NCBI RefSeq assembly: GCF_000333955.1
Contig: NZ_CAPS01000124.1
Span: forward strand, 1-64,000
Length of the DNA: 64,000 nt
Direction: 5' to 3'
Origin: Rhodococcus sp. AW25M09
GTDB taxonomy: Bacteria; Actinomycetota; Actinomycetes; Mycobacteriales; Mycobacteriaceae
Shown here: piece by piece, positions 1-64,000 of the stretch
Layout: each line of letters opens with the position of its first letter
How positions within the stretch are numbered: position 1 is the stretch's first letter
Program-made: the position numbers and the translations under genes
The notes under the pieces: generated by a model
Seen by the model: the letters and a program-made list of their open reading frames with translations, nothing else
Database searches by the model: none
What the model was told of the DNA's origin: nothing

Positions 1-37
1 CAGGAGCGGCAGAGATTCCGTGCGAGAGGACCGTGTG

Positions 38-757
38 ATGTCACAATCATCGACCGAGGTGCACCATTCCAGCTCGACCTATGCATCGTCGCTCGCCGAG
101 TTCGCACGGTCACTGCGCGACACCCGTCGGTCGATGCCCGAGACCATGAGGGAGATTCTGCGCACCGCGACCAGGCTCATCCCAGGGGCGACCATGGGCT
201 GCGTCACCACGGTGAGCAAGGGCGAGCGCTCCGTCGTAGCGTCCACCGATCCTCTCGCGGAAAAGCTGTGTCGCCTTCAGTACGAGCTCGACGAGGGCCC
301 CATCCCCACCGAGGTTCGGCATTTCGATGTCGTCGTATCGCACGACCTCACGTCCGAACCGCGATGGCCGGAGTTCGCAGCGCTTGCCGTCGACGAGGGA
401 TTTCACTCGCTGGCGGCATTTCAGCTCTACAGCCACGCCGACGACCTCGGCGCACTGGTTTTCTACAGCGACGTGCCCGGTGCGTTCGACGCGGAGGCGG
501 TGGAGATCGGCGAAGCACTCGCCGCCCACGCCGCCATCGCAATGCTCAGTGCGCGTGACAACGAACAGTTCCGCACGGGCTTGGCCAGTCGCGACATGAT
601 CGGGCAGGCCAAGGGGATGATCATGGAACGCTACGATCTCGACGCGGTGCAGGCTTTCGAGCTGCTGGCGAAACTGTCTCAGCAGCAGAATCTGCCCTTG
701 CATCAGGTCGCTCACGATCTGGTCGAGACCGATCACCCGACCAACTCGACCTTCTGA
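38..757 (+). CDS. GAF-ANTAR domain regulator
   Basis: A 239-residue cytoplasmic sensor and RNA-binding regulator. A GAF domain (about residues 40-165) is followed by a C-terminal ANTAR domain containing the typical GQAKGMIMER stretch. ANTAR proteins bind paired hairpins in nascent mRNA and act by antitermination; here the GAF domain would be the input. The frame stays open to GTG codons at 20 and 35, but the ATG at 38 has a GAGAGGA ribosome site eight bases upstream, so I start there. It stands alone, and the neighbouring gene is on the other strand. The ligand cannot be predicted from sequence. Confidence 0.85.
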   Translation: MSQSSTEVHHSSSTYASSLAEFARSLRDTRRSMPETMREILRTATRLIPGATMGCVTTVSKGERSVVASTDPLAEKLCRLQYELDEGPIPTEVRHFDVVVSHDLTSEPRWPEFAALAVDEGFHSLAAFQLYSHADDLGALVFYSDVPGAFDAEAVEIGEALAAHAAIAMLSARDNEQFRTGLASRDMIGQAKGMIMERYDLDAVQAFELLAKLSQQQNLPLHQVAHDLVETDHPTNSTF

Positions 758-876
758 CAGACCCCCGGGGTTTCGATCGACTGCTCACGAGGAAGGCTGT
801 CCGCGGTACCGGTAGGCAACACACGGTATCCGCGGGCGGTTATGTCGTTGAGACAACAGCGATCTACCGCTCGTCG

Positions 877-1674
877 CTATTTCTCTGGTTGGCACCTCGG
901 ACACCACCATGTTCGACGCCGATCCGGATCTCCCGGCACTTCCGCGACCACTCGGATCGCCGTTCCGCACCGTGAGCACGGCAGACCCGCTCGGCCCGCG
1001 ACCCAGTGCGATCGGCCCCGGCGAGTATCCCCGGTGGTCACCTGCATCGCGCGCGGCACGGTCGCAGAATGCCGCATCGCCCGCTCGAGCAGCGCAACCA
1101 ATTTCGATGCGTTCACATCCTCCGACGGAGTCCACGGCCACAGTCCACGCAGGAAACACAGCTCGTTCGCCCACAGATTTCCTGGACCCGCGACCACCCG
1201 CTGATCCAGCAGTGTTGCGATGATCGGGCGATCTTTCTGAGCGAGGACATTGTTCACCGCTGCGTCGATGTCGAACGTCGGTTGCAGCGGGTCCGGCCCG
1301 AGATGTGCGACGAGGCCGTTCATTTCGGTGGTGAACCCGTAGTCGACCACCGGCAACAGAATTCCGTAGCCGGTAGGCCCGTCCACCGCAGAGAGTTGAA
1401 CGCGAACGTCGGGACGTACGTGCTGCGGAATCGATCGACCGGCGCGCACCACCGTCCACGAACCACTCATCCGCAGATGCGTGTGCAACGTGGTGCCGTT
1501 CTCGAAATCGGTGAACAGGTGCTTGCCGTGGGTTCGATGCGCGACGACGCGTCGGCCGGCCAAATTTTCCACCGCATGTGCCGGTACGTTCAGCCTGCCG
1601 ACCCGCAACGTTGCGCCGTCCAGTGCTCGACGCAACCTTGCGGCCAATACGAACACGGTGTCACCTTCGGGCAT
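877..1674 (-). CDS. Fpg/Nei family DNA glycosylase (Nei2-like)
   Basis: A 265-residue base-excision repair enzyme that would remove oxidised bases and nick the abasic site. It begins MPEGDTV: Pro2 is the Schiff-base nucleophile and Glu3 the catalytic acid. Lys51 in HGKHLF is the conserved beta-hairpin lysine. A helix-two-turn-helix lies around the NLWANELCF segment. A C-terminal zinc finger, CSRC then CPRC, is complete. The MPEGDT start (not MPELPE) points to the endonuclease VIII/Nei2 branch of actinobacteria. It appears monocistronic; the 181 bp before the next gene upstream hold nothing I recognise. Confidence 0.9.
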   Translation of the reverse strand: MPEGDTVFVLAARLRRALDGATLRVGRLNVPAHAVENLAGRRVVAHRTHGKHLFTDFENGTTLHTHLRMSGSWTVVRAGRSIPQHVRPDVRVQLSAVDGPTGYGILLPVVDYGFTTEMNGLVAHLGPDPLQPTFDIDAAVNNVLAQKDRPIIATLLDQRVVAGPGNLWANELCFLRGLWPWTPSEDVNASKLVALLERAMRHSATVPRAMQVTTGDTRRGRSHWVAGRAGLPCSRCGTAIRVVAEVPGDPDRRRTWWCPRCQPEK

Positions 1675-1855
1675 GTTTGCTGTGTATCCCGGCTACGGCA
1701 AGCACAATCCAACGCCGCTCCCTACGACGCAACCGAGGATCGCAGAATGCCCGACGGCGTCGGCCTGAGCGAACCTGGTTGTTCACGATCGAACGCCGAC
1801 AGCGGGATCCCGCGAATCGGCGACGATCGTGAACACTCAGGTGCGGCCGTCCCTT

Positions 1856-3079
1856 CTACTCGAGCAAGCTCTGCCCCAGATATCCGCCGTCGACCACGCC
1901 CGGCAGTATCGCGAACACTGCCGATCCGATAGGCGTGGTCCATCGATTGAGCGCGTCGAACTCGTCGAGGCGCTGCTGAATCGGCAGAAACTGGGTGAGC
2001 ACGTCGCGCTGATAGCTCGCGAACAGCAGGCCGGAGTTCGACAGCTCACCGGGAGCGGGTGGATCGTCGTAGTTGTACGCCCGCCTGAAGATCCGCTCAC
2101 CGTCGCGGGTGTGCCGGGCGCGCGCCATGTGCGACGACGGCGGAATCACGGGGATGCCGAACCGATCGGTCGCGTCGAAATCGGCCTCGTCGAACTCGCT
2201 GGTTCCGGTCAGCGGCGCGCCCGTATCCAGAGTGCGCCCCATCGACTCTTCGCGCCCGGGCCGGTCCAATTCGTCCCAGGTGTCCATCTCGATTCGGATG
2301 CGTCGCAACACCATCGACGTTCCGTGCTCCATCCACGACTGCTCGCTACCGTCGTCCCAGACCAGAGCGTCGAAGTCCGTGCCTCCGGCTGTCGGGTTGA
2401 CGGTGCCGTCGACCTGCCCCATCAAATTGCGCATCGTGGTGCCGGATTCCTCGGTACCGCGCGAGCGACGGAATCCACGCTGCGTCCACGCGATGGTCAC
2501 CAACGAGCGGACGTTCTTGATGAGCACCCGCACCGCGTGCGCGACGGTGACCGGATCGTCCGAGCACACCTGGATCAGCAGATCGCCACCGGTGAATTCG
2601 GGCTCGAGACGGTCGATTTCGAATGCAGGCAGCGGTGCCAGCCACGACGGCCGTCGATCCGGTAGCCCGATCGCATCGAACACACCGGGACCGAGGCCGA
2701 CGGTCACCGTCAGGCGCGCGGGCAGCAGCGCCAATTCGGCTTCGGTATCAGCCAAAGCGGGCGCGCCGGTAGTCAACCGTCCGATGTCCTCGGTCCAGAC
2801 CTTCAGAATTCCGATCAACTCCTCGGGCCCGACGCGATCCTGCAGATTCAACCCGACGAACATCGAGTGTGCCTGCGGCGGAACAGTGTCGATTCCCGCC
2901 TGATGCACGCCGCGCCACGGAATAGTGGCACTTCCGACGACCGCTTCCTCGGCTCGATTGCCCGCGATTGCGTATCCGGTCGCTGCCCCCACTCCCGCGG
3001 CGCCGAGCGCGGCGACGCCTCCACCGAGGAGGCGTCGCCGGCTCATCGAGCGTGGCGACCGGTTTTCGGGCTCAGCCAC
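1856..3079 (-). CDS. Tat-exported DyP-type heme peroxidase
   Basis: A 407-residue dye-decolourising peroxidase. The N-terminus has a twin-arginine signal (SRRRLLGGG, then a hydrophobic Ala/Gly stretch), so it is exported folded with heme. The DyP GxxDG motif appears as GQVDG with its catalytic Asp, and HMARARHTRDGERIFRRAY matches the region of the proximal His and conserved Arg near the C-terminus. It resembles EfeB, but no EfeU or EfeO gene is nearby. The GTG start overlaps the end of the PCu(A)C gene by 8 bp, so the two are translationally coupled. The context suggests peroxide or metal handling in the envelope; the physiological substrate is unknown. Confidence 0.9.
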   Translation of the reverse strand: MAEPENRSPRSMSRRRLLGGGVAALGAAGVGAATGYAIAGNRAEEAVVGSATIPWRGVHQAGIDTVPPQAHSMFVGLNLQDRVGPEELIGILKVWTEDIGRLTTGAPALADTEAELALLPARLTVTVGLGPGVFDAIGLPDRRPSWLAPLPAFEIDRLEPEFTGGDLLIQVCSDDPVTVAHAVRVLIKNVRSLVTIAWTQRGFRRSRGTEESGTTMRNLMGQVDGTVNPTAGGTDFDALVWDDGSEQSWMEHGTSMVLRRIRIEMDTWDELDRPGREESMGRTLDTGAPLTGTSEFDEADFDATDRFGIPVIPPSSHMARARHTRDGERIFRRAYNYDDPPAPGELSNSGLLFASYQRDVLTQFLPIQQRLDEFDALNRWTTPIGSAVFAILPGVVDGGYLGQSLLE

Positions 3080-3629
3080 CGTTCGCCGGTGCCGGGGTTG
3101 TCGAGCCGTCCATGTTCATGCCACCGGGCTCGTAATTCTCCTGCGCACCCGAGAAGTCGCGAACCTGCGCGGTGAACGTCGTGGTCGACGCGTCCTCGAA
3201 CTCGAGGGTGAACTCCGCCTCCGCACCGGGGGTCAGCGGTGCGGTGACGTCCATCAGCATCAGGTGATCGCCGCCCGCTGCGAGCACATGTGTGCCGCCG
3301 GCCGGAATGACGAATCCGCCCTCCTTGGGACGCATCACCATGGCTCCGTCGGCCCCGGTTGCTATCTCGTGCAATTCCATTCGGTTCGAAGCCGGAGACG
3401 ACGCACCGACCACGTGCACCTCGGAGTCACCGGTGTTCTGTAGTTCGGCGAAGGCTGCCGTCATACCGGAATCGGCCGCTTTGACCCATTGCTCGCGCAC
3501 GACCACGGAATCGGATTCTCGAGCCGCGGTTTCGGTGCTGCCGGAATCGTTGCTCGAGCATCCGGTGAAAATCAGACCCGTGACCGACAGGGCGGCCAAC
3601 AGCGTCGAGGTACGTCGGGAAAAGTTCAT
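3072..3629 (-). CDS. PCu(A)C family copper chaperone lipoprotein
   Basis: A 185-residue periplasmic-side copper carrier. The signal peptide ends in a lipobox, FTGC, so it should be lipid-anchored. The PCu(A)C copper-binding pattern is present: Met and His in NRMELHE, a Met about ten residues later, then HLM after a further twenty. The family passes Cu(I) to cytochrome oxidase or other cuproproteins. Its start overlaps the PepSY gene stop (ATGA), and its end overlaps the DyP start, which ties all three into one operon. Confidence 0.88.
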   Translation of the reverse strand: MNFSRRTSTLLAALSVTGLIFTGCSSNDSGSTETAARESDSVVVREQWVKAADSGMTAAFAELQNTGDSEVHVVGASSPASNRMELHEIATGADGAMVMRPKEGGFVIPAGGTHVLAAGGDHLMLMDVTAPLTPGAEAEFTLEFEDASTTTFTAQVRDFSGAQENYEPGGMNMDGSTTPAPANGG

Positions 3630-5101
3630 GCGAGTTCGCTTTCAGTGTGGGAAGCAATGGAATTGGCTGTTCTTGCGCGGGCCCGTCGGATCGAGCCGAG
3701 AACGAGGTCGACAGCGAGGAAGGCAAGCAGGCTCAGCCCGAGGAGCGGGACGAACCAGCCGACGGCGACCGCGACGACCGCCAGAACCACGGCCGAGATC
3801 GGTGAGATGCGACGAATGCCGCCGCGCAGAGGCGGCCGGCCGACGGTGAGTCCGGTAGCCCTGGTGGGGCGACGCTTCCACCACATCATGTAGCCGCGCA
3901 CGATGACCGAGGCCAGCGCGACTGCAAGAGCAAGCAGGACAAGCTGATTGGCCACACCGAACAGCGTTCCCATGTGCAGTTGAACACCCCACGCCGACAG
4001 CTTGGCCGCGAGTGGCCAGTCGGAGAAGTACAGGGTGTCGATCACCGTGCCGGTGCTGCCGTCGACCGAGATGGAATTGTTGGACATCACCCATGGCTGA
4101 CGCGTTTGGGCGACGACGAACGCCGTGTCGGTCGACGCGGGAATCGACGCCTCCACTGCCCCGTCGACGCCGTTGGCCTTCGCAATGCCGAGGACCGAAT
4201 CGATCTGCCCCACGTTGTTGTCGGTCGTCGCCGCGTCGGCGGGCATGTCCATCGAATGTCCGCCGTGTCCGGAGTGATCCCCCGTTGTCGCCCCGTCGGA
4301 GGAGCCGATTGTCTTGGCGACCGCGGGGGTGGTCCAGCTCATTGCCGAGCGTAGGTCGGTGACGTTCTTGCCCGCGTATGTTGACCAGGTGAGTCCGGTG
4401 GCAGAGAGGAAGATCAGGCCGACTGCGATCCAGATTCCGGCTACGCCGTGCCAGTTCAGGGACCGGTTGCGCCCCTTCGACTTTCGATCGAAGGTGAGCA
4501 GCCGTACCTTGTCACGGTTTCGCCGATAGCGCTCGAACCAGAGGTACAGGCCACCGAGCGCGATCACCCAGAGCCACGAGGCAGCGAGTTCGCTGTAGAG
4601 ACGACCGGGCTCACCCAGGTGCAGATGGCGGTGAAGTTCGGAGATCCAGGTGCGCACCGGCAATGCGCTGGACGAGCCGTACACCGGCAGTTCACCCACG
4701 GATGTCCCGGTCGAGGGATCGACGAACACGGCCAAGCGTTGGGATTCACCGAGGCTGGGGTCGGTGAACAGCACTCGGGTGGTGTCGCCGGCCTCAGCGG
4801 CAGGTCGGACCGCCGCGAGGGTCAGGTCGGGGCGCTCGATCTGCGCGGCGCGAATCTGTTCTGCGACCGGAACTGCCGGGCCAGCGGCATCGACGTGCAG
4901 GTAGTCGCGGTACATGAGTTGTTCGATGGTCGGGGCGACGGCGTACAGGCCACCGCTGATGGTGGCGATCAAGATGAAGGGCGCGACGAGAATGCCTGCG
5001 TAGAAGTGCAGACGCAGGATCAGCGGACGCCATGTGTGTGGGCTCTTCGGACGGGAGGGCGGGGAAGGATCGGCGACGCGTTCCTTCTGTGATGTGGACA
5101 T
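3626..5101 (-). CDS. PepSY-associated membrane protein
   Basis: About 491 residues with four predicted membrane spans typical of PepSY_TM proteins: one near the N-terminus (LILRLHFYAGILVAPFILI), one near 190, one near 240, and a C-terminal pair. A large outside loop contains a His/Met-rich run (HSGHGGHSMDM) that could bind copper. The open frame extends upstream, but the first sensible start is the ATG at 5101 (MSTSQKER) or at 5116 (MKRVLMS); the segment before that looks non-coding. The family is associated with metal or heme reduction and uptake, but no reaction is proven. It is coupled to the PCu(A)C gene downstream. Confidence 0.8.
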   Translation of the reverse strand: MSTSQKERVADPSPPSRPKSPHTWRPLILRLHFYAGILVAPFILIATISGGLYAVAPTIEQLMYRDYLHVDAAGPAVPVAEQIRAAQIERPDLTLAAVRPAAEAGDTTRVLFTDPSLGESQRLAVFVDPSTGTSVGELPVYGSSSALPVRTWISELHRHLHLGEPGRLYSELAASWLWVIALGGLYLWFERYRRNRDKVRLLTFDRKSKGRNRSLNWHGVAGIWIAVGLIFLSATGLTWSTYAGKNVTDLRSAMSWTTPAVAKTIGSSDGATTGDHSGHGGHSMDMPADAATTDNNVGQIDSVLGIAKANGVDGAVEASIPASTDTAFVVAQTRQPWVMSNNSISVDGSTGTVIDTLYFSDWPLAAKLSAWGVQLHMGTLFGVANQLVLLALAVALASVIVRGYMMWWKRRPTRATGLTVGRPPLRGGIRRISPISAVVLAVVAVAVGWFVPLLGLSLLAFLAVDLVLGSIRRARARTANSIASHTESELA

Positions 5102-5193
5102 GAGGACTCGTTTCATCGAGGCATGTGTGGGCGCGCGAGTACGCGCGAGAGGGCATCGCGTGGCGAATCGGGCCGTGCAGACGGCGCAAATCA

Positions 5194-5252
5194 CGGCAGT
5201 GCGAATCAACGGCAGTGCGAATCAACGGCAGTGCGAATCAACGGCAGTGCGA
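5194..5252. repeat. 16-bp tandem repeat, about 3.7 copies
   Basis: The unit CGGCAGTGCGAATCAA repeats head to tail without mismatch, starting at 5194, 5210, 5226 and 5242, where the last copy stops after 11 bases. It lies in the leader between the membrane protein gene and the PepSY gene. Sixteen is not a multiple of three and no convincing reading frame uses it. It looks like a replication-slippage array or a variable spacer; a protein-binding role cannot be excluded. Confidence 0.9.
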
Positions 5253-5328
5253 TGTACAGGATCGAATGCGGCGACAACCCGTTACCCGACGCCTGACAGG
5301 CAGGGCGGGTAAGATGTCAGGGTTACGC

Positions 5329-5859
5329 TCAGGCAGTACGAGCCGGTGGTCCGCGGTTCCCACGGCCGGAGAAGTCGAGCAGTCGCGGTGATCCCGGGAT
5401 CCGATACACCGGGAGCGGCGGGGCGATGCGATTCTCGTCGACGACGAGTGCAGCCAGTAACGGCAGTGCCCTACCGAGCGAGGTGACCGCGCGTCGGATG
5501 CCGAGCTCCGCGCCACGGATGGCCAGGGCACCGAGCAGGATGGCAACGGCGTGCGCGGCGAACATCTGCTGGGTGATCATCGCACCGTGATGGTGACCGT
5601 CGACGGCGGTGAGGAGCAGGTGACCGATCGCTTGAGCCGAGGCCAGAACGACCAGCAGCAGTGCCCGGGGTGCCGCCGCTTTCGGTGCCGCTGATGTCGC
5701 GTATCCGACCGCCGCGCACACGAGCACCAACAGCACTATTGCTGCATCGGACGGGAACATCCCGCCGCCGAAGGTGTGTGCCGCGGCTGTGACCAGCGCA
5801 GACAGTGTCCCCACGGAGGCACCGCGCAGGGGCGCGAATCCATCCGAGGTCACAGGCAT
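5329..5859 (-). CDS. small polytopic membrane protein, first gene of copper-type group
   Basis: About 176 residues with four or five hydrophobic segments and a His-rich loop (GHHHGAM) followed by QQMFAAH. I do not recognise the family with certainty; it resembles small actinobacterial membrane proteins found with copper-handling genes. The frame extends to 5994, but that N-terminus looks non-coding and would place the palindrome at 5879-5896 inside the gene. The ATG at 5859 (MPVTSDG) is therefore the better start. It is followed, after a repeat-containing gap, by the PepSY, PCu(A)C and DyP genes. Confidence 0.6.
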   Translation of the reverse strand: MPVTSDGFAPLRGASVGTLSALVTAAAHTFGGGMFPSDAAIVLLVLVCAAVGYATSAAPKAAAPRALLLVVLASAQAIGHLLLTAVDGHHHGAMITQQMFAAHAVAILLGALAIRGAELGIRRAVTSLGRALPLLAALVVDENRIAPPLPVYRIPGSPRLLDFSGRGNRGPPARTA

Positions 5860-5878
5860 GGACAGCAGCCTACTATCA

Positions 5879-5896
5879 ACTACTCGCCGTAGTAGT
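5879..5896 (-). promoter_or_regulatory. BlaI/CopY-like operator dyad
   Basis: ACTACT-CGCCGT-AGTAGT is a perfect 6-bp inverted repeat 19 bp upstream of the proposed start at 5859. Further half-sites flank it (CTACTA at 5870-5875, TAGTGG after 5899), giving an extended near-symmetric region of about 37 bp. TACTA/TAGTA dyads are typical of BlaI/CopY winged-helix repressors in actinobacteria. No such repressor gene lies in this window, so the regulator would be encoded elsewhere. Confidence 0.5.
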
Positions 5897-6034
5897 CGGT
5901 AGTGGAGCGGGGCGACGATCGCGCGGAACGTTCGACCCACTGTACTGACCACATGGTCTGTTTCAGCTCGGTTATCCTGCTCGTCGGTACGCAAACTTTT
6001 GACGGCGTCACCCCCAGCCCGAGGAAGGACGCAC

Positions 6035-6286
6035 GTGGCAGATAGCTCGGACGCAGCTCAGGCACGAGTGTTTGCGGAGATGCTGCGGGTCGAGATCGTC
6101 GCGGCGTCGACTCGCATCGAAGAATCCGAGCACATGGCGAGCAAGGCGGCACGCGTCGGGGATTCGCGGAGCCACGTATGGCACGGCGACGAGGCTCAGC
6201 TACAGAAGCGGGCGCTGTACGACTTGCATCGCCAGTTGGATGCGTTGTGCAACCGATTCCCCGCCGCGGCGCGCACGGCCGGTTGA
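6035..6286 (+). CDS. hypothetical small soluble protein
   Basis: An 83-residue protein, highly charged and mostly helical in appearance (MADSSDAAQARVFAEM...). The GTG at 6035 is preceded by GAGGAAGGAC, a good ribosome site. There is no membrane segment, signal peptide or known motif; a central HMASKAARVG and a C-terminal LYDLHRQLDALCNRF helix stand out. It is transcribed away from the copper-type group and converges on the TetR gene. Function unknown. Confidence 0.6.
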   Translation: MADSSDAAQARVFAEMLRVEIVAASTRIEESEHMASKAARVGDSRSHVWHGDEAQLQKRALYDLHRQLDALCNRFPAAARTAG

Positions 6287-6311
6287 CGGCTGCGCCTGCC
6301 TGCACTCGGCG

Positions 6312-6887
6312 TCAGGCCTTTCCGACGATGCCGACGATCAACTGCGCCAGCTCGCCTGTCGCCTCCTCCGGTGCGAGCGCGCCCGCTACCGCCGCCTGAG
6401 ACAGCGCTTCGGCGGCACCGAAGATCGCGGTGATCGTCGGTGCCGAGATTCCGCCTTTGCCACTGAACGGCTCGAGGATCCGCCTGCACCGTTCGGAGTA
6501 ATCCCGTTCCGCCGCTCGCTTGACCTGTTCGAGCTCGGGCGACCCTTCCAGCGCAGCAAGCACACCCGTCAACTCGCGCCCCTGAGCCAAAGCGCAGCCC
6601 ACATAGGAGTTGGCGATGGCATGTGCACGTCCGTCCAACGACTCCACCGCGACGCCGATGGATTCTTCGAGCATCGCTGCCTGCCGGTCGTCGAATTCGG
6701 TGAACAGTGCCGCCAAGAGTTCCGCACGCGAGGCGAAGTGGCTGTACACCACCGGTTTTGCAACACCGGCATGTTCGGCGAGACGGCCGAGCGTGAGGGC
6801 GTCCGCGCCCTCCGCTCGCACGAGAGCCCACGAGACCTCGACCAACTGCTCGTATCTGTCCGATCGAGACAGCCTGGTTCGAGCCAT
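6312..6887 (-). CDS. TetR family repressor
   Basis: A 191-residue regulator. The N-terminal helix-turn-helix is clear (LTLGRLAEHAGVAKPVVYSHFASRAELLAAL) and the rest is the variable helical ligand-binding domain. A strong AAGGAGG ribosome site precedes the ATG. It diverges from an NAD(P)H quinone-reductase-like gene, and a 17-bp near-palindrome sits between them. It probably represses that gene and itself in response to an electrophile or quinone-like ligand; this is inference from arrangement. Confidence 0.85.
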   Translation of the reverse strand: MARTRLSRSDRYEQLVEVSWALVRAEGADALTLGRLAEHAGVAKPVVYSHFASRAELLAALFTEFDDRQAAMLEESIGVAVESLDGRAHAIANSYVGCALAQGRELTGVLAALEGSPELEQVKRAAERDYSERCRRILEPFSGKGGISAPTITAIFGAAEALSQAAVAGALAPEEATGELAQLIVGIVGKA

Positions 6888-6912
6888 CGCGGACCTCCTT
6901 GCGCTATATACG

Positions 6913-6929
6913 AATAGTAACCTACTCTT
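6913..6929. promoter_or_regulatory. putative TetR operator
   Basis: AATAGTAACCTACTCTT is a 17-bp near-palindrome (arms AATAGTA and TACTCTT around ACC, with one mismatched pair). It lies in the 77-bp gap between the divergent TetR and oxidoreductase genes, where it could block both promoters. Confidence 0.5.
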
Positions 6930-6964
6930 GGTACATAGCCGATCACCTCAACGAAGGACCAGCC

Positions 6965-7633
6965 ATGACCGCACTCGTCGTAGTCTCCCATTCCGATCCC
7001 GACTCACTCACTCACCACCTCGCCGGATCCCTGTCGGACGCAATCCGCGCTGCAGGCGGCACGGTCGAGACGGCCGATCTGGCCGCGGAGAATTTCGATC
7101 CACGATTCACCGGTGCCGATCTGAACCTGTTTCGCGGCCACGGAACCACGCCCGCGGATGTGATTGCCGAGCAGCGACGAATCGATATTGCCGACCATCT
7201 GGTTCTCGTGTTTCCGATGTACTGGTGGTCGATGCCTGCACTGCTGAAGGGGTGGATCGATCGGGTCTTCGTCAATGGATGGGCGTACGACGCGACCCCG
7301 GGCACGTTCGTGAAGAAGCTGGCCCGACTCACGGTTCATCTGGTCGTAGTCGCCGGCGATGACGCCGAGAGCTTCGAGCGCCACGGAGTACACGAGGCCT
7401 TCCGGACACAGATCGAACGCGGCATTGTCGAATACACCGGTGCGACAGTCGGATCGACGACGATCCTGTACGAATCCGATAGCAAGAGTCGCGACGTCCT
7501 TGCCTCCGAGATCGCCGGCCTCGGTGCCACCGTCGCCTCTCACGTCACTGGCCGACCGGCGGCCGGTGGTCGATCGGCAGCACGAGCACTTGCATCTTCG
7601 ACGAAAGGGGACCAGCGGGTGCCATCGTGCTGA
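6965..7633 (+). CDS. flavodoxin-fold NAD(P)H oxidoreductase
   Basis: A 222-residue flavoprotein of the NAD(P)H quinone reductase/MdaB-YwrO type. The N-terminal strand and FMN-loop region is VVVSHSDPDSLTHHL, and the conserved FPMYWWSMPALLKGWIDRVF segment is the flavin and dimer-interface signature. It would reduce quinones or similar electrophiles by two electrons in the cytosol. ATG 6965 follows GAAGGACC. The divergent TetR gene and the shared palindrome suggest ligand-induced expression. Confidence 0.82.
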   Translation: MTALVVVSHSDPDSLTHHLAGSLSDAIRAAGGTVETADLAAENFDPRFTGADLNLFRGHGTTPADVIAEQRRIDIADHLVLVFPMYWWSMPALLKGWIDRVFVNGWAYDATPGTFVKKLARLTVHLVVVAGDDAESFERHGVHEAFRTQIERGIVEYTGATVGSTTILYESDSKSRDVLASEIAGLGATVASHVTGRPAAGGRSAARALASSTKGDQRVPSC

Positions 7634-7679
7634 ACAACCGAACATGACTGACACAGAACGTGGTCCGCACGAGCGATGA

Positions 7680-8336
7680 TCACCCGTCGCTGCTGTGTCG
7701 AGCAGTGTCGGCGACCGCGGCGAGGTCTGCTACCGACCCGCCGGAGATCGTGCGGACGTTCGCAGTGATCACGTCGAGTGGCCAGTTCCACCACGCTATG
7801 TCCAGCAGCGTACGCACCTCGTCTGCCGCGAACCGTTCTCGGAGCACGCGGGCGGGGTTGCCGCCGACGACTGCGTAGTCCGGAACATCCTTGGTGACAA
7901 CGGATTCGGTGGAGATCACCGCTCCGTGCCCGATGCGGACTCCGGGCATGATGGTGACATTGCCGCCGATCCACACATCGTTGCCCACCACGGTGTCTCC
8001 CCGCGACGGCAGTTCGGACACCAGGTCCGAGTGCTCGGCCCACGCACCACCCATGATGGGGAACGGATAGGTCGACACACCGCTCATCCGGTGATTCGCC
8101 CCGTTCATGATGAACGTGACTCCGGTGGCCAACGCGCAGAACTTACCGATCACCAGACGATCGGGGCCGTAGTGGTGCAACACGTTTCGGGTCGCAAACT
8201 GATCGGCGAACTCCGGATCGTCGTAATACGTGTACTCGCCGATGTCGATCAGTGGGCTGGAAACCAGCGGTTTCAACAGCACCACCCTCGGTTGACCAGG
8301 TATCGGATGCAGCGTCGATGCGTCGGGAGCGGTCAT
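7680..8336 (-). CDS. CatB/Vat-type hexapeptide O-acetyltransferase
   Basis: A 218-residue acetyl-CoA-dependent acyltransferase with a left-handed beta-helix. Family marks include IGEYTYYDD near residue 32, the FIMNGANHRM segment carrying the catalytic His, and the hexapeptide run VGNDVWIGGNVTIMPGVRIGHGAVI, then NPARVLRERF. Members acetylate streptogramin A or chloramphenicol, but many chromosomal copies have unknown substrates. No resistance or mobile genes lie beside it, so a resistance role is unproven. Confidence 0.85.
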   Translation of the reverse strand: MTAPDASTLHPIPGQPRVVLLKPLVSSPLIDIGEYTYYDDPEFADQFATRNVLHHYGPDRLVIGKFCALATGVTFIMNGANHRMSGVSTYPFPIMGGAWAEHSDLVSELPSRGDTVVGNDVWIGGNVTIMPGVRIGHGAVISTESVVTKDVPDYAVVGGNPARVLRERFAADEVRTLLDIAWWNWPLDVITANVRTISGGSVADLAAVADTARHSSDG

Positions 8337-8380
8337 GATCCGACACTAACGGTCGGCAAGCATGGGCGGCCAGCTGCAAG

Positions 8381-8800
8381 TCAGGCAGGAATGAGCCGAA
8401 AGATCGGGAACCGTCGCCCCTCGGCCGTCTCGACGTACTTCGCGAAGCCCTCGGACGCGTCCAAGAATTTCTGCCAGTTCGCGTCCCACTCGTCGTCGGA
8501 GATTTCCGACACGGTCACCTCGATCGTCTGGACGGCACCGTCTGCCGGAACCTCGACGTCGATGCCAGGGTGGGCGCGGAGGTTGTGCACCCAGGCAGGA
8601 TGTTTGGGTGAGCCGGCCGCTGATCCGACGATCAGCCAACTGCCGTCCTCGGGGATCGCCATCAAGGGGTTCAGCCGAACCTCGCCGCTCTTGGCACCGA
8701 TCGAGTGCAGAACGACGAGCGCATCGCCGAAGCCCGCCGTGGACACGTATCCACCGTTGTTGCGAAATTCATCGATGATCATCTGATTGAAGTCGGCCAT
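8381..8800 (-). CDS. F420-type (DDN family) nitroreductase
   Basis: A 139-residue split-beta-barrel protein of the deazaflavin-dependent nitroreductase family that is expanded in mycobacteria and rhodococci. The core reads LVVLHSIGAKSGEVRLNPLMAI then WLIVGSAAGSPKHPAWVHNLRAHP, which is the family signature around the cofactor site. It probably uses reduced F420 to reduce quinones or enones; the substrate is unknown. It stands alone, converging with no obvious partner. Confidence 0.85.
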   Translation of the reverse strand: MADFNQMIIDEFRNNGGYVSTAGFGDALVVLHSIGAKSGEVRLNPLMAIPEDGSWLIVGSAAGSPKHPAWVHNLRAHPGIDVEVPADGAVQTIEVTVSEISDDEWDANWQKFLDASEGFAKYVETAEGRRFPIFRLIPA

Positions 8801-8909
8801 ACGACGAGTATGCCGCGCATCACGTCGTCTGGGACCTGATCGGCACCGAACCTATCGGTCACCAGCGCCCCCGCGGATTGGGGACCGCGGCACGTGGTAA
8901 CCCTGATCC

Positions 8910-10418
8910 ATGAGTGAATCTTCGCCCGATCCCGCGGTCCACACCACGAGCCTGGCCCCGTTCGGGTTCGAGACCACCTTGTCCGACGAGGTTCCCGGTG
9001 TGACGGTGCCGTGGCAGGGCGCCCACGCACCGTCCCCTCGAGTGCTGATGCTCAACGATGACCTGGCTCGCTCACTCGCACTGGACCCAGCGTCATTGCG
9101 CACTGCCGAGGGAGCCGGTGTGCTGTCCGGATCGATTCCGCCGGCCGATTCCGCCACCGTGGCGATGGCCTACGCGGGTCATCAATTCGGCAACTTCGTA
9201 CCGCTGCTGGGAGATGGTCGAGCGTTGCTGCTCGGCGAGCTTCGAGACGATCGAGGTCATCGAGTCGATCTGCATCTCAAAGGGTCAGGCGCTACGCCCT
9301 TCTCACGTGGCGGAGACGGGCGCGCTGTAGTGGGAGCAATGCTGCGCGAGTATCTGATCAGCGAGGCGATGCATGCGCTGAACATTCCCACCACACGCTC
9401 ACTCGCCGTCGTCACGACCGGTGAACAGGTACTACGAGAAGGAGGTCCACAACCCGGCGCAGTGCTGGCCCGGGTTGCGTCTAGCCATCTGCGGGTGGGC
9501 ACCTTCGAGTTCGCCGCCCGGCGCGAGGGTCTGACGCAGCCCCTCGCGGACTACGCAATTGCCCGCCATTACCCTGCGTTCGGCGAGCTCACTGCCGAGG
9601 ATCGCTACCTCGCGTTCTTCGAGGCAGTCGTCGATGCCCAGGCTTCCCTCGTCGCGCAGTGGATGTCGGTCGGATTCGTGCACGGTGTCCTGAATACCGA
9701 CAACACGACCATCTCCGGCGAGACCATCGACTACGGGCCGTGCGCATTTCTCGACTCGTATGATCCTGCAACGGTGTTCAGCTCCATCGACCACGGCGGA
9801 CGCTACGCCTACGGGAATCAACCTGCAGTGCTCGGCTGGAATCTGGCCAGATTCGGCGAAACACTACTGCCGCTCGTGAATTCGAAGCCGGACACCGCCA
9901 TCACAGCTCTCACTGCAGTCCTCGACACGTTCGGGGACCGCTATCGACGGCACTACTCGGCCGCGATGGCCGCCAAACTCGGCCTGGACAAGAACGCGAA
10001 CAACGACAATCTCGTGAACGACCTGCAGCTCCTACTCGCCGATCACCGCGCCGACTGGACCCTGACCTTTCGCGCCCTCGCCGACAACCTGCGCGGACAC
10101 TCGTCACCTCTCGACTCCCTGGTTCCACCGGATGCCTCCGACGCATGGCTCGGTCGTTGGCGTACTTCGATATCCGCCCGGAATCAGGACCTCGCGTCGA
10201 TCGCCGACGGCATGGATCGTGTGAACCCCGCGTACATCCCCCGCAACCACCTGGTCGACGCCGCTCTACGGTCTGCCACCGAGGGCGATCTCGAGCCTTT
10301 CGAGCGTCTGCTCGACGTCGTCACGACACCGTTCGACCACCGCGACGAACGGTCCGACTACGCCATGCCGGCCCCCGAAAGCTTCGGTGCCGGATTTCAG
10401 ACCTTCTGCGGCACCTGA
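8910..10418 (+). CDS. selO: SelO family protein adenylyltransferase
   Basis: A 502-residue pseudokinase-fold enzyme that transfers AMP to protein hydroxyl groups. Recognisable blocks are MAYAGHQFGNFVPLLGDGRA, HLKGSGATPFSRGGDGRA, and the metal-binding segment GFVHGVLNTDNTTISGETIDYGPCAFLD. It ends FQTFCGT: the C-terminal Cys is where eukaryotic SelO carries selenocysteine, so the redox-sensitive cysteine is retained. Length matches bacterial YdiU. It is probably monocistronic and linked to oxidative stress by family knowledge. Confidence 0.95.
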   Translation: MSESSPDPAVHTTSLAPFGFETTLSDEVPGVTVPWQGAHAPSPRVLMLNDDLARSLALDPASLRTAEGAGVLSGSIPPADSATVAMAYAGHQFGNFVPLLGDGRALLLGELRDDRGHRVDLHLKGSGATPFSRGGDGRAVVGAMLREYLISEAMHALNIPTTRSLAVVTTGEQVLREGGPQPGAVLARVASSHLRVGTFEFAARREGLTQPLADYAIARHYPAFGELTAEDRYLAFFEAVVDAQASLVAQWMSVGFVHGVLNTDNTTISGETIDYGPCAFLDSYDPATVFSSIDHGGRYAYGNQPAVLGWNLARFGETLLPLVNSKPDTAITALTAVLDTFGDRYRRHYSAAMAAKLGLDKNANNDNLVNDLQLLLADHRADWTLTFRALADNLRGHSSPLDSLVPPDASDAWLGRWRTSISARNQDLASIADGMDRVNPAYIPRNHLVDAALRSATEGDLEPFERLLDVVTTPFDHRDERSDYAMPAPESFGAGFQTFCGT

Positions 10419-10446
10419 ATGCCCGGTATCTCCGCAGGCAGTGCTG

Positions 10447-10845
10447 TCAGGCAGGAGGCGCGAAGAATTCGAGAGCGATGTCGTCGGGATCGCGGAACGA
10501 TAGTCCGGAACCGTAGTGCGCGTGTTTGATTCCACTGTGTGCGACGTCGATTCGGTCGAGCTTCGATACCCACGACGCCAAATCGTCCTGGGTACACGAG
10601 AAGGCGATGTGGTCCACACCCGTGCTCTTCTCGTCGAAGGCACCCGATACCTGGTCCGCGCCGTGTGTATGCAACCCGAAGAGCATGCCTCCGTCGAGTG
10701 CGAACACGGTGTGATGATAGTCGCCGGATTCCTCGTCCTCGTCGAGAACGGGCGAGGCGTCGAACAGTCGTGAGTACCACTCGGTGCTGGCGGCCAGATC
10801 GGATACGGTCACGGCCACGTGGGAGAGACCGGGGAATTGCGGCAT
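10447..10845 (-). CDS. VOC family (glyoxalase-like) protein
   Basis: A 132-residue protein with two beta-alpha-beta-beta-beta units. The first metal-ligand His is in LSHVAVTVSDL and a later His in GVDHIAFSC; a terminal Glu in IALEFFAPP completes the usual metal set. Reactions vary in this superfamily (lyase, isomerase, dioxygenase, antibiotic binding), and I cannot choose. It converges on selO with only 28 bp between the stops. Confidence 0.8.
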   Translation of the reverse strand: MPQFPGLSHVAVTVSDLAASTEWYSRLFDASPVLDEDEESGDYHHTVFALDGGMLFGLHTHGADQVSGAFDEKSTGVDHIAFSCTQDDLASWVSKLDRIDVAHSGIKHAHYGSGLSFRDPDDIALEFFAPPA

Positions 10846-10957
10846 GCGCTGGTCCTTTCGTCGTCACCACCCACGTTAAGCACGACACCCCGTCCACCAC
10901 GGACGTTCGAGAGAATACTGCCCGTTCGGCGGGGTCCGGCCTACCTGCCGGTGAGCA

Positions 10958-12136
10958 TCACGAGTTGCGCTTCTGCTCGGCCCGGATCAATCCGCCGCCG
11001 ACGATCAACCGCTGAATTTCGCTCGTGCCCTCGTACAGCCGCAGCAGCCGCACATCGCGGTAGATGCGTTCGACCGGAACCTCACGCATATATCCTGCGC
11101 CGCCGTGGATTTGAACGGCAAGATCGGCGACCCTGCCCACCATCTCGGTACAGAACAGCTTGACAGCGGACGGCGCGATACGTCTGTCGATCTCCTGCAC
11201 CCACGCCCGGGCGGCCTCACGCACCATGGCCCGACCAGCCATGACCCCGACCTGCTGGTCGGCAATCATGGCCTGAACGAGCTGGAAGTTTCCTATCGGC
11301 TCGCCGCCCTGAGTGGAGGCCGCCGCATACGACACCGACTCGTCCAGTGCGCGCTGCGCCTGACCGACGGCAAGAGCCGCAATATGCACCCGTCCCCGCG
11401 CCAGCGACGTCATCGCCGCCTTGTACCCGATATCGCCGTTCCCGCCGACCAATGCATCTGCCTCGACCCGCACGTCGGTGAAGGTCACGTCGGCCGTGCC
11501 GGAGCCCTGTTGCCCCATCTTCGCGTCCTTGACTCCCACCTGAATCCCGGCGGTGTCGGCAGGAACCAGGAATACCGCAATACCGTTGCCGCTCTCCGGC
11601 TTCGGATCGAGCTTGGCGAAAACGACGAACATGTTCGCGATCGGCGCATTGGTGATGTATCGCTTGCTGCCGTTGATGACCCAGCCCGAACCGTCCACCG
11701 CCGCTGTCGTCTTCAGGCCCGCAGGATTCGATCCGGCCCCGTCCTCGGTCAGGGCGAAGGACGCAACGATGTCGCCTGCTGCCATGCCCGGCAGCCACTT
11801 CGCCTTCTGTTCCTCGGTGCCGAACCCGACCAGCACCTGACCGGCGATTCCGTTGTTGGTACCGAACATCGATCGCAGCGACAAGGTGGTGTACCCGAGT
11901 TCCATGGCGATCTCGACATCCTGAATCAGGTTAAGCCCCAGACCACCCCACTCCTGGGGGATCGCATAGCCGAACAGACCCATCTCGGCGGACTGCCCAC
12001 GCAAGTCCTCGGGTATCGAATCGGTGTTCATGATCTCGAGTTCACGTGGCACCACCCGTGACCGAACGAAATGGGAAACCTGCGTTCTCACATCGGCGAA
12101 GACGTCGTCGGGTACGTCGGGATTCAGCATGTCCAT
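10958..12136 (-). CDS. acyl-CoA dehydrogenase
   Basis: A 392-residue FAD enzyme oxidising an acyl-CoA at alpha-beta. Family blocks are present: FALTEDGAGSNPAGLKTTA (flavin and substrate contact), QIHGGAGYMREVPVERIYRD and LYEGTSEIQRLIVG, where the Glu of YEGTS is the usual catalytic base. I start at the ATG at 12136 (MDMLNPD); upstream in-frame codons look non-coding. A decayed GntR/FCD regulator lies divergently upstream, possibly its former regulator. Confidence 0.92.
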   Translation of the reverse strand: MDMLNPDVPDDVFADVRTQVSHFVRSRVVPRELEIMNTDSIPEDLRGQSAEMGLFGYAIPQEWGGLGLNLIQDVEIAMELGYTTLSLRSMFGTNNGIAGQVLVGFGTEEQKAKWLPGMAAGDIVASFALTEDGAGSNPAGLKTTAAVDGSGWVINGSKRYITNAPIANMFVVFAKLDPKPESGNGIAVFLVPADTAGIQVGVKDAKMGQQGSGTADVTFTDVRVEADALVGGNGDIGYKAAMTSLARGRVHIAALAVGQAQRALDESVSYAAASTQGGEPIGNFQLVQAMIADQQVGVMAGRAMVREAARAWVQEIDRRIAPSAVKLFCTEMVGRVADLAVQIHGGAGYMREVPVERIYRDVRLLRLYEGTSEIQRLIVGGGLIRAEQKRNS

Positions 12137-12356
12137 CGACCCACTATCGACGCCGTAGGACGAACAGGCAACCACCGTCGACTCGTACCAGATGTGGTCG
12201 ACTCCCGAGCTGATCCGCGCGCACGACGACCTGCGGTGCGATCAGCTCCCACCTTGTGGATCCCGTCCTCCGATCGGCGTCGGATATACGAATCCGGGGA
12301 GCCGATCCAGCGACCCCAGCGGTATGCGTCGGATAATCTTGGCCGAGGAGGCACAC

Positions 12357-12724
12357 GTGATTCGAGTTCCCGAGTCTCAGCGAGTGCGAGACGCGCTGGA
12401 GAACGCCGTCGTGGACGGCCACTACCGGCCTCGTACTACTACGCCAATGCGCGCTTCCACGGCATCATCAACGATTCGTGCGGAAACGACTACCTCAGGC
12501 AACAGGCGTACGCCCTCGAGCGAATTCTTCAGCCGTACCGGCGATTACAGGTCCGGGTCCCCGACAGGATGCGGCGGTCGATGGCCGAACACAGGATCAT
12601 CGCCGACGCCATAGCCCGTGGCGACGCCGCTGCCGCCGAGACGGCCGCTCGTGACCACGTACTGGTTCAGGTGAAGGAGTTCAGCAACCTGGTGCGGATA
12701 TGGAATCAGCTGTCGGCGAGCTGA
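12357..12724 (+). pseudogene. decayed GntR (FadR/VanR-type) regulator
   Basis: The first codons, from GTG 12357 behind a strong GAGGAGG site, encode a typical GntR beginning (IRVPESQRVRDALENAVVDGHYRP). The winged helix and first half of the effector domain are missing. After 12424-12440 a different frame encodes the C-terminal half of an FCD domain (YYYANARFHGIINDS through LVRIWNQLSAS, stop at 12724). This is an internal deletion that also shifts the frame. The product cannot bind DNA normally. It sits beside the acyl-CoA dehydrogenase gene. Confidence 0.75.
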
Positions 12725-12762
12725 GGCCACGCATCGACAGTCTCGAGTACAGCAGCACCGCC

Positions 12763-13878
12763 CTATTCCCGGTCCTCGAGTCCAGCAGCACCGGCGACCG
12801 GTCGGTCGTCCTCGGTCACCGCGACTGCTCCACCGGATCGTTTTGCCCTGTACATCAGTTGATCGGCGGACCTCAGCGCAGTTGCAAGAGAGGTATTCCG
12901 GTCGGCCGATGCCAGTGGGAGACGGACGATTCCCGCGCTCAGCGTTGCCCGGGGCCCGTGGCGACCTGGTGTCGACAGCGGACAGCCAGCCCCGAGCTCG
13001 TGGAGGTGAATCTGCATGTCCTTCGCTATCAGCATTGCGAATTCTTCGCCCCCGATTCGGGCAGCATGCGCATTGTGCGCACACGCGAAGTCGTTCAGCA
13101 TCTCTGCTACCTCGCGAATGACGAGGTCTCCGACATCGTGGCCACGAGAGTCGTTGATCGATTTGAAGTTGTCGATGTCGAGCACGACGACCGCGAAGTG
13201 ATCGAGACGTGGCCTCATCGCGGGATCGGTCAGCCGGTGCAATTGGTGCTCGAGTCCTGAGCGGTTGAGCAAACCGGTCGGTGGGTCGCTCAACGATCGC
13301 GCCGCGTAGACCAACAGACGTGACCACGTCATTCGGGCCGCCCAAGGGGTCAGGACGGCTGCGACGAACAGAATATACGTGGCCACAAGTGTCGAAGAGA
13401 TCGACATGGAGCCCTGCTGCGCTGACCGAACAGCTGTGGCCACGATGACCGCGCCTGCTACGCCGAGATGCAAGGTCAACCATCGTGTTCCCATGAGAAG
13501 GGTGAACTGCGCTCCCAGAACTGCGAACAACGAGCACCCCACCAGGGCATCACGCGCATCCGGTACGGACAGTATTGCCAGTCCGGTGCCGAACTCACCG
13601 AAGACGCCGAATGCGTTACGCGGCAGGGCGTTGAGCATTTTGTCGGTGGAGGCCCACAGTACGGCGGCCACAGCGGCAGCCGCGGCAGCTGCTCCAACTG
13701 CGATTCGCGCAGGTTGAGACGTCGGTCCCACGGCGGTGTCGAGAGCCACCCACAGCGCGATGAGCGCGAAATTCAGACATCCGAATCCGATACTGAACCG
13801 AAGCGTCGTGGCAGTTCCGGTCCCCGCGATGAGGTCGTGAAGATCGGGCGTCTTCAGCTCGGCGGCTCGGGTGGTCAC
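12763..13878 (-). CDS. membrane-anchored diguanylate cyclase
   Basis: About 371 residues. Roughly six hydrophobic segments occupy residues 15-185, followed by a GGDEF domain. The catalytic signature is RIGGEEFAML and the upstream DIDNFKSINDSRGHDVGD block is intact, so it should make cyclic di-GMP from two GTP. The inhibitory RxxD site is not present: the equivalent positions are Ala, so product inhibition is probably lost. GTG 13878 follows GAGAGG and is preferred to the ATG at 13929. It is alone in its unit. Confidence 0.85.
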   Translation of the reverse strand: MTTRAAELKTPDLHDLIAGTGTATTLRFSIGFGCLNFALIALWVALDTAVGPTSQPARIAVGAAAAAAAVAAVLWASTDKMLNALPRNAFGVFGEFGTGLAILSVPDARDALVGCSLFAVLGAQFTLLMGTRWLTLHLGVAGAVIVATAVRSAQQGSMSISSTLVATYILFVAAVLTPWAARMTWSRLLVYAARSLSDPPTGLLNRSGLEHQLHRLTDPAMRPRLDHFAVVVLDIDNFKSINDSRGHDVGDLVIREVAEMLNDFACAHNAHAARIGGEEFAMLIAKDMQIHLHELGAGCPLSTPGRHGPRATLSAGIVRLPLASADRNTSLATALRSADQLMYRAKRSGGAVAVTEDDRPVAGAAGLEDRE

Positions 13879-14076
13879 GTCGGTACCTCTCAGAGACGGC
13901 ACGCACGTCAAGTGTCGGTTGACAGGCAATACTTCGCATTCCCGACGAATCGGCAGCCTATCAACAATCTCCCTGCCTCCGGTGCGGATCGAACGTGTCG
14001 ACGACGGATCGACGCAGCTCGGCGGGCACCGTCGACATTCGTCCCGAGGCGGACCAGCACGCCGACTACCGACCGA

Positions 14077-14964
14077 TCAGACCGAGAGTGCCTCGGCAGC
14101 CGCTGCTCGAGACGCCCGGCCCGGTAGGAGTAGAGCGGCGGTGTTCGCGGTGATGATGAGCGCAATGCCGACGGATTCGATGGTGCCGAGCTCCTCGTGG
14201 AGCAGTATCGCTCCGATGACGGCGGCCAGGACGGGGTTGAGGCTCATCAGGATCCCGAACAGGTTCGCCGGGATCCTGCGCAACGCGAAGACGTCCGCAA
14301 CAAAGGGAACGGCCGAGGCCAGGACGCCGGCCCCGACCGCGTAGAGCACGGTGGACGCGTCCGGCCGGGTGCTGAAGAGGATCCAGGCACCGATGGGGAG
14401 AAAGAGAACGGCCGAGACTCCCGTTGCGGTCGCTGTGCCTTGAATTCCGGGGATACGGGAGCCAATGGTCCTGTTGAGCAGGATGTACGCTGCCCAGCTG
14501 CAGGCGGCGACCAGTCCGAGCCCGATTCCAACGTAGTCGGTGGTGGGTTGTGGACGGCTGATCGCGATGACGCCGGCTGCTGCGATGAGGGCGCAGATCG
14601 CAGTGGTCCTCGTTCGGGAGCCGAGGAGGGCAACCGCCAGCGGTCCGCAGAACTCCAGAGTCACGGCCAGACCGAGTCCGATGCGTTCGATGGACAAGTA
14701 CAGGGTGAGGTTCATGCTTCCGAAGACCAGAGCCAGAAGCAGGACCGGCCACCACTGCGCGCGCGTGAGACTCCTGACCCGTGGTCTCACGACCGGCAGC
14801 AGGATCGCGGCGGCCACGAGCTGGCGGACAGCGACGACGCCGACGGGGCCGATGACCGGGAAGGCCAGCGACCCGCTGGCCGCACCGAGCTGATTCGAGA
14901 CAGCGCCGCCCAGAGCGGCCGCTATACCGGAGGTGCGGCCATCGGCCTGTTCAGTCTTCGCCAT
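14077..14964 (-). CDS. EamA family transporter
   Basis: A 295-residue inner-membrane protein with ten predicted spans in two EamA repeats, similar to RhtA-type threonine/homoserine exporters. It starts MAKTEQADGRT. It is divergent from a LysR gene with an 86-bp shared control region containing inverted repeats, so LysR-controlled export of a metabolite is likely. The exported compound is unknown. Confidence 0.85.
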   Translation of the reverse strand: MAKTEQADGRTSGIAAALGGAVSNQLGAASGSLAFPVIGPVGVVAVRQLVAAAILLPVVRPRVRSLTRAQWWPVLLLALVFGSMNLTLYLSIERIGLGLAVTLEFCGPLAVALLGSRTRTTAICALIAAAGVIAISRPQPTTDYVGIGLGLVAACSWAAYILLNRTIGSRIPGIQGTATATGVSAVLFLPIGAWILFSTRPDASTVLYAVGAGVLASAVPFVADVFALRRIPANLFGILMSLNPVLAAVIGAILLHEELGTIESVGIALIITANTAALLLPGRASRAAAAEALSV

Positions 14965-15020
14965 GCTCGGAAGTCTGCGCGCGATTCGCTACTGCGCATA
15001 ATGCATCAATCGTTGCAGTA

Positions 15021-15035
15021 ATGCGCCTGACGCAT
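15021..15035. promoter_or_regulatory. putative LysR box
   Basis: ATGCG-CCTGA-CGCAT is a perfect 5-5-5 inverted repeat of the LysR T-N11-A type, 15 bp before the lysR ATG. A second related segment (TGCGCATAATGCATCA) ends at 15008. Two sites between divergent genes is the usual LysR layout. Confidence 0.5.
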
Positions 15036-15050
15036 GAATAGACTTCCCGC

Positions 15051-15902
15051 ATGGATGTGGAATTGCGTCACCTGCGCTCGCTCGTCGAAGTCGTCGACTC
15101 GGGCACGTTCACCGACGCGGGAATCGAGCTCGGTATCTCTCAGACCGCCGTCTCACGCAATGTCGCTGCCCTGGAGTCATTGCTCGGAGTGAGGCTCCTG
15201 CACCGGACGACTCGCAGTGTGGACCTCACCGCCGCGGGCGAGCGGGTGCTACGGCATGCCCGACGCGCCCTGGCCGTCGTCGCCGACATGCGCCACGACG
15301 CAGCGGCCGGCGCGAGCACGATCCGGATCGGTTATGCCTGGTCTGCACTCGGCAAGCACACCCCTGAGTTCCAACGGCGCTGGGCTGCGGCCCTCCCCTT
15401 TCACGAGCTGCAGTTGACCCGCACGAACACCTCGACCGCCGGCCTGGCCGAAGGGACCAGCGATCTGGCGATACTGCGTCGAGTCCCGGACACGAAGGGT
15501 CTCGAATTGGTCTTGATCGGGGCCGAAAAGCGCTACTGCGCACTGTCTGTCGATGACCCGCTGGCCGCCAAACGCACGGTGACTCTCGCACAGGTGGCGA
15601 CCTCCGCGCTGGCGATCGATCATTGCACCGGAAGCACACGTCTCGACCTCTGGGCCGATGGCAGCCAGCCGCCGAACACCATCCCCACCAACGACATCGA
15701 CGACTGGCTCACCGTCATCGGCAGCGGCGACGCCCGTGGAATCACCGCAGAATCGACTGCGCACCAGTACCGCCGCCAAGGCATCACCTACCGAGCTGTT
15801 CGCGACGCATCACCCGTACCCGTCTACGCTGCCTGGGCCAAAAATGATCCACCCGCGATGCTGCAGGACATCATCACCCTCCTCGCGGGCCTCTACCGCT
15901 GA
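15051..15902 (+). CDS. LysR family regulator
   Basis: A 283-residue regulator. The N-terminal helix-turn-helix (LRSLVEVVDSGTFTDAGIELGISQTAVSRNVAALES) is followed by LLHRTTRSVDLTAAGERVL, both classic LysR. The effector-binding domain is somewhat shorter than the usual 300-residue total. It is divergent from the EamA exporter and probably activates it when it binds the exported metabolite. Confidence 0.9.
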   Translation: MDVELRHLRSLVEVVDSGTFTDAGIELGISQTAVSRNVAALESLLGVRLLHRTTRSVDLTAAGERVLRHARRALAVVADMRHDAAAGASTIRIGYAWSALGKHTPEFQRRWAAALPFHELQLTRTNTSTAGLAEGTSDLAILRRVPDTKGLELVLIGAEKRYCALSVDDPLAAKRTVTLAQVATSALAIDHCTGSTRLDLWADGSQPPNTIPTNDIDDWLTVIGSGDARGITAESTAHQYRRQGITYRAVRDASPVPVYAAWAKNDPPAMLQDIITLLAGLYR

Positions 15903-15944
15903 CAGAGGAAGCACCCACAGCACCGAAGCCGTCGCCCTCCCGGT

Positions 15945-16394
15945 CTACTCGGTCCATCGATAGTCGAGGAACTTCCCATCGAAGGTCACCACCACCCGAT
16001 CTCCGTCATCGTGCGAGCGTCGTTCGACGTTCATCGTGAAGTTGATGGCACTCATGATGCCGTCACCGAACTCCTCGGCGATCAGTTCCTTCAACGCTGG
16101 GCCGTATACCTCCAGTGCCTCGTGGAATCGGTAGACGGTGGGATCCGAGGACACGTCCAGTGATCCACGATAGGGAGCCAGGGTCAGCTCGAACAACGAG
16201 CCTTCGGGCATGCCCAGCTGCTCTGCGAGCAGATCGGCATGAGCGACGCTGAGAGGGTGCTGGCCGTACAGTGCCGAGACCGTCCATGCCACCGGCATGT
16301 CGATCGCCGCGGCCAAGCTGGCCCAACTCAACCCGGCACGTGCGCGTGCAAGCCGAATCTCACCGATCAATGGTTTACCTACAAAATCGGTCAA
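15945..16394 (-). CDS. cynS: cyanate hydratase (cyanase)
   Basis: Cyanase converts cyanate and bicarbonate to carbamate, which breaks down to ammonia and CO2. The C-terminal half carries the active-site residues: Arg and Glu in TVYRFHEALEVYG and Ser in GDGIMSAINF. The N-terminal part is the usual helical DNA-binding-like domain. The frame extends to 16538, but the start is best placed at TTG 16394 because AAGGAGA lies six bases upstream; the product is then 149 residues, close to the family's 156. No carbonic anhydrase or cyanate transporter gene is adjacent. Confidence 0.88.
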   Translation of the reverse strand: MTDFVGKPLIGEIRLARARAGLSWASLAAAIDMPVAWTVSALYGQHPLSVAHADLLAEQLGMPEGSLFELTLAPYRGSLDVSSDPTVYRFHEALEVYGPALKELIAEEFGDGIMSAINFTMNVERRSHDDGDRVVVTFDGKFLDYRWTE

Positions 16395-16632
16395 CAGCTT
16401 TCTCCTTCGTAGTCGATCTACCAGCTGGGCCACTGGAGACCGCGCGTCGTGGCCCAGCAACTTCCCAGTCTCAGACGAAAACTCCTGTCGCGCAACATCT
16501 GGCGCGGATCTCGCGAGTGCTGTCCGATGCATGATCAACTGCCTGCGAACTTCGGTCGACAGGCAGGCTGGTATCCATGACTGAGGACCTCGTGCTTATT
16601 TCGATCTCGGACACAACGAAAGTACTGACGAC

Positions 16633-17544
16633 ATGACACAACTCGGACTCGGTCTTGCAGCCCTCGGACGCCCCGAGTATCTGACACTCGGTCACTCGGA
16701 TGCTGTGAACGGCCGATTCGATCCGTCGGCCCTCGAGCAGCTGTGCCACGCAGTACTCGACGCCGCGTGGGACCGAGGAGTTCGGCATTTCGATGCCGCG
16801 CGGTCCTACGGATTGGCCGAGCGGTTCCTCGGCAGCTGGCTGTCTCGGCACCCTGATCGGCGCGAAGAACTGGTGATCGGTTCCAAATGGGGATACGCCT
16901 ACGTCGCAGATTTCCAGAGGGGAGCCGAAGTTCACGAGGTCAAAGAGCACTCGGTCGCGCGTCTGGCCGAGCAGTGGCCGCAGACCCTGCACGACCTCGG
17001 CGGCGCTCCCGATCACTACCTGATCCACAGCGTCACCCCGGACAGTCCTGCTCTCAGCGACACTGCACTGCTCGACGACCTACGCGCCATAGCCGAGGGC
17101 GGTACCCGAATCGGCATCAGTACCAGCGGGCCGCACCAAGCCGACGTGGTGCGTGCAGCGCTGGACGTCGGGGTATTCAGCTCGGTGCAGTCGACGTGGA
17201 ATCCGCTCGAGCCATCGGCCGGCCCAGCCCTGGCACTCGCACACGAGGCCGGCTGGTTCGTCGTCGTCAAAGAAGCGATGGCCAACGGCCGACTCGTGGC
17301 CGAAGATTCAGCACTCGCCGGGGTCGCGGATTCGGCCGGGGTCGGCCGCGACGCAGTCGCACTCGCGATTGCACTCGCGCAACCATGGGCCGATGTCGTG
17401 CTGTCCGGCGCGGCTACCGTGGCGCAACTCGAGCAGAACGTCGCCGCACTCACCATCGACCCCCGGCTGACAGAAGCAGATCTGAACCTCGCCGAATCAC
17501 CGGAAATCTACTGGGACAACCGGTCCCGACTCACCTGGACGTGA
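16633..17544 (+). CDS. aldo/keto reductase
   Basis: A 303-residue TIM-barrel NADPH oxidoreductase. The catalytic tetrad is visible: Asp in HFDAARSYG, Tyr three residues on, Lys in VIGSKWGY and His in YLIHSV. The cofactor region near the C-terminus (VVLSGAATVAQLEQN) is reduced compared with classic members. The physiological carbonyl is unknown. It is divergent from cynS and converges on the MpaB-type gene. Confidence 0.87.
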   Translation: MTQLGLGLAALGRPEYLTLGHSDAVNGRFDPSALEQLCHAVLDAAWDRGVRHFDAARSYGLAERFLGSWLSRHPDRREELVIGSKWGYAYVADFQRGAEVHEVKEHSVARLAEQWPQTLHDLGGAPDHYLIHSVTPDSPALSDTALLDDLRAIAEGGTRIGISTSGPHQADVVRAALDVGVFSSVQSTWNPLEPSAGPALALAHEAGWFVVVKEAMANGRLVAEDSALAGVADSAGVGRDAVALAIALAQPWADVVLSGAATVAQLEQNVAALTIDPRLTEADLNLAESPEIYWDNRSRLTWT

Positions 17545-17570
17545 CGTCGAGGACGAACTCGATCTATGCA

Positions 17571-17616
17571 CCGCGTCGGAATTTGCACCCTGCATGCGCC
17601 GTAGATTCCGACGCGG
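17571..17616. terminator. inverted repeat between convergent genes
   Basis: CCGCGTCGGAAT (17571-17582) pairs perfectly with ATTCCGACGCGG (17605-17616) across a 22-base loop. It lies between the convergent aldo/keto reductase and MpaB-type genes and could terminate from either side. There is no U-tract, so confidence is moderate. Confidence 0.5.
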
Positions 17617-17668
17617 GGGTACATACGTGGCCGACCTCGACCGCCGAGTGAGAACGCACCGCGTCAAT

Positions 17669-18568
17669 TCATCGGCGTACGGTTCGGGAGGTCGCCGGCG
17701 TGCTCTTGCTCCGATATCCGACAGTGGCCGGGTCGGACGGATCGATCCATGTCCCGCCGAACTGGCGAACGAACGATCTGTCGAGGTCCACGATGCGAAG
17801 CGGCGTGGAGAGCGAATAGGCGATGACAATGGTGCGCAATACCCTCCGGATCGCGCGGCTGGGCTCGGGAAGTCCGTGCACTTCCCGCAACCGAGGTGGG
17901 CAGATCGCCGCAATGATCCGAGTCGCGTACCGGCGAAGGGGGCGAGGTAACGCAGATCGGGCGAAGTCGTCGATCAGCGACAGCGCAACCTGCCGACCTT
18001 CGAAGCTCGACGCGTACTCGCGCTCCTCGTAGTCGGCTCGCCACCGTTGCATCGACTCTCGGGTTTCGGGGATGTTCTCGATCTTCTGCCCCTGCGCCAC
18101 GGCGCGCCAGAAGTGCCATTGCGCATCGAGTTCGGTAGGCGTGAACGGCGACCTACCCAGTGCGGTCGTCAGCTGGTGTGGGTCCAGCGCCAAGGTCGAC
18201 AAGGTATAGAGCGAATCGTCGTTGCGTAGCGGGAAGTGCGAGTGAATGTGGTTGAGACGCTCGATCCACGCGCGACCTACCTCGCTGGTCGGTCCATGAT
18301 CGAGCAACTGGCCGAAGAACACGATGGTGTCGGCGTTACGGCGTGCGGGAAATGCCATGATGTCGCCGGTGTTCTTTCGGTACAGCGTGCGTGCCATCGT
18401 CGGAATTGCGACCTGCTCGATGAAGGCCACCGTGAACAACGCATACGTCAGTAGCGGGTTTCCGTGCAGCACGACCAGTGAGGATCTCGCGATGTCGTCG
18501 GAATCGCGCTCTCCGTCGAGGGCGCGGATCTTTCGGGTGACGGTGAACCCGGGCCGCAGTCTCACCAC
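17669..18568 (-). CDS. MpaB/DUF2236 family oxygenase-like protein
   Basis: A 299-residue helical protein resembling the heme-dependent MpaB/latex-clearing/ER-bound oxygenase superfamily. Family-type segments include ARTLYRKNTGDIMAFPARRNADTIVFFGQLL and the His-containing WIERLNHIHSHFPLRNDD, followed by LYTLSTLAL. It is probably a heme oxygenase acting on a lipid or isoprenoid, but the substrate is unknown. Its GTG start overlaps the preceding small gene by 7 bp. Confidence 0.75.
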   Translation of the reverse strand: MVRLRPGFTVTRKIRALDGERDSDDIARSSLVVLHGNPLLTYALFTVAFIEQVAIPTMARTLYRKNTGDIMAFPARRNADTIVFFGQLLDHGPTSEVGRAWIERLNHIHSHFPLRNDDSLYTLSTLALDPHQLTTALGRSPFTPTELDAQWHFWRAVAQGQKIENIPETRESMQRWRADYEEREYASSFEGRQVALSLIDDFARSALPRPLRRYATRIIAAICPPRLREVHGLPEPSRAIRRVLRTIVIAYSLSTPLRIVDLDRSFVRQFGGTWIDPSDPATVGYRSKSTPATSRTVRR

Positions 18569-18843
18569 GTCGGCTCCACTCGGAGAGCCGTGCGACCGAC
18601 GAGATCGCGGTTGACCGATGGCCGGGCCGAGCGCGTCATCAGCGAATACAGGTTTCCCTGGGTCGACAATCCCGCATAGCGCGCGACCCCGCTCCAGGGA
18701 GTCACGTCGTCCTTGCCGTCGACGTAATCGAATGCGGCATCAGCAATCTCGGTGTGCCCCATTTCCCGCGTACGCCCGGAGACCGTACGAAAGGGCTTGG
18801 ACATGCCGGCCGACACCAGCGGCGGCCCTACGCAAAAGATCAT
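18562..18843 (-). CDS. small protein coupled to MpaB-type gene
   Basis: A 93-residue protein starting MIFCVGPP at ATG 18843 with AAAGGGAA upstream. The same frame continues to 19005 but that part lies within the TetR promoter region and looks non-coding. It contains HTEIADAAFDYVDGKDDVTPWSG and ends RVEPTW, overlapping the MpaB-type start. I recognise no family; it may be a partner or a separate N-terminal module of that enzyme. A palindrome lies just upstream. Confidence 0.6.
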   Translation of the reverse strand: MIFCVGPPLVSAGMSKPFRTVSGRTREMGHTEIADAAFDYVDGKDDVTPWSGVARYAGLSTQGNLYSLMTRSARPSVNRDLVGRTALRVEPTW

Positions 18844-18863
18844 GGGTTCCCTTTCCGAAACTG

Positions 18864-18877
18864 AAACAGTACCGTTT
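18864..18877. promoter_or_regulatory. putative TetR operator
   Basis: AAACAGTACCGTTT is a 14-bp palindrome centred on GTAC with one mismatched pair. It lies 21 bp upstream of the small gene start and about 60 bp from the divergent TetR gene, a position suited to controlling both. Confidence 0.6.
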
Positions 18878-18939
18878 AAGTTATAGCCAATCGGCAACAC
18901 ACAGTCAATAGCGATCAGCGCCCACAACGAGATGGCAGC

Positions 18940-19593
18940 ATGGGGCCCGTGAACCAGTCGAAAGAGGTCGCCGAACGGCCGTACCGAGGCGAAAGCGCAG
19001 CGCAACGGCGCTCAGCTCGCGCAGGTCGGCTCACGGAGGCAATGCTCGATCTCGTTCGAGAACACGGCATCGGCACACTGACGGCGGGCTTGGTGTGCGA
19101 ACGCGCCGGCGTATCGAAGCGCCACTTCTACGAGGAATACGACAACCTCGACGGTCTCGCCGCCGAAGTACTCGACAGTTCCCTGTCCGCGGTAAGCGCC
19201 CGTATAGCGGCCGCCCCGTACGAACCGTCGGACGGCACCGACGACGGGTTCATCGCGGCGTCCGTAGAAGCGATCCTCGCCACGTTCGACGACGCACGAA
19301 TAGCAAAGCTGTACCTGGAAGCCGCAGGCAACCGAGGCCTGCGCGACACCAAGGACCGTGCCGTCACCACTTTCGTGGACAGCATCCTCGAAGCCCTGAC
19401 CGGAAGCAGCTCGCCCGACCCACGAGCAACACTGACCGCACACCTGCTCATCGCCGGAGCGTCCGAGGTAGTAGCGAAGTGGCTCGACGGCGACATAGCC
19501 CTGAGCCGCCGAGATGTCGCCGCGTGCCTGGTCGCAATCGGGTCCGATGGTGCGCGGCGTATCAGCAGCGGCGACTTCGGCTCGATGAGCTGA
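18940..19593 (+). CDS. TetR family regulator
   Basis: A 217-residue repressor with a clear DNA-binding domain (LTAGLVCERAGVSKRHFYEEYDNLDGLAAEVL). Start could be ATG 18940 or GTG 18949. It is divergent from the small gene and MpaB-type gene, with the palindrome at 18864 between them, so it most likely controls that pair and itself. The ligand is unknown. Confidence 0.85.
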   Translation: MGPVNQSKEVAERPYRGESAAQRRSARAGRLTEAMLDLVREHGIGTLTAGLVCERAGVSKRHFYEEYDNLDGLAAEVLDSSLSAVSARIAAAPYEPSDGTDDGFIAASVEAILATFDDARIAKLYLEAAGNRGLRDTKDRAVTTFVDSILEALTGSSSPDPRATLTAHLLIAGASEVVAKWLDGDIALSRRDVAACLVAIGSDGARRISSGDFGSMS

Positions 19594-19618
19594 CCGTCAG
19601 AAGTGGGACGACGCCATC

Positions 19619-20020
19619 TCAGCCTCTCTCCTCGTCCACGACGGCAGTGCACTCGATTTCGATCAGCAGTCCCTCGATCGCGAGGCCTGTGATGCCCACG
19701 ATCGTCTGGGCCGGTTGGTGCTCGGGACCGGTGACCGTATGAATGGCATCGGTGATCTGCGCGTACTCTCCCGGCGTCGTGGTGTAGATGGTTCGTCGGA
19801 CGATCTGGTCCCAGCGAACGCCGGCCGCGGTCGCCACAATTTCCAGGTTCCTCATTGCGGCGACGGTCTGGCTGGCCACGTCGGTGCCGACGACATTGAG
19901 CTCCGAGTCCAGCGCCACCTGACCCGCGAAGTGCACGAGACGGCTTCCCCGGGAAATGACCGCGTGACTGAACCCAGGTGCAGGGTGGACGTTTTCGGGG
20001 TTCATATGTTGAAAACTCAC
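19619..20020 (-). CDS. Rid family protein (YjgF-like), non-canonical active site
   Basis: A 133-residue trimeric-barrel protein. The start is GTG 20020, with AGGAGG eight bases upstream; the longer frame is ignored. The catalytic Arg that RidA uses to hydrolyse 2-aminoacrylate is replaced: the conserved strand reads PAQTIVGITGLA, with Gln at the expected Arg position. It therefore belongs to one of the Rid subfamilies without proven imine deaminase activity. It sits between a TetR gene and an alpha/beta-hydrolase. Confidence 0.8.
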   Translation of the reverse strand: MSFQHMNPENVHPAPGFSHAVISRGSRLVHFAGQVALDSELNVVGTDVASQTVAAMRNLEIVATAAGVRWDQIVRRTIYTTTPGEYAQITDAIHTVTGPEHQPAQTIVGITGLAIEGLLIEIECTAVVDEERG

Positions 20021-20097
20021 GTGTCGATCCTCCTGATCGTCGAGATGTCGCTGCATGCCTGGTCGCGATCGGATCGGACGGCGATGCGGGAAGTGGA

Positions 20098-21147
20098 TCA
20101 GTGTCCGGCCGAGTAACCTGGTCCGGCCAGTAATTCCCGCAGACCCGCGTCGATGAATGCGGTGTCGTCCGCATTGCTTCCGCCTCCCGCGAAGTGACCC
20201 CAGATACCCGGAATCACACGCACTTCACCCTTGTCGATGAACTGACTCGCCCACTTCTCGTCCTCGGGCGGAAAGTAGAGATCCTTTTCGGCGGGCATCG
20301 CCAACAGCGGGCACCGAATCGAGGCCAATGCCTTCGGGGCGTCACCTCCGAACCCTGGTGTGTTACCGACATTTCCGCTGTGCCAGGTCCTGGCCATGGA
20401 AATCAGATTGTTCGGATCACGTCCGTCTCGGAAGAAGCTCTCCCAGAACCCGTACAGGAAGTCGTCGAACGACGTGAAGCCCAGCTCACGCCAGGTCTCC
20501 TGCCAGTAGAACGCCTGCGAGTATCCCCATCCCGAGTACACACGTGCAAATGCGCGTAAGCCTTTGATCGGCAGCGCATCCGACGTGTAGTCACCGTCAT
20601 TCCACACACCGTCCGCAGTGAGCGTGGCGATCAACGACTCGAGAAATACCTTGTTGTGTGGCGCGGTGATACTCGAACCGCAAAATGGTGCCGCTCGCTG
20701 CACCATTTCCGGGTGGCTCACTGCCCACTGGTAGGTCTGACCGGCACCCATCGACCATCCCGTGACGAGCGCAATGGTCGACACACCGAACTTTTCGGTC
20801 ACCAACTTGTATTGCGCTTCGACTTGATCGTAGAAGGTCACTTTCGGGAATCGAGCTTTGTCGTACGGAATCGAGGCGTTCGACGGCGAAGTGGACAAAC
20901 CGTTTCCGAGCATGTTCGGGACGATGATGAACCACTCGTCCGGGTTCAGCGTTTTGTCCGTCCCGATCAACCACTCGTTGTCGGAGTGCCATCCCGAATA
21001 CCATGTGGGGTAAACGATGACGTTCGACTTGTCCGCATTGAGGGTGCCGTACGTCTTGTACGCCAACGTCGCTGCGCGCAAAGTGGCTCCGCTCTGCAAT
21101 GTGAAATCGCCCAGATCGAAATACTCGGCATCGGCGGGTGCAGGCAT
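20098..21147 (-). CDS. alpha/beta hydrolase, MetX-like
   Basis: A 349-residue protein of the homoserine O-acetyltransferase-like alpha/beta-hydrolase group. The nucleophile elbow is VTGWSMGAGQTY (Ser), with Asp in EKDLYFPPEDE and His in IWGHFAGGG. Early LAYKTYGTLNADKSNVIVYPTWYSG is typical of this branch. It lies outside any methionine context, so acyl transfer to homoserine is not assumed. I start at ATG 21147 (MPAPADAEYFDL); the upstream open frame looks non-coding. The 251 bp before the next gene upstream show nothing recognisable. Confidence 0.75.
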   Translation of the reverse strand: MPAPADAEYFDLGDFTLQSGATLRAATLAYKTYGTLNADKSNVIVYPTWYSGWHSDNEWLIGTDKTLNPDEWFIIVPNMLGNGLSTSPSNASIPYDKARFPKVTFYDQVEAQYKLVTEKFGVSTIALVTGWSMGAGQTYQWAVSHPEMVQRAAPFCGSSITAPHNKVFLESLIATLTADGVWNDGDYTSDALPIKGLRAFARVYSGWGYSQAFYWQETWRELGFTSFDDFLYGFWESFFRDGRDPNNLISMARTWHSGNVGNTPGFGGDAPKALASIRCPLLAMPAEKDLYFPPEDEKWASQFIDKGEVRVIPGIWGHFAGGGSNADDTAFIDAGLRELLAGPGYSAGH

Positions 21148-21398
21148 GAGGTGACGTCCTTTCGGATGTACCGGTGGCCACCAGCCGAACCATTTCAGCC
21201 CGGAGGTGGACGGATCGCGCAGCATTGGAGAGCATTGGTTTCGGTCGGACGAATCCATCATGGCAGAGATCATCACGAGAGCACTCCTACATCGGAAAGG
21301 CGCTCATTCCCGACGGCGCATCAGCCGCGGCCGACTTCGAAACTCTGGCCGGGCGAACCCGATCCACGCCCCTCGTAGCTTCCTGCCGGTCGTGCAGA

Positions 21399-22319
21399 TC
21401 AAGGGCGAAGGTTGTCGGTGGCCGGCGGCATCTGAATGCCTGAGCTGTCAGGGCGACCGCTGCCGGAGGCGCCACCGGTCGGACGAACTTCGTCCACCAT
21501 GCGTGCAATGTGCAGAGTCAGGTAGGTGACCTCCTCGTCTGTCAGCGGAACACCGAGACGCAGTTCCAACACTGTCTGCAGTTTCACCGCCGTCGCGTGT
21601 GCGTCGGGATACACCTCGCGGATAGCGTCACGGAGCTTGCCCGAGCGTTCCGCGAGCTGCCGGCCTGTGCTGGCCCGGACGAAGAAGTAGCGCAAGTGCG
21701 TGATGAACCGTGCCGCATTGACCGAATCCCGGTCGAACTCCCGGTCGTATTCGGCACCCATGATGTCGAAGAGCTGGGTGAATACCCCTGTCATCTGATA
21801 GGTGAAGGACAGGTCGCCGGTGGTGAATCCTGCGTTCACCAGATGCAGCGCGATCGCGACGGCTTCGTCCATTACCAGCGGCCGGTCGAGCTGGGTGTTC
21901 ACGTACTCGAGAACCTTTGTGGCAGCCGCGTACTCGCGCGGATACATGTGAACGACCTCGCCTCGCAGCGGGTAGCTCGTCGGCATGTTCTTCTCGTGGC
22001 GGACGACCGCGAAACTCAGGTGGTCCGCAAGTGCTATCACCGTCGTCGACCCCAGTGAGATACCCAGCTCCGCGCGCGCCACATCCAGTGCCCGGTCGGC
22101 CAAGACGAGATGCTCCGGCGGAACGGCCGCGACCAAGGCACCGAAGTTGTCGGGGTCTCGGCCGTCCTCCGGAACGAAGACTCTCGCCACCCGTTCCCGG
22201 TCGACCCGCTGACCGGGTTTGGCCTGGAAACCCAGACCTCGCCCGGTCACGATCACCTCACCGCCGTGGTCGGCACGCGCCAACACGACGTTGTTGTTGA
22301 AGATCCGTAGGATCTCCAT
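21399..22319 (-). CDS. LicT/BglG family transcription antiterminator
   Basis: A 306-residue RNA-binding regulator. Residues 1-55 are the CAT domain that binds the RAT hairpin; two PRD domains follow, with phosphorylatable His positions in ADHLSFAV, IALHLVNAG, HLRYFFVR and LTLHIARM. When sugar is present the EII-dependent phosphorylation is relieved and the protein dimerises, stabilising the antiterminator. It is the last gene of the beta-glucoside operon, 11 bp after the glucosidase gene, and should act on the RAT/terminator at 25652-25722. Confidence 0.92.
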   Translation of the reverse strand: MEILRIFNNNVVLARADHGGEVIVTGRGLGFQAKPGQRVDRERVARVFVPEDGRDPDNFGALVAAVPPEHLVLADRALDVARAELGISLGSTTVIALADHLSFAVVRHEKNMPTSYPLRGEVVHMYPREYAAATKVLEYVNTQLDRPLVMDEAVAIALHLVNAGFTTGDLSFTYQMTGVFTQLFDIMGAEYDREFDRDSVNAARFITHLRYFFVRASTGRQLAERSGKLRDAIREVYPDAHATAVKLQTVLELRLGVPLTDEEVTYLTLHIARMVDEVRPTGGASGSGRPDSSGIQMPPATDNLRP

Positions 22320-22330
22320 GACGCTTCCCT

Positions 22331-23755
<1,425 letters not shown>

Positions 23756-25618
23756 TCAAACAGTGATTGCGATGGCGGGTGTGCCGTGCGAGACGGCACC
23801 GGACCCGATGGGTTCGATCGATGCGAGCTGCTTGGAATTGGTGACCACCACAAGCGTCATGGGGTCGAAGCCCGCTTTGTGCACTGCTTCGATGTCGAAT
23901 TCAGCGATGATGTCGCCGGCCTTCACGACGTCATCCCTGGCGACCGAGGGCGTGAACCCTTCGCCGTTCATGCGAACAGTGTCGATACCGATGTGGACCA
24001 GAACTTCGACACCGTCGGAGGACCTGATCCCATACGCGTGCCCCGTCTTCATCGCGGTGATTATCGTTCCGGAAATAGGTGCTCGCACAACACCTTCGCT
24101 GGGGACCACACCGAATCCCTGGCCGAGTACGCCAGAGGAAAAGACGCGGTCGGGAACATCCGCGAGCGCGACCATGGTGCCATCGACCGGTACCACAATC
24201 TCCACGGTTCCTACCGCCACGGCTGCTTCGACGGACTCGGCGTCCGCGGTACTTTCTCGATCCACGAACGCGAAGGTCAGAGCGAAAGCAATACTGATGG
24301 CGATGGCGACGCCTGCAATTTGCAGAACAAAACTACCGACTGTGGTGAAAGCGGACAGACCCAGAAGCGATGGAAAGACGAAGACGGTGGCAGCACTGCC
24401 ACCGGACGCTGCGATCGCTCCGCCGACGGAACCGCCGACGATGCCGAAGAAGAACGGCTTTTTCAACGGAAGATTGACACCATAGATCGCCGGCTCCGTC
24501 ACGCCCGCGATAAATCCGGACACCGAGGCGGGCCCGGCAACGCCACGGCGGACGCTACTTCGAGTACGCAGGAACACGGCCAAGGTGGCGGCTGCCTGAG
24601 CGAGTACTGCACTGGGCAGGGGCGCGAGTTGGACCGAACTTCCGGCGACAGCGATGTCGTTGAGCATTGCCGGTAGGAACCCCCAGTGCAGCCCGAAGAG
24701 CACGAACACCTGCCACAGTCCGCCCATGAGGCCGCCTGCCAACCACGGCGCAAACTCGAAAACGTCGGTGATTCCCGTCGAGAGCGCGCTGGCCAGGAAG
24801 GACGTGACCGGGCCGACGGTGAGCAGGACCAGAGGAACCATGACGATGATGGAGATCATCGGTGTTGCGAAGTTGCGCAACATTTTCGGCACGATGCGCA
24901 TCAAGTTCTTCTCGAGGTGCGACTGGATCAGGACAGCCACGATGATGGGTATCACGGAGCCCGTGTAGTTGAACATGGTGACGGGAATCGAGAAGAAGCG
25001 CACCGACTCACCGGACGCACCCAGGTCGACAATCGACGGATAGACCAGAGCACCTGCTATCGCCATCGAGGTGAACTTGTTGGCGCCGAAGCGATTGGCA
25101 GCGGTATAGCCCAAGAAGATGGGAAGGAAGAAGAAGATCGAGTCGGCCGCGGCCGCCAGGATCACATACGTCTGGCTGGTGGCGTCGAGCCAGTTCAACT
25201 GCAACGCGATGCTCAGCAACGCTTTGAGCAAGCCCGCGCCGGCAAGCGGCCACATGATCGGCTGGAAGATCGCGGACACGACGTCGATGAATCCGTTGAG
25301 CAGGCGCTTGGGAGACCAGACGGGGCCGTCGACTACGGCGGCGGATCGTTCCGCAGTCGAGCCGCTACCGGTCAGCTTCGTGATCTCGGCGTGCACTGCC
25401 GACACGTCGTCACCGATGACCACCTGATACTGCCCGCCCGCCTTCATCACCGCCAGCACGCCCGGGAGCGCCTTGACCGCGTCGGTGTCCGCTTTCGCGC
25501 TGTCGTTCAGTTTGAAGCGAAGTCGAGTGGCGCAGTGCACCACTGAGTCGACGTTGCTCTGCCCGCCCACACTCTCGAGAATGTCGGAGGCGAGCGACCT
25601 GTGGTCGATGACTGCCAT
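23756..25618 (-). CDS. PTS beta-glucoside transporter EIIBCA
   Basis: A 620-residue membrane transporter that phosphorylates beta-glucosides during uptake. Domain order is EIIB (phosphorylated Cys in VVHCATRLRFKL, about residue 29), EIIC with around ten spans (residues 110-450), then EIIA (active His in VLVHIGIDTVRMNG). ATG 25618 follows AAGGAAG; the open frame further upstream crosses the leader terminator and is not coding. It is the first gene of the operon and is controlled by the RAT/terminator leader. Confidence 0.95.
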   Translation of the reverse strand: MAVIDHRSLASDILESVGGQSNVDSVVHCATRLRFKLNDSAKADTDAVKALPGVLAVMKAGGQYQVVIGDDVSAVHAEITKLTGSGSTAERSAAVVDGPVWSPKRLLNGFIDVVSAIFQPIMWPLAGAGLLKALLSIALQLNWLDATSQTYVILAAAADSIFFFLPIFLGYTAANRFGANKFTSMAIAGALVYPSIVDLGASGESVRFFSIPVTMFNYTGSVIPIIVAVLIQSHLEKNLMRIVPKMLRNFATPMISIIVMVPLVLLTVGPVTSFLASALSTGITDVFEFAPWLAGGLMGGLWQVFVLFGLHWGFLPAMLNDIAVAGSSVQLAPLPSAVLAQAAATLAVFLRTRSSVRRGVAGPASVSGFIAGVTEPAIYGVNLPLKKPFFFGIVGGSVGGAIAASGGSAATVFVFPSLLGLSAFTTVGSFVLQIAGVAIAISIAFALTFAFVDRESTADAESVEAAVAVGTVEIVVPVDGTMVALADVPDRVFSSGVLGQGFGVVPSEGVVRAPISGTIITAMKTGHAYGIRSSDGVEVLVHIGIDTVRMNGEGFTPSVARDDVVKAGDIIAEFDIEAVHKAGFDPMTLVVVTNSKQLASIEPIGSGAVSHGTPAIAITV

Positions 25619-25651
25619 GGTCTTCCTTGTCGTGGTTCCGTACCAGGGCAC

Positions 25652-25699
25652 AAAAAAAGACCTGAGCTGCACGCATAGAGTGCGTGTAGCTCAGGTCTT
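25652..25699 (-). terminator. leader intrinsic terminator of the beta-glucoside operon
   Basis: On the minus strand, arms 25681-25699 and 25657-25675 form a 19-bp stem with a 5-base loop (one mismatch), followed by a run of seven U at 25652-25658. It would stop transcription before the PTS gene unless the overlapping RAT hairpin forms instead. Confidence 0.92.
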
Positions 25700-25722
25700 G
25701 CCTCGTGACCGAGTAACAATCC
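25693..25722 (-). promoter_or_regulatory. RAT antiterminator (LicT/BglG binding site)
   Basis: The minus strand begins GGATTGTTACTCGGTCACGA and ends GGCAAGACCT, matching the ribonucleic antiterminator consensus known from bgl and sac operons. Its 3' end overlaps the terminator stem by 7 bases, so the two hairpins are mutually exclusive. The cognate antiterminator gene is third in the same operon. Confidence 0.9.
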
Positions 25723-25743
25723 TGATGAAGCTTGTGATCGAGA

Positions 25744-25772
25744 ACACTAACGCGATGTGCCTTGCTACGCAA
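25744..25772 (-). promoter_or_regulatory. putative promoter of the beta-glucoside operon
   Basis: On the minus strand TTGCGT and TAGTGT are separated by 17 bases, about 20 bp before the RAT. The spacing is ideal and the hexamers are fair matches. Confidence 0.4.
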
Positions 25773-25868
25773 GGGGAATTTCGGAGAGATCGGCCTATCC
25801 CGATCTGCCGACAGCCGGCTCGGTACGACGTATCTCCCTGGTACCGAAAGGGTCTCGGCGCATTACCA

Positions 25869-26894
25869 TCAATCCGACTCGCCGTCGTCGGTCGCCACCG
25901 GAACCGCCGAGTCGGTCACGCACGGGCGAACCAACGGGTCGGTCGTATCGAAGGCACCGACCACCTCGTTCTTTCGCGGATTGAACAGCAGTTGGAACAC
26001 GTCGGGCCGGGAGTAATGACCGACAGGGTCGAAGGCGTGCTTGGCGACGTCGATCAGGTCGAAGTCGAGATCGGCGAACAGGATTCCCTCTTCCGTCTCC
26101 GCCAGTGGCGGGGTCAAGGTGCTGCCCTCCGGACCGTAGATCTGCGCGAAACCACCACCGCGTTGCAACAATTGACGTTTGACATCGGTGTCGCAAAAAA
26201 GATCCTGCCCGGCCTCGCCCACCAGTGCAGACGGCGCAAGAACGAAAGTTTGGCCTTCTACCGCGTACGTCAAACTCGCTGCGTTGTTCACCTCTGCGCT
26301 CAGCGACTGCGCCACACCGCGGTAGAGCGAGAAGCTCGGCCAGCTCGCCACGTGAATCTGCTCGCCCATGCTGAACATTGCGAATTTCGTCAGCGGCTGA
26401 ATATTCTCTGCACAGTTGAGTGCACCGATCTTCCCCAAGTCGGTGTCGTAGATCGCGATGTCACTTCCGTCGCCCTCGCCGAAGACCGATCGCTCCACGT
26501 GGGTGGGCTTGAGCTTCCGACGAACGGCGACGATCTCGCCGGATGCGTCGATGATCGCTTGTGAGATATACACGGTCGAACCGCTGCGCTCACTGAAACC
26601 CAGAACGACGAAGATGCTGTTCGCCGCCGCGGCTTGGGCAATACGCGTCATGTGTTCTCCGTCGCGCGTCATGGAGTTCCGCATGTAGCGCGACACGAAC
26701 TGCATGCCCCACGCCGGTGCGTCGAGCCAGATCCACCACGGGTATCCAGGGATGAACACCTCGGGGAACGACACGATCCGAGCTCCGCCGGCCGCGGCTC
26801 GGCCGATGTAATCGACGACCTGATCGACCCCCTGTTCGATGTCGAGCCACCGGGGCTCGGCCTGCACTGCAGCTGCACGTACCACTTCGGCCAT
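25869..26894 (-). CDS. nitrilase
   Basis: A 341-residue carbon-nitrogen hydrolase that would convert a nitrile to acid and ammonia. The catalytic triad is visible: Glu in VSFPEVFIPGYPWW, Lys in RRKLKPTHVERSVFGEGDG, and Cys in GALNCAENIQPL. HVERSVFGEGDG and the length match true nitrilases rather than amidases. ATG 26894 (MAEVVRAA) is preferred; the long upstream extension runs through the promoter region. It is divergent from an AraC-type gene, the arrangement known for regulated rhodococcal nitrilases. No aldoxime dehydratase gene is adjacent. Confidence 0.9.
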   Translation of the reverse strand: MAEVVRAAAVQAEPRWLDIEQGVDQVVDYIGRAAAGGARIVSFPEVFIPGYPWWIWLDAPAWGMQFVSRYMRNSMTRDGEHMTRIAQAAAANSIFVVLGFSERSGSTVYISQAIIDASGEIVAVRRKLKPTHVERSVFGEGDGSDIAIYDTDLGKIGALNCAENIQPLTKFAMFSMGEQIHVASWPSFSLYRGVAQSLSAEVNNAASLTYAVEGQTFVLAPSALVGEAGQDLFCDTDVKRQLLQRGGGFAQIYGPEGSTLTPPLAETEEGILFADLDFDLIDVAKHAFDPVGHYSRPDVFQLLFNPRKNEVVGAFDTTDPLVRPCVTDSAVPVATDDGESD

Positions 26895-26990
26895 CTTCGT
26901 CTTCCCATCTCCGGTCCGGTTGCCACGGCGGCACACCAGCTCCCAGGTATCGACGACCGTAACCGGATCGCTTTCAGCGCAGACTGCATT

Positions 26991-27020
26991 TTTTGCACGA
27001 ATGAGTGGCAAATTCTGCAC
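26991..27020. promoter_or_regulatory. putative AraC-type direct repeats
   Basis: TTTTGCAC at 26991 and TTCTGCAC at 27013 are direct repeats 22 bp apart, about two helical turns, in the gap between the divergent nitrilase and AraC genes. This spacing fits one AraC monomer binding two major grooves or a dimer on tandem half-sites. Confidence 0.4.
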
Positions 27021-27107
27021 ATCCGGACCGCCGAAGGTAACCATGTCGCGGGTCGGAACTCACTACACCCGGAGCGCGACGGGAAACAGAAAGGACATCC
27101 CTCCGCA

Positions 27108-28040
27108 ATGTCGAAGTGGAATGATGTTCGAGTGGGTGTAATGCAGGCTTTCGACGCGGACGGGTGGGCCGAACTGTGCACCGCCAGTTTTGTTCCGTTG
27201 GCCGTCGACGAGGTGGTGGCTGATTTTTCGGGGTCGATCTCTCAGAACACAGTCTCGAACACGTTGACATCGACCCACGTCACGTCGTCCGGATCACGTC
27301 TCCGACGAACCCCCGCCACGCTGCGCGATTCGCTGGACACCGACTACCTGTTCGTAATCCAGCGGGCGGGGCGCGGCCGTGTGGAACAAGATGGCCGGCA
27401 GGCGGAGATTGCAGTCGGGAACGCAGTCGTCTACGACACGAGCCGACCGTACGTTCTGGAGTTTCCCGACGCGTCCTCGCAGGAATTGGTCCTTCAGTTC
27501 CCGCGGGCTCTCGTGGGTCACGGCGAAGCCGAATCGAAACGGTTGTGTGCGAACTCGTTGCCTGATTCGCTCGGCCTGCGAGTGCTGACGGCAATGATCA
27601 CAGAGTTGGTCACCGGTAGCGAGTCGGACAGCTACGACGGCATCGAAGGTTCGATCGTCGAACTCCTCACCACCGTCGTCGACGCGTCGCCTGGTCGGAT
27701 TACGAATGCACGGACGCAGACGTTCGAGACCATCACGAAGTTCATCCGTGATGGCGTGCACTTGCCCGACATGAATCCCGGATACGTCGCCGACAACCAC
27801 CACATTTCGCTTCGTTACCTCTACTTACTGTTCGCCGAGAACGGCACCACCCCGGCCGAGTTCATCCGTCGGGAACGACTTCGTCTGGCGAGCCGAATAT
27901 TGACCGGATCGGACGGAAGATCGCTGACGATCGCCGCGATCGCCCACCAATCCGGATTCAGCGATATCACGACTTTTTCCCGGGCATTTCGTCGACATTT
28001 CGGTTGCAGCCCAAAGCAATTGCGAATTCAGACAGGGTAG
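27108..28040 (+). CDS. AraC family activator (NitR-like)
   Basis: A 310-residue regulator. The N-terminal half is an AraC-binding-like cupin (QRAGRGRVEQDGRQAEIAVGNAVVYDTSRPYVL). The C-terminal half has two helix-turn-helix motifs (HHISLRYLYLLFAENGTTPAEFI and IAAIAHQSGFSDITTFSRAFRRHFGCSPKQLR). ATG 27108 follows AAAGGA. Its divergence from the nitrilase gene suggests it activates it in response to a nitrile or related inducer. Confidence 0.88.
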   Translation: MSKWNDVRVGVMQAFDADGWAELCTASFVPLAVDEVVADFSGSISQNTVSNTLTSTHVTSSGSRLRRTPATLRDSLDTDYLFVIQRAGRGRVEQDGRQAEIAVGNAVVYDTSRPYVLEFPDASSQELVLQFPRALVGHGEAESKRLCANSLPDSLGLRVLTAMITELVTGSESDSYDGIEGSIVELLTTVVDASPGRITNARTQTFETITKFIRDGVHLPDMNPGYVADNHHISLRYLYLLFAENGTTPAEFIRRERLRLASRILTGSDGRSLTIAAIAHQSGFSDITTFSRAFRRHFGCSPKQLRIQTG

Positions 28041-28080
28041 GTTCGGCGTTCGGCGACTGCGCTCCCGTCCGAAGCGCGAT

Positions 28081-28818
28081 CTACCGGCGAAGTGTGCGGC
28101 TGATCCCCGCGGCGGCTACCCGAACCCCTTGTGCGAGTGCGGTGAGGTTCTGATTCTTCGACGGAACTACAACGGAGATTGCGGCGACGATATCGCCGTT
28201 CTGACCGAATACCGGAGCTGCGGCTGACGCATTTTCTTCCGTCATCTCGTTCCGCGATATCGCAAACCCGGTGGTACGAATGTCGCCGAGTACTTTTCGT
28301 AGTTGGTTCGGGTCGGTGATGGTAGCGCTCGCCTTACGCGGCAGACCTGCCGCGATGATCTCGTCCTGAGTCGCTTTGGGGGCAAAGGCGAGCAACACCT
28401 TTCCGGGGCCCGTGGCGTGCAGCGGCAGCCGGTGTCCGACCTTCGATGAGACGGTGCCTCCTGCTCTGCCCAAGCGCTCGACGTAGAGGGCTCGTCCACG
28501 ATCCATCACCACCAGGTGAACCACTTCGTGAGTGGCCTCGAACAGGTCCTCGAGAAACGGCAACGCGACGTCACGAAGTTGACGTTCCTGCGGTGCCAAC
28601 GCACCGAGTTGCCAGAGCCTGATCCCCACTTGGTACGTCCCGCGAGAAGTTCGCTCGATCCCACCCCATTTGACCAGTTCAGCCAGGTATCTATGCGCAG
28701 TCGCGTACGGAAGTTCCGTTTGACGCACGATCTGCGCCAGGGTCTGCTCCGGCCGATCTTCGCTGAAAGATTCCAGGACGGACAACGCGCGGGACAGCGA
28801 ACTCGGTCCAACGGCCAC
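28081..28818 (-). CDS. IclR family regulator
   Basis: About 245 residues: a winged helix (LSRALSVLESFSEDRPEQTLAQIVRQTELPYATAHRYL) then an IclR effector domain with LPLHATGPGKVLLAF. GTG 28818, eight bases after AAAGGGAG, is the best start; an in-frame GTG at 28839 lacks a ribosome site. The 286 bp upstream hold no gene, but TTCGG-ACA-CCGAA (28841-28853) is a small palindrome that might be an autoregulatory site. The target genes are not evident here. Confidence 0.85.
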   Translation of the reverse strand: MAVGPSSLSRALSVLESFSEDRPEQTLAQIVRQTELPYATAHRYLAELVKWGGIERTSRGTYQVGIRLWQLGALAPQERQLRDVALPFLEDLFEATHEVVHLVVMDRGRALYVERLGRAGGTVSSKVGHRLPLHATGPGKVLLAFAPKATQDEIIAAGLPRKASATITDPNQLRKVLGDIRTTGFAISRNEMTEENASAAAPVFGQNGDIVAAISVVVPSKNQNLTALAQGVRVAAAGISRTLRR

Positions 28819-29104
28819 AGGTCCGGCTCCCTTTCCCACATTCGGACACCGAACTTTTCGACATCCCGAGAGTGCTCATTCTCGAGGTCGACCATAGTCG
28901 CCAGAGTGTGACGTGGCACATAGACGGCCCTACCTCGAGAACTGTCCGGAGTGACTCGCGCACTCATCCAGGCGCTGTTCGATGGAATCGACATAGATTT
29001 CACGCCATCGACCCGGCTCGCTGCCGACCACCCCGTTCCACAAGCCCGTATCGCGTCACTCGGATTCGCGTCCGACAGTCGGATCTCTGCGCTGCTGCCG
29101 AGGT

Positions 29105-29527
29105 CTACTTTTCGGCGAGACCCAAGGCCGCTGAAAGATATTCACGCGAGTCGCGAAACGTCTGCGCCACGCCGCGTCCCGCCACGGCTCCGTACCGACT
29201 GATCTGATCGTCATCGAGAAGGTCGAGCACAGTGCTGGAATCCGCATGCATCCAACCGCCGTCTCGCGCCAATTCGTGGGCGCGTTTGCCCTGAAGCGCT
29301 GAAATTCCCTCGACCCTGATTCCATTCGGATCGGTCGACGCTGCGATGTAGTAAGCCTTCTTGCCGGGATAACCGGCCTTGACCTTCGCGCGCAACCGCA
29401 AGACTGCATCGACCGCATCATCGATGGCAGATGAATGCTCGTCGGAGCCCGATTCGGCAGCGGAGACTCGCGCAATCTCAGCATCGAGTCGAGCAAGCAA
29501 GGTGGCGAGGTATTCGAGATCGCTCAT
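29105..29527 (-). CDS. hypothetical protein
   Basis: A 140-residue soluble protein starting MSDLEYLATLLARLDAEIARV. The N-terminal third looks like an amphipathic helical hairpin. The rest contains KAYYIAASTDPNGIRVEGI and QGKRAHELARDGGW. No membrane segment or known catalytic motif is seen. I do not recognise the family. It lies behind a tiny membrane protein gene on the same strand (80 bp gap), so they may be co-transcribed. Confidence 0.55.
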   Translation of the reverse strand: MSDLEYLATLLARLDAEIARVSAAESGSDEHSSAIDDAVDAVLRLRAKVKAGYPGKKAYYIAASTDPNGIRVEGISALQGKRAHELARDGGWMHADSSTVLDLLDDDQISRYGAVAGRGVAQTFRDSREYLSAALGLAEK

Positions 29528-29606
29528 CAACTCATGATGCCCTACGACAGTGACATCCTGAACCAGCACGCGGCCGTCGTTGAATGCCCCATCAGCACCA
29601 ACGTTC

Positions 29607-29747
29607 TCAATTCCTGATCGACCCTGCCGCGCCGATGATTCCGGAGGCGACGAAGCCGAGAATCAACACGAACAGCATCAAAGCGAATGCGACTGCGGCG
29701 GCAGCGGACTTCACTGCGGTACCGCCGAGCTCTACGAAGTGTGACAT
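29607..29747 (-). CDS. 46-residue single-span membrane protein
   Basis: A short frame with a good ribosome site (GGGAG, six bases before ATG). It encodes MSHFVELGGTAVKSA, then one strong hydrophobic span (about residues 15-41) and a short basic tail ending SIRN. Codon third positions are GC-rich as in neighbours. Small single-span proteins often modulate larger membrane complexes; the partner is unknown. It lies upstream of the 140-residue hypothetical gene on the same strand. Confidence 0.6.
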   Translation of the reverse strand: MSHFVELGGTAVKSAAAAVAFALMLFVLILGFVASGIIGAAGSIRN

Positions 29748-29845
29748 GTGATCTCCCAGGACGACTGCGTTCGATGGCGGTTTACTTAAGCGCGTTAGTA
29801 GAATTAACTATGGGCTACATCACAGCTTCAAGTCAAGCGTTCGGG

Positions 29846-30937
29846 CTACAAGCCCCGCCGCTTCAAGGCACGAACACGCTGCGCGGACCGCACAGGCCCG
29901 GTACTTCCACGCACTATGAGATGCGGTTCGACGATAAGTTCGGACGCTGCCGCGGAGGCGTTCTCGAGTCGCGTCACCGCGAACGCAACAGCATTCTCGG
30001 CCAGGGCATCGGCGTTCTGCCGGACGGTCGTGAGATCGATCCTGGCAAGTCGCGCCAGGTCGCTGTCGTCGTACCCGACGACGGACACATCTCCGGGCAC
30101 ATCGATGCCGGCCCGGTCGAATGCATCCATCAGACCCAACGCGCAGCGATCATTGCCCGCAAGTACCGCTGTCGGCAGCGCGCCTTCATCGAGCATGAGA
30201 CGCCCGGCCGCAACCCCCGACGCTTCATCGTGAGCTCCGTCGATCACTCGAATTCGATCACCCAAGTCGTGTCGGTACATGGCATCGCGGTAGGCGGTAC
30301 TTCTGATTGCGGCTCCCGGACCCGATCCCCCATCGATGTGAAAGATCTCGCGGTGCCCCAGTTCGATCAGATGGTCGACGGATTGCCGGACACCGCTGTC
30401 GTCGGCGCTGCGCACACTGTCGAAGTTGCTCCTGGACAGCGGTTTTGCAACGACAACGACGACGGCGCGCTCTTCCAACTCCTCGAAGTACGATTGCTCC
30501 GAACTCGGGCCGAGAAGGATCAGACCTTCGCACCGGTGGCCGATCAAAGACTCGACGGCAGCAACTTCGTCTCGCCCCGGTGCGCTTGCAGACAACAGAA
30601 GCTCGTAACCCGCGGCTTTCGCAATCGGATAGATTCGCTTCACCAATTGAGCCTGGAACGGCTGCTCGACGTCGACCAGAACGCCAAGGGTTCGACTGCG
30701 TCCGCGTGCCAACAGCTGAGCGGTAGCGTCGGGCTTGTACCCGAGTTCCTCGGCGATTCGAAGAACGCGCTCTCTCGTTTCCTCCCCCGCACCGGCCTTA
30801 CCCCCGAGGACGAAAGACACAAGCGTGCGCGATACCCCCGCCCGGATTGCAATATCGTCCATCGTGGGTTTTCGAGCTCGCGCTCTACCGTGCGGACCCG
30901 CGTCCGACCGGCGATCGCCTCCCTCACTCCCAGCCAC
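29846..30937 (-). CDS. LacI family repressor
   Basis: About 363 residues. The DNA-binding headpiece is MDDIAIRAGVSRTLVSFVLGGKAGAGEETRERVLRIAEELGYKPDATAQLLA, followed by a periplasmic-binding-protein-like sensor domain. The start is uncertain: GTG 30937 gives a 27-residue lead before the headpiece; ATG 30862 would begin at the headpiece itself. It is divergent from a sugar-porter gene, which is the likely target. The effector would be a sugar or polyol. Confidence 0.82.
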   Translation of the reverse strand: MAGSEGGDRRSDAGPHGRARARKPTMDDIAIRAGVSRTLVSFVLGGKAGAGEETRERVLRIAEELGYKPDATAQLLARGRSRTLGVLVDVEQPFQAQLVKRIYPIAKAAGYELLLSASAPGRDEVAAVESLIGHRCEGLILLGPSSEQSYFEELEERAVVVVVAKPLSRSNFDSVRSADDSGVRQSVDHLIELGHREIFHIDGGSGPGAAIRSTAYRDAMYRHDLGDRIRVIDGAHDEASGVAAGRLMLDEGALPTAVLAGNDRCALGLMDAFDRAGIDVPGDVSVVGYDDSDLARLARIDLTTVRQNADALAENAVAFAVTRLENASAAASELIVEPHLIVRGSTGPVRSAQRVRALKRRGL

Positions 30938-31065
30938 GGATTCCCACTCTCTTGCGCCCCGGACGACTCCGACAGAACCGTACCTCCGGGCGGTCTGGGC
31001 GGCCGCCCGTTCGAGCCTCCGACCAACGCGACAACTGTGTGACCCACTTCTCAATTGGCTGTCAG

Positions 31066-31079
31066 TATGTTAAGACATA
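31066..31079. promoter_or_regulatory. operator candidate upstream of the sugar porter
   Basis: TATGT-TAAG-ACATA is an inverted repeat 66 bp before the transporter ATG. Its core on the minus strand, TGTCTTAACA, resembles the inositol operators at 43824, 45767 and 46876 (TGTC-N-GGACA), and it also lies between the divergent LacI and transporter genes. It could therefore be bound by the GntR inositol regulator or by LacI. Confidence 0.45.
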
Positions 31080-31144
31080 TACACAAAGAAAATTCAGCTC
31101 TGCCAACGCATTGCCACCCACGGGTATCGGAGGATGAGAAACAG

Positions 31145-32560
31145 ATGTCTTCAGCTCGACCAACCTCACGGAGTGCGCTCCCGCCCGACACTCCGGGAAC
31201 ACACTCACGACGACTGGGCGTCATCGCCGTCGTCGCAACTTTCGGCGGACTGCTGTTCGGCTACGACACCGGGGTGATCAACGGTGCCCTCGAACCGATG
31301 AAGGACGACCTGGGCCTCACGTCGTTCACCGAGGGTCTCGTCGTCAGCATCCTCATCTTCGGTGCCGCGATCGGCGCACTGGTGGGAGGGCGTCTGTCCA
31401 ACAAGTACGGGCGGCGGCACAACATCTTGCTGCTGTCCGGCGTCTTCGCTCTCGGCACGGTCGGGTGCGTGCTTGCCCCGTCGTGGGAGGTGCTCGCGGT
31501 GTTCCGATTCATCCTCGGGCTTGCAGTCGGCGGCGCATCCGCCACCGTCCCGGTCTACCTGCCCGAAGTCGCTCCCAGCGAGCGACGCGGATCTCTGGTC
31601 ACCCGTAACGAGGTCATGATCGTGAGCGGCCAGTTCGCGGCCTTCATCATCAACGCCATCATTTTCAATATCTGGGGTGACCACGAGTCGGTGTGGCGCT
31701 ACATGCTGCTGGTTGCCCTGCTTCCTGCGATCGCACTGTTCGTCGGCATGCTGCGTATGCCGGAAAGTCCTCGCTGGCTCGTGTTACAGGGCCGCGACGA
31801 CGAAGCGCTGGCGGTTCTGAAGCAGGTGCGGACCGATGAACGCGCAGTGGCCGAGATGGCCGAAGTACACGCTCTGGCAGAGGAAGAGAGGCTCTCCCAG
31901 ACCGGAGGTGCCGCGGACCTGTCCGTCCGCTGGATACGACGACTCATCTTCATCGGCGTCGGCCTCGGCGTCTTCCAGCAATTCACCGGGATCAACTCGG
32001 TCATGTACTACGGAACACAACTCCTGAGCGATGCGGGCTTCTCCGACAGCGCCGCAATCATTGCCAACACCCTCAACGGTTTGTTCAGCGTTCTCGGCAT
32101 CACTGTGGGCTTGCTCATCATGAACAAGGTGAACCGCCGAACGATGCTCATAGCCGGCTTCGGGCTGACGACCTTCTTTCACCTGTTGGTCGGACTGTCC
32201 GCGCTACTGCTGCCCGACGGCACGGCCAAGGCGTACTTCATCCTCGTCTTCGTCGTCCTGTTCGTCTTCTGCATGCAGGGCACCATCGGTCCCCTGGTGT
32301 GGCTCATGCTTGCCGAAATCTTCCCGCTGAAGATCCGTAGCTTCGCAATCGGAGTGTGTGTCTTCATGTTGTGGATGGCCAATGCAATGGTGGCGCTTGC
32401 GTTTCCGCCGGTTGTCGAGGCGCTGGGCATTGCACCGACCTTCTTCATCTTCGTCGGACTCGGGCTCCTGGCCCTGGTCTTCATCGTCACTCAGGTACCC
32501 GAGACACGCGGGAAATCCCTCGAAGAATTAGAGGCCGGATTCCGTCGCGAATACTCGTGA
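31145..32560 (+). CDS. MFS sugar porter, probable myo-inositol transporter
   Basis: A 471-residue proton symporter with twelve spans. Sugar-porter signatures are complete: GYDTGVINGAL in helix 1, GRLSNKYGRR in loop 2-3, PESPRWL after helix 6, QQFTGINSVMYYG in helix 7 and PETRGKSLEELE at the C-terminus. It resembles bacterial inositol/xylose porters of the IolT type. The iol island three kilobases away and the operator-like site upstream support inositol, but other polyols or sugars are possible. A universal stress protein gene follows after 28 bp. Confidence 0.85.
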   Translation: MSSARPTSRSALPPDTPGTHSRRLGVIAVVATFGGLLFGYDTGVINGALEPMKDDLGLTSFTEGLVVSILIFGAAIGALVGGRLSNKYGRRHNILLLSGVFALGTVGCVLAPSWEVLAVFRFILGLAVGGASATVPVYLPEVAPSERRGSLVTRNEVMIVSGQFAAFIINAIIFNIWGDHESVWRYMLLVALLPAIALFVGMLRMPESPRWLVLQGRDDEALAVLKQVRTDERAVAEMAEVHALAEEERLSQTGGAADLSVRWIRRLIFIGVGLGVFQQFTGINSVMYYGTQLLSDAGFSDSAAIIANTLNGLFSVLGITVGLLIMNKVNRRTMLIAGFGLTTFFHLLVGLSALLLPDGTAKAYFILVFVVLFVFCMQGTIGPLVWLMLAEIFPLKIRSFAIGVCVFMLWMANAMVALAFPPVVEALGIAPTFFIFVGLGLLALVFIVTQVPETRGKSLEELEAGFRREYS

Positions 32561-32588
32561 ACGGAACGCATCGAAAGGACGTCACGAC

Positions 32589-32945
32589 ATGGCCGTACTG
32601 GTTGCAGTATCCGACAACGAAGAGGGCCGTCACGCCCTACAATTGGCGGCTCATGAGGCAAGCGCCCTGCGCACCGACCTCATAGTGGTGAATTTGACAC
32701 TCGCCGGACTCGATGTCAGCGGACTCGACGCAGACGTTGCCGTGCGGGTCATCGACCGCGCCGGCCGCGCAGATCGCGATCCAGCGACAGCGGTGCTCGA
32801 CGAGATCGACGCGAATCCCGACGTGACTCGGCTCGTCATCGGAATCAAGAGACGCAGTCGCGTGGGTAAGGCGTTGCTGGGCAGCATTACTCAGCGCCTG
32901 TTGATGATGTCCCCCGTCCCGGTTCTGAGCGTCCAACCCAGCTGA
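32589..32945 (+). CDS. universal stress protein (UspA family)
   Basis: A 118-residue single-domain Usp. The ATP-binding type motif is present near the C-terminus (IGIKRRSRVGKALLGSITQRLL, of the G-x2-G-x9-G-S form). AAAGGACGTC precedes ATG 32589. It is probably co-transcribed with the sugar porter and ends in front of the hairpin at 33041. Confidence 0.85.
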   Translation: MAVLVAVSDNEEGRHALQLAAHEASALRTDLIVVNLTLAGLDVSGLDADVAVRVIDRAGRADRDPATAVLDEIDANPDVTRLVIGIKRRSRVGKALLGSITQRLLMMSPVPVLSVQPS

Positions 32946-33040
32946 GCCCGCTCGACGGTGCCGGCCATTGGATCCGGCCTGGATAGCAACATCGACTTCG
33001 GTCACCCACGATACTGGTCACGAACATGGGCCCACCCAGC

Positions 33041-33079
33041 GCGAAACCCCCGCTCCAGCAACTGGAGCGGGGGTTTCGC
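33041..33079. terminator. strong hairpin terminator
   Basis: An 18-bp perfect stem (33041-33058 with 33062-33079) with a 3-base loop; each arm begins or ends with the GCGAAACCCCCGC / GCGGGGGTTTCGC core. It lies after the usp gene and before the lipase gene. The hairpin at 34380 shares its core. Confidence 0.75.
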
Positions 33080-33186
33080 GCACTCATGCCGACCTCGACC
33101 TCGTTCCGAAGTCACCGAGCGGTATATTTCCGCACGGGGGCGAGTCGGGAAGAGACGAACCTCTTTGGTCGACCCCGAAGGAAAGC

Positions 33187-34326
33187 ATGAAGATTCGATC
33201 CACAGTAGTTTTGTTCGCAACTGCTGCAATGCTCGGTAGCGCGGGAGTGTTCTCCCCCATCTCCGACGCGGCACCGTCGACATCTATCGAACCGATTTCG
33301 CGGCTCATCGACGGTGCCTCTGAGGGCTATGCACTGTCTTACTGGACCATCGACGACCATGGCCGTACCGCGCGTGCCCGCGGACAGGTGTATCTCCCCT
33401 CCGGCACGCCGCCACCAGGCGGGTGGCCGATTGTGTCGTGGGCCAAAGGCACAGTGGGCGTTGGCGATTCATGCGCCATGAGCACGGCTCTGGAAGACGG
33501 GACTGCCGAGGATCCGATGGCCGTCGAACTGTCGAAGCCCCTGATCACCAACTTGCTCCGTCGCGGTACCGCGATAGTGTCGACGGACTACATCGGACTC
33601 GGAACATCGGGTGCCCACCACTATTTGAACAGTGTTTCGGCGGCGAATGCCGTCACCGACGTCGTCGACGCAGCAGCCGACAGACTCCCCGAACTGTCGC
33701 GCACCTGGGTCGCCGCCGGGCACTCTCAAGGAGGTGCGGCCGCACTCACCACCGGAGCTCGTGTCGGCGTCTACGGAGCACCGTCGGACTTTCGCGGAGT
33801 GGTGTCGTTCGCACCGTCGTCGAACCTCGAGGTCCTTCTGCCACTGCTGTCTCCCACCACACCCCGGATCGCACAACTCGACAACGTCACGGCCACCCTG
33901 ATCTACATACTTTACGGACTCCGAGACTCCCGGCCCGATATCGATGTGGACGGCTACCTCAGCGATCTGGGACGCACCTACGTTGCGCAGGCAGAAGACA
34001 ACTGTATAGGCGCACTGAGGGAAAAAGTGACCGGTATCTCTCCGCAACAGCTTCTTGCCCGGCCGCTGTCGGACTCTGCGATGGCCTCGGCTATCCGCGA
34101 GTACTTATCGGTGCCGACCACCGGCTACACCCGGCCGGTAGTGATCGAACAAGGACTGGCCGACACGGTCGTGCCGCCGGCAGCAACGACAGCCTTTGCT
34201 GCTGAACTGCTGGCACGTGGCGTGCGCGAGGTCACCTATCTGCCCGTGCCCGACGCAACCCACTATGACGTTGTTGCCGCTACCGTCGACGACGCCGGGG
34301 CGCGGATACTCGCAATGCTGCACTGA
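33187..34326 (+). CDS. secreted lipase/esterase (LIP family)
   Basis: A 379-residue exported alpha/beta-hydrolase. The Sec signal peptide runs to about residue 29 (SDAAPS). The nucleophile elbow is AAGHSQGGAAAL, the acid Asp lies in GLADTVVPP and His in DATHYDVV, the triad order of actinobacterial secretory lipases. It probably hydrolyses acylglycerols or esters outside the cell. It is a single gene between two terminators with the same GC-rich core. Confidence 0.88.
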   Translation: MKIRSTVVLFATAAMLGSAGVFSPISDAAPSTSIEPISRLIDGASEGYALSYWTIDDHGRTARARGQVYLPSGTPPPGGWPIVSWAKGTVGVGDSCAMSTALEDGTAEDPMAVELSKPLITNLLRRGTAIVSTDYIGLGTSGAHHYLNSVSAANAVTDVVDAAADRLPELSRTWVAAGHSQGGAAALTTGARVGVYGAPSDFRGVVSFAPSSNLEVLLPLLSPTTPRIAQLDNVTATLIYILYGLRDSRPDIDVDGYLSDLGRTYVAQAEDNCIGALREKVTGISPQQLLARPLSDSAMASAIREYLSVPTTGYTRPVVIEQGLADTVVPPAATTAFAAELLARGVREVTYLPVPDATHYDVVAATVDDAGARILAMLH

Positions 34327-34379
34327 CCCTGGCGTGATCCCACGGGCGAATCAGCGCGGCAGCTGCTGCCCATGCAGCG

Positions 34380-34420
34380 CGAAACCCCCGCCTGAGCACG
34401 AAGCTGGGGCGGGGGTTTCG
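34380..34420. terminator. terminator after the lipase gene
   Basis: CGAAACCCCCGCC (34380-34392) pairs with GGCGGGGGTTTCG (34408-34420) around a 15-base loop. The stem core and the preceding CAGCG are shared with the hairpin at 33041. Confidence 0.7.
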
Positions 34421-34445
34421 GAGCCTTGCGTTCAATAGTTCCTTG

Positions 34446-34564
34446 GGCTCAGTCATTTTCAAGGCTCAGTCGTTTTCAGGGCTCAGTCGTTTTCAAGGCT
34501 CAGTCGTTTTCAGGGCTCAGTCGTTTTCAGGGCTCAGTCGTTTTCAGGGCTCAGTCGTTTTCAG
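34446..34564. repeat. 17-bp tandem repeat, seven copies, at the 3' end of iolA
   Basis: The unit GGCTCAGTCGTTTTCAG starts at 34446, 34463, 34480, 34497, 34514, 34531 and 34548, with only a G/A change at the last base of two units and one internal change in the first. On the minus strand each unit reads CTGAAAACGACTGAGCC, which contains the last codons and stop of iolA. The real stop is in the unit at 34548; the others lie downstream, so the array looks like slippage duplication of the gene end. Confidence 0.95.
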
Positions 34565-36047
34565 GGAAGCCGAGGTTGATGCCACCGTGGCTCGGATCGA
34601 GCCACCGACTGGTGACAGCTTTACCTCGGGTGAAGAAGTGCACGCCTTCCATGCCGTGGGCGTGGGTGTCACCGAACAGACTGTTCTTCCAACCACCGAA
34701 GCTGTAGTACGCCATCGGAACCGGGATCGGGACGTTGATGCCGATCATGCCGACCTCGACCTCGTTCTGGAATCGCCGTGCCGCACCGCCGTCGTTGGTG
34801 AAGATCGCGGTGCCGTTGCCGTACTGATTCGAGTTGATGAGCTCGAGTGCCTCGTCGTAGGTATCGACACGGACCACCGAAAGCACCGGTCCGAAGATCT
34901 CGTCGGTGTAGATGCTCATGTCGGTGGTGACGTTGTCGATCAGCGTCGGGCCGAGCCAGAAGCCGTCGGCTCCCCCGTTTGCCTCGACCGTACGGCCGTC
35001 GACGACGATGGTCGCACCGGCGGCTTCTCCGGCATCGACGTACGAGGCAACCTTGTCGCGATGCGCCTTGGTCACCAGCGGCCCCATATCGGCACCCTGG
35101 GTTCCGTCGCCCGTGACCAGCGGTGTGGTGCGTTCGACGATCTTCGCGACCAGTTCGTCGGCGATGTTCCCGACGGCGACCAGCGCGGAGATGGCCATGC
35201 AACGCTCACCGGCAGATCCGAAGCCGGCGTTGACCATCGCGTCGGCCGCGAGATCCAGATCAGCGTCGGGAAGAACGATCGCATGGTTCTTCGCGCCGCC
35301 TAGAGCCTGGACGCGCTTACCGTTCGAGGTGCCGGTGGAATAGACGTACTGAGCGATAGGGGTCGATCCGACGAAGCTGATCGACTTGATCGACTTGTTC
35401 TCGAGCAATTCGTCGACCGAGACCTTGTCGCCCTGGAGCACGTTGAAGACACCGGGAGGTAGGCCGGCTTCTTCCCAGAGCGCGGCGATCCACAGTGACG
35501 CCGTCGGATCCTTCTCGCTGGGCTTGAGAACGACGGTGTTGCCTGCCGCAATGGCGATGGGGAAGAACCACATCGGAACCATCGCCGGAAAATTGAACGG
35601 ACTGATGATGCCGACGGGTCCGAGAGGCTGCCGAATCGAGTAGATATCGACCTTCGTCGACGCGTTCTCGGTGAAGCCACCCTTGAGCAGATGGGGAATG
35701 CCACAGGCGAATTCGACGACCTCCTGGCCGCGACTGATCTCACCGAGTGCGTCCGAGAGAACCTTGCCGTGCTCGGCTGTGATGATCTCGGCGAGTTCGC
35801 CCTTCTTGGCGTTGAGCAATTCCCGGAACTTGAAGACGATCGCGGTTCGCTTGGCGAGCGAGGTGTCTCGCCAGGCCGGGAATGCGGCTGCGGCAGAGGT
35901 GATGACCGCGCGGGCATCCTCGATGGTGGCCAGCGCAACCTGGCCGGTGACCTGCCCGGTAGCGGGGTTGGTGACCGGAGCGGTTCGGTCGGACGTGCCG
36001 GCGAACGGCTTCCCGTCCACCCAGTGTGCAATAACGTTGTCAGTCAT
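34551..36047 (-). CDS. iolA: methylmalonate-semialdehyde dehydrogenase (CoA-acylating)
   Basis: A 498-residue NAD-dependent aldehyde dehydrogenase. The catalytic Cys is in GFGSAGERCMAISALVAVG; SPFNFPAMVPMWFFPIAIAAGNTVVLKPSEKDP and MAYYSFGGWKNSLFGD are specific to the MmsA/IolA branch. It converts malonic semialdehyde to acetyl-CoA and CO2, the last inositol step. It is the last gene of the minus-strand iol operon, 25 bp behind iolH. Its final codons and stop fall in a 17-bp tandem array. Confidence 0.95.
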   Translation of the reverse strand: MTDNVIAHWVDGKPFAGTSDRTAPVTNPATGQVTGQVALATIEDARAVITSAAAAFPAWRDTSLAKRTAIVFKFRELLNAKKGELAEIITAEHGKVLSDALGEISRGQEVVEFACGIPHLLKGGFTENASTKVDIYSIRQPLGPVGIISPFNFPAMVPMWFFPIAIAAGNTVVLKPSEKDPTASLWIAALWEEAGLPPGVFNVLQGDKVSVDELLENKSIKSISFVGSTPIAQYVYSTGTSNGKRVQALGGAKNHAIVLPDADLDLAADAMVNAGFGSAGERCMAISALVAVGNIADELVAKIVERTTPLVTGDGTQGADMGPLVTKAHRDKVASYVDAGEAAGATIVVDGRTVEANGGADGFWLGPTLIDNVTTDMSIYTDEIFGPVLSVVRVDTYDEALELINSNQYGNGTAIFTNDGGAARRFQNEVEVGMIGINVPIPVPMAYYSFGGWKNSLFGDTHAHGMEGVHFFTRGKAVTSRWLDPSHGGINLGFPEND

Positions 36048-36072
36048 GATGTGTCCCTAGGTAAGTGAAAGA

Positions 36073-36951
36073 TCAGGAGTTCTCGGAGACGTACTTCCGA
36101 ATGGTGTCGAGCTGATAGCGCGAGACCTCGTGAGCGTTTTCGTTCTCGGCAAACACACTCGAGACCATGACGGTGTCTCGGTCGTAGAAGCCGAGCTTGC
36201 CGAGACCGCCGAAGAACTGGTCCCAATCGACATCGCCGTCACCGATCTTGAGGTGCTGATGCACGCGCACGGCGTTGCCCGGAGGATTGGTGATGTACCG
36301 AAGCCCGTGCGAGCGATGATGATCCATCGTGTCGGCCACGTGCACCAGTCGCACCATGTCGCCCGCCGCGTCCATGATCGTGTCGAGATCGCCGCCCATG
36401 TGGAACTGGTGACATGCCACGATCACCATGCCGATGTTCTTCGAATTGATTCCGCGAATGGTACGAACCGCCGCCAGACCGTCTTCGACGAAATCGTCGG
36501 GATGCGGATCGATCAGTACATCGAGACCTTCTCGTTCGATGATCGGAACCAGTTCCTCCATCGACCGATAGAATGCCCGCTCGGATTCCTCGGGCTTCTC
36601 GGGGCGGCCGCTGAACTCGGTGTTCATGGTCGACACACCGAGGTCGACGGTGATCTGAATCGCGCGCTTCCAGTACCGAACTGCGGCCTCACGCGCATCC
36701 TCGTCGGGACCGGACCACCGCAGCACCGGAAGCACGGATGCAATACCGACACCGGCGTCGGAACACGCCTTCTTGAACTTGGCGACGAGGTCGTCGTCGG
36801 CTTTGGGATGGTTGAAGAAAGGAATCATGTCCGCATGCGGCGTCAACTGCAGCCACTCGTACCCGAGATCGGCCACGACACCGGGCAATTCGAGCAGCGA
36901 ATAGTCGTGATGGAACGGGGTCGGATCGAGAGCGATCTTCATTCGCCTCAC
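36073..36951 (-). CDS. iolH: IolH-like sugar phosphate isomerase/epimerase
   Basis: A 292-residue xylose-isomerase-like TIM barrel. Metal-ligand type residues are seen in NTEFSGRPE, IDPHPDDF, VACHQFHMGGD and VHVADTMDHH. Corynebacterial iol clusters carry an IolH at this place, right after iolG, which supports the name. The step it catalyses is not firmly established. The GTG start overlaps the iolG stop (GTGA), so the two are coupled. Confidence 0.8.
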   Translation of the reverse strand: MRRMKIALDPTPFHHDYSLLELPGVVADLGYEWLQLTPHADMIPFFNHPKADDDLVAKFKKACSDAGVGIASVLPVLRWSGPDEDAREAAVRYWKRAIQITVDLGVSTMNTEFSGRPEKPEESERAFYRSMEELVPIIEREGLDVLIDPHPDDFVEDGLAAVRTIRGINSKNIGMVIVACHQFHMGGDLDTIMDAAGDMVRLVHVADTMDHHRSHGLRYITNPPGNAVRVHQHLKIGDGDVDWDQFFGGLGKLGFYDRDTVMVSSVFAENENAHEVSRYQLDTIRKYVSENS

Positions 36952-37982
36952 GCGCCCGGGATCGAGGAACGCGCGACCATATCCACCGCCACGGGAGAAC
37001 CCGACTCGAGCGACTTCACCCCGGCTTCACACACCGCGGCTGCTGCGTAGCCATCCCATGCGCCCGGACCGTCGACGTAGTTGCCCGTCTCGGCACCGGT
37101 GCGCGCTGCGTTCACCCACCGTTGAATTTCGGTGTCGTACGCCTGCCCGAAGCGCTCTTTGAACGACGGTGTGATCGTGCCGCCCCAGGTTCCGGGTGCG
37201 GACTTGCGCACCAGACCCACGTCCAGACCGATCATGGCACTCCCGCGCTCGGCCACGACCTCTGTCCTGACCTCGTACGCGATACCGGTGGTGACGAACA
37301 CCTCCGCGTCGACGTGCCGGCCGGTCTCGGTCGTGAAGATGGCGATCTGTGGATCCTTCAGTTCCGCCGGCGCATTCGCGTTGGCCGACGGTGTGATGAT
37401 CTGCACCGTCGTAATCTCCTCGTCGAGCAGAAAGCGGGTGACGTCGACCTCGTGCACGAGCGAATCCTTGACCATCATCGCGCTGTCGAAATGAGGCGGC
37501 ACAGCCGGGTTTCGATGTGCGCAGTGCACGACGAGCGGCCGACCGATGTCTCCGGAGTCGATCAGTGCCTTCAGGTCCGCATACTCGTGGTCGAAGCGGC
37601 GCATGAATCCGACCTGGATGAGTTTCTTGCCCAGTTCGGCCTCCGCCTTCACCACTGCGAGCGAGGTTTCGACGTCCGTGGTCAACGGCTTCTCGCACAT
37701 GACCGGCTTACCGTACTCGAGGCACGCGAGCAGCTGCTTCTCGTGCGTCGGACCGGGGGTCGCGAGCAACACGGCATCGACCTCGGGATCGGCGATGGCA
37801 TCGATCGGGTCATTGACGACCCGAGCACCGGGGATGGACGCGGCGAGCTCTTCGGCCTTTTCGGTGAAGTAGTCGTTGACGACGGCAACGCGTGCACCGG
37901 CGATCTTCGAGGAGATGCGAGCGACGTGGTCGGCACCCATCATGCCGACCCCGAGGACGGCGATGCGCAGTTCGTTGGTCAT
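36948..37982 (-). CDS. iolG: inositol 2-dehydrogenase
   Basis: A 344-residue Gfo/Idh/MocA oxidoreductase. The Rossmann motif is VLGVGMMGADH, the catalytic Lys is in CEKPLTTD, and Asp/His are in VHEVDVTRFLLDEE. It oxidises myo-inositol to 2-keto-myo-inositol with NAD. ATG 37982 follows AAGGAGAC; the longer frame upstream runs into iolE. Being in the core operon, it is the best candidate for the primary IolG among the four related enzymes in the window. Confidence 0.92.
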   Translation of the reverse strand: MTNELRIAVLGVGMMGADHVARISSKIAGARVAVVNDYFTEKAEELAASIPGARVVNDPIDAIADPEVDAVLLATPGPTHEKQLLACLEYGKPVMCEKPLTTDVETSLAVVKAEAELGKKLIQVGFMRRFDHEYADLKALIDSGDIGRPLVVHCAHRNPAVPPHFDSAMMVKDSLVHEVDVTRFLLDEEITTVQIITPSANANAPAELKDPQIAIFTTETGRHVDAEVFVTTGIAYEVRTEVVAERGSAMIGLDVGLVRKSAPGTWGGTITPSFKERFGQAYDTEIQRWVNAARTGAETGNYVDGPGAWDGYAAAAVCEAGVKSLESGSPVAVDMVARSSIPGA

Positions 37983-38004
37983 GAGAAAAGTCTCCTTGCG
38001 GGTA

Positions 38005-38928
38005 TCAGCTGAACTGGATGGACGGGATCCCGCAGGAGCCCAGGTACTTACGAGTGCGCTGTGCGATCGGCAGCGGGTAGTCCGGCTCGCACGGGTACAT
38101 GTCCTGCTCGACGATCGCGAAGATGTCTGCGGTGAGCTTGCCTGCATCGGCCAGCCGCTCGATGGTCGACAGCAGTGGCGGCATATCCGGAATACCCAAG
38201 GGCGGTTCGGTCATCGCGCCGAGTTTGCAGGCCTCACCGAACGGCAGATCCTCGGCCTCGACTCGGGCGCGGACGGCTTCGTCGACCTGCTTGAGGTGCA
38301 GATACCCGATGCGCTCCGGGGCTCGCTCGATGATGGCGATGTTGTCGCCGCCGCAGTAGCTGATGTGACCGGTGTCGAGGCAGAGGTTGACGAACTCACT
38401 CGAGGTGCCGTCGAGGAAGCGGTACACGTTCTCCTCGGTGTCGACGTGACTGTCCGCATGCGGGTGGTACTGCGCCTTGACCCCGTACTGCTCGAACATG
38501 CGCTTGCCGAGTTCGTTCATGCCTTCGGTCTTCTTGCGCCACTGTTCGGTGGTGAGCGTGCGATCCTCGAGCACGGCTCCGGTGGACGGGTCACGCCACA
38601 TCTCGGGGATCACGACGACATGTTTTCCGCCCACTGCCGCAGTGAGTTTTGCGACGTCTTCGATCTGGGTCCACACCGCATCCCAGGCATCGTCCTGGTG
38701 CAGATGCTCGAAAACGGTCCCGGCCGAGAGCTTCAGGTTGTGCGCTGCGAGCTCGTCGGACAGCTGCTGAGGATCGGTCGGCAGATATCCGAACGGGCCG
38801 AGCTCGATCCACTCGTAGCCCGATCCGGAGACCTCGTCGAGGAACCGGCCGTAGGGGGTCTGCTGGGGGTCCTCCGGGAACCAGACGCCCCACGAATCGG
38901 GTGCCGATCCAACGCGAATAATGCTCAT
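38005..38928 (-). CDS. iolE: inosose dehydratase-like TIM barrel (IolE)
   Basis: A 307-residue protein beginning IRVGSAPDSWGVWFPED. Likely metal ligands are in YHPHADSHVDTEE and LDTGHISYCGGD. IolE removes water from 2-keto-myo-inositol to give the trihydroxycyclohexane-dione used by IolD. Position between iolD and iolG matches corynebacterial iolE. The N-terminus differs from the Bacillus protein, so the activity rests on context and fold. Confidence 0.85.
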   Translation of the reverse strand: MSIIRVGSAPDSWGVWFPEDPQQTPYGRFLDEVSGSGYEWIELGPFGYLPTDPQQLSDELAAHNLKLSAGTVFEHLHQDDAWDAVWTQIEDVAKLTAAVGGKHVVVIPEMWRDPSTGAVLEDRTLTTEQWRKKTEGMNELGKRMFEQYGVKAQYHPHADSHVDTEENVYRFLDGTSSEFVNLCLDTGHISYCGGDNIAIIERAPERIGYLHLKQVDEAVRARVEAEDLPFGEACKLGAMTEPPLGIPDMPPLLSTIERLADAGKLTADIFAIVEQDMYPCEPDYPLPIAQRTRKYLGSCGIPSIQFS

Positions 38929-38969
38929 AAGGTGATTCCTTTCGAGATGTGCTGAATGTTCTGGGGTGA

Positions 38970-40958
38970 CTACTGGCCGGACGGACGCAGGAACGGCCGC
39001 TGGATCTTCTTCCACTTCTGGTACGTCTCGTATGCGCTACGCGTCGAGTCGAGCGTCGAGGCCGCGCTGACCGGCACATCCCACCAGGATTCGGAATCCG
39101 GTGCAGCGATGAGCGGGTCGGTTTCGACGTGGATGACGGTGGTCGTCTCGCTCGCCTTGGCCGCCTTCACCGCGTCCGTGAACTCGTTGCCGTTGTCGAC
39201 CCGAACGACGTCGACGCCGAGGCTTGCCGCGTTCGCGGCGAGGTCGACGGGCAGGATGCCACCGTCCAGGCGACCCTTCCACAGCCCCGTCGCTTCGCTC
39301 GCCCCGTCGTCGCTGCGGTAGCGGTAGTCGGTGCCGAATCGCTGCGATCCGAGGGACTCCGACAGCGAGCCGATGGATGCGAAGCCGTGGTTCTGCACCA
39401 GGATCATGATGACCTTGACGCCTTCCTGCACGGCGGTGACCAGTTCGGTCGCCATCATGAGGTACGAGCCGTCGCCGACCATGATGAACACGTCACGGTC
39501 GGGCTCGGCCATCTTCGCGCCGATCCCGCCTGCCACCTCGTATCCCATGCACGAGAAGCCGTACTCGACGTGATATCCCTTCGCATCCCTTGTGCGCCAA
39601 AGCTTGTGCAGATCACCAGGCATGGAGCCGGCCGCACACACCACGACGTCGCGGGGGTCGGACAAGGTATTCGCGAGACCGATGACCTGATTCTGATTCA
39701 GCGGTGCGGACGAATCCTCGATGGCGTAGACCGACGTGACCGTCTCGTCCCACGCCTGGGCGAGCTCGGTGACTCTGGTGCGATAATCGCCGGACACCGT
39801 GAAGTCGCCGAGGGCCTCGGCCAGCGCGCCGAGCGCCTCGCGGGCGTCCGCGACGACGGAGACACCGCCCTGCTTCACCGAGTCGATCGAGGCCACGTTG
39901 ATGTTGACGAACTTGACGTCGGGGTTGGTGAACGCGGTGCGCGAGGCAGTGGTGAAATCGCTGTACCGCGTACCGATTCCGATCACGACGTCAGCTTCGG
40001 TGGCGAGCGCGTTGGCGGCCGTCGTGCCGGTGGAACCGACGGCACCGACCGATTGCGGATGGTCGTACGGCAACGATCCTTTGCCCGCCTGGCTCTGCCC
40101 GACGGGAATCCCCGTCGCTGCACAGAACGATGCCAAGGCGTCCGTGGCTCGCGAATAGATCACTCCGCCGCCGGCGACGATCAGCGGCTTCCGCGCGCTG
40201 CGAATCACCTCGGCCGCCCGCGCGACGGCGGACTTCTCCGGGACAGGCCGAGCCACATGCCACGTGCGGGGAGCAAAAAACGATTCCGGCCAGTCGAATG
40301 CTTCGGCCTGCACGTCCTGCGGGATGGCCACCGTCGCCGCGCCCGTCTCGACCGGATCGGTGAGCACACGCATCGCACCGAGCAGAGCGCTCGGCAGCTG
40401 TTCCGGACGCCACACCCGGTCGAAGTAACGCGACAGGGGCTTGAATGCATCGTTGACCGTGACGTCGCCGCTCGACGGAAGCTCGAGCTCCTGCAGCACC
40501 GGAGCACTGGCCCGGGTCGCGAAAGTGTCTGCCGGGAGCAGCAATACGGGAAGGCGGTTGATGGTGGCCAGAGCAGCGCCGGTCAGCATGTTGGTCGCGC
40601 CGGGACCGACGCTGGCCGTGACTGCCCAGGCTTGCAGACGGTCCTTCTGGCGTGCATAGGCCACAGCGCTGTGCACCATGGCTTGTTCGTTGCGTCCGAG
40701 AACGTACGGCAGCTCCGGTTCGGTACCGGCTTCGACGGCGTCGATCTCGGCTTGGAGCAATGCCTGGCCGAGGCCCGCGACATTTCCGTGACCGAAGATG
40801 CCGAAGGCTCCCGCGAAGAACTTGCTGCGGACGCCGTCGCGCTCGACGAACTGGTTGGCCAGAAACTTCACTACGGCCTGGGAGACAGTCAGACGCTCTG
40901 TCGGTTCTGCGTTGTCGTTCTTGCTCGCCGAGATCGGCGCTGTGGACACCACAGTCAT
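38970..40958 (-). CDS. iolD: THcHDO acylhydrolase (ThDP-dependent)
   Basis: A 662-residue thiamine-diphosphate enzyme that opens the inositol-derived ring to 5-deoxy-glucuronate. The ThDP/Mg motif is GDGSYLMMATELVTAVQEGVKVIMILVQNHGF, and the activating Glu lies in LGRNEQAMVHSAVAYA. ATG 40958 overlaps the iolB stop (ATGA). The open frame upstream of this start lies inside iolB and is ignored. Confidence 0.95.
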   Translation of the reverse strand: MTVVSTAPISASKNDNAEPTERLTVSQAVVKFLANQFVERDGVRSKFFAGAFGIFGHGNVAGLGQALLQAEIDAVEAGTEPELPYVLGRNEQAMVHSAVAYARQKDRLQAWAVTASVGPGATNMLTGAALATINRLPVLLLPADTFATRASAPVLQELELPSSGDVTVNDAFKPLSRYFDRVWRPEQLPSALLGAMRVLTDPVETGAATVAIPQDVQAEAFDWPESFFAPRTWHVARPVPEKSAVARAAEVIRSARKPLIVAGGGVIYSRATDALASFCAATGIPVGQSQAGKGSLPYDHPQSVGAVGSTGTTAANALATEADVVIGIGTRYSDFTTASRTAFTNPDVKFVNINVASIDSVKQGGVSVVADAREALGALAEALGDFTVSGDYRTRVTELAQAWDETVTSVYAIEDSSAPLNQNQVIGLANTLSDPRDVVVCAAGSMPGDLHKLWRTRDAKGYHVEYGFSCMGYEVAGGIGAKMAEPDRDVFIMVGDGSYLMMATELVTAVQEGVKVIMILVQNHGFASIGSLSESLGSQRFGTDYRYRSDDGASEATGLWKGRLDGGILPVDLAANAASLGVDVVRVDNGNEFTDAVKAAKASETTTVIHVETDPLIAAPDSESWWDVPVSAASTLDSTRSAYETYQKWKKIQRPFLRPSGQ

Positions 40959-41836
40959 GCTCCTGTCGGTGCGGTGTGAAGGGGAAGGCGGGGGTCGACC
41001 GGCTGATCGGTCCAGCTGCCGCGAATCCACGTGTGTTCGGGATCGTCGACGATGTTCCAGGCTCGCTGGACGCCCGGTCCGGCCATGACGTTCAGGTAGT
41101 ACATGTGATAGCCGGGGGCGGCAACGGACGGACCGTGGTAACCGTGTGGCACGAGGACCACATCTCCGGTTCGTACCTCTTCGAGCACCTCGATCGGTCG
41201 CTGCGGTGTGCCGTAGACCCGGTGGTAGCCGAAACCTGCTGCGCCCTGCGGCCCGTCGGCGATCTCGAAGTAGTAGATCTCCTCGAGCGCCGACTCGTTC
41301 GCGGTGTTCTCGTCGTGCTTGTGTCCCGGATAGGAGGACCAGTTGCCGCCCGGGGTGATGACCTCGCACGCGATGAGCGAATCGGCCTCGAACGTGTCCG
41401 CGGTACCGAAGTTGTGGACCTGCCGGCTGCAGTTGCCCGCGCCGCGCAGTTCGACCGAAATATCCGATGCGGGCACGTATCGGAAAGGAAGCTCGTTCTT
41501 CGCCCGTGCGGCGCAGAGGGCGAAGCGGCCACCGTCTGCGCTGGCCACCGAGTACGCCGAATCTTTTCCGACATAAGCGAAATCGGACGGGCCGTCGAAG
41601 ACCGAGGCACGGCCGGCGAGCTCGAACGTGGTGTCACCGCTGGTGACCGAGGCCGATCCTGCCAGCGGGAGCACCATGATCTCGTCCATACCGGAATTCA
41701 AGTCGACCGAACCACCGGCAGAGAGGGTGAAGGTCCACAGACTCGATTCGGTCCACCCTGCGCTTTCGGGCGTGACGACGACGTCGAAACCGTCCGCACT
41801 GCCGTCACCGGCAGCGATGTAGTACTCGGAGTTCAT
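40955..41836 (-). CDS. iolB: 5-deoxy-glucuronate isomerase
   Basis: A 293-residue double cupin. Metal-ligand regions include YPGHKHDENTANESALEEIYYFE and VVLVPHGYHG. It isomerises 5-deoxy-glucuronate to 5-dehydro-2-deoxy-gluconate. It lies 3 bp after the aldolase gene and overlaps iolD by 4 bp. Confidence 0.95.
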   Translation of the reverse strand: MNSEYYIAAGDGSADGFDVVVTPESAGWTESSLWTFTLSAGGSVDLNSGMDEIMVLPLAGSASVTSGDTTFELAGRASVFDGPSDFAYVGKDSAYSVASADGGRFALCAARAKNELPFRYVPASDISVELRGAGNCSRQVHNFGTADTFEADSLIACEVITPGGNWSSYPGHKHDENTANESALEEIYYFEIADGPQGAAGFGYHRVYGTPQRPIEVLEEVRTGDVVLVPHGYHGPSVAAPGYHMYYLNVMAGPGVQRAWNIVDDPEHTWIRGSWTDQPVDPRLPLHTAPTGA

Positions 41837-41839
41837 GTT

Positions 41840-42742
41840 TCACCTCACCATGTCGACGGCGGTACCGACAGCAGCTTCGACGTTTCCATCCGGCGGGTAG
41901 AGCAACGTGCGGCCGACGATCAAGCCCCGAACTGCGGGAATCTCGAGCGCGCGGGCCCAACTGGCATACGTCTCCTCCGGCGCAGTCTGCGGGTCGCCGC
42001 CGAGGAGCAGCGTCGGGAACGTCGTGGCATCCATGACGCGTTCCATCTCGGGTACCACGGGAAGCTTCATCCACGTGTGGGCCGAGCTGGATCCGAGGCC
42101 TTGCGTGATGTGAATCGATTTGATGACCGCGTCCGCACTCAGATCGTTCTTGACGCGACCTTCGACCCGGCGCGAGAGGAACGGCTCCACCATGGCGATG
42201 AGGTTCGCCGCGGACAATTCGTCGATTGCCTGCGCGCACGCCGTCATCGTGGCCAGAGTGCCCGGATCGTCGAGTGCGATCCGGGTGAGCATCTTCGCGC
42301 CGTTCATCCGCGCCTTGGCCGTGGAAGCGGCTGTGGCACCGGTCATTCGGTCGTCCAACTCGAACGAGGCACCGGCCAAGCCACCGCGATTCATAGACGA
42401 GAAGATCACCTTGTCTTCGAGCGCTCCGAGCAGCACGAGGTCGTCCAGGATGTCGGCAGAGCCGAGGACACCGTCCACGCCGGGGTTGGCGAGCGCGGTG
42501 CGCAGCCGGTCCAGCAGTTCGGTGCGGCTGTTCATGGCGGTCATGTCCGAGCCCACCGACAGCGCTCCCCGTGCCGGATGGTCGGCGGCAACGATCATCA
42601 GTCGGCCGTTGCCGCGGATGGTCGGGCGAGTGACTCGCGTGGCCCAGGCACGTTCGATGGCCTGCGGGTCGGTGGCGCGAATTGCGGTGACCTCGGCGTA
42701 AGTGGCGGCCGCGGGTGCGGCGCTCAAGGTGGTCTCAGACAT
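41840..42742 (-). CDS. DeoC-like aldolase of the Cgl0159 type (IolJ role)
   Basis: A 300-residue beta/alpha barrel. It lacks the sequence of Bacillus IolJ but matches the protein that sits next to iolB in corynebacterial clusters. Barrel marks include MIVAADHPARGALSVG, AMVEPFLSR and WMKLPVVPEMERVM, the last containing a Lys suited to Schiff-base chemistry. I infer that it cleaves 2-deoxy-5-keto-gluconate-6-phosphate to DHAP and malonic semialdehyde, the only step otherwise missing. It overlaps iolC by 8 bp. Confidence 0.8.
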   Translation of the reverse strand: MSETTLSAAPAAATYAEVTAIRATDPQAIERAWATRVTRPTIRGNGRLMIVAADHPARGALSVGSDMTAMNSRTELLDRLRTALANPGVDGVLGSADILDDLVLLGALEDKVIFSSMNRGGLAGASFELDDRMTGATAASTAKARMNGAKMLTRIALDDPGTLATMTACAQAIDELSAANLIAMVEPFLSRRVEGRVKNDLSADAVIKSIHITQGLGSSSAHTWMKLPVVPEMERVMDATTFPTLLLGGDPQTAPEETYASWARALEIPAVRGLIVGRTLLYPPDGNVEAAVGTAVDMVR

Positions 42743-43733
42743 TGACAGCCTCCGTAGCGGTTCGTTCTGCGAGTAGTGCAACTTCGGTGGCGGTGGGCAT
42801 TGCCGTCGAGCATTCGAGGCGCGACGCCACGATCGCTCCGGCGGCGTTGCCGTAGCGCAGAATTTTCTCCAGGGGCCAACCGGCGAGCAAGCCATGGCAC
42901 AGGGATCCGCCGAAGCTGTCTCCCGCCCCGAGACCGTTGACCACATCGACGAAATTCGGCGGCACGGTGACTGTCTGCGTCTTGGTCTTGCCCAGAACAC
43001 CTTTCGGGCCCATCTTGACTATGGCCAGCGAGACTCCGAGGTCGAGAAGCGCGTCGGCCGCCTTGTGCGGGTCGGTCTCGCCGACAGCAACCTGACACTC
43101 TTCCTTGTTTCCGACGGCAACGGTGACATGCTCGAGGGCCCGGCGCACCTGCTCCGTTGCGGCTGCGGGCGAATCCCAGAACATCGGCCGGTAGTCGAGG
43201 TCGAGCACGGTCAGCGGCGCTCGATCTCGAGCCTCCCATGCAGCGAAATGCGCGCTGCGGCTGGGCTCTTCGGACAAGCCGGTGACTGTCGACCAGTACA
43301 GACGCGCGCTACGGACGGCGTCGACGTCGATGTTCTCCGCACGAATCTGCAGATCGGGTGCCGACGGCTTTCGGTAGAAGTACAGCGGAAAGTCGTCGGG
43401 CGGGAAGATCTCGCAGAAGGTCACCGGAGTCGCGAACTGATGGTCGGTGACGACGAATCGGTTGTCGACGCCCAGCCGGGCCAACTCCGCGGCCACGTAA
43501 CGACCGAAGGGGTCGTCGCCGACGCCGGAGATCAACGCCGAGCGGCAGCCCAGCCGCGCGGCAGCAACGGTGACATTCGCGGCGCTACCGCCCAGGAACT
43601 TTCCGAAGGTGTCGACCTGTTCGAGACCGACACCGGTCTGCAGGGGGTAGATATCGACACCGCTTCGCCCGATGGCGAGGACGTCGAAGGCCGCGGTGTA
43701 CGCGTCGGCTGAGGTGGTCACGATCGACTCCAT
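42735..43733 (-). CDS. iolC: 5-dehydro-2-deoxygluconokinase
   Basis: A 332-residue PfkB/ribokinase-family kinase. Substrate and nucleotide motifs are LGGSAANVTVAAARLG near the start and NGLGAGDSFGGSLCHG with the catalytic Asp near the end. It phosphorylates the IolB product. It is the first gene of the iol operon. I start at ATG 43733 (MESIVTTS); the frame remains open to 43811 but that part overlaps the operator and CRP-type site. Confidence 0.93.
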   Translation of the reverse strand: MESIVTTSADAYTAAFDVLAIGRSGVDIYPLQTGVGLEQVDTFGKFLGGSAANVTVAAARLGCRSALISGVGDDPFGRYVAAELARLGVDNRFVVTDHQFATPVTFCEIFPPDDFPLYFYRKPSAPDLQIRAENIDVDAVRSARLYWSTVTGLSEEPSRSAHFAAWEARDRAPLTVLDLDYRPMFWDSPAAATEQVRRALEHVTVAVGNKEECQVAVGETDPHKAADALLDLGVSLAIVKMGPKGVLGKTKTQTVTVPPNFVDVVNGLGAGDSFGGSLCHGLLAGWPLEKILRYGNAAGAIVASRLECSTAMPTATEVALLAERTATEAVNV

Positions 43734-43790
43734 TGGTGTGAGGTGTTCGTTTTCGGTGAGGGGCTTCCACACGTTCTTCGGTGCGTCCAC

Positions 43791-43806
43791 TGTGCGTGAG
43801 CTCACA
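43791..43806 (-). promoter_or_regulatory. CRP/GlxR-type site at the iolC promoter
   Basis: TGTGCGTGAGCTCACA (plus strand) fits the 16-bp CRP/GlxR form TGTGA-N6-TCACA with nine of ten defined positions. It begins 4 bp after the IolR-like block on the iolC side. Confidence 0.6.
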
Positions 43807-43810
43807 TACA

Positions 43811-43835
43811 AATGTCAATAGTTTGTCCTGACATT
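43811..43835 (-). promoter_or_regulatory. IolR-like operator/promoter block upstream of iolC
   Basis: On the minus strand the block starts AATGTC, one variable base, then GGACAAACTATTGAC and ends with ATT. It contains the palindrome-like core TGTCAGGACA (43824-43833). It matches the block at 46874 in 23 of 25 bases. It lies between iolC and the divergent GntR gene, so it may control both. Confidence 0.7.
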
Positions 43836-43923
43836 CTTACTTCCGGTCAAGTGATGTTATCCATCCCCTAGACTTCGTACAAACCGGTGCCTCATCGCGC
43901 CCACCGACAGACGGGAGAGACCA

Positions 43924-44694
43924 GTGACCACGTCGAACACAGCGGCACCTGGAACCGAGGCGGCGCAACTGTCCGTCGAACTCAACCGGTCCAGTCCGGT
44001 CCCCCTCTACTTTCAACTGGCCCAAGCGATCGAATCCGCAATCTTGCAGGGCATCCTCGCGCCGGGGGAACGATTCGAGAACGAACTGGCACTGGCCAAG
44101 CGGCTGAGCCTGTCCCGTCCCACCACCCGCCGAGCGATCCAGGAACTGGTCGACAAAGGGCTACTCGTGCGCAAACGTGGTGTCGGAACACAGGTGGTTC
44201 AGAGTCCGGTCCACCGACCGGTCGAGCTCACCAGCCTGTTCGACGACCTCGCCCGCGCCGGGCAGAACCCGACGACCCGCCTACTCGACTATCAGGTCGG
44301 TCCGCCGACCCGCGACGTCGCACAGGAATTGAACATCGCCGATACGACGGACGTCGTCACCATCCGCAGGCTCCGCAGTACCAACGGTGAGCCACTCGCC
44401 GTCATGGTCAATTATCTGCCGAGTGAGATCGCCCCGGAGCCGGACGAGCTCGAATCCCAGGGCCTGTACTCCTCGCTGCGTACACGAGGAGTACACATCA
44501 GGCTCGCACGTCAACGCATCGGTGCCCGAGCGGCCGATCGCGAAGAGGCCGCCCTGCTCGACGAAAAATTCAAGGCACCGCTGCTGACCATGAACCGCAC
44601 CGCATTCGACGATTCGGGACGCGTCGTCGAATTCGGAGCGCACGTGTATCGCGCTTCGCGGTATTACTTCGACACCACCCTGGTCGATCGCTGA
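43924..44694 (+). CDS. iolR: GntR family (UTRA) regulator of inositol genes
   Basis: A 256-residue regulator: a GntR winged helix (PLYFQLAQAIESAILQGILAPGERFENELALAKRLSLSRPTTRRAIQELVDKGLLVRKRGVGTQV) and a C-terminal UTRA effector domain. GTG 43924 follows GGGAGAGACC. It diverges from iolC, with the operator at 43811-43835 between. By analogy with the corynebacterial inositol regulator, also of the GntR family, it probably represses the iol operon and importer until inositol or a derivative binds. Confidence 0.85.
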   Translation: MTTSNTAAPGTEAAQLSVELNRSSPVPLYFQLAQAIESAILQGILAPGERFENELALAKRLSLSRPTTRRAIQELVDKGLLVRKRGVGTQVVQSPVHRPVELTSLFDDLARAGQNPTTRLLDYQVGPPTRDVAQELNIADTTDVVTIRRLRSTNGEPLAVMVNYLPSEIAPEPDELESQGLYSSLRTRGVHIRLARQRIGARAADREEAALLDEKFKAPLLTMNRTAFDDSGRVVEFGAHVYRASRYYFDTTLVDR

Positions 44695-44732
44695 ACGGCT
44701 GAGCCACTTACACACCGCGGGAAACCGCTCGG

Positions 44733-45731
44733 TCAGAGAGTCCTGTCGACCGCGACGGTGCCGCCGCCGCGGTGCATCGAGGTGATCAACGCCCGCGCCA
44801 CCAGGCTCGCCTGTAGGCCGTCTCGCGCTGACGCCAGCGTGGACGTACGCCCTTCTGCGATCGAATCGATCCACTCGCGCAGCTGGAGTCGATAGGCGTC
44901 GGCAAAGCGAGGGACCCAGTCCCGTGCATACGAATAGCTGTGCCGCAGAGCATGATCGGTCACCGTCCGAATCGGTTCCGCCAGACGGCTCGCGCCCTCT
45001 TCGCCGATCACCTCACAGCGGATGTCGTACCCGTAGCCGGCGTTGAGGAACAATTCCACGGTCGTCAGGACGCCGCTTTCGGTGCGCAACAACATGAACT
45101 GTGGATCGCGGCGGTGGCCGATCCGCGTGCTCGCACGAGTGGTGTGCCAGCTGACCTCGACCACCGGGGAGTCGAGCAACCACGGCACCGTATCGAGTTC
45201 GTGGATGGCAGAACCGGTGATACTGGCCTCCGAATCGCCGCCGGGCCCCGAGGTGACCGTTCGACTCGAGCAATGCACGATCAACGGCTCTCCCACTGCG
45301 CGCGAGGTCACGGTGTGCCTCAACTCGACGTATCCTGGATCGAAGCGGCGCATGAATCCCACTGTGAGCAGTGGAATTCCGCCCGATATCGCGGCCTCGT
45401 GGGCTCGCACCACTCGTACGCATTCGTCGACGGTCACTGCGAGCGGCTTCTCGCACAGAACAGGCTTGCGCGCCTCGATACAGGCAAGCACGAGATCCGC
45501 GTGGGTGGAGTCGTGGGAGGCGACGACGACGGCGTCGACGTCGGTCCGGGAGATCAAGCCGTACGGGTCGGTGAGGCCATCCGCACCGACCTCGGCGGCC
45601 AAGCCCGCCGCGCGGGAGGCGTCGACGTCCGCTACGGCCGTGACAGTCGCACCCGACACAACCGAATGCAGATTCCGGATGTGGTCTGCGCCCATCACCC
45701 CGGCACCGATCACTCCTACACGCACGCTCAT
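44733..45731 (-). CDS. Gfo/Idh/MocA oxidoreductase, inositol dehydrogenase-like
   Basis: A 332-residue NAD(P) dehydrogenase with Rossmann motif VIGAGVMGADHIRN, catalytic Lys in CEKPLAVTVDE, and GSAIHELDTVPWLL. It is closely similar in layout to the operon IolG and may use another inositol isomer. It diverges from a second Idh-family gene across the perfect palindrome at 45766 and converges on the GntR gene. Confidence 0.85.
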   Translation of the reverse strand: MSVRVGVIGAGVMGADHIRNLHSVVSGATVTAVADVDASRAAGLAAEVGADGLTDPYGLISRTDVDAVVVASHDSTHADLVLACIEARKPVLCEKPLAVTVDECVRVVRAHEAAISGGIPLLTVGFMRRFDPGYVELRHTVTSRAVGEPLIVHCSSRTVTSGPGGDSEASITGSAIHELDTVPWLLDSPVVEVSWHTTRASTRIGHRRDPQFMLLRTESGVLTTVELFLNAGYGYDIRCEVIGEEGASRLAEPIRTVTDHALRHSYSYARDWVPRFADAYRLQLREWIDSIAEGRTSTLASARDGLQASLVARALITSMHRGGGTVAVDRTL

Positions 45732-45765
45732 GGGCCCTCGCCATCACTGTTGATGAAATATCCGA

Positions 45766-45777
45766 ATGTCCGGACAT
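45766..45777. promoter_or_regulatory. IolR-like operator between divergent dehydrogenase genes
   Basis: ATGTCCGGACAT is a perfect 12-bp palindrome whose core TGTCCGGACA matches the TGTC-N-GGACA cores at 43824 and 46876. It sits between the two divergent dehydrogenase genes. Confidence 0.65.
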
Positions 45778-45808
45778 ATGCACAACAGTCGATACTAGGG
45801 TGTTCGAG

Positions 45809-46843
45809 ATGACTTCGACCACAGAATTGCTACTTCCGCCCTCACGCGTCGCTCCGCCCACCGATGCGCCTGCACTCCGATGGGGCATCCTGGGGCCTGG
45901 CTGGATCGCTGCTCGATTCGCAGAAGCGTTGCGTAACCATACTTCTCAGAACATTTCGGCCGTGGCCTCCAGAAACGCACAGCGGGGCGCGACGTTCGCG
46001 GCCGACTGGGGGATTCCGTCCGTGTACGGCAACTACGACGAACTCGTCTCGAGTTCCGAGGTCGATGTCGTGTACATCGCCACCCCGCACACCTCCCATT
46101 TCGAGCACGCGACCCTGGCGCTCGAGGCCGGAAAGCACGTGGTGGTGGAAAAACCCCTCGCTCTCGACGCCCGGCAGGCTCACTCCATCGCCGAGATCGC
46201 CCGCTCCAAGAGCCTGTTCGCAATGGAGGCCATGTGGTCCGCCTTTCTGCCGAAATTCGACGTGATGGATCAGGTCTTGTCTCAGGGGATGCTCGGTGAG
46301 ATCGGAACCGTTCTGGCAGACCACGGCGAGCACTTCGAGACCGATCACCGCATCTACGACCCGGCACTCGCCGGCGGTCCGTTACTCGACCTGGGGACAT
46401 ACGCGGTCTATTTCGCACAGATGGCCTTGGGTCCTCCCACCACCGTCACTGCAGTAGGACAGCAGGCCAACTCGGAGCTGAACGGTCAGATCTCCGCGAT
46501 CCTGACATCGCCTACAGGCGCTCACGCCGTTCTCAACACCACCATCCTGGTAGACACACCGAACCTCGCCGCAGTGTGCGGAAGTTCAGGAATGCTCAGC
46601 ACGGAGGGCGTTTTCTACCGACCGGGGAACTTCACCGTGTCCCTGCGCGACGGAAGATCGGCTCGATTCGTCGATGACGTCAGCGGTTACCCCGCGGGAC
46701 TTGCCTACGAGGCCGCGGAGGCAGCCCGCCGAATCACCAATGGTGAGCTCGAAAGCCCCTGTCACACAATGTCCGACACCATCTCGACCCTCGACACCCT
46801 CGACGAACTGCGGCGCGTGCTGGGGATCGATTTTCCCTCCTGA
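45809..46843 (+). CDS. Gfo/Idh/MocA oxidoreductase
   Basis: About 344 residues (ATG 45809; an in-frame GTG at 45800 is possible). The Rossmann motif is GILGPGWIAARFAEAL, the catalytic Lys is in VVEKPLALDA, and EAMWSAFLPKFDVMD plus GGPLLDLGTYAVYFAQ place it near the dihydrodiol/xylose dehydrogenase branch. Its start lies 32 bp after the operator palindrome, so it probably belongs to the inositol regulon. Substrate unproven. Confidence 0.83.
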   Translation: MTSTTELLLPPSRVAPPTDAPALRWGILGPGWIAARFAEALRNHTSQNISAVASRNAQRGATFAADWGIPSVYGNYDELVSSSEVDVVYIATPHTSHFEHATLALEAGKHVVVEKPLALDARQAHSIAEIARSKSLFAMEAMWSAFLPKFDVMDQVLSQGMLGEIGTVLADHGEHFETDHRIYDPALAGGPLLDLGTYAVYFAQMALGPPTTVTAVGQQANSELNGQISAILTSPTGAHAVLNTTILVDTPNLAAVCGSSGMLSTEGVFYRPGNFTVSLRDGRSARFVDDVSGYPAGLAYEAAEAARRITNGELESPCHTMSDTISTLDTLDELRRVLGIDFPS

Positions 46844-46873
46844 TCTCCCGTCGACGGAATGTTGTGCGGTCCT

Positions 46874-46898
46874 AATGTCTGGACAAACTATTGACTTT
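46874..46898 (+). promoter_or_regulatory. IolR-like operator/promoter block upstream of the ABC importer
   Basis: Starts AATGTC, then a variable base and GGACAAACTATTGAC, matching the iolC block in 23 of 25 bases. TTGACT (46891) and TTACAT (46914) are 17 bp apart and could be -35 and -10, which would place the operator core TGTCTGGACA (46876-46885) just above the -35. Confidence 0.7.
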
Positions 46899-46902
46899 CA
46901 GG

Positions 46903-46918
46903 TGTGACGGGTATTACA
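46903..46918 (+). promoter_or_regulatory. CRP/GlxR-type site at the importer promoter
   Basis: TGTGACGGGTATTACA matches TGTGA-N6-TCACA at nine of ten defined positions. It starts 4 bp after the operator block, the same spacing as at iolC. It overlaps the putative -10. Confidence 0.55.
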
Positions 46919-46985
46919 TCCCCTAAGGCAGTTCGCCCGACCCGACATCAGCGGGTCGTCTGGTCATCGAGAGGATGTTTGGAAA

Positions 46986-48020
46986 ATGACGTCTCGTCTG
47001 GGTTCGGTAACGCATAGGTCCCCAAAGAACCTGGGGCGCAAAACCATCACGATGGCGATCGGGGTCACGTTGGCGGCATCGGTCGCGGCGTGCTCGTCCT
47101 CGGGCGGCGCGCAGGACTCGTCCGACAGTGGCAGCGGTGCAGGGACGGCCGACACCCCGAAGGCGACCATCGCCATGATCACCCACGAGGTTCCCGGAGA
47201 CACGTTCTGGGACCTGATCCGAAAGGGTGCCGAAGCTGCAGCGGCGAAGGACAACATCGAGCTGCGGTATTCGTCCGACCCCGAGGCACCCAATCAGGCG
47301 AACCTGGTGCAGAGCGCGATCGACTCGAAGGTCGACGGCATCGCGGTCACTCTGGCCAAGCCCGACGCAATGGCCCCGTCCGTCGAGGCCGCTGATGCAG
47401 CCGGAATCCCTGTGGTGGCCTTCAACTCCGGGTTCGACTCCTGGAAGGACATGGGCGTCGGACAGTACTTCGGGCAGGACGAGACCATCGCCGGTCAGGC
47501 CGCAGGCGCTCGTCTGACCGCGGACGGCGCGAAGAAGACCCTGTGCATCATTCAGGAACAGGGGCAGGTTGCGCTCGAATCACGGTGCGCCGGCGTCAAG
47601 AGCGGATTCACCGGTGGTAGCACCGAGATCCTCAACGTCAACAGCAAGGACATGCCCTCGGTAGAGGCAACCATCACCGCAAAGTTGCAGCAGGACCCCG
47701 CCATCGATCATATCGTCGCGCTCGGTGCGCCGATCGCGCTGACCGCAGTGCAGTCCAAGGCCAACGCCGGTAGCAACGCCACCGTCGTCACCTTCGACAC
47801 CAACGCCGCACTCGTCGATGCACTCCAGTCCGGTGATGTCGCGTGGGCGATCGATCAGCAGCCGTACCTGCAGGGGTACCTGGCTGTCGACTCACTGTGG
47901 CTCTACCTCAACAACGGCAACACCATCGGCGGCGGCACCCCGGTACTGACCGGACCCGCGTTCATCGACCAGTCCAATATCGACGCCATCGCCGAGTACG
48001 CCCAGAACGGCACTCGCTGA
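46986..48020 (+). CDS. sugar/inositol ABC substrate-binding lipoprotein
   Basis: A 344-residue solute receptor. The signal peptide ends in a lipobox (SVAAC), followed by a Ser/Gly-rich linker and a RbsB-like periplasmic-binding fold (ATIAMITHEVPGDTFWDLIRKGAE, then AIDSKVDGIAVTLAKPDAM). The promoter is shared in type with iolC, so inositol or an inositol isomer is the likely ligand. A hairpin separates it from the permease gene. Confidence 0.9.
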   Translation: MTSRLGSVTHRSPKNLGRKTITMAIGVTLAASVAACSSSGGAQDSSDSGSGAGTADTPKATIAMITHEVPGDTFWDLIRKGAEAAAAKDNIELRYSSDPEAPNQANLVQSAIDSKVDGIAVTLAKPDAMAPSVEAADAAGIPVVAFNSGFDSWKDMGVGQYFGQDETIAGQAAGARLTADGAKKTLCIIQEQGQVALESRCAGVKSGFTGGSTEILNVNSKDMPSVEATITAKLQQDPAIDHIVALGAPIALTAVQSKANAGSNATVVTFDTNAALVDALQSGDVAWAIDQQPYLQGYLAVDSLWLYLNNGNTIGGGTPVLTGPAFIDQSNIDAIAEYAQNGTR

Positions 48021-48024
48021 ACCC

Positions 48025-48064
48025 GACGCTCACCGGCATGCGATTTTCGCTGCCGGTGAGCGTC
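48025..48064 (+). terminator. intercistronic hairpin after the binding-protein gene
   Basis: GACGCTCACCGGCA (48025-48038) pairs perfectly with TGCCGGTGAGCGTC (48051-48064) around a 12-base loop. Such stems between a receptor gene and its permease gene protect the upstream mRNA or cause partial termination, giving more receptor than permease. Confidence 0.7.
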
Positions 48065-48086
48065 GTACCAGTAGGGAAGGAACACC

Positions 48087-49145
48087 ATGTCCACGCAGGC
48101 CGACCTGGATCTGTCCAAACACACCGTCGTCGTCGATGAACGAGTGAAGAAGCAAAAGCCGTTGCAGCGGTTGTTGATTCGCCCGGAAATCGGTGCACTG
48201 TTCGGCGCAATCATCATCTTCGTATTCTTCTGCATCGTTGCCCCTCCATTCCGCTCCCCCGAGGCCCTCGCCACCGTCCTCTACGCGTCCTCGACGATCG
48301 GCATCATGGCCATCGGTGTGTCGCTGTTGATGATCGGCGGCGAGTTCGACCTGTCGACCGGAGTCGCGGTCACCTTCTCTTCGATCATGGCCTCGATGAT
48401 CGCCTACAACCTGCACCTCAACGTATGGATCGGATCCGCGCTGGCATTGGTGCTGGCGCTGGGGGTCGGATTCCTCAACGGGTGGCTGGTGATGACGACG
48501 AAGATTCCGTCGTTCCTGATCACTCTGGCGAGCTTCTTGATGCTCACCGGAATCAATCTTGCGGTCACCAAGTTGGTGACCGGACAGGTAGCAACACAGT
48601 CGATCTCGGATATGGATGGATTCCATTCCGCCAAAGCGGTGTTCTCGTCGTCGTTCTCGCTGTTCGGAATCTCCATCCGCATCACCGTCGTGTGGTGGAT
48701 CGTCTTCACTCTCGCGGCCACCTGGGTGTTGATGAAAACCCGTATAGGCAACTGGATCTTCGCCGTCGGCGGCAACCAGGACTCCGCCCGCGCGATCGGT
48801 GTTCCGGTGACCAAGGTCAAGATCGGTTTGTTCATGTTCGTCGGCTTCTGCGCCTGGTTCGTCGGCATGCACCTGCTGTTCGCGTTCAACACCGTCCAGT
48901 CCGGCCAAGGTGTCGGCAACGAGTTCCTCTACATCATCGCCGCGGTCATCGGCGGGTGCCTGCTCACCGGCGGATTCGGCACTGCCATCGGCGCTTTCAT
49001 CGGTGCCTTCATCTTCGGCATGGCCAACCAGGGCATCGTCTACGCCGGCTGGAACCCCGACTGGTTCAAGTTCTTCCTCGGCGCGATGCTGCTGTTCGCC
49101 GTCATCGCCAACAACTCGTTCCGCACCTACGCCGCGAAGAGGTAA
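48087..49145 (+). CDS. ABC sugar permease (RbsC type)
   Basis: A 352-residue inner-membrane permease with about ten spans. Family marks include MAIGVSLLMIGGEFDLSTGVAVTFSSI and VGGNQDSARAIGVPVTKVKIGLF. Being a single permease gene, it probably acts as a homodimer. It lies 3 bp before the ATPase gene. Confidence 0.92.
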   Translation: MSTQADLDLSKHTVVVDERVKKQKPLQRLLIRPEIGALFGAIIIFVFFCIVAPPFRSPEALATVLYASSTIGIMAIGVSLLMIGGEFDLSTGVAVTFSSIMASMIAYNLHLNVWIGSALALVLALGVGFLNGWLVMTTKIPSFLITLASFLMLTGINLAVTKLVTGQVATQSISDMDGFHSAKAVFSSSFSLFGISIRITVVWWIVFTLAATWVLMKTRIGNWIFAVGGNQDSARAIGVPVTKVKIGLFMFVGFCAWFVGMHLLFAFNTVQSGQGVGNEFLYIIAAVIGGCLLTGGFGTAIGAFIGAFIFGMANQGIVYAGWNPDWFKFFLGAMLLFAVIANNSFRTYAAKR

Positions 49146-49148
49146 ATC

Positions 49149-49967
49149 ATGACCGTTCACGCCGATACCCCTATCGAATCCGAACCCGCGGGCGGGGGAA
49201 AAACGCCTCTCATCGAACTGAAGAACGTGGGAAAGAGCTACGGCAACATCATCGCTCTGCAGGGCATCGACCTACGCGTGGGTGCCGGTGAAGTCACCGG
49301 AGTCCTCGGCGACAACGGAGCCGGTAAGTCCACCCTGATCAAGATCATGGCCGGCCTGCATCAGCAGAGCGAAGGAGAACTGCTTGTCGACGGTAAGGCG
49401 ACCACGTTCGCCTCCCCCAAGGACGCGCTGAACCAGGGCATAGCGACGGTCTACCAAGATCTCGCCGTTGTCGCCCTCATGCCGGTGTGGCGCAACTTCT
49501 TTCTCGGCCAGGAGCTTCGCAAAGGCTCGGTGTTCAAGTCCCTCGACACCAACGCCATGCGGGCGACGACCGTAGAAGAACTGCACAAGATGGGCATCGA
49601 TCTTCCCGACGTCGATGCCCCCATCGGCTCGCTCTCGGGCGGCCAGCGCCAGTGCGTCGCCATCGCTCGCGCAATCTTTTTCGGTGCTCGTGTTCTGATC
49701 CTCGACGAGCCCACCGCAGCCCTCGGCGTCAAGCAATCGGGAATGGTGCTTCGCTACATCTCCGCGGCCAAGGAACAAGGCTTCGGCGTTGTCTTCATCA
49801 CCCACAATCCCCACCACGCGTACATGGTCGGCGATCACTTCGTCCTGCTCAACCGTGGACGCCAAAAGCTCGACTGCAGCTACGAGGACATCTCGCTCGA
49901 CGACCTCACCAAGGAAATGGCGGGCGGCGACGAACTCGACACCCTCACCCACGAACTTCGCCGATAG
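49149..49967 (+). CDS. ABC sugar transporter ATP-binding protein
   Basis: A 272-residue ATPase. Walker A is GDNGAGKST, the signature is LSGGQRQ, Walker B is VLILDEPTAAL and the H-loop His is in VFITHNPHH. It has one nucleotide-binding domain, about half the length of two-domain RbsA-type proteins, so it should work as a homodimer. Confidence 0.92.
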   Translation: MTVHADTPIESEPAGGGKTPLIELKNVGKSYGNIIALQGIDLRVGAGEVTGVLGDNGAGKSTLIKIMAGLHQQSEGELLVDGKATTFASPKDALNQGIATVYQDLAVVALMPVWRNFFLGQELRKGSVFKSLDTNAMRATTVEELHKMGIDLPDVDAPIGSLSGGQRQCVAIARAIFFGARVLILDEPTAALGVKQSGMVLRYISAAKEQGFGVVFITHNPHHAYMVGDHFVLLNRGRQKLDCSYEDISLDDLTKEMAGGDELDTLTHELRR

Positions 49968-49995
49968 GTCGGGTTCGCTACCCACATGCTGTATC

Positions 49996-50019
49996 GGGCC
50001 GGTCCCATCGGACCGGCCC
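49996..50019 (+). terminator. hairpin between the ATPase and dehydrogenase genes
   Basis: GGGCCGGTCC (49996-50005) pairs perfectly with GGACCGGCCC (50010-50019) over a 4-base loop. There is no U-tract, so it is more likely partial termination or mRNA processing than a full stop. Confidence 0.5.
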
Positions 50020-50046
50020 GCACACCCTTCGAAAAGGAGTCTTCTT

Positions 50047-51210
50047 GTGCGATCCACCCGGTCTGTTCGTGTCGGTGTAGCTGGTTTCGGGTGGATGGGG
50101 CGGGTGCACACGCAGGCGTATTCTCGCCTGAATCAACACTATCCAGATCTGAGGCTGCGCCCCGAGTTGGCGATGGTCGCGGACGAGCTCGAAGGCCGAG
50201 CGGACGACGCAGCCGATCAGTTCGGCTTCGCGGCGGCAACCACCGATTGGCACGAGATCCAGTCCGACCCGACGATCGAAGCCGTCTCGATCACCGCGCC
50301 CAACTTCCTGCATCGATCGATCGGAACCGCGATGGTCGAAGCGGGAAAACACATCTGGATCGAAAAGCCGGTCGGCCTGACCGCGGACGATGCGCGCGCT
50401 GTCGCACTCGCGGCCGACAAGGCGGGCGTGCAGACGGCCGTCGGATTCAATTACCGCAATGCCCCGGCGGTCGAGGAAGCCAAGGCCCTCGTCGAATCCG
50501 GTGAACTCGGAACGATCACCCATGCCAGATTCCGATTCTTCAGCGACTACGCCGCACACCCAAACGGCGCATTGAGCTGGCGGTTCGAGCGCGCTCGCGG
50601 CGGGAACGGCGTACTCGGCGATCTCGCCTCGCACGGAGCCGATTTGGTCTACTACCTCCTGGGCGACATCGAGTCCCTGGTGGCAGACACCGCGATCTTC
50701 GTTCCCGAACGAACGAAGCCGAGCGGCTCCACCACCGGACACGCTCTTGCTGCCGGAGGTGAACGCGGGGCCGTCGAGAACGAGGACTTCGTCAGCAGCC
50801 AACTCCGCCTGCACAGCGGAGCGCGCGTCGTTCTGGAGGCAAGTCGTGTGGCCGTCGGCGATCAGAACGCATACGGGTTCGAGATTCACGGCACCAAAGG
50901 TGCTGTCTCATGGGACTTCCGGCGGCTCGGTGAACTCTCTCTCAGCACAGGAGACCGATACCAGGATCAACCCGCATCGACCGTCTTCGTCGGGCCCTCC
51001 CACGGCGAGTACGGCGCATTCCAACCCGGTTCGGCGTCCTCGATGGGGTACGACGACCTCAAGGTCATCGAGGCCATGCGCTTCTTCAAGTCCATCGGAG
51101 ACGGAAAGCCCTGCGGCGCAACGCTACGAGACGCCGTCCGTAGCGCCGGGGTACTCGATGCCATGTCCGAATCCGTGGCCTCGGGTCGGTGGGTCAGCCC
51201 CGGCTCGTGA
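50047..51210 (+). CDS. Gfo/Idh/MocA oxidoreductase, scyllo-inositol dehydrogenase-like
   Basis: A 387-residue dehydrogenase. Rossmann motif VAGFGWMGRVHTQAY, catalytic Lys in WIEKPVGLTADD, and GDLASHGADLVYYLLGD with the conserved Asp/His. The length and C-terminal extension match IolW/IolU-like or IdhB-like proteins. GTG 50047 follows AAAAGGAG. It is the last gene of the ABC importer operon, so it probably oxidises the imported cyclitol. Confidence 0.85.
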   Translation: MRSTRSVRVGVAGFGWMGRVHTQAYSRLNQHYPDLRLRPELAMVADELEGRADDAADQFGFAAATTDWHEIQSDPTIEAVSITAPNFLHRSIGTAMVEAGKHIWIEKPVGLTADDARAVALAADKAGVQTAVGFNYRNAPAVEEAKALVESGELGTITHARFRFFSDYAAHPNGALSWRFERARGGNGVLGDLASHGADLVYYLLGDIESLVADTAIFVPERTKPSGSTTGHALAAGGERGAVENEDFVSSQLRLHSGARVVLEASRVAVGDQNAYGFEIHGTKGAVSWDFRRLGELSLSTGDRYQDQPASTVFVGPSHGEYGAFQPGSASSMGYDDLKVIEAMRFFKSIGDGKPCGATLRDAVRSAGVLDAMSESVASGRWVSPGS

Positions 51211-51244
51211 GATTCACAGGCGCACGACTCGAGGGACTGCGGGG

Positions 51245-53770
51245 TCACACCGCCTCGGCGGGACTTTCGCCACCCTCGGTTCCCACGGGTTCGATCCGCA
51301 CGGGCACGTTCTTGTGCCACGGATTACCGAAGAACTTGTCGCGACGGGTCACCGACGTCAGGGTGTTCAGCGGTACACCGACAACCTCGTCGCCGCTCTC
51401 CGACGGATAGGACACTCCCATTCCGTTGGGCAGTGACACGTGCCCTGCCTGCATCATCTGGCTCACCTCGACCGTCGTCGTGGCGGTTCCGGTCTCGGTC
51501 GTCAATCGCACCACATCACCGCTGGCCACCCCCAATGCGGATGCATCGGCAGGACAGATACGCAGCGATCCTTCCTTGTCCCTGCGTCTCCACTCGGGAT
51601 TTCGGATGATGACATTCGCGGTGAAGGCGCGTCGCTCTCCGGCCGACAGGATGAACGGGTACGCAGCGCTGGTGTAGCACGGCTCTTCCTTGTCGAGGAG
51701 CCGAATCTCGTCCACGAGCTCGGGAATGTAGACGTGAATCTTTTTGTCCTCGTGGCGGATGTATTTCCACGCATCCTCGTAGCGATCGTCGGTGAAAGTG
51801 ACTCCCTGGGGGTTGTCCACGATGGCATCGAACAATTGCTCACCTTGGGCGGCACCCTCTCCGGTGAATCCGGCCCGCCGTGCAGCATCGGGGTTGGCTA
51901 TGCACGCCAGCTGCGCCATACCCCAGATCATGGCTTTCGCCTCCTCGCCTTCGGCGAAGGTGGATCCCAGTGTGCGGTAGAGAATGTACGGCAGCAGGCC
52001 GGCCAGTTCGGGACGCTGCTCCATCGTGGAGAAGAGGACCAGGTTGAAGGCGGCGCGACCGATCAGTGCAGCCGATCGCAATTCCGAAAGAAGCTTGCTG
52101 TCGACGGAACCGAGACGATCGATCAGTCCGGCGTAGATGAACGGTTCGGATCGGGTACCCGGCTTCGCGGGCATCAGGGGGTTTCGAAGCTGGAAGGTGT
52201 TGTGCGGAAAGTGCAGTGTGAACATCGATGCCTCGTACTTCTCGAACTGGCTCGACGCCGGAAGCACGTAGTCGGCCTCCCGAGCGGTTTCCGTGAGTGC
52301 GACGTCGACCACGACCGTCAGGTCGAGACTCCTCATCGCACGGCGAAAGCGGCCCGAATCAGCCAACGAGTGAAGGGGATTCGACGAGTCGATCCACATT
52401 GCCCGGAGCCTGTCCGGGTGCTCGGTCAAGATCTCGTCGGCGATGGAATTCGCCGGAATGAGGCCGGACACGATACGCGCGCCGGTGACGGGCGTGTAGC
52501 CCTCCTGCGCAGGGTTACCGAGAACGTTGGCGATCGGTTGCGCAACGGCAGCCCCGGAGGATAGGAAGAAGATCTTCAACGACATCCGGGCGCCACGTTC
52601 CATCAGCGAACTGCCGACACTCTTCCCGCTCACTTTCGCAGCCAACCAACGCATCACACCGGCACCGCTTCGCATCGCCTGCAACCCGACGGTGCGCCGT
52701 ACGGTGTCGAAACGTGGTGTCGAATCCGGCGGAACGGGAAACCATGTTCCAGCGATCGGGAACATCCAGGAATGCATATGCATGCCACCAGGTTTCGCAA
52801 AGTTGCCGGTGAGTACCCACATCAGTTTCTGCAAGTAGGCATTGACGGTGGCATTCGGTGACTGTTGGATCCCGAGGTCCTCGTAGGTCGACACGCTCTC
52901 GGCTCGGCCGATGCGTCGGGCCGCGTCGCGAATGGTCTCTTCGGGCACACCGCAGCGCCTCGCGTAGTCAGCGATGTCGATCTCGCGCAGCAGTGTCAAC
53001 ACCTCCTCTACCCCTACTGCATTCGCTTTCAACCATTCCGATGCGATCAGGTCTTCCTGAACGAGAGTTGCATCGAGTGCAGCCAAGCACCAGGCATCCG
53101 TGCCGGGCTTGACCTGCAGGTGGTAATCGGCCATCGCCGCAGTCTCACTCTTGCGCGGGTCGATGACGATCATCGATCGTTCAGGGTCGCGAGCGATCTC
53201 CTTGAGCGTGGGCCTTGCCCGCGCCATCCCGTGCGACTGCCACGGGTTCTTGCCCACGAAGACCGACACTTCCGCGTTCTCGAAGTCACCCGAGGTGTGA
53301 CTGCCGTACAGCTCGGTGTCGACAAAACCCTCTCCCGTCTTCTCCTGAGCCAGCGCATTCGAGGTGTAGCGCGCGCCGACCGCATGGAAGAGCGATCGAC
53401 CGTAGGAGCCGCCGAGGTGATTGCCCTGGCCACCACCACCGTAGAAGAAGATGCTCTCGCCGCCGTGCTCCGCACCCACCGTGCGAAGCCGAGCCGCGAT
53501 CTCGTCCAGCGCAGTCTCCCAATCGATCTGCTCGTACGTACCGTCCGCGCGTCGACGCAGCGGAGTGTCGAGCCGATGCGGACCGTTCTGATAGCTGTCG
53601 AGTCGCAGCGGTTTTTCGCAGGTGTACCCCTGAGAGCCTGGATGATCCTTGTCCCCTCGGATCTTGAGCAGTCGACCGTCGTCTACCTTGACTTCGATAC
53701 CGCAATTGCACTCGCAGAGAATGCACGCGTTCTTCTTCCACGTGTCTGCGGACTGATTGGTGTCGATCAT
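51245..53770 (-). CDS. molybdopterin oxidoreductase (FdhF/NapA-like)
   Basis: An 841-residue bis-MGD enzyme. Four Cys for a [4Fe-4S] cluster are seen in the first 55 residues (CILCECNC, then YTCEKPL). Cofactor-binding segments include FFYGGGGQGNHLGGSYGRS, VSVFVGKNPWQSHG and a C-terminal GDVVRLTTETG. By eye, the region that normally carries the Mo-ligand Cys, Sec or Ser (NALAQEKTGEGF) has none of them. There is no signal peptide, so it is cytoplasmic. It lies behind moeA and a ferredoxin-like gene. Substrate unknown. Confidence 0.85.
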   Translation of the reverse strand: MIDTNQSADTWKKNACILCECNCGIEVKVDDGRLLKIRGDKDHPGSQGYTCEKPLRLDSYQNGPHRLDTPLRRRADGTYEQIDWETALDEIAARLRTVGAEHGGESIFFYGGGGQGNHLGGSYGRSLFHAVGARYTSNALAQEKTGEGFVDTELYGSHTSGDFENAEVSVFVGKNPWQSHGMARARPTLKEIARDPERSMIVIDPRKSETAAMADYHLQVKPGTDAWCLAALDATLVQEDLIASEWLKANAVGVEEVLTLLREIDIADYARRCGVPEETIRDAARRIGRAESVSTYEDLGIQQSPNATVNAYLQKLMWVLTGNFAKPGGMHMHSWMFPIAGTWFPVPPDSTPRFDTVRRTVGLQAMRSGAGVMRWLAAKVSGKSVGSSLMERGARMSLKIFFLSSGAAVAQPIANVLGNPAQEGYTPVTGARIVSGLIPANSIADEILTEHPDRLRAMWIDSSNPLHSLADSGRFRRAMRSLDLTVVVDVALTETAREADYVLPASSQFEKYEASMFTLHFPHNTFQLRNPLMPAKPGTRSEPFIYAGLIDRLGSVDSKLLSELRSAALIGRAAFNLVLFSTMEQRPELAGLLPYILYRTLGSTFAEGEEAKAMIWGMAQLACIANPDAARRAGFTGEGAAQGEQLFDAIVDNPQGVTFTDDRYEDAWKYIRHEDKKIHVYIPELVDEIRLLDKEEPCYTSAAYPFILSAGERRAFTANVIIRNPEWRRRDKEGSLRICPADASALGVASGDVVRLTTETGTATTTVEVSQMMQAGHVSLPNGMGVSYPSESGDEVVGVPLNTLTSVTRRDKFFGNPWHKNVPVRIEPVGTEGGESPAEAV

Positions 53771-53828
53771 GAATGCACCCAGATTCTATGTTGACCGAGA
53801 TTGACCTGTCGTTTCCGGAACGTATGTG

Positions 53829-55052
53829 TCAGAGAGCTACGGCGTTCACCAGATCCCCGGCTCGAAGCGCCCCGACCGTGTTGTCCAGACGCACGAAACA
53901 ATTCGCTTCGGCCGCCGATCCGAGGCCGTGCCGTTTCGCTCCCGTCAGCACGGTGACTGTTCCGTCCGAGTTGGAGCGAGCAAGATGAAACGAGTGACGC
54001 CCGGGCGTTCGCTCGATGGAGTGCGCAAGCGACACAGTCACTTCCCGTCTCTCCTCGGGTCTCAACCCCATGGCGAGTCGAAGGTTACGACGGGCGAAGA
54101 ATTCGAACGATGCGTACGCAGCCAACGGGTTACCAGGAAAGCTCAGCACCGCGGTGTCGAACACACGCCCAGCGCCCTGTGGTCGTCCCGGCGACATCGC
54201 AACGCCTGAGAACTCCATGTCCTCGGTACACAAGGCCGGCTTGACTACTTCGTGGTCACCCGCACTGATCCCTCCCGAGGTGATGACGACGTCGGCTGCG
54301 GCGCACGCCGTAGCCAGAACGGCACGAAATTCGTCCACCGAGTCGGACACCGAAACACACATAGCCACTTCGGCACCGCACTGCTGCACGGCGGCCGCAA
54401 GCATGACCGAGTTGGACTCGTGAACCTGGCCGAATCCCAGAACCGGTGATCGGTAGATGATTTCGGTTCCGGTGGAGATCAGCGCTACTCGCACTCGTCG
54501 GTGGACCAGCACGCTACGAACTCCGACCGCGGCGAGCAGACCTACCGGCAATGGTGTCAGGGAGGTTCCCGGTGTGAGAAGGCGCTGGCCCTCCCGCACA
54601 TCCTCCCCCTTGCGCCGAATGTGAGCACCGAAATCGCATGGCCGATCGAACTCGACCTGCATCCCGTCGACTTGCGCCCCTTCCACGGGCACAATCCCGG
54701 TAGACCCAGCCGGAACAGGAGCCCCCGTCATTATCTTGGCGACCGTTCCGACAGCCGACGTCATCGGTGTGGGATGACCGGCCGGAACATGTTGCGCAAC
54801 AGGCAATGACACAGCCGATTCGGCGGATGCACCGATGAGATCGGAGACATGCACGGCATACCCGTCGACCGCTGAGTTATCGAACAGGGGAAGCGGGGCC
54901 GGCGCGAATACAGGCTCTGCCAGGACGAGGCCGGATGCCGCCCAGATGTTCGACCGCCGTACAGGAGTGCTCCCGATCAGACCGCCGACCGTGGCGCAGT
55001 GATCCTCCACCGACCGTAAGGCAGCAGACGACGACCTTACCGGCGAGCTCAT
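53829..55052 (-). CDS. moeA: molybdopterin molybdenumtransferase
   Basis: A 407-residue MoeA that inserts molybdate into adenylylated molybdopterin. Marks include LFDNSAVDGYAV, GTVAKIMTGAPVPAG, TSGGISAGDHEVV and FSFPGNPLAAYASFE-like text near the end. It is probably dedicated to the oxidoreductase encoded 58 bp downstream. Its ATG overlaps the ferredoxin-like stop (ATGA). Confidence 0.93.
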   Translation of the reverse strand: MSSPVRSSSAALRSVEDHCATVGGLIGSTPVRRSNIWAASGLVLAEPVFAPAPLPLFDNSAVDGYAVHVSDLIGASAESAVSLPVAQHVPAGHPTPMTSAVGTVAKIMTGAPVPAGSTGIVPVEGAQVDGMQVEFDRPCDFGAHIRRKGEDVREGQRLLTPGTSLTPLPVGLLAAVGVRSVLVHRRVRVALISTGTEIIYRSPVLGFGQVHESNSVMLAAAVQQCGAEVAMCVSVSDSVDEFRAVLATACAAADVVITSGGISAGDHEVVKPALCTEDMEFSGVAMSPGRPQGAGRVFDTAVLSFPGNPLAAYASFEFFARRNLRLAMGLRPEERREVTVSLAHSIERTPGRHSFHLARSNSDGTVTVLTGAKRHGLGSAAEANCFVRLDNTVGALRAGDLVNAVAL

Positions 55053-55294
55053 GACCGACCCCGAACTGCGGCCACGAACAGTTCGTCCTTACCCGTAGGT
55101 TGGGTCTTGGCCGCAACACAATCCACACATTCATCCGGGTGTATGCACAGCATCCGGACGCCCTGATACATGCAATCCACAGGGCACTCTTCGATGCACG
55201 CCTTGTCGAGAATATCGACATACGGCTCGGCCACGATGTATGTCACGAAACGTTGCCCCTCAATGGATTCCGCGTCTTCTATGGTTTCCGTCAT
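55049..55294 (-). CDS. truncated, ligand-poor ferredoxin-like protein
   Basis: An 81-residue protein that follows actinobacterial 7Fe ferredoxin (FdxA type) through CIEECPVDCMYQGVRML and HPDECVDC, then leaves the family. Compared with the family, the first ligand Cys is Tyr (EPYVD), and the third and fourth Cys of the second motif are missing, as is the following 30-40 residue tail. An extra Cys appears in RMLCIHP. It starts after GGGAGA and overlaps moeA by 4 bp, so it is still translated in the operon. It may bind at most an altered cluster. Confidence 0.75.
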   Translation of the reverse strand: MTETIEDAESIEGQRFVTYIVAEPYVDILDKACIEECPVDCMYQGVRMLCIHPDECVDCVAAKTQPTGKDELFVAAVRGRS

Positions 55295-55487
55295 AGTACA
55301 TAGTCTCCCGGATCGCGCAGCCTTGTCGGCGGAGATGTTCGGCGCGGGTACCCCCGAACCCCGAAGTCTGTGCATACGCACATCATCTCGGGGCTGCGAG
55401 TGGACTGCCGCACCTTCCGTCGCGCCGTCGCAACCCTCACAATCGATTCCACACCACATGATTGATTCCTCGAAAGGTCCGGAAATC

Positions 55488-56354
55488 ATGAAGTCTGTAG
55501 CAGGCAAGGTCGCCCTCATCACTGGAGGGGCGTCCGGTATCGGCCTCGAGACCGGACGCCGTCTCGCATCGCTCGGCGCGCATGTCGTCCTGGTCGACCG
55601 CTCCGAGATTTCCCCTTCGGTGCTGGCCACGTTGGACACGACGCGGCACGGACGACACATCTCCATCAGCGCTGACGTGACCGACACCGCGTCGCTCGAA
55701 TCGGCCGTGGCGACGGTGCTGGACGAGTACGGCTGCCTCGACGTGGTTGTCGCCAACGCCGGTATCGCCGAGGCCGGTACCGTCGCAATCAGTGACGTCG
55801 AATCGCTGGTGAAGATAGTGGAGGTCAACCTCATCGGGGTAATTCGGACGGTCCATGCAACCCTGCCTGCGATCACGGCGCAGCGTGGTTACTACCTGCT
55901 GGTGTCCTCGGCGGCGGCGCTGAAGAACATCCCGGGCCAATCTGCCTACGCCGCATCCAAGACGGGCGTCGAGGCATTCGGTGGTGGGCTGCGCCTCGAG
56001 GTTGCGCACAAAGGCGTGGGAGTCGGTGTGGCACACCCGGCCTTCGTCCGCACTCCGATGTTCGAGTCGCAGCACAGCATTGCTGCGGTACGCGACGGCA
56101 TCGAAGAACTGCCGTGGCCGTTCAACGTGGTGACCGAGCTCGGCGAATGCGCCGATGCATTCGTGAACACGATCGTCGGTCGTCGCCGAAAGGTCTACGT
56201 ACCCGGCGCTCTTCGCGGAGTGGATACCGTGCGTGGAGTCTTCACCGGCCGACTGTGGGATGCGATACTCCGCCCGCGGGTGAAGAAGACAGTGCCTGCG
56301 CTAGAGAGCGGGGTTCTCCAGAGCCGCGCGCTGCGCTCGGTCACGCGTCAGTAG
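55488..56354 (+). CDS. short-chain dehydrogenase/reductase
   Basis: A 288-residue SDR. Cofactor motif TGGASGIGLETGR, NAGIAEAG, catalytic Ser in LVSSAAA and Tyr-Lys in SAYAASKTGVEAF. The C-terminal 50 residues form a basic extension. ATG 55488 is preferred; ATG 55458 is in frame. It diverges from the ferredoxin-like operon and its 3' end overlaps the convergent PucR gene by 54 bp. Alcohol or ketone conversion is likely, perhaps with the nearby monooxygenase operon. Confidence 0.88.
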   Translation: MKSVAGKVALITGGASGIGLETGRRLASLGAHVVLVDRSEISPSVLATLDTTRHGRHISISADVTDTASLESAVATVLDEYGCLDVVVANAGIAEAGTVAISDVESLVKIVEVNLIGVIRTVHATLPAITAQRGYYLLVSSAAALKNIPGQSAYAASKTGVEAFGGGLRLEVAHKGVGVGVAHPAFVRTPMFESQHSIAAVRDGIEELPWPFNVVTELGECADAFVNTIVGRRRKVYVPGALRGVDTVRGVFTGRLWDAILRPRVKKTVPALESGVLQSRALRSVTRQ

Positions 56355-57482
56355 CCACCACGCCAACACCAGATCTGCAGTCGAGTCGATGTCCAATCCG
56401 GTGAGATCACTGAACCGGGCGACTCGATTGCGAACGGTGTTGCGGTGAACGTATAGGGCGGCGGCGGTGTCGTCGACGCGGCGATCGTGGTCGAGATACG
56501 TTGCGACGGTGTCCATGATCTCCCGACCTGCTACGCCGCGTACGAGTAGCGGGTCGAGGTGCACGGTAGCCATCTGCTCCGCCACGTCGTCCGCGAAAGA
56601 AAGAAGAGGAAGCGGTCCGAGAGCCGCAAGATCCACGACGCCCGTTTTCTCGAACGTCACGGCCAGCGAGAGTGCACGTTGTGCTTGCTCGTAGGAAGAT
56701 CGCGCCTCGGAGGCCGTCCTGGCATCGCCGAGTCCGATGGCGACGGAGCACTCGAGGCGATCCGGAACATTGGGCAACAGCGCCACCAGATGACGGTCGA
56801 TGATCGCGTCGACAACCTCGAGAAGACCGGCGCTGCAACGCATTCGCAGCATCGCCCGAGCATCGGAAGACTTGGATGTCTCGTCCCAGACCACACAGGC
56901 GACGCGATACTCGTGGGTGAGATCGATTCCGTGTTCGTTCGCGTCACTGTTCAGCGACGCGGGTCGGTACGATCCCTCCACCAGTTGCCGGATGAGATCA
57001 GCGCGTCGAATCGCGCCGGTGACGGCTCGCTCCTGCATCACGGTGTTCACTGCGGCGGAATAGGACGTCGCCCATTTCCACATCATGTCTTGTATGTCAT
57101 CCACCGCGGCCGTGGTCAAGCTCTGCTCGACGGCCTTGTGCCGAATGATCTTGAACAGCTCACGTGCTCCCAATTGAATACTGTGCGCAACCAATTCGAG
57201 TGGGATCGTCTGATCGGACCAGCGCCGGAGCAGGTCGGTGACGTCACTTTCGTCGACCGATGGCGAGTCACTGCGCACGCGCCACAGAACGATGTCGAGT
57301 ACGGCCCTGGTATTGCGCTGCACTTCCTCGTGCGCGACGGAGTCGTACACCGGGATCCGCTGCCGGTACATCTCCGCCAACCGCGATGCCACTGAGTCCA
57401 ACTCGGCATCGGCCCCGGCGATCAGCGACGAGATCCTTGCCGCGATCTCACGCTCCCGGGTGGTGTCACCGTCTTCGTGCAT
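56301..57482 (-). CDS. PucR/CdaR family regulator
   Basis: A 393-residue regulator. The C-terminal helix-turn-helix is typical (YLDHDRRVDDTAAALYVHRNTVRNRVARFSDLTGLDI) after a GGDEF-like middle domain (AIGLGDARTASEARSSYEQAQRAL). The N-terminal 170 residues are helical. It lies 17 bp behind the SDR remnant at the end of the monooxygenase operon, so it probably regulates that operon. Confidence 0.85.
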   Translation of the reverse strand: MHEDGDTTREREIAARISSLIAGADAELDSVASRLAEMYRQRIPVYDSVAHEEVQRNTRAVLDIVLWRVRSDSPSVDESDVTDLLRRWSDQTIPLELVAHSIQLGARELFKIIRHKAVEQSLTTAAVDDIQDMMWKWATSYSAAVNTVMQERAVTGAIRRADLIRQLVEGSYRPASLNSDANEHGIDLTHEYRVACVVWDETSKSSDARAMLRMRCSAGLLEVVDAIIDRHLVALLPNVPDRLECSVAIGLGDARTASEARSSYEQAQRALSLAVTFEKTGVVDLAALGPLPLLSFADDVAEQMATVHLDPLLVRGVAGREIMDTVATYLDHDRRVDDTAAALYVHRNTVRNRVARFSDLTGLDIDSTADLVLAWWLLTRDRAQRAALENPAL

Positions 57483-57499
57483 CGAACCGCCCTCCGTCC

Positions 57500-57760
57500 C
57501 TAGGATCGTGTCACATGCCTATTCGACAGTCGGCGGATTGCGGGTGCAACGGCCCGACTGCGGGCGGTGAACGGCGTTGTGGTCAACGCACCTCGGAGAA
57601 CCGGCATGGTGGCGACCACGCGTGCCAGACCGGCCACGTTCACATCCAGGAGAACGACGTCGGCACCGCGGGCAGAGCACTCTATTGCTGTGGCAGAGCC
57701 GATTCCGCCTGCTGCACCGGTGACGACGAGTACTTGTCCGGAAAGCGAGCGAACCGTCAT
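57500..57760 (-). pseudogene. truncated short-chain dehydrogenase
   Basis: The first 50 or so residues are a good SDR Rossmann start (GQVLVVTGAAGGIGSATAIECSARGADVVLLDVN). The remaining 35 are basic, unlike any SDR, and the Ser-Tyr-Lys active site is absent. The start overlaps the hydrolase-propeller gene stop (ATGA), so it is still translated. The body was probably lost by deletion. Confidence 0.75.
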
Positions 57761-59523
57761 GAGGCATTCTCCGGTCGGGAGAACGATAGGTCTACGACAG
57801 CAAGGGCCGATTCCGAAATGCTGCCCAGGACAAGTTGCGGTCCGCGGCGCACCACGCTGGTGACCATCGAGTAGTCGGGCGTCGGCGACTGCAGATCGTG
57901 GACGATCGAACCGTCACCGTCCACTGCGATCACCCACGTGGTCTGCTCGCCCTGCCGAATCCCCTCCGGCAACGAGTAGGCGATTCTGCGAAAGACCCCG
58001 GGTAATTGGGCAACGAAATCGTGCAGTGCGCTGCGCGGCGTCGCCATGGACACCCACGTCAGATCGCCGTCGGCCGATATGTTGTCGGGAAATGCCGACA
58101 GGTTGTCGATCAGAATCTGTGGCTGGGCGGCTCTGTCGACAAGTGAATATCGAATCACGTTGAAGTCGCCCGTCGAGGACACCGTGGCCCATTCTTCCGT
58201 GTCGGACACCGTCAACCCGTTCGCGAACTGAATCCCGTCGACCACGATGCGAGCCGAGCCGTCCGGTGTGAGTTTCACCAGATGCCCGGTGCCGGAGTGC
58301 TCGAGCAGATCGGCAAGGAAGTCGTAGAAACCGAATCTGCGCGTGGACACCGTGAAATAGATGGTGCCCGACGCGGCCCGAACGATGTTGGACGCGAATG
58401 TGATCGGGACACCGTTCAGGTGGTTCAGCACCACCTCCACGCTGCCACTGTCGAGATCGACACGAAGCACGCCACGTTCGCTGTCGCACACGAGGATCGT
58501 CGAGTCGTCGATGACGGCGATACCTAGCGGCCTACCGCCGGTATCTGCAAGCGTCTCCACTGTGGACGTGGTGCCGTCGACGAGGGTCACCCGCAGCACC
58601 CTCCCGTCCTCGACTCCGGTGAGAATTCGGCCCTGGGAATCCAACCGAACGTCCTCGGGACCGCGACCTGGCAACTCGATGCGCCTGATCGGACCCATGG
58701 GAACTGCACTTTCTTTCTCCCGCGCGCGGTCGGTGGACCGAGGCGGTGTCCACCTCACCGGACGCAGGCTCGGACTCGGCGTAGGCACCGGTCGGCGCGC
58801 GTGCGACGGTGCGACCTGCTCGTTGATGACCGCGGCGACGGCACCCGCCGAACTCCACGGTGCGCCATGGCCTTCGTGCTCCAAGGGGTAGGCGTCGATT
58901 CTCGGATCACTCGCCGAAAGCGCCATAGCGGCGGAGTCCACTCGGCGATCGTCGAGTCCGTACACCACGGAGATCGAGCAGCCAAGTGCAGCAAGCCGTT
59001 CCGAGAGCGACTCTTCCTCGAGGTAGTGATCGATCGAGGAGGTCGAGGTGCGGAACCGTCGGATGCCGGTATTCAGCAGGTCCTGTACCGCGAACTCCGG
59101 GACGGGACCGCCGGGTGCGAACGCGGAGCCGAGTCCTTTACGCAGCTTGTCGGCGGGAAGCATCGCCCATACTGCGTCGCCGACTATCGGCGCCCTCAGA
59201 ATCTTTTCCGAGAGCCCACGTCCTGTCAGTCGACTCGACATCGTCGGTGTCGTTGCCACGAGGATCAGCCGGCGAACGAGCGAGGGGTACTGCTCGGCCA
59301 GTGACGTCGCCACAAGGCCGCCCCGTGAATGGCCCACGACTGTCACGCTCTCGAAGCCTGCCACCCGTATCTCGCGAGCGACCTGGAGCGCATCCTGTTC
59401 GATCGATTCGCTACCCGCCAGGTCGAGCGCAAGGACGGTACCGGGTAAGAGAGGAGTTACCCGATCCCACACGGCGGCCGAACCACCGAGACCGTGCAGG
59501 AGAACGATTGCGTCGGAAGTCAT
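57757..59523 (-). CDS. alpha/beta-hydrolase fused to SMP-30/strictosidine synthase-like propeller
   Basis: A 588-residue single frame. Residues 1-240 are a complete alpha/beta-hydrolase (oxyanion LLHGLGGSAAVWD, Ser66 in VVGHSRGGL, Asp in YGLDDRR, His in EHEGHG). A Pro/Arg-rich linker (about 240-275) leads to a six-bladed SMP-30/lactonase-type propeller (RIELPGRGPEDVRLDSQGRILTG through RRGPQLVLGS). An internal Met276 could restart translation, but its ribosome site is weak. The pairing suggests two ester or lactone hydrolases for the monooxygenase product. Confidence 0.85.
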   Translation of the reverse strand: MTSDAIVLLHGLGGSAAVWDRVTPLLPGTVLALDLAGSESIEQDALQVAREIRVAGFESVTVVGHSRGGLVATSLAEQYPSLVRRLILVATTPTMSSRLTGRGLSEKILRAPIVGDAVWAMLPADKLRKGLGSAFAPGGPVPEFAVQDLLNTGIRRFRTSTSSIDHYLEEESLSERLAALGCSISVVYGLDDRRVDSAAMALSASDPRIDAYPLEHEGHGAPWSSAGAVAAVINEQVAPSHARRPVPTPSPSLRPVRWTPPRSTDRAREKESAVPMGPIRRIELPGRGPEDVRLDSQGRILTGVEDGRVLRVTLVDGTTSTVETLADTGGRPLGIAVIDDSTILVCDSERGVLRVDLDSGSVEVVLNHLNGVPITFASNIVRAASGTIYFTVSTRRFGFYDFLADLLEHSGTGHLVKLTPDGSARIVVDGIQFANGLTVSDTEEWATVSSTGDFNVIRYSLVDRAAQPQILIDNLSAFPDNISADGDLTWVSMATPRSALHDFVAQLPGVFRRIAYSLPEGIRQGEQTTWVIAVDGDGSIVHDLQSPTPDYSMVTSVVRRGPQLVLGSISESALAVVDLSFSRPENAS

Positions 59524-61010
59524 CGCGACCCGTCCGAGCTACGCACCAGGTGCTGCGTCGGGTCGAATCGAACTGTCCGAGTGCGGTAGCCGAGGATGCT
59601 CCCAGGCCAGAGGTTGCTGTTGCGGCCGGAGGGATCGAGATACCAACTCGAGCAGCCGCCGCTGGTCCACACTGTTCCCCCTGTCAGTTCATCGATATCG
59701 GCCGAATATTCTGCCTGCGCCTCCGGCGTGGGCTCGATGGAGCCACTCGCATCGACCGCGTGCTTCATTGCCCGTTCGATGTAACCGAGCTGCGACTCGA
59801 ACATCATGATCACCGAGGTGTGTCCCAAAGCAATATTGGGCCCGTGCATCAAGTACAGATTCGGGAAGCCTGCGACGGTGGTACCCAGATATGCCCGCGG
59901 ACTGGTCCCCCAGCTATCTGCCATCGATTGGCCATTTTCGTCGAATACTCTGTCGGTCAACGGCAGTTTACTCGTATCGAACCCGGTACCGAAGATGATC
60001 GCATCGACCTCGTGCACTCCGCCTGCGGCGTCCACGACTCCCGTGGGTGTCACTTTCGCGACTCCACCGTTCTCGACCGAGACGTTCGGCTGGGCCAACG
60101 CCGGGTAGTACTCATCGGACAGGAGAATCCGCTTGCAGCCCATCCGATAATTCGGCGACAGCTTCTCACGCAAAGCGGGATCACTGACTGCATGACGCAG
60201 ATGTGCACGCCCTTCTCTCTCCCCGATGCGCATCAGCACCGGATGCCGAAAGGCCAGCAGCTTGATCTCTCGCTTCGCAAAGATTACTGCTCTGGACGCG
60301 CGCCGATACCCGGGAACCGACCCCAACCGCTTTCGGGTGCTCTCCGAGATCGGCCGATCATTGCGAGGCATCACCCAGGGCGCAGTGCGCTGAAACAGCG
60401 TGAGCGACTTGACGACAGGTTGGATCTTCGGCACGAATTGGATCGCGGACGCCCCGGTACCGACGACGGCCACGCGCTTCCCCGAGAGGTCTACATCATG
60501 ATTCCACTGCGAGGAGTGAAAGACGGGACCGTCGAAGGTGTCGATTCCGTCGATTGCAGGCAACGTGGGGTCTGCCAGCGATCCGGTGGCGAGCACTACA
60601 TGGTTGGCGGTCGACCAGCCCCGCGCGGTGTCGAGTATCCACCGTGATGCGTCCGCGTCCCACGACAGAGATTCGACGGCATGCTCGGTTCGGATCCGCG
60701 GCATCAAGCCGTGTGCGCGCGCCAGGTCCTCCAGATAGAGGCGGATCTCCGCCTGACGCGCATACGTGTGTCGCCACCGGTGACTGGGTGCGAACGAGTA
60801 CGAATACAGCACGCTCTGCACGTCGCACGCGGCACCGGGGTAGTCGTTGTCGCGCCACACTCCACCGACGGACGAAGCTCGCTCGAAGATCACGACGCTT
60901 CCCCCGTGCAACTGCTCGAGCTTGATAGCTGCCCCGAGACCAGCAAAGCCCGACCCGATGATGGCAAGGGTGTGATGGTCGGAAATTTCGGTCGGCTCGG
61001 ATTTCACCAT
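59520..61010 (-). CDS. class B flavin monooxygenase (Baeyer-Villiger-like)
   Basis: A 496-residue FAD/NADPH monooxygenase. FAD motif AIIGSGFAGLGAAIKL, a BVMO-type fingerprint FDGPVFHSSQWNHD, and a second Rossmann motif VVGTGASAIQFVP. It would oxygenate a ketone to an ester or lactone, which the fused hydrolase downstream could open. It overlaps the thioesterase by 7 bp and the hydrolase gene by 4 bp. Confidence 0.9.
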   Translation of the reverse strand: MVKSEPTEISDHHTLAIIGSGFAGLGAAIKLEQLHGGSVVIFERASSVGGVWRDNDYPGAACDVQSVLYSYSFAPSHRWRHTYARQAEIRLYLEDLARAHGLMPRIRTEHAVESLSWDADASRWILDTARGWSTANHVVLATGSLADPTLPAIDGIDTFDGPVFHSSQWNHDVDLSGKRVAVVGTGASAIQFVPKIQPVVKSLTLFQRTAPWVMPRNDRPISESTRKRLGSVPGYRRASRAVIFAKREIKLLAFRHPVLMRIGEREGRAHLRHAVSDPALREKLSPNYRMGCKRILLSDEYYPALAQPNVSVENGGVAKVTPTGVVDAAGGVHEVDAIIFGTGFDTSKLPLTDRVFDENGQSMADSWGTSPRAYLGTTVAGFPNLYLMHGPNIALGHTSVIMMFESQLGYIERAMKHAVDASGSIEPTPEAQAEYSADIDELTGGTVWTSGGCSSWYLDPSGRNSNLWPGSILGYRTRTVRFDPTQHLVRSSDGSR

Positions 61011-61549
61011 GATTGTCTCGTGTTCTGTGAGTGCGGATTTCGGGAAAACTCAGACCATGACGTCACTGAAGACGGTAGATCTGCGGGCAACTCGAATATG
61101 CCATCGAAAACAAGGATCTCGGCAGGATCCACCGAACCGTGGCTCTTGGTCGTCAGCCGAACGGACACTAACGCGGTCGCGTAATCGATCTCGCCGATGT
61201 GGAAAATCTGCTCGAAGTACAGATTCTTGGCATCGGTACCCAGCAGGCGCGTGCGCACGCGGTACGACTGCGGAAAGGTGAGAGATCGGTGATACGTGAT
61301 GGTCTGGGCGGTCACCACCGGGCTCCACCCGCGCACACGGAACTGCTTCCACAATCCCGTTCTTGCGTAGTACGAAATTCGGGCAGCATCCAGAACGGAC
61401 AGGTAGCGTCCGTTGGTCATGTGCATGAGGATGTCGAGATCGCTGAGCAGCACCCGAAACCGAGACTCCAGCGCGGCTCCCACTGTGGCTTTTCGTCTCG
61501 TCGGTCGCATACGGACGAGCCAGCGGACCGTCATGATCACAGTGTTCAT
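61004..61549 (-). CDS. 4HBT-type acyl-CoA thioesterase
   Basis: A 181-residue hot-dog protein of the thioesterase/dehydratase type. The family core is LSDLDILMHMTNGRYLSVLDAARI. It is the first gene of the monooxygenase operon. The start may be ATG 61549 or 61534. It probably hydrolyses an acyl-CoA intermediate; substrate unknown. The 227 bp upstream hold no convincing gene. Confidence 0.82.
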   Translation of the reverse strand: MNTVIMTVRWLVRMRPTRRKATVGAALESRFRVLLSDLDILMHMTNGRYLSVLDAARISYYARTGLWKQFRVRGWSPVVTAQTITYHRSLTFPQSYRVRTRLLGTDAKNLYFEQIFHIGEIDYATALVSVRLTTKSHGSVDPAEILVFDGIFELPADLPSSVTSWSEFSRNPHSQNTRQSW

Positions 61550-61776
61550 CCCTTCGCCGACTCGACCCCCTACCTATGGTGGCCGTGGAGGTTCATCGTC
61601 GCGATAGCTGCCACAACACGTCTGAACGCGGAAATGTGTGCGCGTGCACAAAACTTGAAAAAGCGCTCCCAACAGACGACCATCGGAACGTCCTGGGCCG
61701 ACGAGGCGGCCGACGTACTCGGAGCGTCACCCGGATACGTCGAACACGAGTACGCACTCTGCGCGAGGAGAGACAT

Positions 61777-62451
61777 ATGAAGACATACATCATCGGAGCT
61801 GCAGGCGGCATCGGCTCCAGACTGAGCACCATCCTCACCGCTCGCGGTGACGCCGTCTCCGGAATGATCCGCAACCCCGATCACCGTGAGCGGGTTGAAT
61901 CAACCGGCGCAACAGCCGTTTTCGGCGACCTCATCGACAACGATGTCGCAACGCTCGCAACGGCGTTCGCCGGCCACGACGCCGTCGTCTTCAGTGCAGG
62001 CGCACACGGCACCGGCATGGACAAGACAACCCTGATCGACGGAAAAGGCCTCGAGAAGGCAGCCGACGCAGCGCGCAGCGCAGGCGTGGAGCGATTCGTG
62101 CTGGTCTCGGCGTTCCCCGAATCGGGTCGCAGCCAAGAGCCGTCCGAGGGATTCGAGCACTACATGGCGACCAAGAAGTCGGCCGACGTCTACCTGACCC
62201 ACACCGATCTGGACTGGCTCATCGTCCGGCCGGGAGTGCTTCTCGACGAGCCAGGCGACGGCACCGTCACCGCGGGACTGGCCATCGAGCACGCTGAGGT
62301 ACGCCGCGACAACGTCGCAGCGTTCATAGCGGCAGCATTGGCCGAACCATCACTGACCCGAACGATCGTCGAACTCACCGACGGTACAACGCCTGTCGCC
62401 GATGCGGTTCGCCAGGTCATCGACGGCTCCGGAGTACGACCCACTGCCTGA
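61777..62451 (+). CDS. NAD(P)-binding atypical SDR
   Basis: A 224-residue NmrA/YwnB-like protein. The cofactor loop is YIIGAAGGIGSRL; DWLIVRPGVLLDEPGDG is typical of the family. There is no classical YxxxK. ATG 61777 follows GAGGAGAG. Such proteins reduce quinones or sense redox state; no function is assigned. Confidence 0.82.
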   Translation: MKTYIIGAAGGIGSRLSTILTARGDAVSGMIRNPDHRERVESTGATAVFGDLIDNDVATLATAFAGHDAVVFSAGAHGTGMDKTTLIDGKGLEKAADAARSAGVERFVLVSAFPESGRSQEPSEGFEHYMATKKSADVYLTHTDLDWLIVRPGVLLDEPGDGTVTAGLAIEHAEVRRDNVAAFIAAALAEPSLTRTIVELTDGTTPVADAVRQVIDGSGVRPTA

Positions 62452-62492
62452 TCGTTCACCGGTCGACCTGGAGTCAACACCGCGGCAGACCA

Positions 62493-63204
62493 TTACCTCA
62501 TTTCGGAGGGATCTGCTTCCGATGCCTCGGCCTCAGCAGGTTCGGCATCGGGCGCGGTGGGGTGAGCGGGCAGATAGATCAGAGTGAGGACGGCAGCAAC
62601 CGCGGTTACTGCTCCGGCGACCATGCAACCGACCGCCAGACCGTCGATGAAGCTCGCTTGCGCGGCGGGAGCCAATCGTGCACCCGCTTCGGCCCCTGCG
62701 CTACCGAACAACTCTCCCGCCTTCTGGGCCGCAGTCAATGCTGCACCCAGCGACTCGCGTGCAGGTTCGCGTAGCGGTTCGGGTACGGCATCGAAGTCCA
62801 GGTGATCTCGGTAGACCGACAGGGCGACCGACCCGATCACTGCTACACCCAGGGTCCCGCCCAGCTCTCGAGTTGCGTCGTTGACCGCCGAACCCATATC
62901 TGCCTTGTCCGGCGACACCACACCCATGATCGCTTCCGTCGCGGGCGTACTTGTTCAGTCCGATACCTGCACCCAGTAGCACCATCTGACCGACGATGGT
63001 CCAGTAGCTGCTGCCGTCCGAGAGAGTGGACGCCCACCCGAACGCCGCAGTCAGTGACAACAGACTCAGTGCGACAACGACTTTCGAGCCGATTGCTACG
63101 GCCAGCCGGGTTCCGACGAGGGCAGCCACTGCAATCGACCCGGCTACGGGCAACATGCGTAGCCCTGTTTCCAGTGCGCCGTACCCGCGGACGAATTGGA
63201 AATA
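62493..63204 (-). pseudogene. truncated, frameshifted DHA2 (EmrB/QacA) transporter
   Basis: Only the C-terminal part remains. YFQFVRGYGALETGLRMLPVAGS to VLLGAGIGLNKYA is in one frame, then from about 62944 the sequence continues in another frame as ATEAIMGVVSPDKADMGSAVNDATRELGG to the stop at 62493. A small indel broke the frame. The N-terminal ten or so spans are missing: the 5' end stops a few bases from the terminator at 63212-63237. It was probably cut off by insertion of the element to the right. Confidence 0.85.
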
Positions 63205-63211
63205 ACAGCAA

Positions 63212-63237
63212 GCCCGCACCCCTGGTCGGGTGCGGGC
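63212..63237 (-). terminator. terminator of the right-edge small genes
   Basis: GCCCGCACCC (63212-63221) pairs perfectly with GGGTGCGGGC (63228-63237) over a 6-base loop, followed on the minus strand by TTGCTGTTATTT. It ends the 63764-63250 transcript. Confidence 0.8.
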
Positions 63238-63249
63238 AACGTAGGCCGA

Positions 63250-63420
63250 TCAGAGCTTGACGGCAGCCTTGGAGATCGCCTTGCCTGCAGCAACGTCACG
63301 CAGCCACTGAGGCACCTCGTCCCCATCACGTTCGCGCATCGCGATCGACGCGCGAGCCGCCGCAGCCGCGACCTGCGGGCGCGGCACCTTTGCGGCCTTG
63401 CGCTGTTCGGTGGTAGTCAT
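63250..63420 (-). CDS. 56-residue basic protein
   Basis: MTTTEQRKAAKVPRPQVAAA, then a charged middle and a VAAGKAISKAAVKL tail. The ATG overlaps the upstream gene stop (ATGA), so it is translationally coupled. Ala/Lys-rich and soluble; no known family. Small size and partner suggest a phage or integrated-element gene. Confidence 0.6.
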   Translation of the reverse strand: MTTTEQRKAAKVPRPQVAAAAARASIAMRERDGDEVPQWLRDVAAGKAISKAAVKL

Positions 63421-63764
63421 GGCAGACCCTCCTGCTCGTTCTTTCCATCAGTGTCCTCGTCATCAGACGAACGCGCCAGCCCCAAGGCAGTGCGATCGGC
63501 GACCACCTTGAGAACAGCCTTCTCCGTCGTGGTCATCAGCGGCGAATCAGTCACCGCGGCGTAGATGTCCCAGCCGAGCCCGGCCTCGTCGTCATCGTCA
63601 CTGACCGTGTGATCGAGGCACCAGGTTATGCGTTGCCACGCCTGGGCGCGCTTGTCGGCCACGGTGCGCTGTCGCACGGTAAGAGCCACCCCGACGACGG
63701 CGAGCACACCGACGATCAGAGTCACCCATGCTTGGGCTGGGATTGCCTTGGTTGTTCCTCCCAC
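63417..63764 (-). CDS. small one-span membrane protein, phage-like
   Basis: A 115-residue protein: one hydrophobic span (AWVTLIVGVLAVVGVALTV, residues 12-30), then a charged cytoplasmic part and an acidic tail (SSDDEDTDGKNEQE). Small one-span proteins next to tiny basic proteins are common near phage lysis or late genes, but no definite homolog is recognised. GTG 63764 start. Confidence 0.55.
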   Translation of the reverse strand: MGGTTKAIPAQAWVTLIVGVLAVVGVALTVRQRTVADKRAQAWQRITWCLDHTVSDDDDEAGLGWDIYAAVTDSPLMTTTEKAVLKVVADRTALGLARSSDDEDTDGKNEQEGLP

Positions 63765-63890
63765 AGTCGATCAGGCCGGGAGTACGAGGGGCCTTAGAGG
63801 TGCGGCCGACACGCTGCGGTCAACGTACTGCGCAGGTCCGACACGACACTGCGAACTCCGAACGACCACTGCACCTCCTGCTCGTGGCGA

Positions 63891-64000
63891 TCAGCAGACT
63901 TCTCGATCATCGAACCCGGCCGGTAGGTCACGGTGTTCGCGGACCTCGACAAGGGCGCGGCGCACGGTCGATAACAGTCCGTCCACGTCCACGCCACCAG
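63891..64000 (-). CDS. partial CDS at the window edge
   Basis: A frame entering from the right edge encodes DVDGLLSTVRRALVEVREHRDLPAGFDDREVC and stops at 63891. Composition looks coding. The frame continues past 64000, so the N-terminus is not visible. Shorter alternative starts downstream (ATG 63910, GTG near 63875) give only tiny frames. It belongs to the same minus-strand group as the small genes. Confidence 0.35.
   Translation of the reverse strand, partial: GGVDVDGLLSTVRRALVEVREHRDLPAGFDDREVC

Follow-up and report, generated by a model that had tools for sequence, protein, structure and literature searches.

The inositol locus of Rhodococcus sp. AW25M09 carries nearly the same sequence upstream of two separate operons, one beginning with iolC and one encoding an importer, and we asked what this element is and which regulators could act on it. 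In the 64,000-nucleotide stretch analysed here (the window), iolC, for 5-dehydro-2-deoxygluconokinase, lies at 42735-43733 on the minus strand (TIGR04382, above cut-off). Divergent from it stands the gene of a GntR/UTRA (HutC-type) regulator, the probable IolR (43924-44694, plus strand; PF00392 and PF07702). Its nearest named relatives belong to the fascians group of Rhodococcus/Rhodococcoides, and its GntR DNA-binding and UTRA effector domains, together with the adjoining iol genes, are what a GntR-type IolR regulon would contain. An inositol dehydrogenase-like gene of the iolG family (44733-45731, minus strand; below the curated cut-off) and a Gfo/Idh/MocA dehydrogenase-like gene (45800-46843, plus strand) follow. 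The importer genes are all on the plus strand and encode a substrate-binding protein of the rhizopine/sugar type (46986-48020; PF13407, with NF052284 below cut-off), a permease (48087-49145; PF02653) and an ATPase (49149-49967; PF00005). iolD was also called at the locus (TIGR04377).

The shared block probably consists of an operator and a -35 box

Read directly, the iolC-side element (43835 to 43791, minus strand) is AATGTCAGGACAAACTATTGACATT-TGTA-TGTGAGCTCACGCACA and the importer-side element (46874-46918, plus strand) is AATGTCTGGACAAACTATTGACTTT-CAGG-TGTGACGGGTATTACA. Our re-reading reproduced the composition given in the preliminary description, namely a 25-bp block identical at 23 of 25 positions, a 4-bp gap and a 16-bp dyad. 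A search of the window with the 20-mer TGTCNGGACAAACTATTGAC, allowing up to three mismatches, returned only these two places, where shuffled sequences lead one to expect none. The block (43811-43835, minus strand, and 46874-46898, plus strand) had been taken as one operator. We parse it as a 10-bp operator, TGTCnGGACA, with a -35 box, TTGACA or TTGACT, 5 bp further on. On the iolC side the order on the minus strand is TGTCAGGACA (43824-43833; alignment columns near 2 bits), AACTA, TTGACA (43813-43818), an 18-bp spacer and CACAGT (43789-43794), and the dyad TGTGAGCTCACGCACA (43791-43806) runs from the 3′ part of the spacer into the first bases of CACAGT. The importer promoter reads on the plus strand TGTCTGGACA (46876-46885), AACTA, TTGACT (46891-46896), an 18-bp spacer and TACATC (46915-46920), with the dyad TGTGACGGGTATTACA (46903-46918) in the same register as at iolC. 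Across relatives the consensus was TGTCaGGACAAAgTaTTGACA, N6-7, GTG, N8, CACaGT for the iolC type and TGTCnGnACAAAgTnTTGACtTTc, TGTGAgccGTATTACATC for the importer type.

A third operator core, TGTCCGGACA (45767-45776, assigned to no strand), had been overlooked. It sits in the gap of the divergent iolG-like and IDH-like pair and is kept in relatives that have this pair, being conserved in two loci (L119 and L120) and present as TGTCCAGACA in another (L129). Neither TTGAC nor a dyad was found beside it. As this core and its relatives occur without AAACTATTGAC, a single 25-bp operator was dropped as a candidate. The palindrome is common to the iol and transporter promoters and co-occurs with the regulator, and TGTCnGGACA is most likely the operator bound by the GntR-type IolR.

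To examine the promoter geometry we used 87 distinct sequences upstream of iolR orthologues of the family and of 80 named genomes, all of which carry the block upstream of iolC. The distance from the -35 box to a NANNNT hexamer was 18 bp in 77 and 17 bp in 10 of them, and TTGAC was invariant in the 77 copies with the longer spacer. The second A and the final T of the hexamer were kept in every sequence (87/87), including those in which the CAC of the dyad is lost or followed by other bases (CATTGT, CAGAGT, CAAAGT, CACCCT and CACTCT). Since this invariance is a signature of -10 boxes, we regard the 3′ hexamer as the -10 box. The primary sigma pattern (TTGAC, then a -10 box with A2 and T6 at 16-19 bp) thus fits the iolC type throughout (87/87), and the importer type only in part, its hexamer TACATC being without T6. 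In the importer type GTATTACATC is conserved, and the register of TACATC matches that of TACAAA, seen in another family's importer promoters. Sequence conservation ends directly past the last T of the hexamer at iolC and the last C at the importer. This parsing, which places operator and -35 box in the block and the -10 box within the 3′ motif, explains why their order is constant and their distance nearly so. The gap of "exactly 4 bp" holds for both copies in the window and for 56 of 60 importer promoters preceding a binding-protein gene, but shifts by 1 bp with the iolC spacer; the apparent fixed spacing is, as far as these alignments go, promoter geometry.

A dyad with the features of a Crp/GlxR site overlaps the predicted -10 box

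The 16-bp dyad resembles a Crp/GlxR site, TGTGA-N6-TCACA-like with a GTG-N8-CAC core. The core is complete at iolC; at the importer its right half is TAC, and the form conserved there is GTG-N8-YAC. A Crp/GlxR orthologue is encoded in the genome (contig C129 of G000). Its best relatives in the PDB were chains that we take to be M. tuberculosis Crp and C. glutamicum GlxR. Calling such a site from a single sequence is uninformative, as TGTG-N8-CACA with at most one mismatch occurs in the window at chance level (20 found, 23.8 expected), so that any support has to come from relatives. This chance frequency speaks for a simpler explanation, in which IolR acts on an ordinary promoter, nothing but spacer and -10 box makes up the 3′ element, and the resemblance to a CRP site is incidental. 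That explanation is favoured also by the NANNNT pattern, which survives in iolC promoters with a broken CAC (CATTGT, CAGAGT, CAAAGT), and by other families, which keep the operator and -35 box without a dyad (GTG-N8-YAC in 3/40).

What argues against it is the left half, GTG, which promoter elements do not explain. GTG stands 8 bases ahead of CAC in 72 of 87 iolC sequences, and at any other offset in 12 at most; TGTGA lies exactly 7 bp past TTGAC in 56 of 60 binding-protein promoters. The complete GTG-N8-CAC was present in 71 of the 87 iolC sequences, the other 16 being without one or both halves, and GTG-N8-YAC in 60 of 62 importer sequences. After redundancy reduction GTG-N8-YAC remained in 37/48 iolC and 13/15 importer sequences. 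The inner spacing of 8 far exceeds the others, which occur in 0-4 of 48 iolC sequences, with a runner-up at spacing 10 in 8/15 importer sequences, a weak control with 15 sequences; the relatives are not independent, and P values of this comparison overstate its significance. Among the ten iolC promoters with a 17-bp spacer, four retain N8, the dyad moving relative to the -35 box, and hence it behaves as a unit. We therefore regard IolR on an ordinary promoter as an unlikely account of the whole element. Judged from these alignments selection maintains the dyad, and its likeliest ligand is Crp.

The right half of the predicted dyad coincides with the predicted -10 box (CACAGT at iolC, TACATC at the importer), which follows the -35 box after 17-18 bp. 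We thus propose, with a probability of roughly 60%, that each element is a single promoter of the housekeeping type overlapped by two control sites, an IolR operator by the -35 box and a dyad over the spacer and -10 box at which cAMP-Crp would repress. When inositol is lacking, IolR would sit on TGTCnGGACA, 5 bp ahead of the -35 box, and block RNA polymerase there; an operator at this position fits classical repression. The GTG-N8-CAC dyad lies within the 17-18 bp spacer, and its right half falls on the -10 box; cAMP-bound Crp/GlxR at this site would occlude polymerase and likewise repress. Both operons would then be expressed only if IolR has been released by an inducer derived from inositol and the DNA is free of Crp. 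We infer protein binding, the repressive sign of Crp action and the identity of the inducer from what was observed: the anatomy, its conservation, the gene context and the presence of both regulators.

The sign of Crp action could be the opposite, since in R. jostii Crp motifs, given as GTGAnnTGnGTCAC, are associated with up-regulated genes (PMC5327559). If Crp were an activator, TTGAC would not be a -35 box, and Crp at the dyad would drive a promoter further downstream, as in class II or class I activation. CACAGT and TACATC are indeed poor -10 boxes, so that the promoters might need an activator; CRP activates iol genes in Salmonella (PMC10783015), and GlxR is able to activate (PMC7999487). 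However, past CACAGT and TACATC conservation collapses and no conserved -10 box is seen about 20-30 bp further down, and a promoter at TTGAC would account for the invariance of A2 and T6 as well as for the TA-type hexamers that other families have at 17-18 bp. Activation from the dyad is in our estimate improbable, and joint inositol and cAMP control of both operons, as predicted from the promoter layout, is likely. The composite switch put forward in the preliminary description is in this sense partly supported, right in spirit and wrong in its parsing.

The operator and -35 box recur across the class, the dyad chiefly in one family

Conservation upstream of iol genes in relatives had been named beforehand as the test of the composite, and it was found at both the iolC and the importer promoters. 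With up to two mismatches the block was present in 23 of 37 genomes of the genus (the reversed pattern gave one match in one genome). These 23 are exactly the genomes with the GntR gene, a co-occurrence that comes in part from the locus being present or absent as a whole. Beside iolR, in Rhodococcus, Rhodococcoides, Mycolicibacterium and Antrihabitans, blocks were found upstream of iolC (89) and of importer genes (62, of which 60 precede a binding-protein and 2 a permease gene), apart from four coding matches at the limit of four mismatches. Since it recurs in 23/37 genomes and, beside iolR, only upstream of iolC and the importer, the shared block is not due to chance.

Recent copying of the block from one promoter to the other operon, so that duplication and not selection underlies the similarity, would account for the 23/25 identity of the two copies. 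Yet each type is conserved separately across several genera, with different upstream flanks and -10 boxes, and the right halves of the dyads differ (GCACA versus TTACA); we consider such copying very improbable.

In a class-wide scan the operator and -35 box were found as a unit in 66 of 395 genomes (one genome for the reversed pattern). Outside the family, 39 of the 40 units read stand upstream of iolC-, iolG- or importer-like genes; these genomes were picked by the pattern, so that conservation of the block there is by construction, while the gene context is not. Most have a plausible -10 box about 17-18 bp on (TACAAA, TAGAAC, TAGACC, GAACAT or CAGACT). GTG-N8-YAC accompanies only 3 of the 40, two of them at the family's position, versus 131 of 151 within the family. 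We conclude that the unit is old and widely distributed, that the dyad belongs mainly to the family, and that the two-part switch, earlier thought to be fixed, is not obligatory.

Nor is the composite present in every holder of IolR: 19 of 154 loci, all with a regulator identity below 70%, had no block beside iolR at up to five mismatches, and orthologues below about 70% identity are often without the operator/-35/dyad layout. One genus (g30) has TGACAGGACA directly downstream of a TTAGAT -10 box in place of the composite. In its loci L105-L110, TTAGATTGACAGGACA lies in the iolC-iolR gap, the operator being just past the -10 box and not ahead of the -35 box. Other Rhodococcoides genomes (L208, L214, L226 and L230) have a second importer with a paralogous binding protein and the same composite, near TGTCAGGACAAATGCTTGAC-N6/7-TGTGATnnGGATTACA.

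Similar promoters at other genes

Patterns were also used for genome-wide scans of the organism's own genome. TTGAC-N5..8-GTG-N8-YACA was found at six places, two of them the iolC and importer promoters, and its reversed control at two. There were only four additional places, one of them before an aspA-like gene and lacking an IolR operator, and a class under IolR plus Crp extending beyond iol genes was not retained. The promoter of the aspartate ammonia-lyase-like gene (L202, that is G000:C120:4462, and L231) reads TTGAC-N17/18-CACACT; its spacer contains a CRP-like dyad, an IolR operator is absent, and the arrangement hints that such promoters may form a broader class. TTGAC-N7-TGTG-N8-TCACA was seen before a reductase-like gene in several of the genus's genomes (L207 and L213, in G003 and G009; also in G022), again lacking the IolR operator. 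We tentatively suggest, and consider it somewhat less likely than its contrary, that Mycobacteriaceae have a promoter class whose -10 hexamer (CACAnT/TACATC) also serves as a Crp half-site, polymerase and cAMP-Crp competing for the same bases, and that this was added to the older operator/-35 unit and occurs also at unrelated genes such as aspA.

Relation to known systems

Both operons serve inositol use in a host that is an actinobacterium of soil or plant association. The analysis provides a precise model of the inositol-use promoters of Rhodococcus and Mycolicibacterium, a short pattern from which IolR targets can be predicted, and a two-input promoter for biotechnology. With the operator and -35 box found across Actinomycetes, the dyad mostly in one family and the operator placed differently in another genus, one can trace how catabolite control was gained.

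The operator of C. glutamicum IolR reportedly has the consensus KGWCHTRACA, put forward by Klaffl in 2013, and TGTCCTGACA fits this consensus. A literature text search returned no match to KGWCHTRACA, and none of the papers covered joined GlxR, IolR and iolT1. The IolR of Salmonella belongs to a different repressor family. As here, the Salmonella iol promoters combine an inositol repressor with CRP, but CRP activates there (PMC10783015). Closer by its regulator is C. glutamicum, whose IolR, of the GntR type, represses genes of inositol uptake and catabolism (PMC9603128, PMC8634428). The likeness is one of regulators, and the importer here is an ABC system and not IolT1; here, moreover, the operator abuts the -35 box and a Crp-like dyad lies within the spacer. 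GlxR acts as activator or repressor depending on its position (PMC7652997). The gluconate genes gntP and gntK of C. glutamicum offer a close precedent for the proposed dual control, as substrate-responsive GntR-type repressors (GntR1/2) act there together with reported GlxR-cAMP repression at a catabolic promoter, cAMP being higher on glucose (PMC2230225). Regulator and substrate differ, and the accessible part of that report does not describe a fixed operator/-35/dyad layout at two operons. The composite is real and strongly conserved; it is not wholly new but varies a well-known way of controlling sugar genes.

Follow-up and report, generated by a model that had tools for sequence, protein, structure and literature searches.

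A decaying gene pair and a transporter remnant beside a tRNA-Thr attachment site in Rhodococcus sp. AW25M09

The transporter remnant and the small genes beside it

The window analysed here is a stretch of 64,000 nucleotides, bases 1–64000 of contig C43 (65,081 bp) from a 5.64-Mb genome of 166 contigs. Close to its right end, the last intact gene before the junction described below encodes an epimerase-like NAD(P)-binding protein (61777–62451, plus strand; Pfam NAD_binding_10), which is accessory in the genus, with close matches in 4 of 36 other genomes. It is followed on the minus strand by a transporter pseudogene (62493–63207), delimited by tblastn with P0001, an intact 536-residue homologue from the relative G002 (the G002 protein is 100% identical to a transporter of Rhodococcus sp. 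Leaf247). We take the gene to belong to the DHA2 family (MFS drug:H+ antiporter 2). The remnant covers residues from about 294 to the C terminus of a protein of about 536 residues: residues 294–398 of P0001 align to 63207–62887 in a first frame and residues 377–521 to 62957–62523 in a second, placing a frameshift somewhere within about 62,887–62,957, where the two reading frames overlap. The match begins at residue 294–295, leaving the first ~294 residues missing, and so both the truncation and the internal frameshift reported in the initial annotation are borne out. Of the two pieces, the upstream one alone matches Pfam MFS_1, weakly and below the cut-off of that family (E 0.0011), and the window copy lacks the single open frame of about 500 residues that marks a functional transporter.

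Intact counterparts are common. Essentially full-length homologues (aligned from residue 60 or lower to 420 or higher) stand at 66 of 71 related loci, and none of the 71 has the small genes described below in its vicinity (E 1e-4). A search for the missing half, proposed at the outset, was unproductive: P0001 has 25 matches in the source genome, of which just the two in the window are close (74% and 64% identity). The remaining 23 lie at 23–38%, and no orphan N-terminal half of similar identity is among them.

On the far side of the junction, and on the same strand, lie two small protein genes with homologues at many loci of the genus: p115 (63417–63764, 115 codons), whose product has a hydrophobic N-terminal segment, and p56 (63250–63420, 56 codons), the second of the pair, which overlaps the first by 4 bp. 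An alignment of 15 p115 sequences holds 18 invariant columns out of 123 and describes a protein of about 110 residues that begins with the hydrophobic segment. The window copy of p115 has lost its usual start codon, reading ATC at 63743–63741 where 35 of 36 other copies carry ATG, GTG or TTG (G023 supplies the sole exception, at L050, in one of its two copies). A ribosome-binding-like GGAGGA is still present upstream of this ATC, and the GTG at 63764 with which the listed frame starts precedes it. With the transporter frameshifted and the start codon of p115 gone, both sides of the junction are decaying. The closest match to the pair (80%) is in G030, where it likewise neighbours a tRNA-Thr half and p115 is interrupted by an in-frame stop. 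We rejected the open frame at 63794–64000 as a further gene, since the tested loci gave it no protein match and just 34 bp of it (63811–63844) match DNA, upstream of the G030 pair; it is probably not a gene.

Following p56 is an intrinsic-terminator-like hairpin on the minus strand (63212–63237) with a perfect 10-bp stem (63237–63212), in keeping with the initial claim that a terminator ends the small genes. A scan returned three terminator-like sites against a shuffle mean of 0.6, and the p56 stem has 10 pairs where the other two have 5 and 5. The transporter was described as cut about 8 bp from this terminator; the truncation and the strong terminator stand, and the distance becomes 4–7 bp between stem and transporter homology. 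We searched for the resulting junction (63207–63212) in 61 genomes including the source genome, scoring five candidate places in each. Transporter matches stop at 63204 and small-gene matches begin at 63212 or later; the source genome alone spans both sides, so the same arrangement in many species, named at the outset as the finding that would speak against an insertion boundary, is seen in none of the others. The G036 match begins at 63212 and therefore takes in the terminator. Inspection by eye shows a comparable G+C-rich hairpin after p56 in G036, G022 and G016, and none that is evident in G030 and G013. Around 63.1–64.3 kb, a search for a target duplication or terminal repeats gave just short chance-like repeats and the terminator stem itself. 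The junction is a real observation and looks unusual.

The tRNA-Thr attachment site and its element

Extending the contig rightwards for attachment repeats, as the initial annotation advised, locates the edge of an integrated element 104 bp beyond the window end. Here, the 45 bp at 64,104–64,148 of the contig (minus strand) repeat the 3′ half of tRNA-Thr(TGT) exactly, from the anticodon loop to the CCA; the intact tRNA-Thr(TGT) is on contig C164 of the same genome (C164:15886–15960). Tyrosine integrases usually leave such a duplicated tRNA 3′ half behind, and the direct repeat of a tRNA 3′ end, with the tRNA intact at one end, is the arrangement of an integrative and conjugative element (ICE), provided that the two ends belong to one element. 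The expectation of an element that starts at the junction and reaches past the window holds in part: an element does continue to the right, and its edge is this tRNA half (attR) and not the transporter/terminator junction. The p115/p56 pair and the broken transporter are outside the element, on its chromosomal side.

Adjoining the attR core is a conserved terminal arm of about 135 bp (contig 64,149–64,284, also outside the window). The same arm stands beside the second tRNA half in G011 (twice), G016, G025, G028 and G035, at 84–87% over 130–134 bp, and beside tRNA halves in G001, G003, G007, G010, G023, G024, G030 and G033, a recurrence that identifies C43:64104–64284 as the attR end of an ICE family. 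Of 37 genomes from the genus (the source genome included), 28 contain the tRNA-Thr 3′ half when up to two mismatches are allowed, and 15 of these 28 hold more than one copy. Among 14 tRNA stretches checked, 6 are halves with the arm, 7 are copies preceded by the tRNA 5′ half and 1, on contig C52 of G033, is a half with different upstream sequence; one half in G004 lacks the arm as well. We considered whether the DNA just left of the attachment site might be the end of an older integrated element: its likeness to the integrase-side ends covers only 24 bp (7 mismatches to C164), and by eye it resembles the tRNA terminators of other lineages too.

The integrase that had been looked for lies beside the intact tRNA-Thr on C164: a tyrosine integrase of 404 residues (L042:14507–15721; PF00589, E 2.9e-24). 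The same contig encodes a TrwC relaxase of 1346 residues (L042:1414–5454; PF08751, E 9e-80), and near the tRNA also an HTH regulator, a small HTH_17 (Xis-like) protein, ParA, a DUF2637 protein and a protein with a DnaB N-terminal domain. Integrases 96.5–98.8% identical to it adjoin tRNA-Thr in G011, G016, G017, G023, G025, G028 and G035; the G004 relative is 59% identical. In G016 both tRNA copies fall on one contig, 96.8 kb apart (C1:4845299–4942099), and a Pfam scan of 10 proteins from the element between them returned a TrwC relaxase, a TraG/TraD-type coupling protein, an AAA_10 (VirB4-like) ATPase and the integrase, together with an M23/transglycosylase/NlpC-P60 protein, a cutinase-like protein and a weak ParA-like match; three of the 10 had nothing in Pfam. 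The relaxase (on C164 and in G016) and the coupling protein (in G016) point to an ICE rather than a prophage, and the large elements of the tRNA-Thr family are probably self-transferring. The source genome shows just the ends, 15.9 kb on C164 and 0.93 kb on C43, which we infer to be the two ends of one ICE, although two tandem elements would give the same picture. Among the papers that literature searches listed, none describes this tRNA-Thr element in its title or the opening of its abstract.

Two further observations concern the relatives. About 40 kb of genes in the G016 element (L223–L227) look catabolic by eye. The corresponding tRNA copies of G023 and G011 are about 153 and 191 kb apart, and these intervals may include more than one element.

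The small genes had been called phage-like and the junction taken for the left end of a prophage running past the window. Small genes are indeed present with an integration site close by, and the integrase type of C164 occurs in 1803 phage records as well (45.8% identity for the best of the matches listed). However, the attachment site stands to the right of the small genes; p115 has no match in 50,697 phage records (E 0.01) and no confirmed relative in viral contigs; neither small gene has a PHROGs match at or below E 0.01; and no phage genes are thus seen in the reported stretch, whose transporter/terminator junction is not the element's edge. The integrase end, moreover, carries the TrwC relaxase, ParA and DUF2637 protein, and the related G016 element the coupling protein, which points to a conjugative element instead. 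We therefore rejected the prophage edge, which is highly improbable.

The chromosomal side of the tRNA-Thr site

Where relatives have hardly any or no DNA inserted, tRNA-Thr is usually next to a 154-codon gene without a Pfam match, found in the window at 29105–29569 (minus strand). The other flank encodes a ThrE-like exporter, assigned by eye. The empty site, with the order exporter flank, tRNA-Thr, 154-codon gene, takes about 0.1 kb in G008 and G029 and about 1–1.1 kb in G019 and G031; the 154-codon gene is 14 kb from the tRNA in G012 and 4 kb in G013, and it is absent within the 19.8 kb fetched from G021. From the position of this gene, the accessory stretch from 29600 through the window end to contig 64,103 (29.6–64.1 kb) is extra DNA lying before attR.

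Within this stretch, a block at 29.6–51.2 kb resembles inositol catabolism by eye and stands on the opposite side of the 154-codon gene in G008 (whole) and G013 (36.8–51.2 kb seen), and a block at 54.7–62.5 kb is common to the window and G024. The order of the 154-codon gene and the 29.6–51.2 kb block is swapped between the window (29105–51200) and L102, L117 and L122 (G008, G013). We considered the whole of 29.6–64.1 kb as a single island with attachment sites at both ends and discarded this, having found no tRNA-half relic near 29.6 kb, its far end.

Near tRNA-Thr in several genomes are genes whose products begin with MVRAATAADV or MRVVRAASAAEV (L105:964–1554, L046:2367–2723, L106:4230–4778, L104:10360–10953) and which by eye resemble AbiEi-type antitoxins. 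They suggest a second element class or a defence gene at the tRNA-Thr hot spot.

These flanks bear on whether the junction at 63,207–63,212 could be an assembly chimera. The genome is a 166-contig draft, the junction occurs in no other of the 61 genomes and the contig stops 1,081 bp past the window; yet the attachment region right of the junction fits the locus (over 979 bp, C43:64103–65081 is 95.6% identical to G033), as does the left side, whose neighbour gene recurs near tRNA-Thr in G008. The frameshift and the lost start codon are independent decay on the two sides, which suits an old junction. A chimera is thus quite unlikely.

The p115/p56 pair and the origin of the junction

Across Mycobacteriales, the p115/p56 pair turns up in conjugative elements, on plasmids and in chromosomes. 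We found p115 in 18 of 200 genomes drawn from the order, the source genome included (E 1e-5). Among 72,556 plasmid records 12 have it, eight of them from Rhodococcus, two from Mycobacterium and one each from Gordonia and Tsukamurella; in all four plasmids read, a gene of 54–56 codons directly follows it. In the G016 ICE the pair separates an Lsr2-like gene from the next one, and the same ICE-like context with an Lsr2-like gene recurs in G004, G010 and G017, the G004 copy being about 1 Mb from tRNA-Thr. Other copies are at chromosomal loci away from tRNA-Thr.

An alternative is that the pair makes up a small mobile cassette, one end of it being the terminator, and that its insertion interrupted the transporter. 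Presence and absence are clean at one ICE place, where the C164 element end lacks the pair at the exact spot that it occupies in G016 (C164 7429/7438 against about 700 bp in G016), and clean at a chromosomal locus too; the G036 match spans the pair through the terminator and ends there, and similar hairpins follow p56 in some other copies. Against this, neither terminal repeats nor a recombinase of its own are seen, sequence homology among most copies is limited to the two genes, and the other half of the transporter is absent both beyond the pair and elsewhere in the genome. We regard insertion of a cassette as unlikely.

Copies of p115 are themselves interrupted in places. Inserts that have their ends in common (CTTCACT...GTCC and GTCC...AGTGAACCTGG) break p115 at the identical base on contig C46 of the source genome, in G021 and in G024; the split sites are at L008:2872–5711 (C46), at L112:6165–17421 and, on L113, around 3300, 5509, 9222 and 17008. 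The G021 and G024 inserts each encode one protein with a tyrosine-recombinase domain (Pfam), which in G021 adjoins large proteins without a Pfam match. The C46 insert is 2.8 kb long and carries an Rv3651-like gene, with no recombinase in the two proteins scanned; at the C46-type chromosomal locus p115 is uninterrupted, to judge from abutting matches, in G008, G011, G012, G013, G023 and G033. The inserts look like a site-specific transposon family targeting p115, possibly akin to Tn554-type elements. The N-terminal half of p115 in the window (63635–63744) is 97% identical to that of the C46 copy (L008:5711–5820) over 110 bp and the other half 68%, the identity shifting at the insertion base. 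This disparity between halves suggests an exchange of p115 halves within the genome.

It is possible, though doubtful, that the pair is an undescribed two-gene mobile-element module of Mycobacteriales (for example toxin–antitoxin-like, or serving exclusion or defence), maintained with its 4-bp overlap in ICEs, plasmids and chromosomes, and that p115 doubles as a dedicated landing site for the transposons, the window copy being an unoccupied, decaying site stranded at an ICE hot spot. If so, tyrosine-recombinase transposons that cut p115 at the same base each time would shuffle halves between copies.

For the locus as a whole, we consider it likely that a tRNA-Thr hot spot for ICEs accounts for what is seen, a decaying pair and a piece of a transporter having been joined on its chromosomal side with the ICE just beyond the window. 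Repeated integration and loss of large ICEs at tRNA-Thr(TGT), a hot spot of the genus, would strand accessory pieces on that side. The pair may be a remnant of an earlier element that used this tRNA-Thr; as it also occurs away from the tRNA, it need not derive from any such element. The p115/p56 end would then have been joined to codon ~294 of the transporter through a deletion or illegitimate recombination, after which the transporter would have acquired its frameshift and p115 lost its start codon. The present ICE would have inserted at the tRNA, with attL and the integrase on C164 and the tRNA half at 64,104 as attR. The order of these events is one that we infer. The transporter/pair stretch is thus most likely a decaying leftover of element traffic at an integration hot spot, and the junction is a scar of an ordinary kind within it, not the edge of an element.

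For the window itself this is mainly a correction, from element edge to scar. More broadly, a vague junction gives way to a mapped attachment site, a tRNA-Thr hot spot in a Rhodococcus clade whose elements run to roughly 100 kb or more; with both ends, the integrase and the empty site defined, excision and transfer become directly testable. The locus illustrates that a cluster of small genes beside an integration site need not be phage, and it points to a two-gene pair of mobile elements that is widespread yet still without a name.

Compared with known systems, the C-terminal piece of the transporter is about 70–80% identical to full-length DHA2 homologues from Rhodococcus, Williamsia and Kitasatospora; these are intact, whereas the window copy, frameshifted and without its first ~294 residues, is a pseudogene. 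The element beyond the window is like ICEs of the tyrosine-integrase type that insert at tRNA 3′ ends, in its duplicated tRNA 3′ half with the tRNA intact at the integrase end, in its tyrosine integrase, small HTH (Xis-like) gene and relaxase and, as seen in G016, in its TraG-type coupling protein and AAA_10 (VirB4-like) ATPase; about 97 kb separate the tRNA copies in G016, and the present ICE, unlike those, is predicted from its genes. According to the account in PMC3218068, tRNA-Thr is a documented target of pSE211-type integrases, and actinobacterial AICEs transfer DNA through a single FtsK/SpoIIIE-like protein. The present family has the tRNA-Thr target in common with AICEs of the pSAM2/pSE211 type as described there and probably differs from them in its transfer genes, with TrwC and a TraG-type protein among the 10 G016 proteins scanned.
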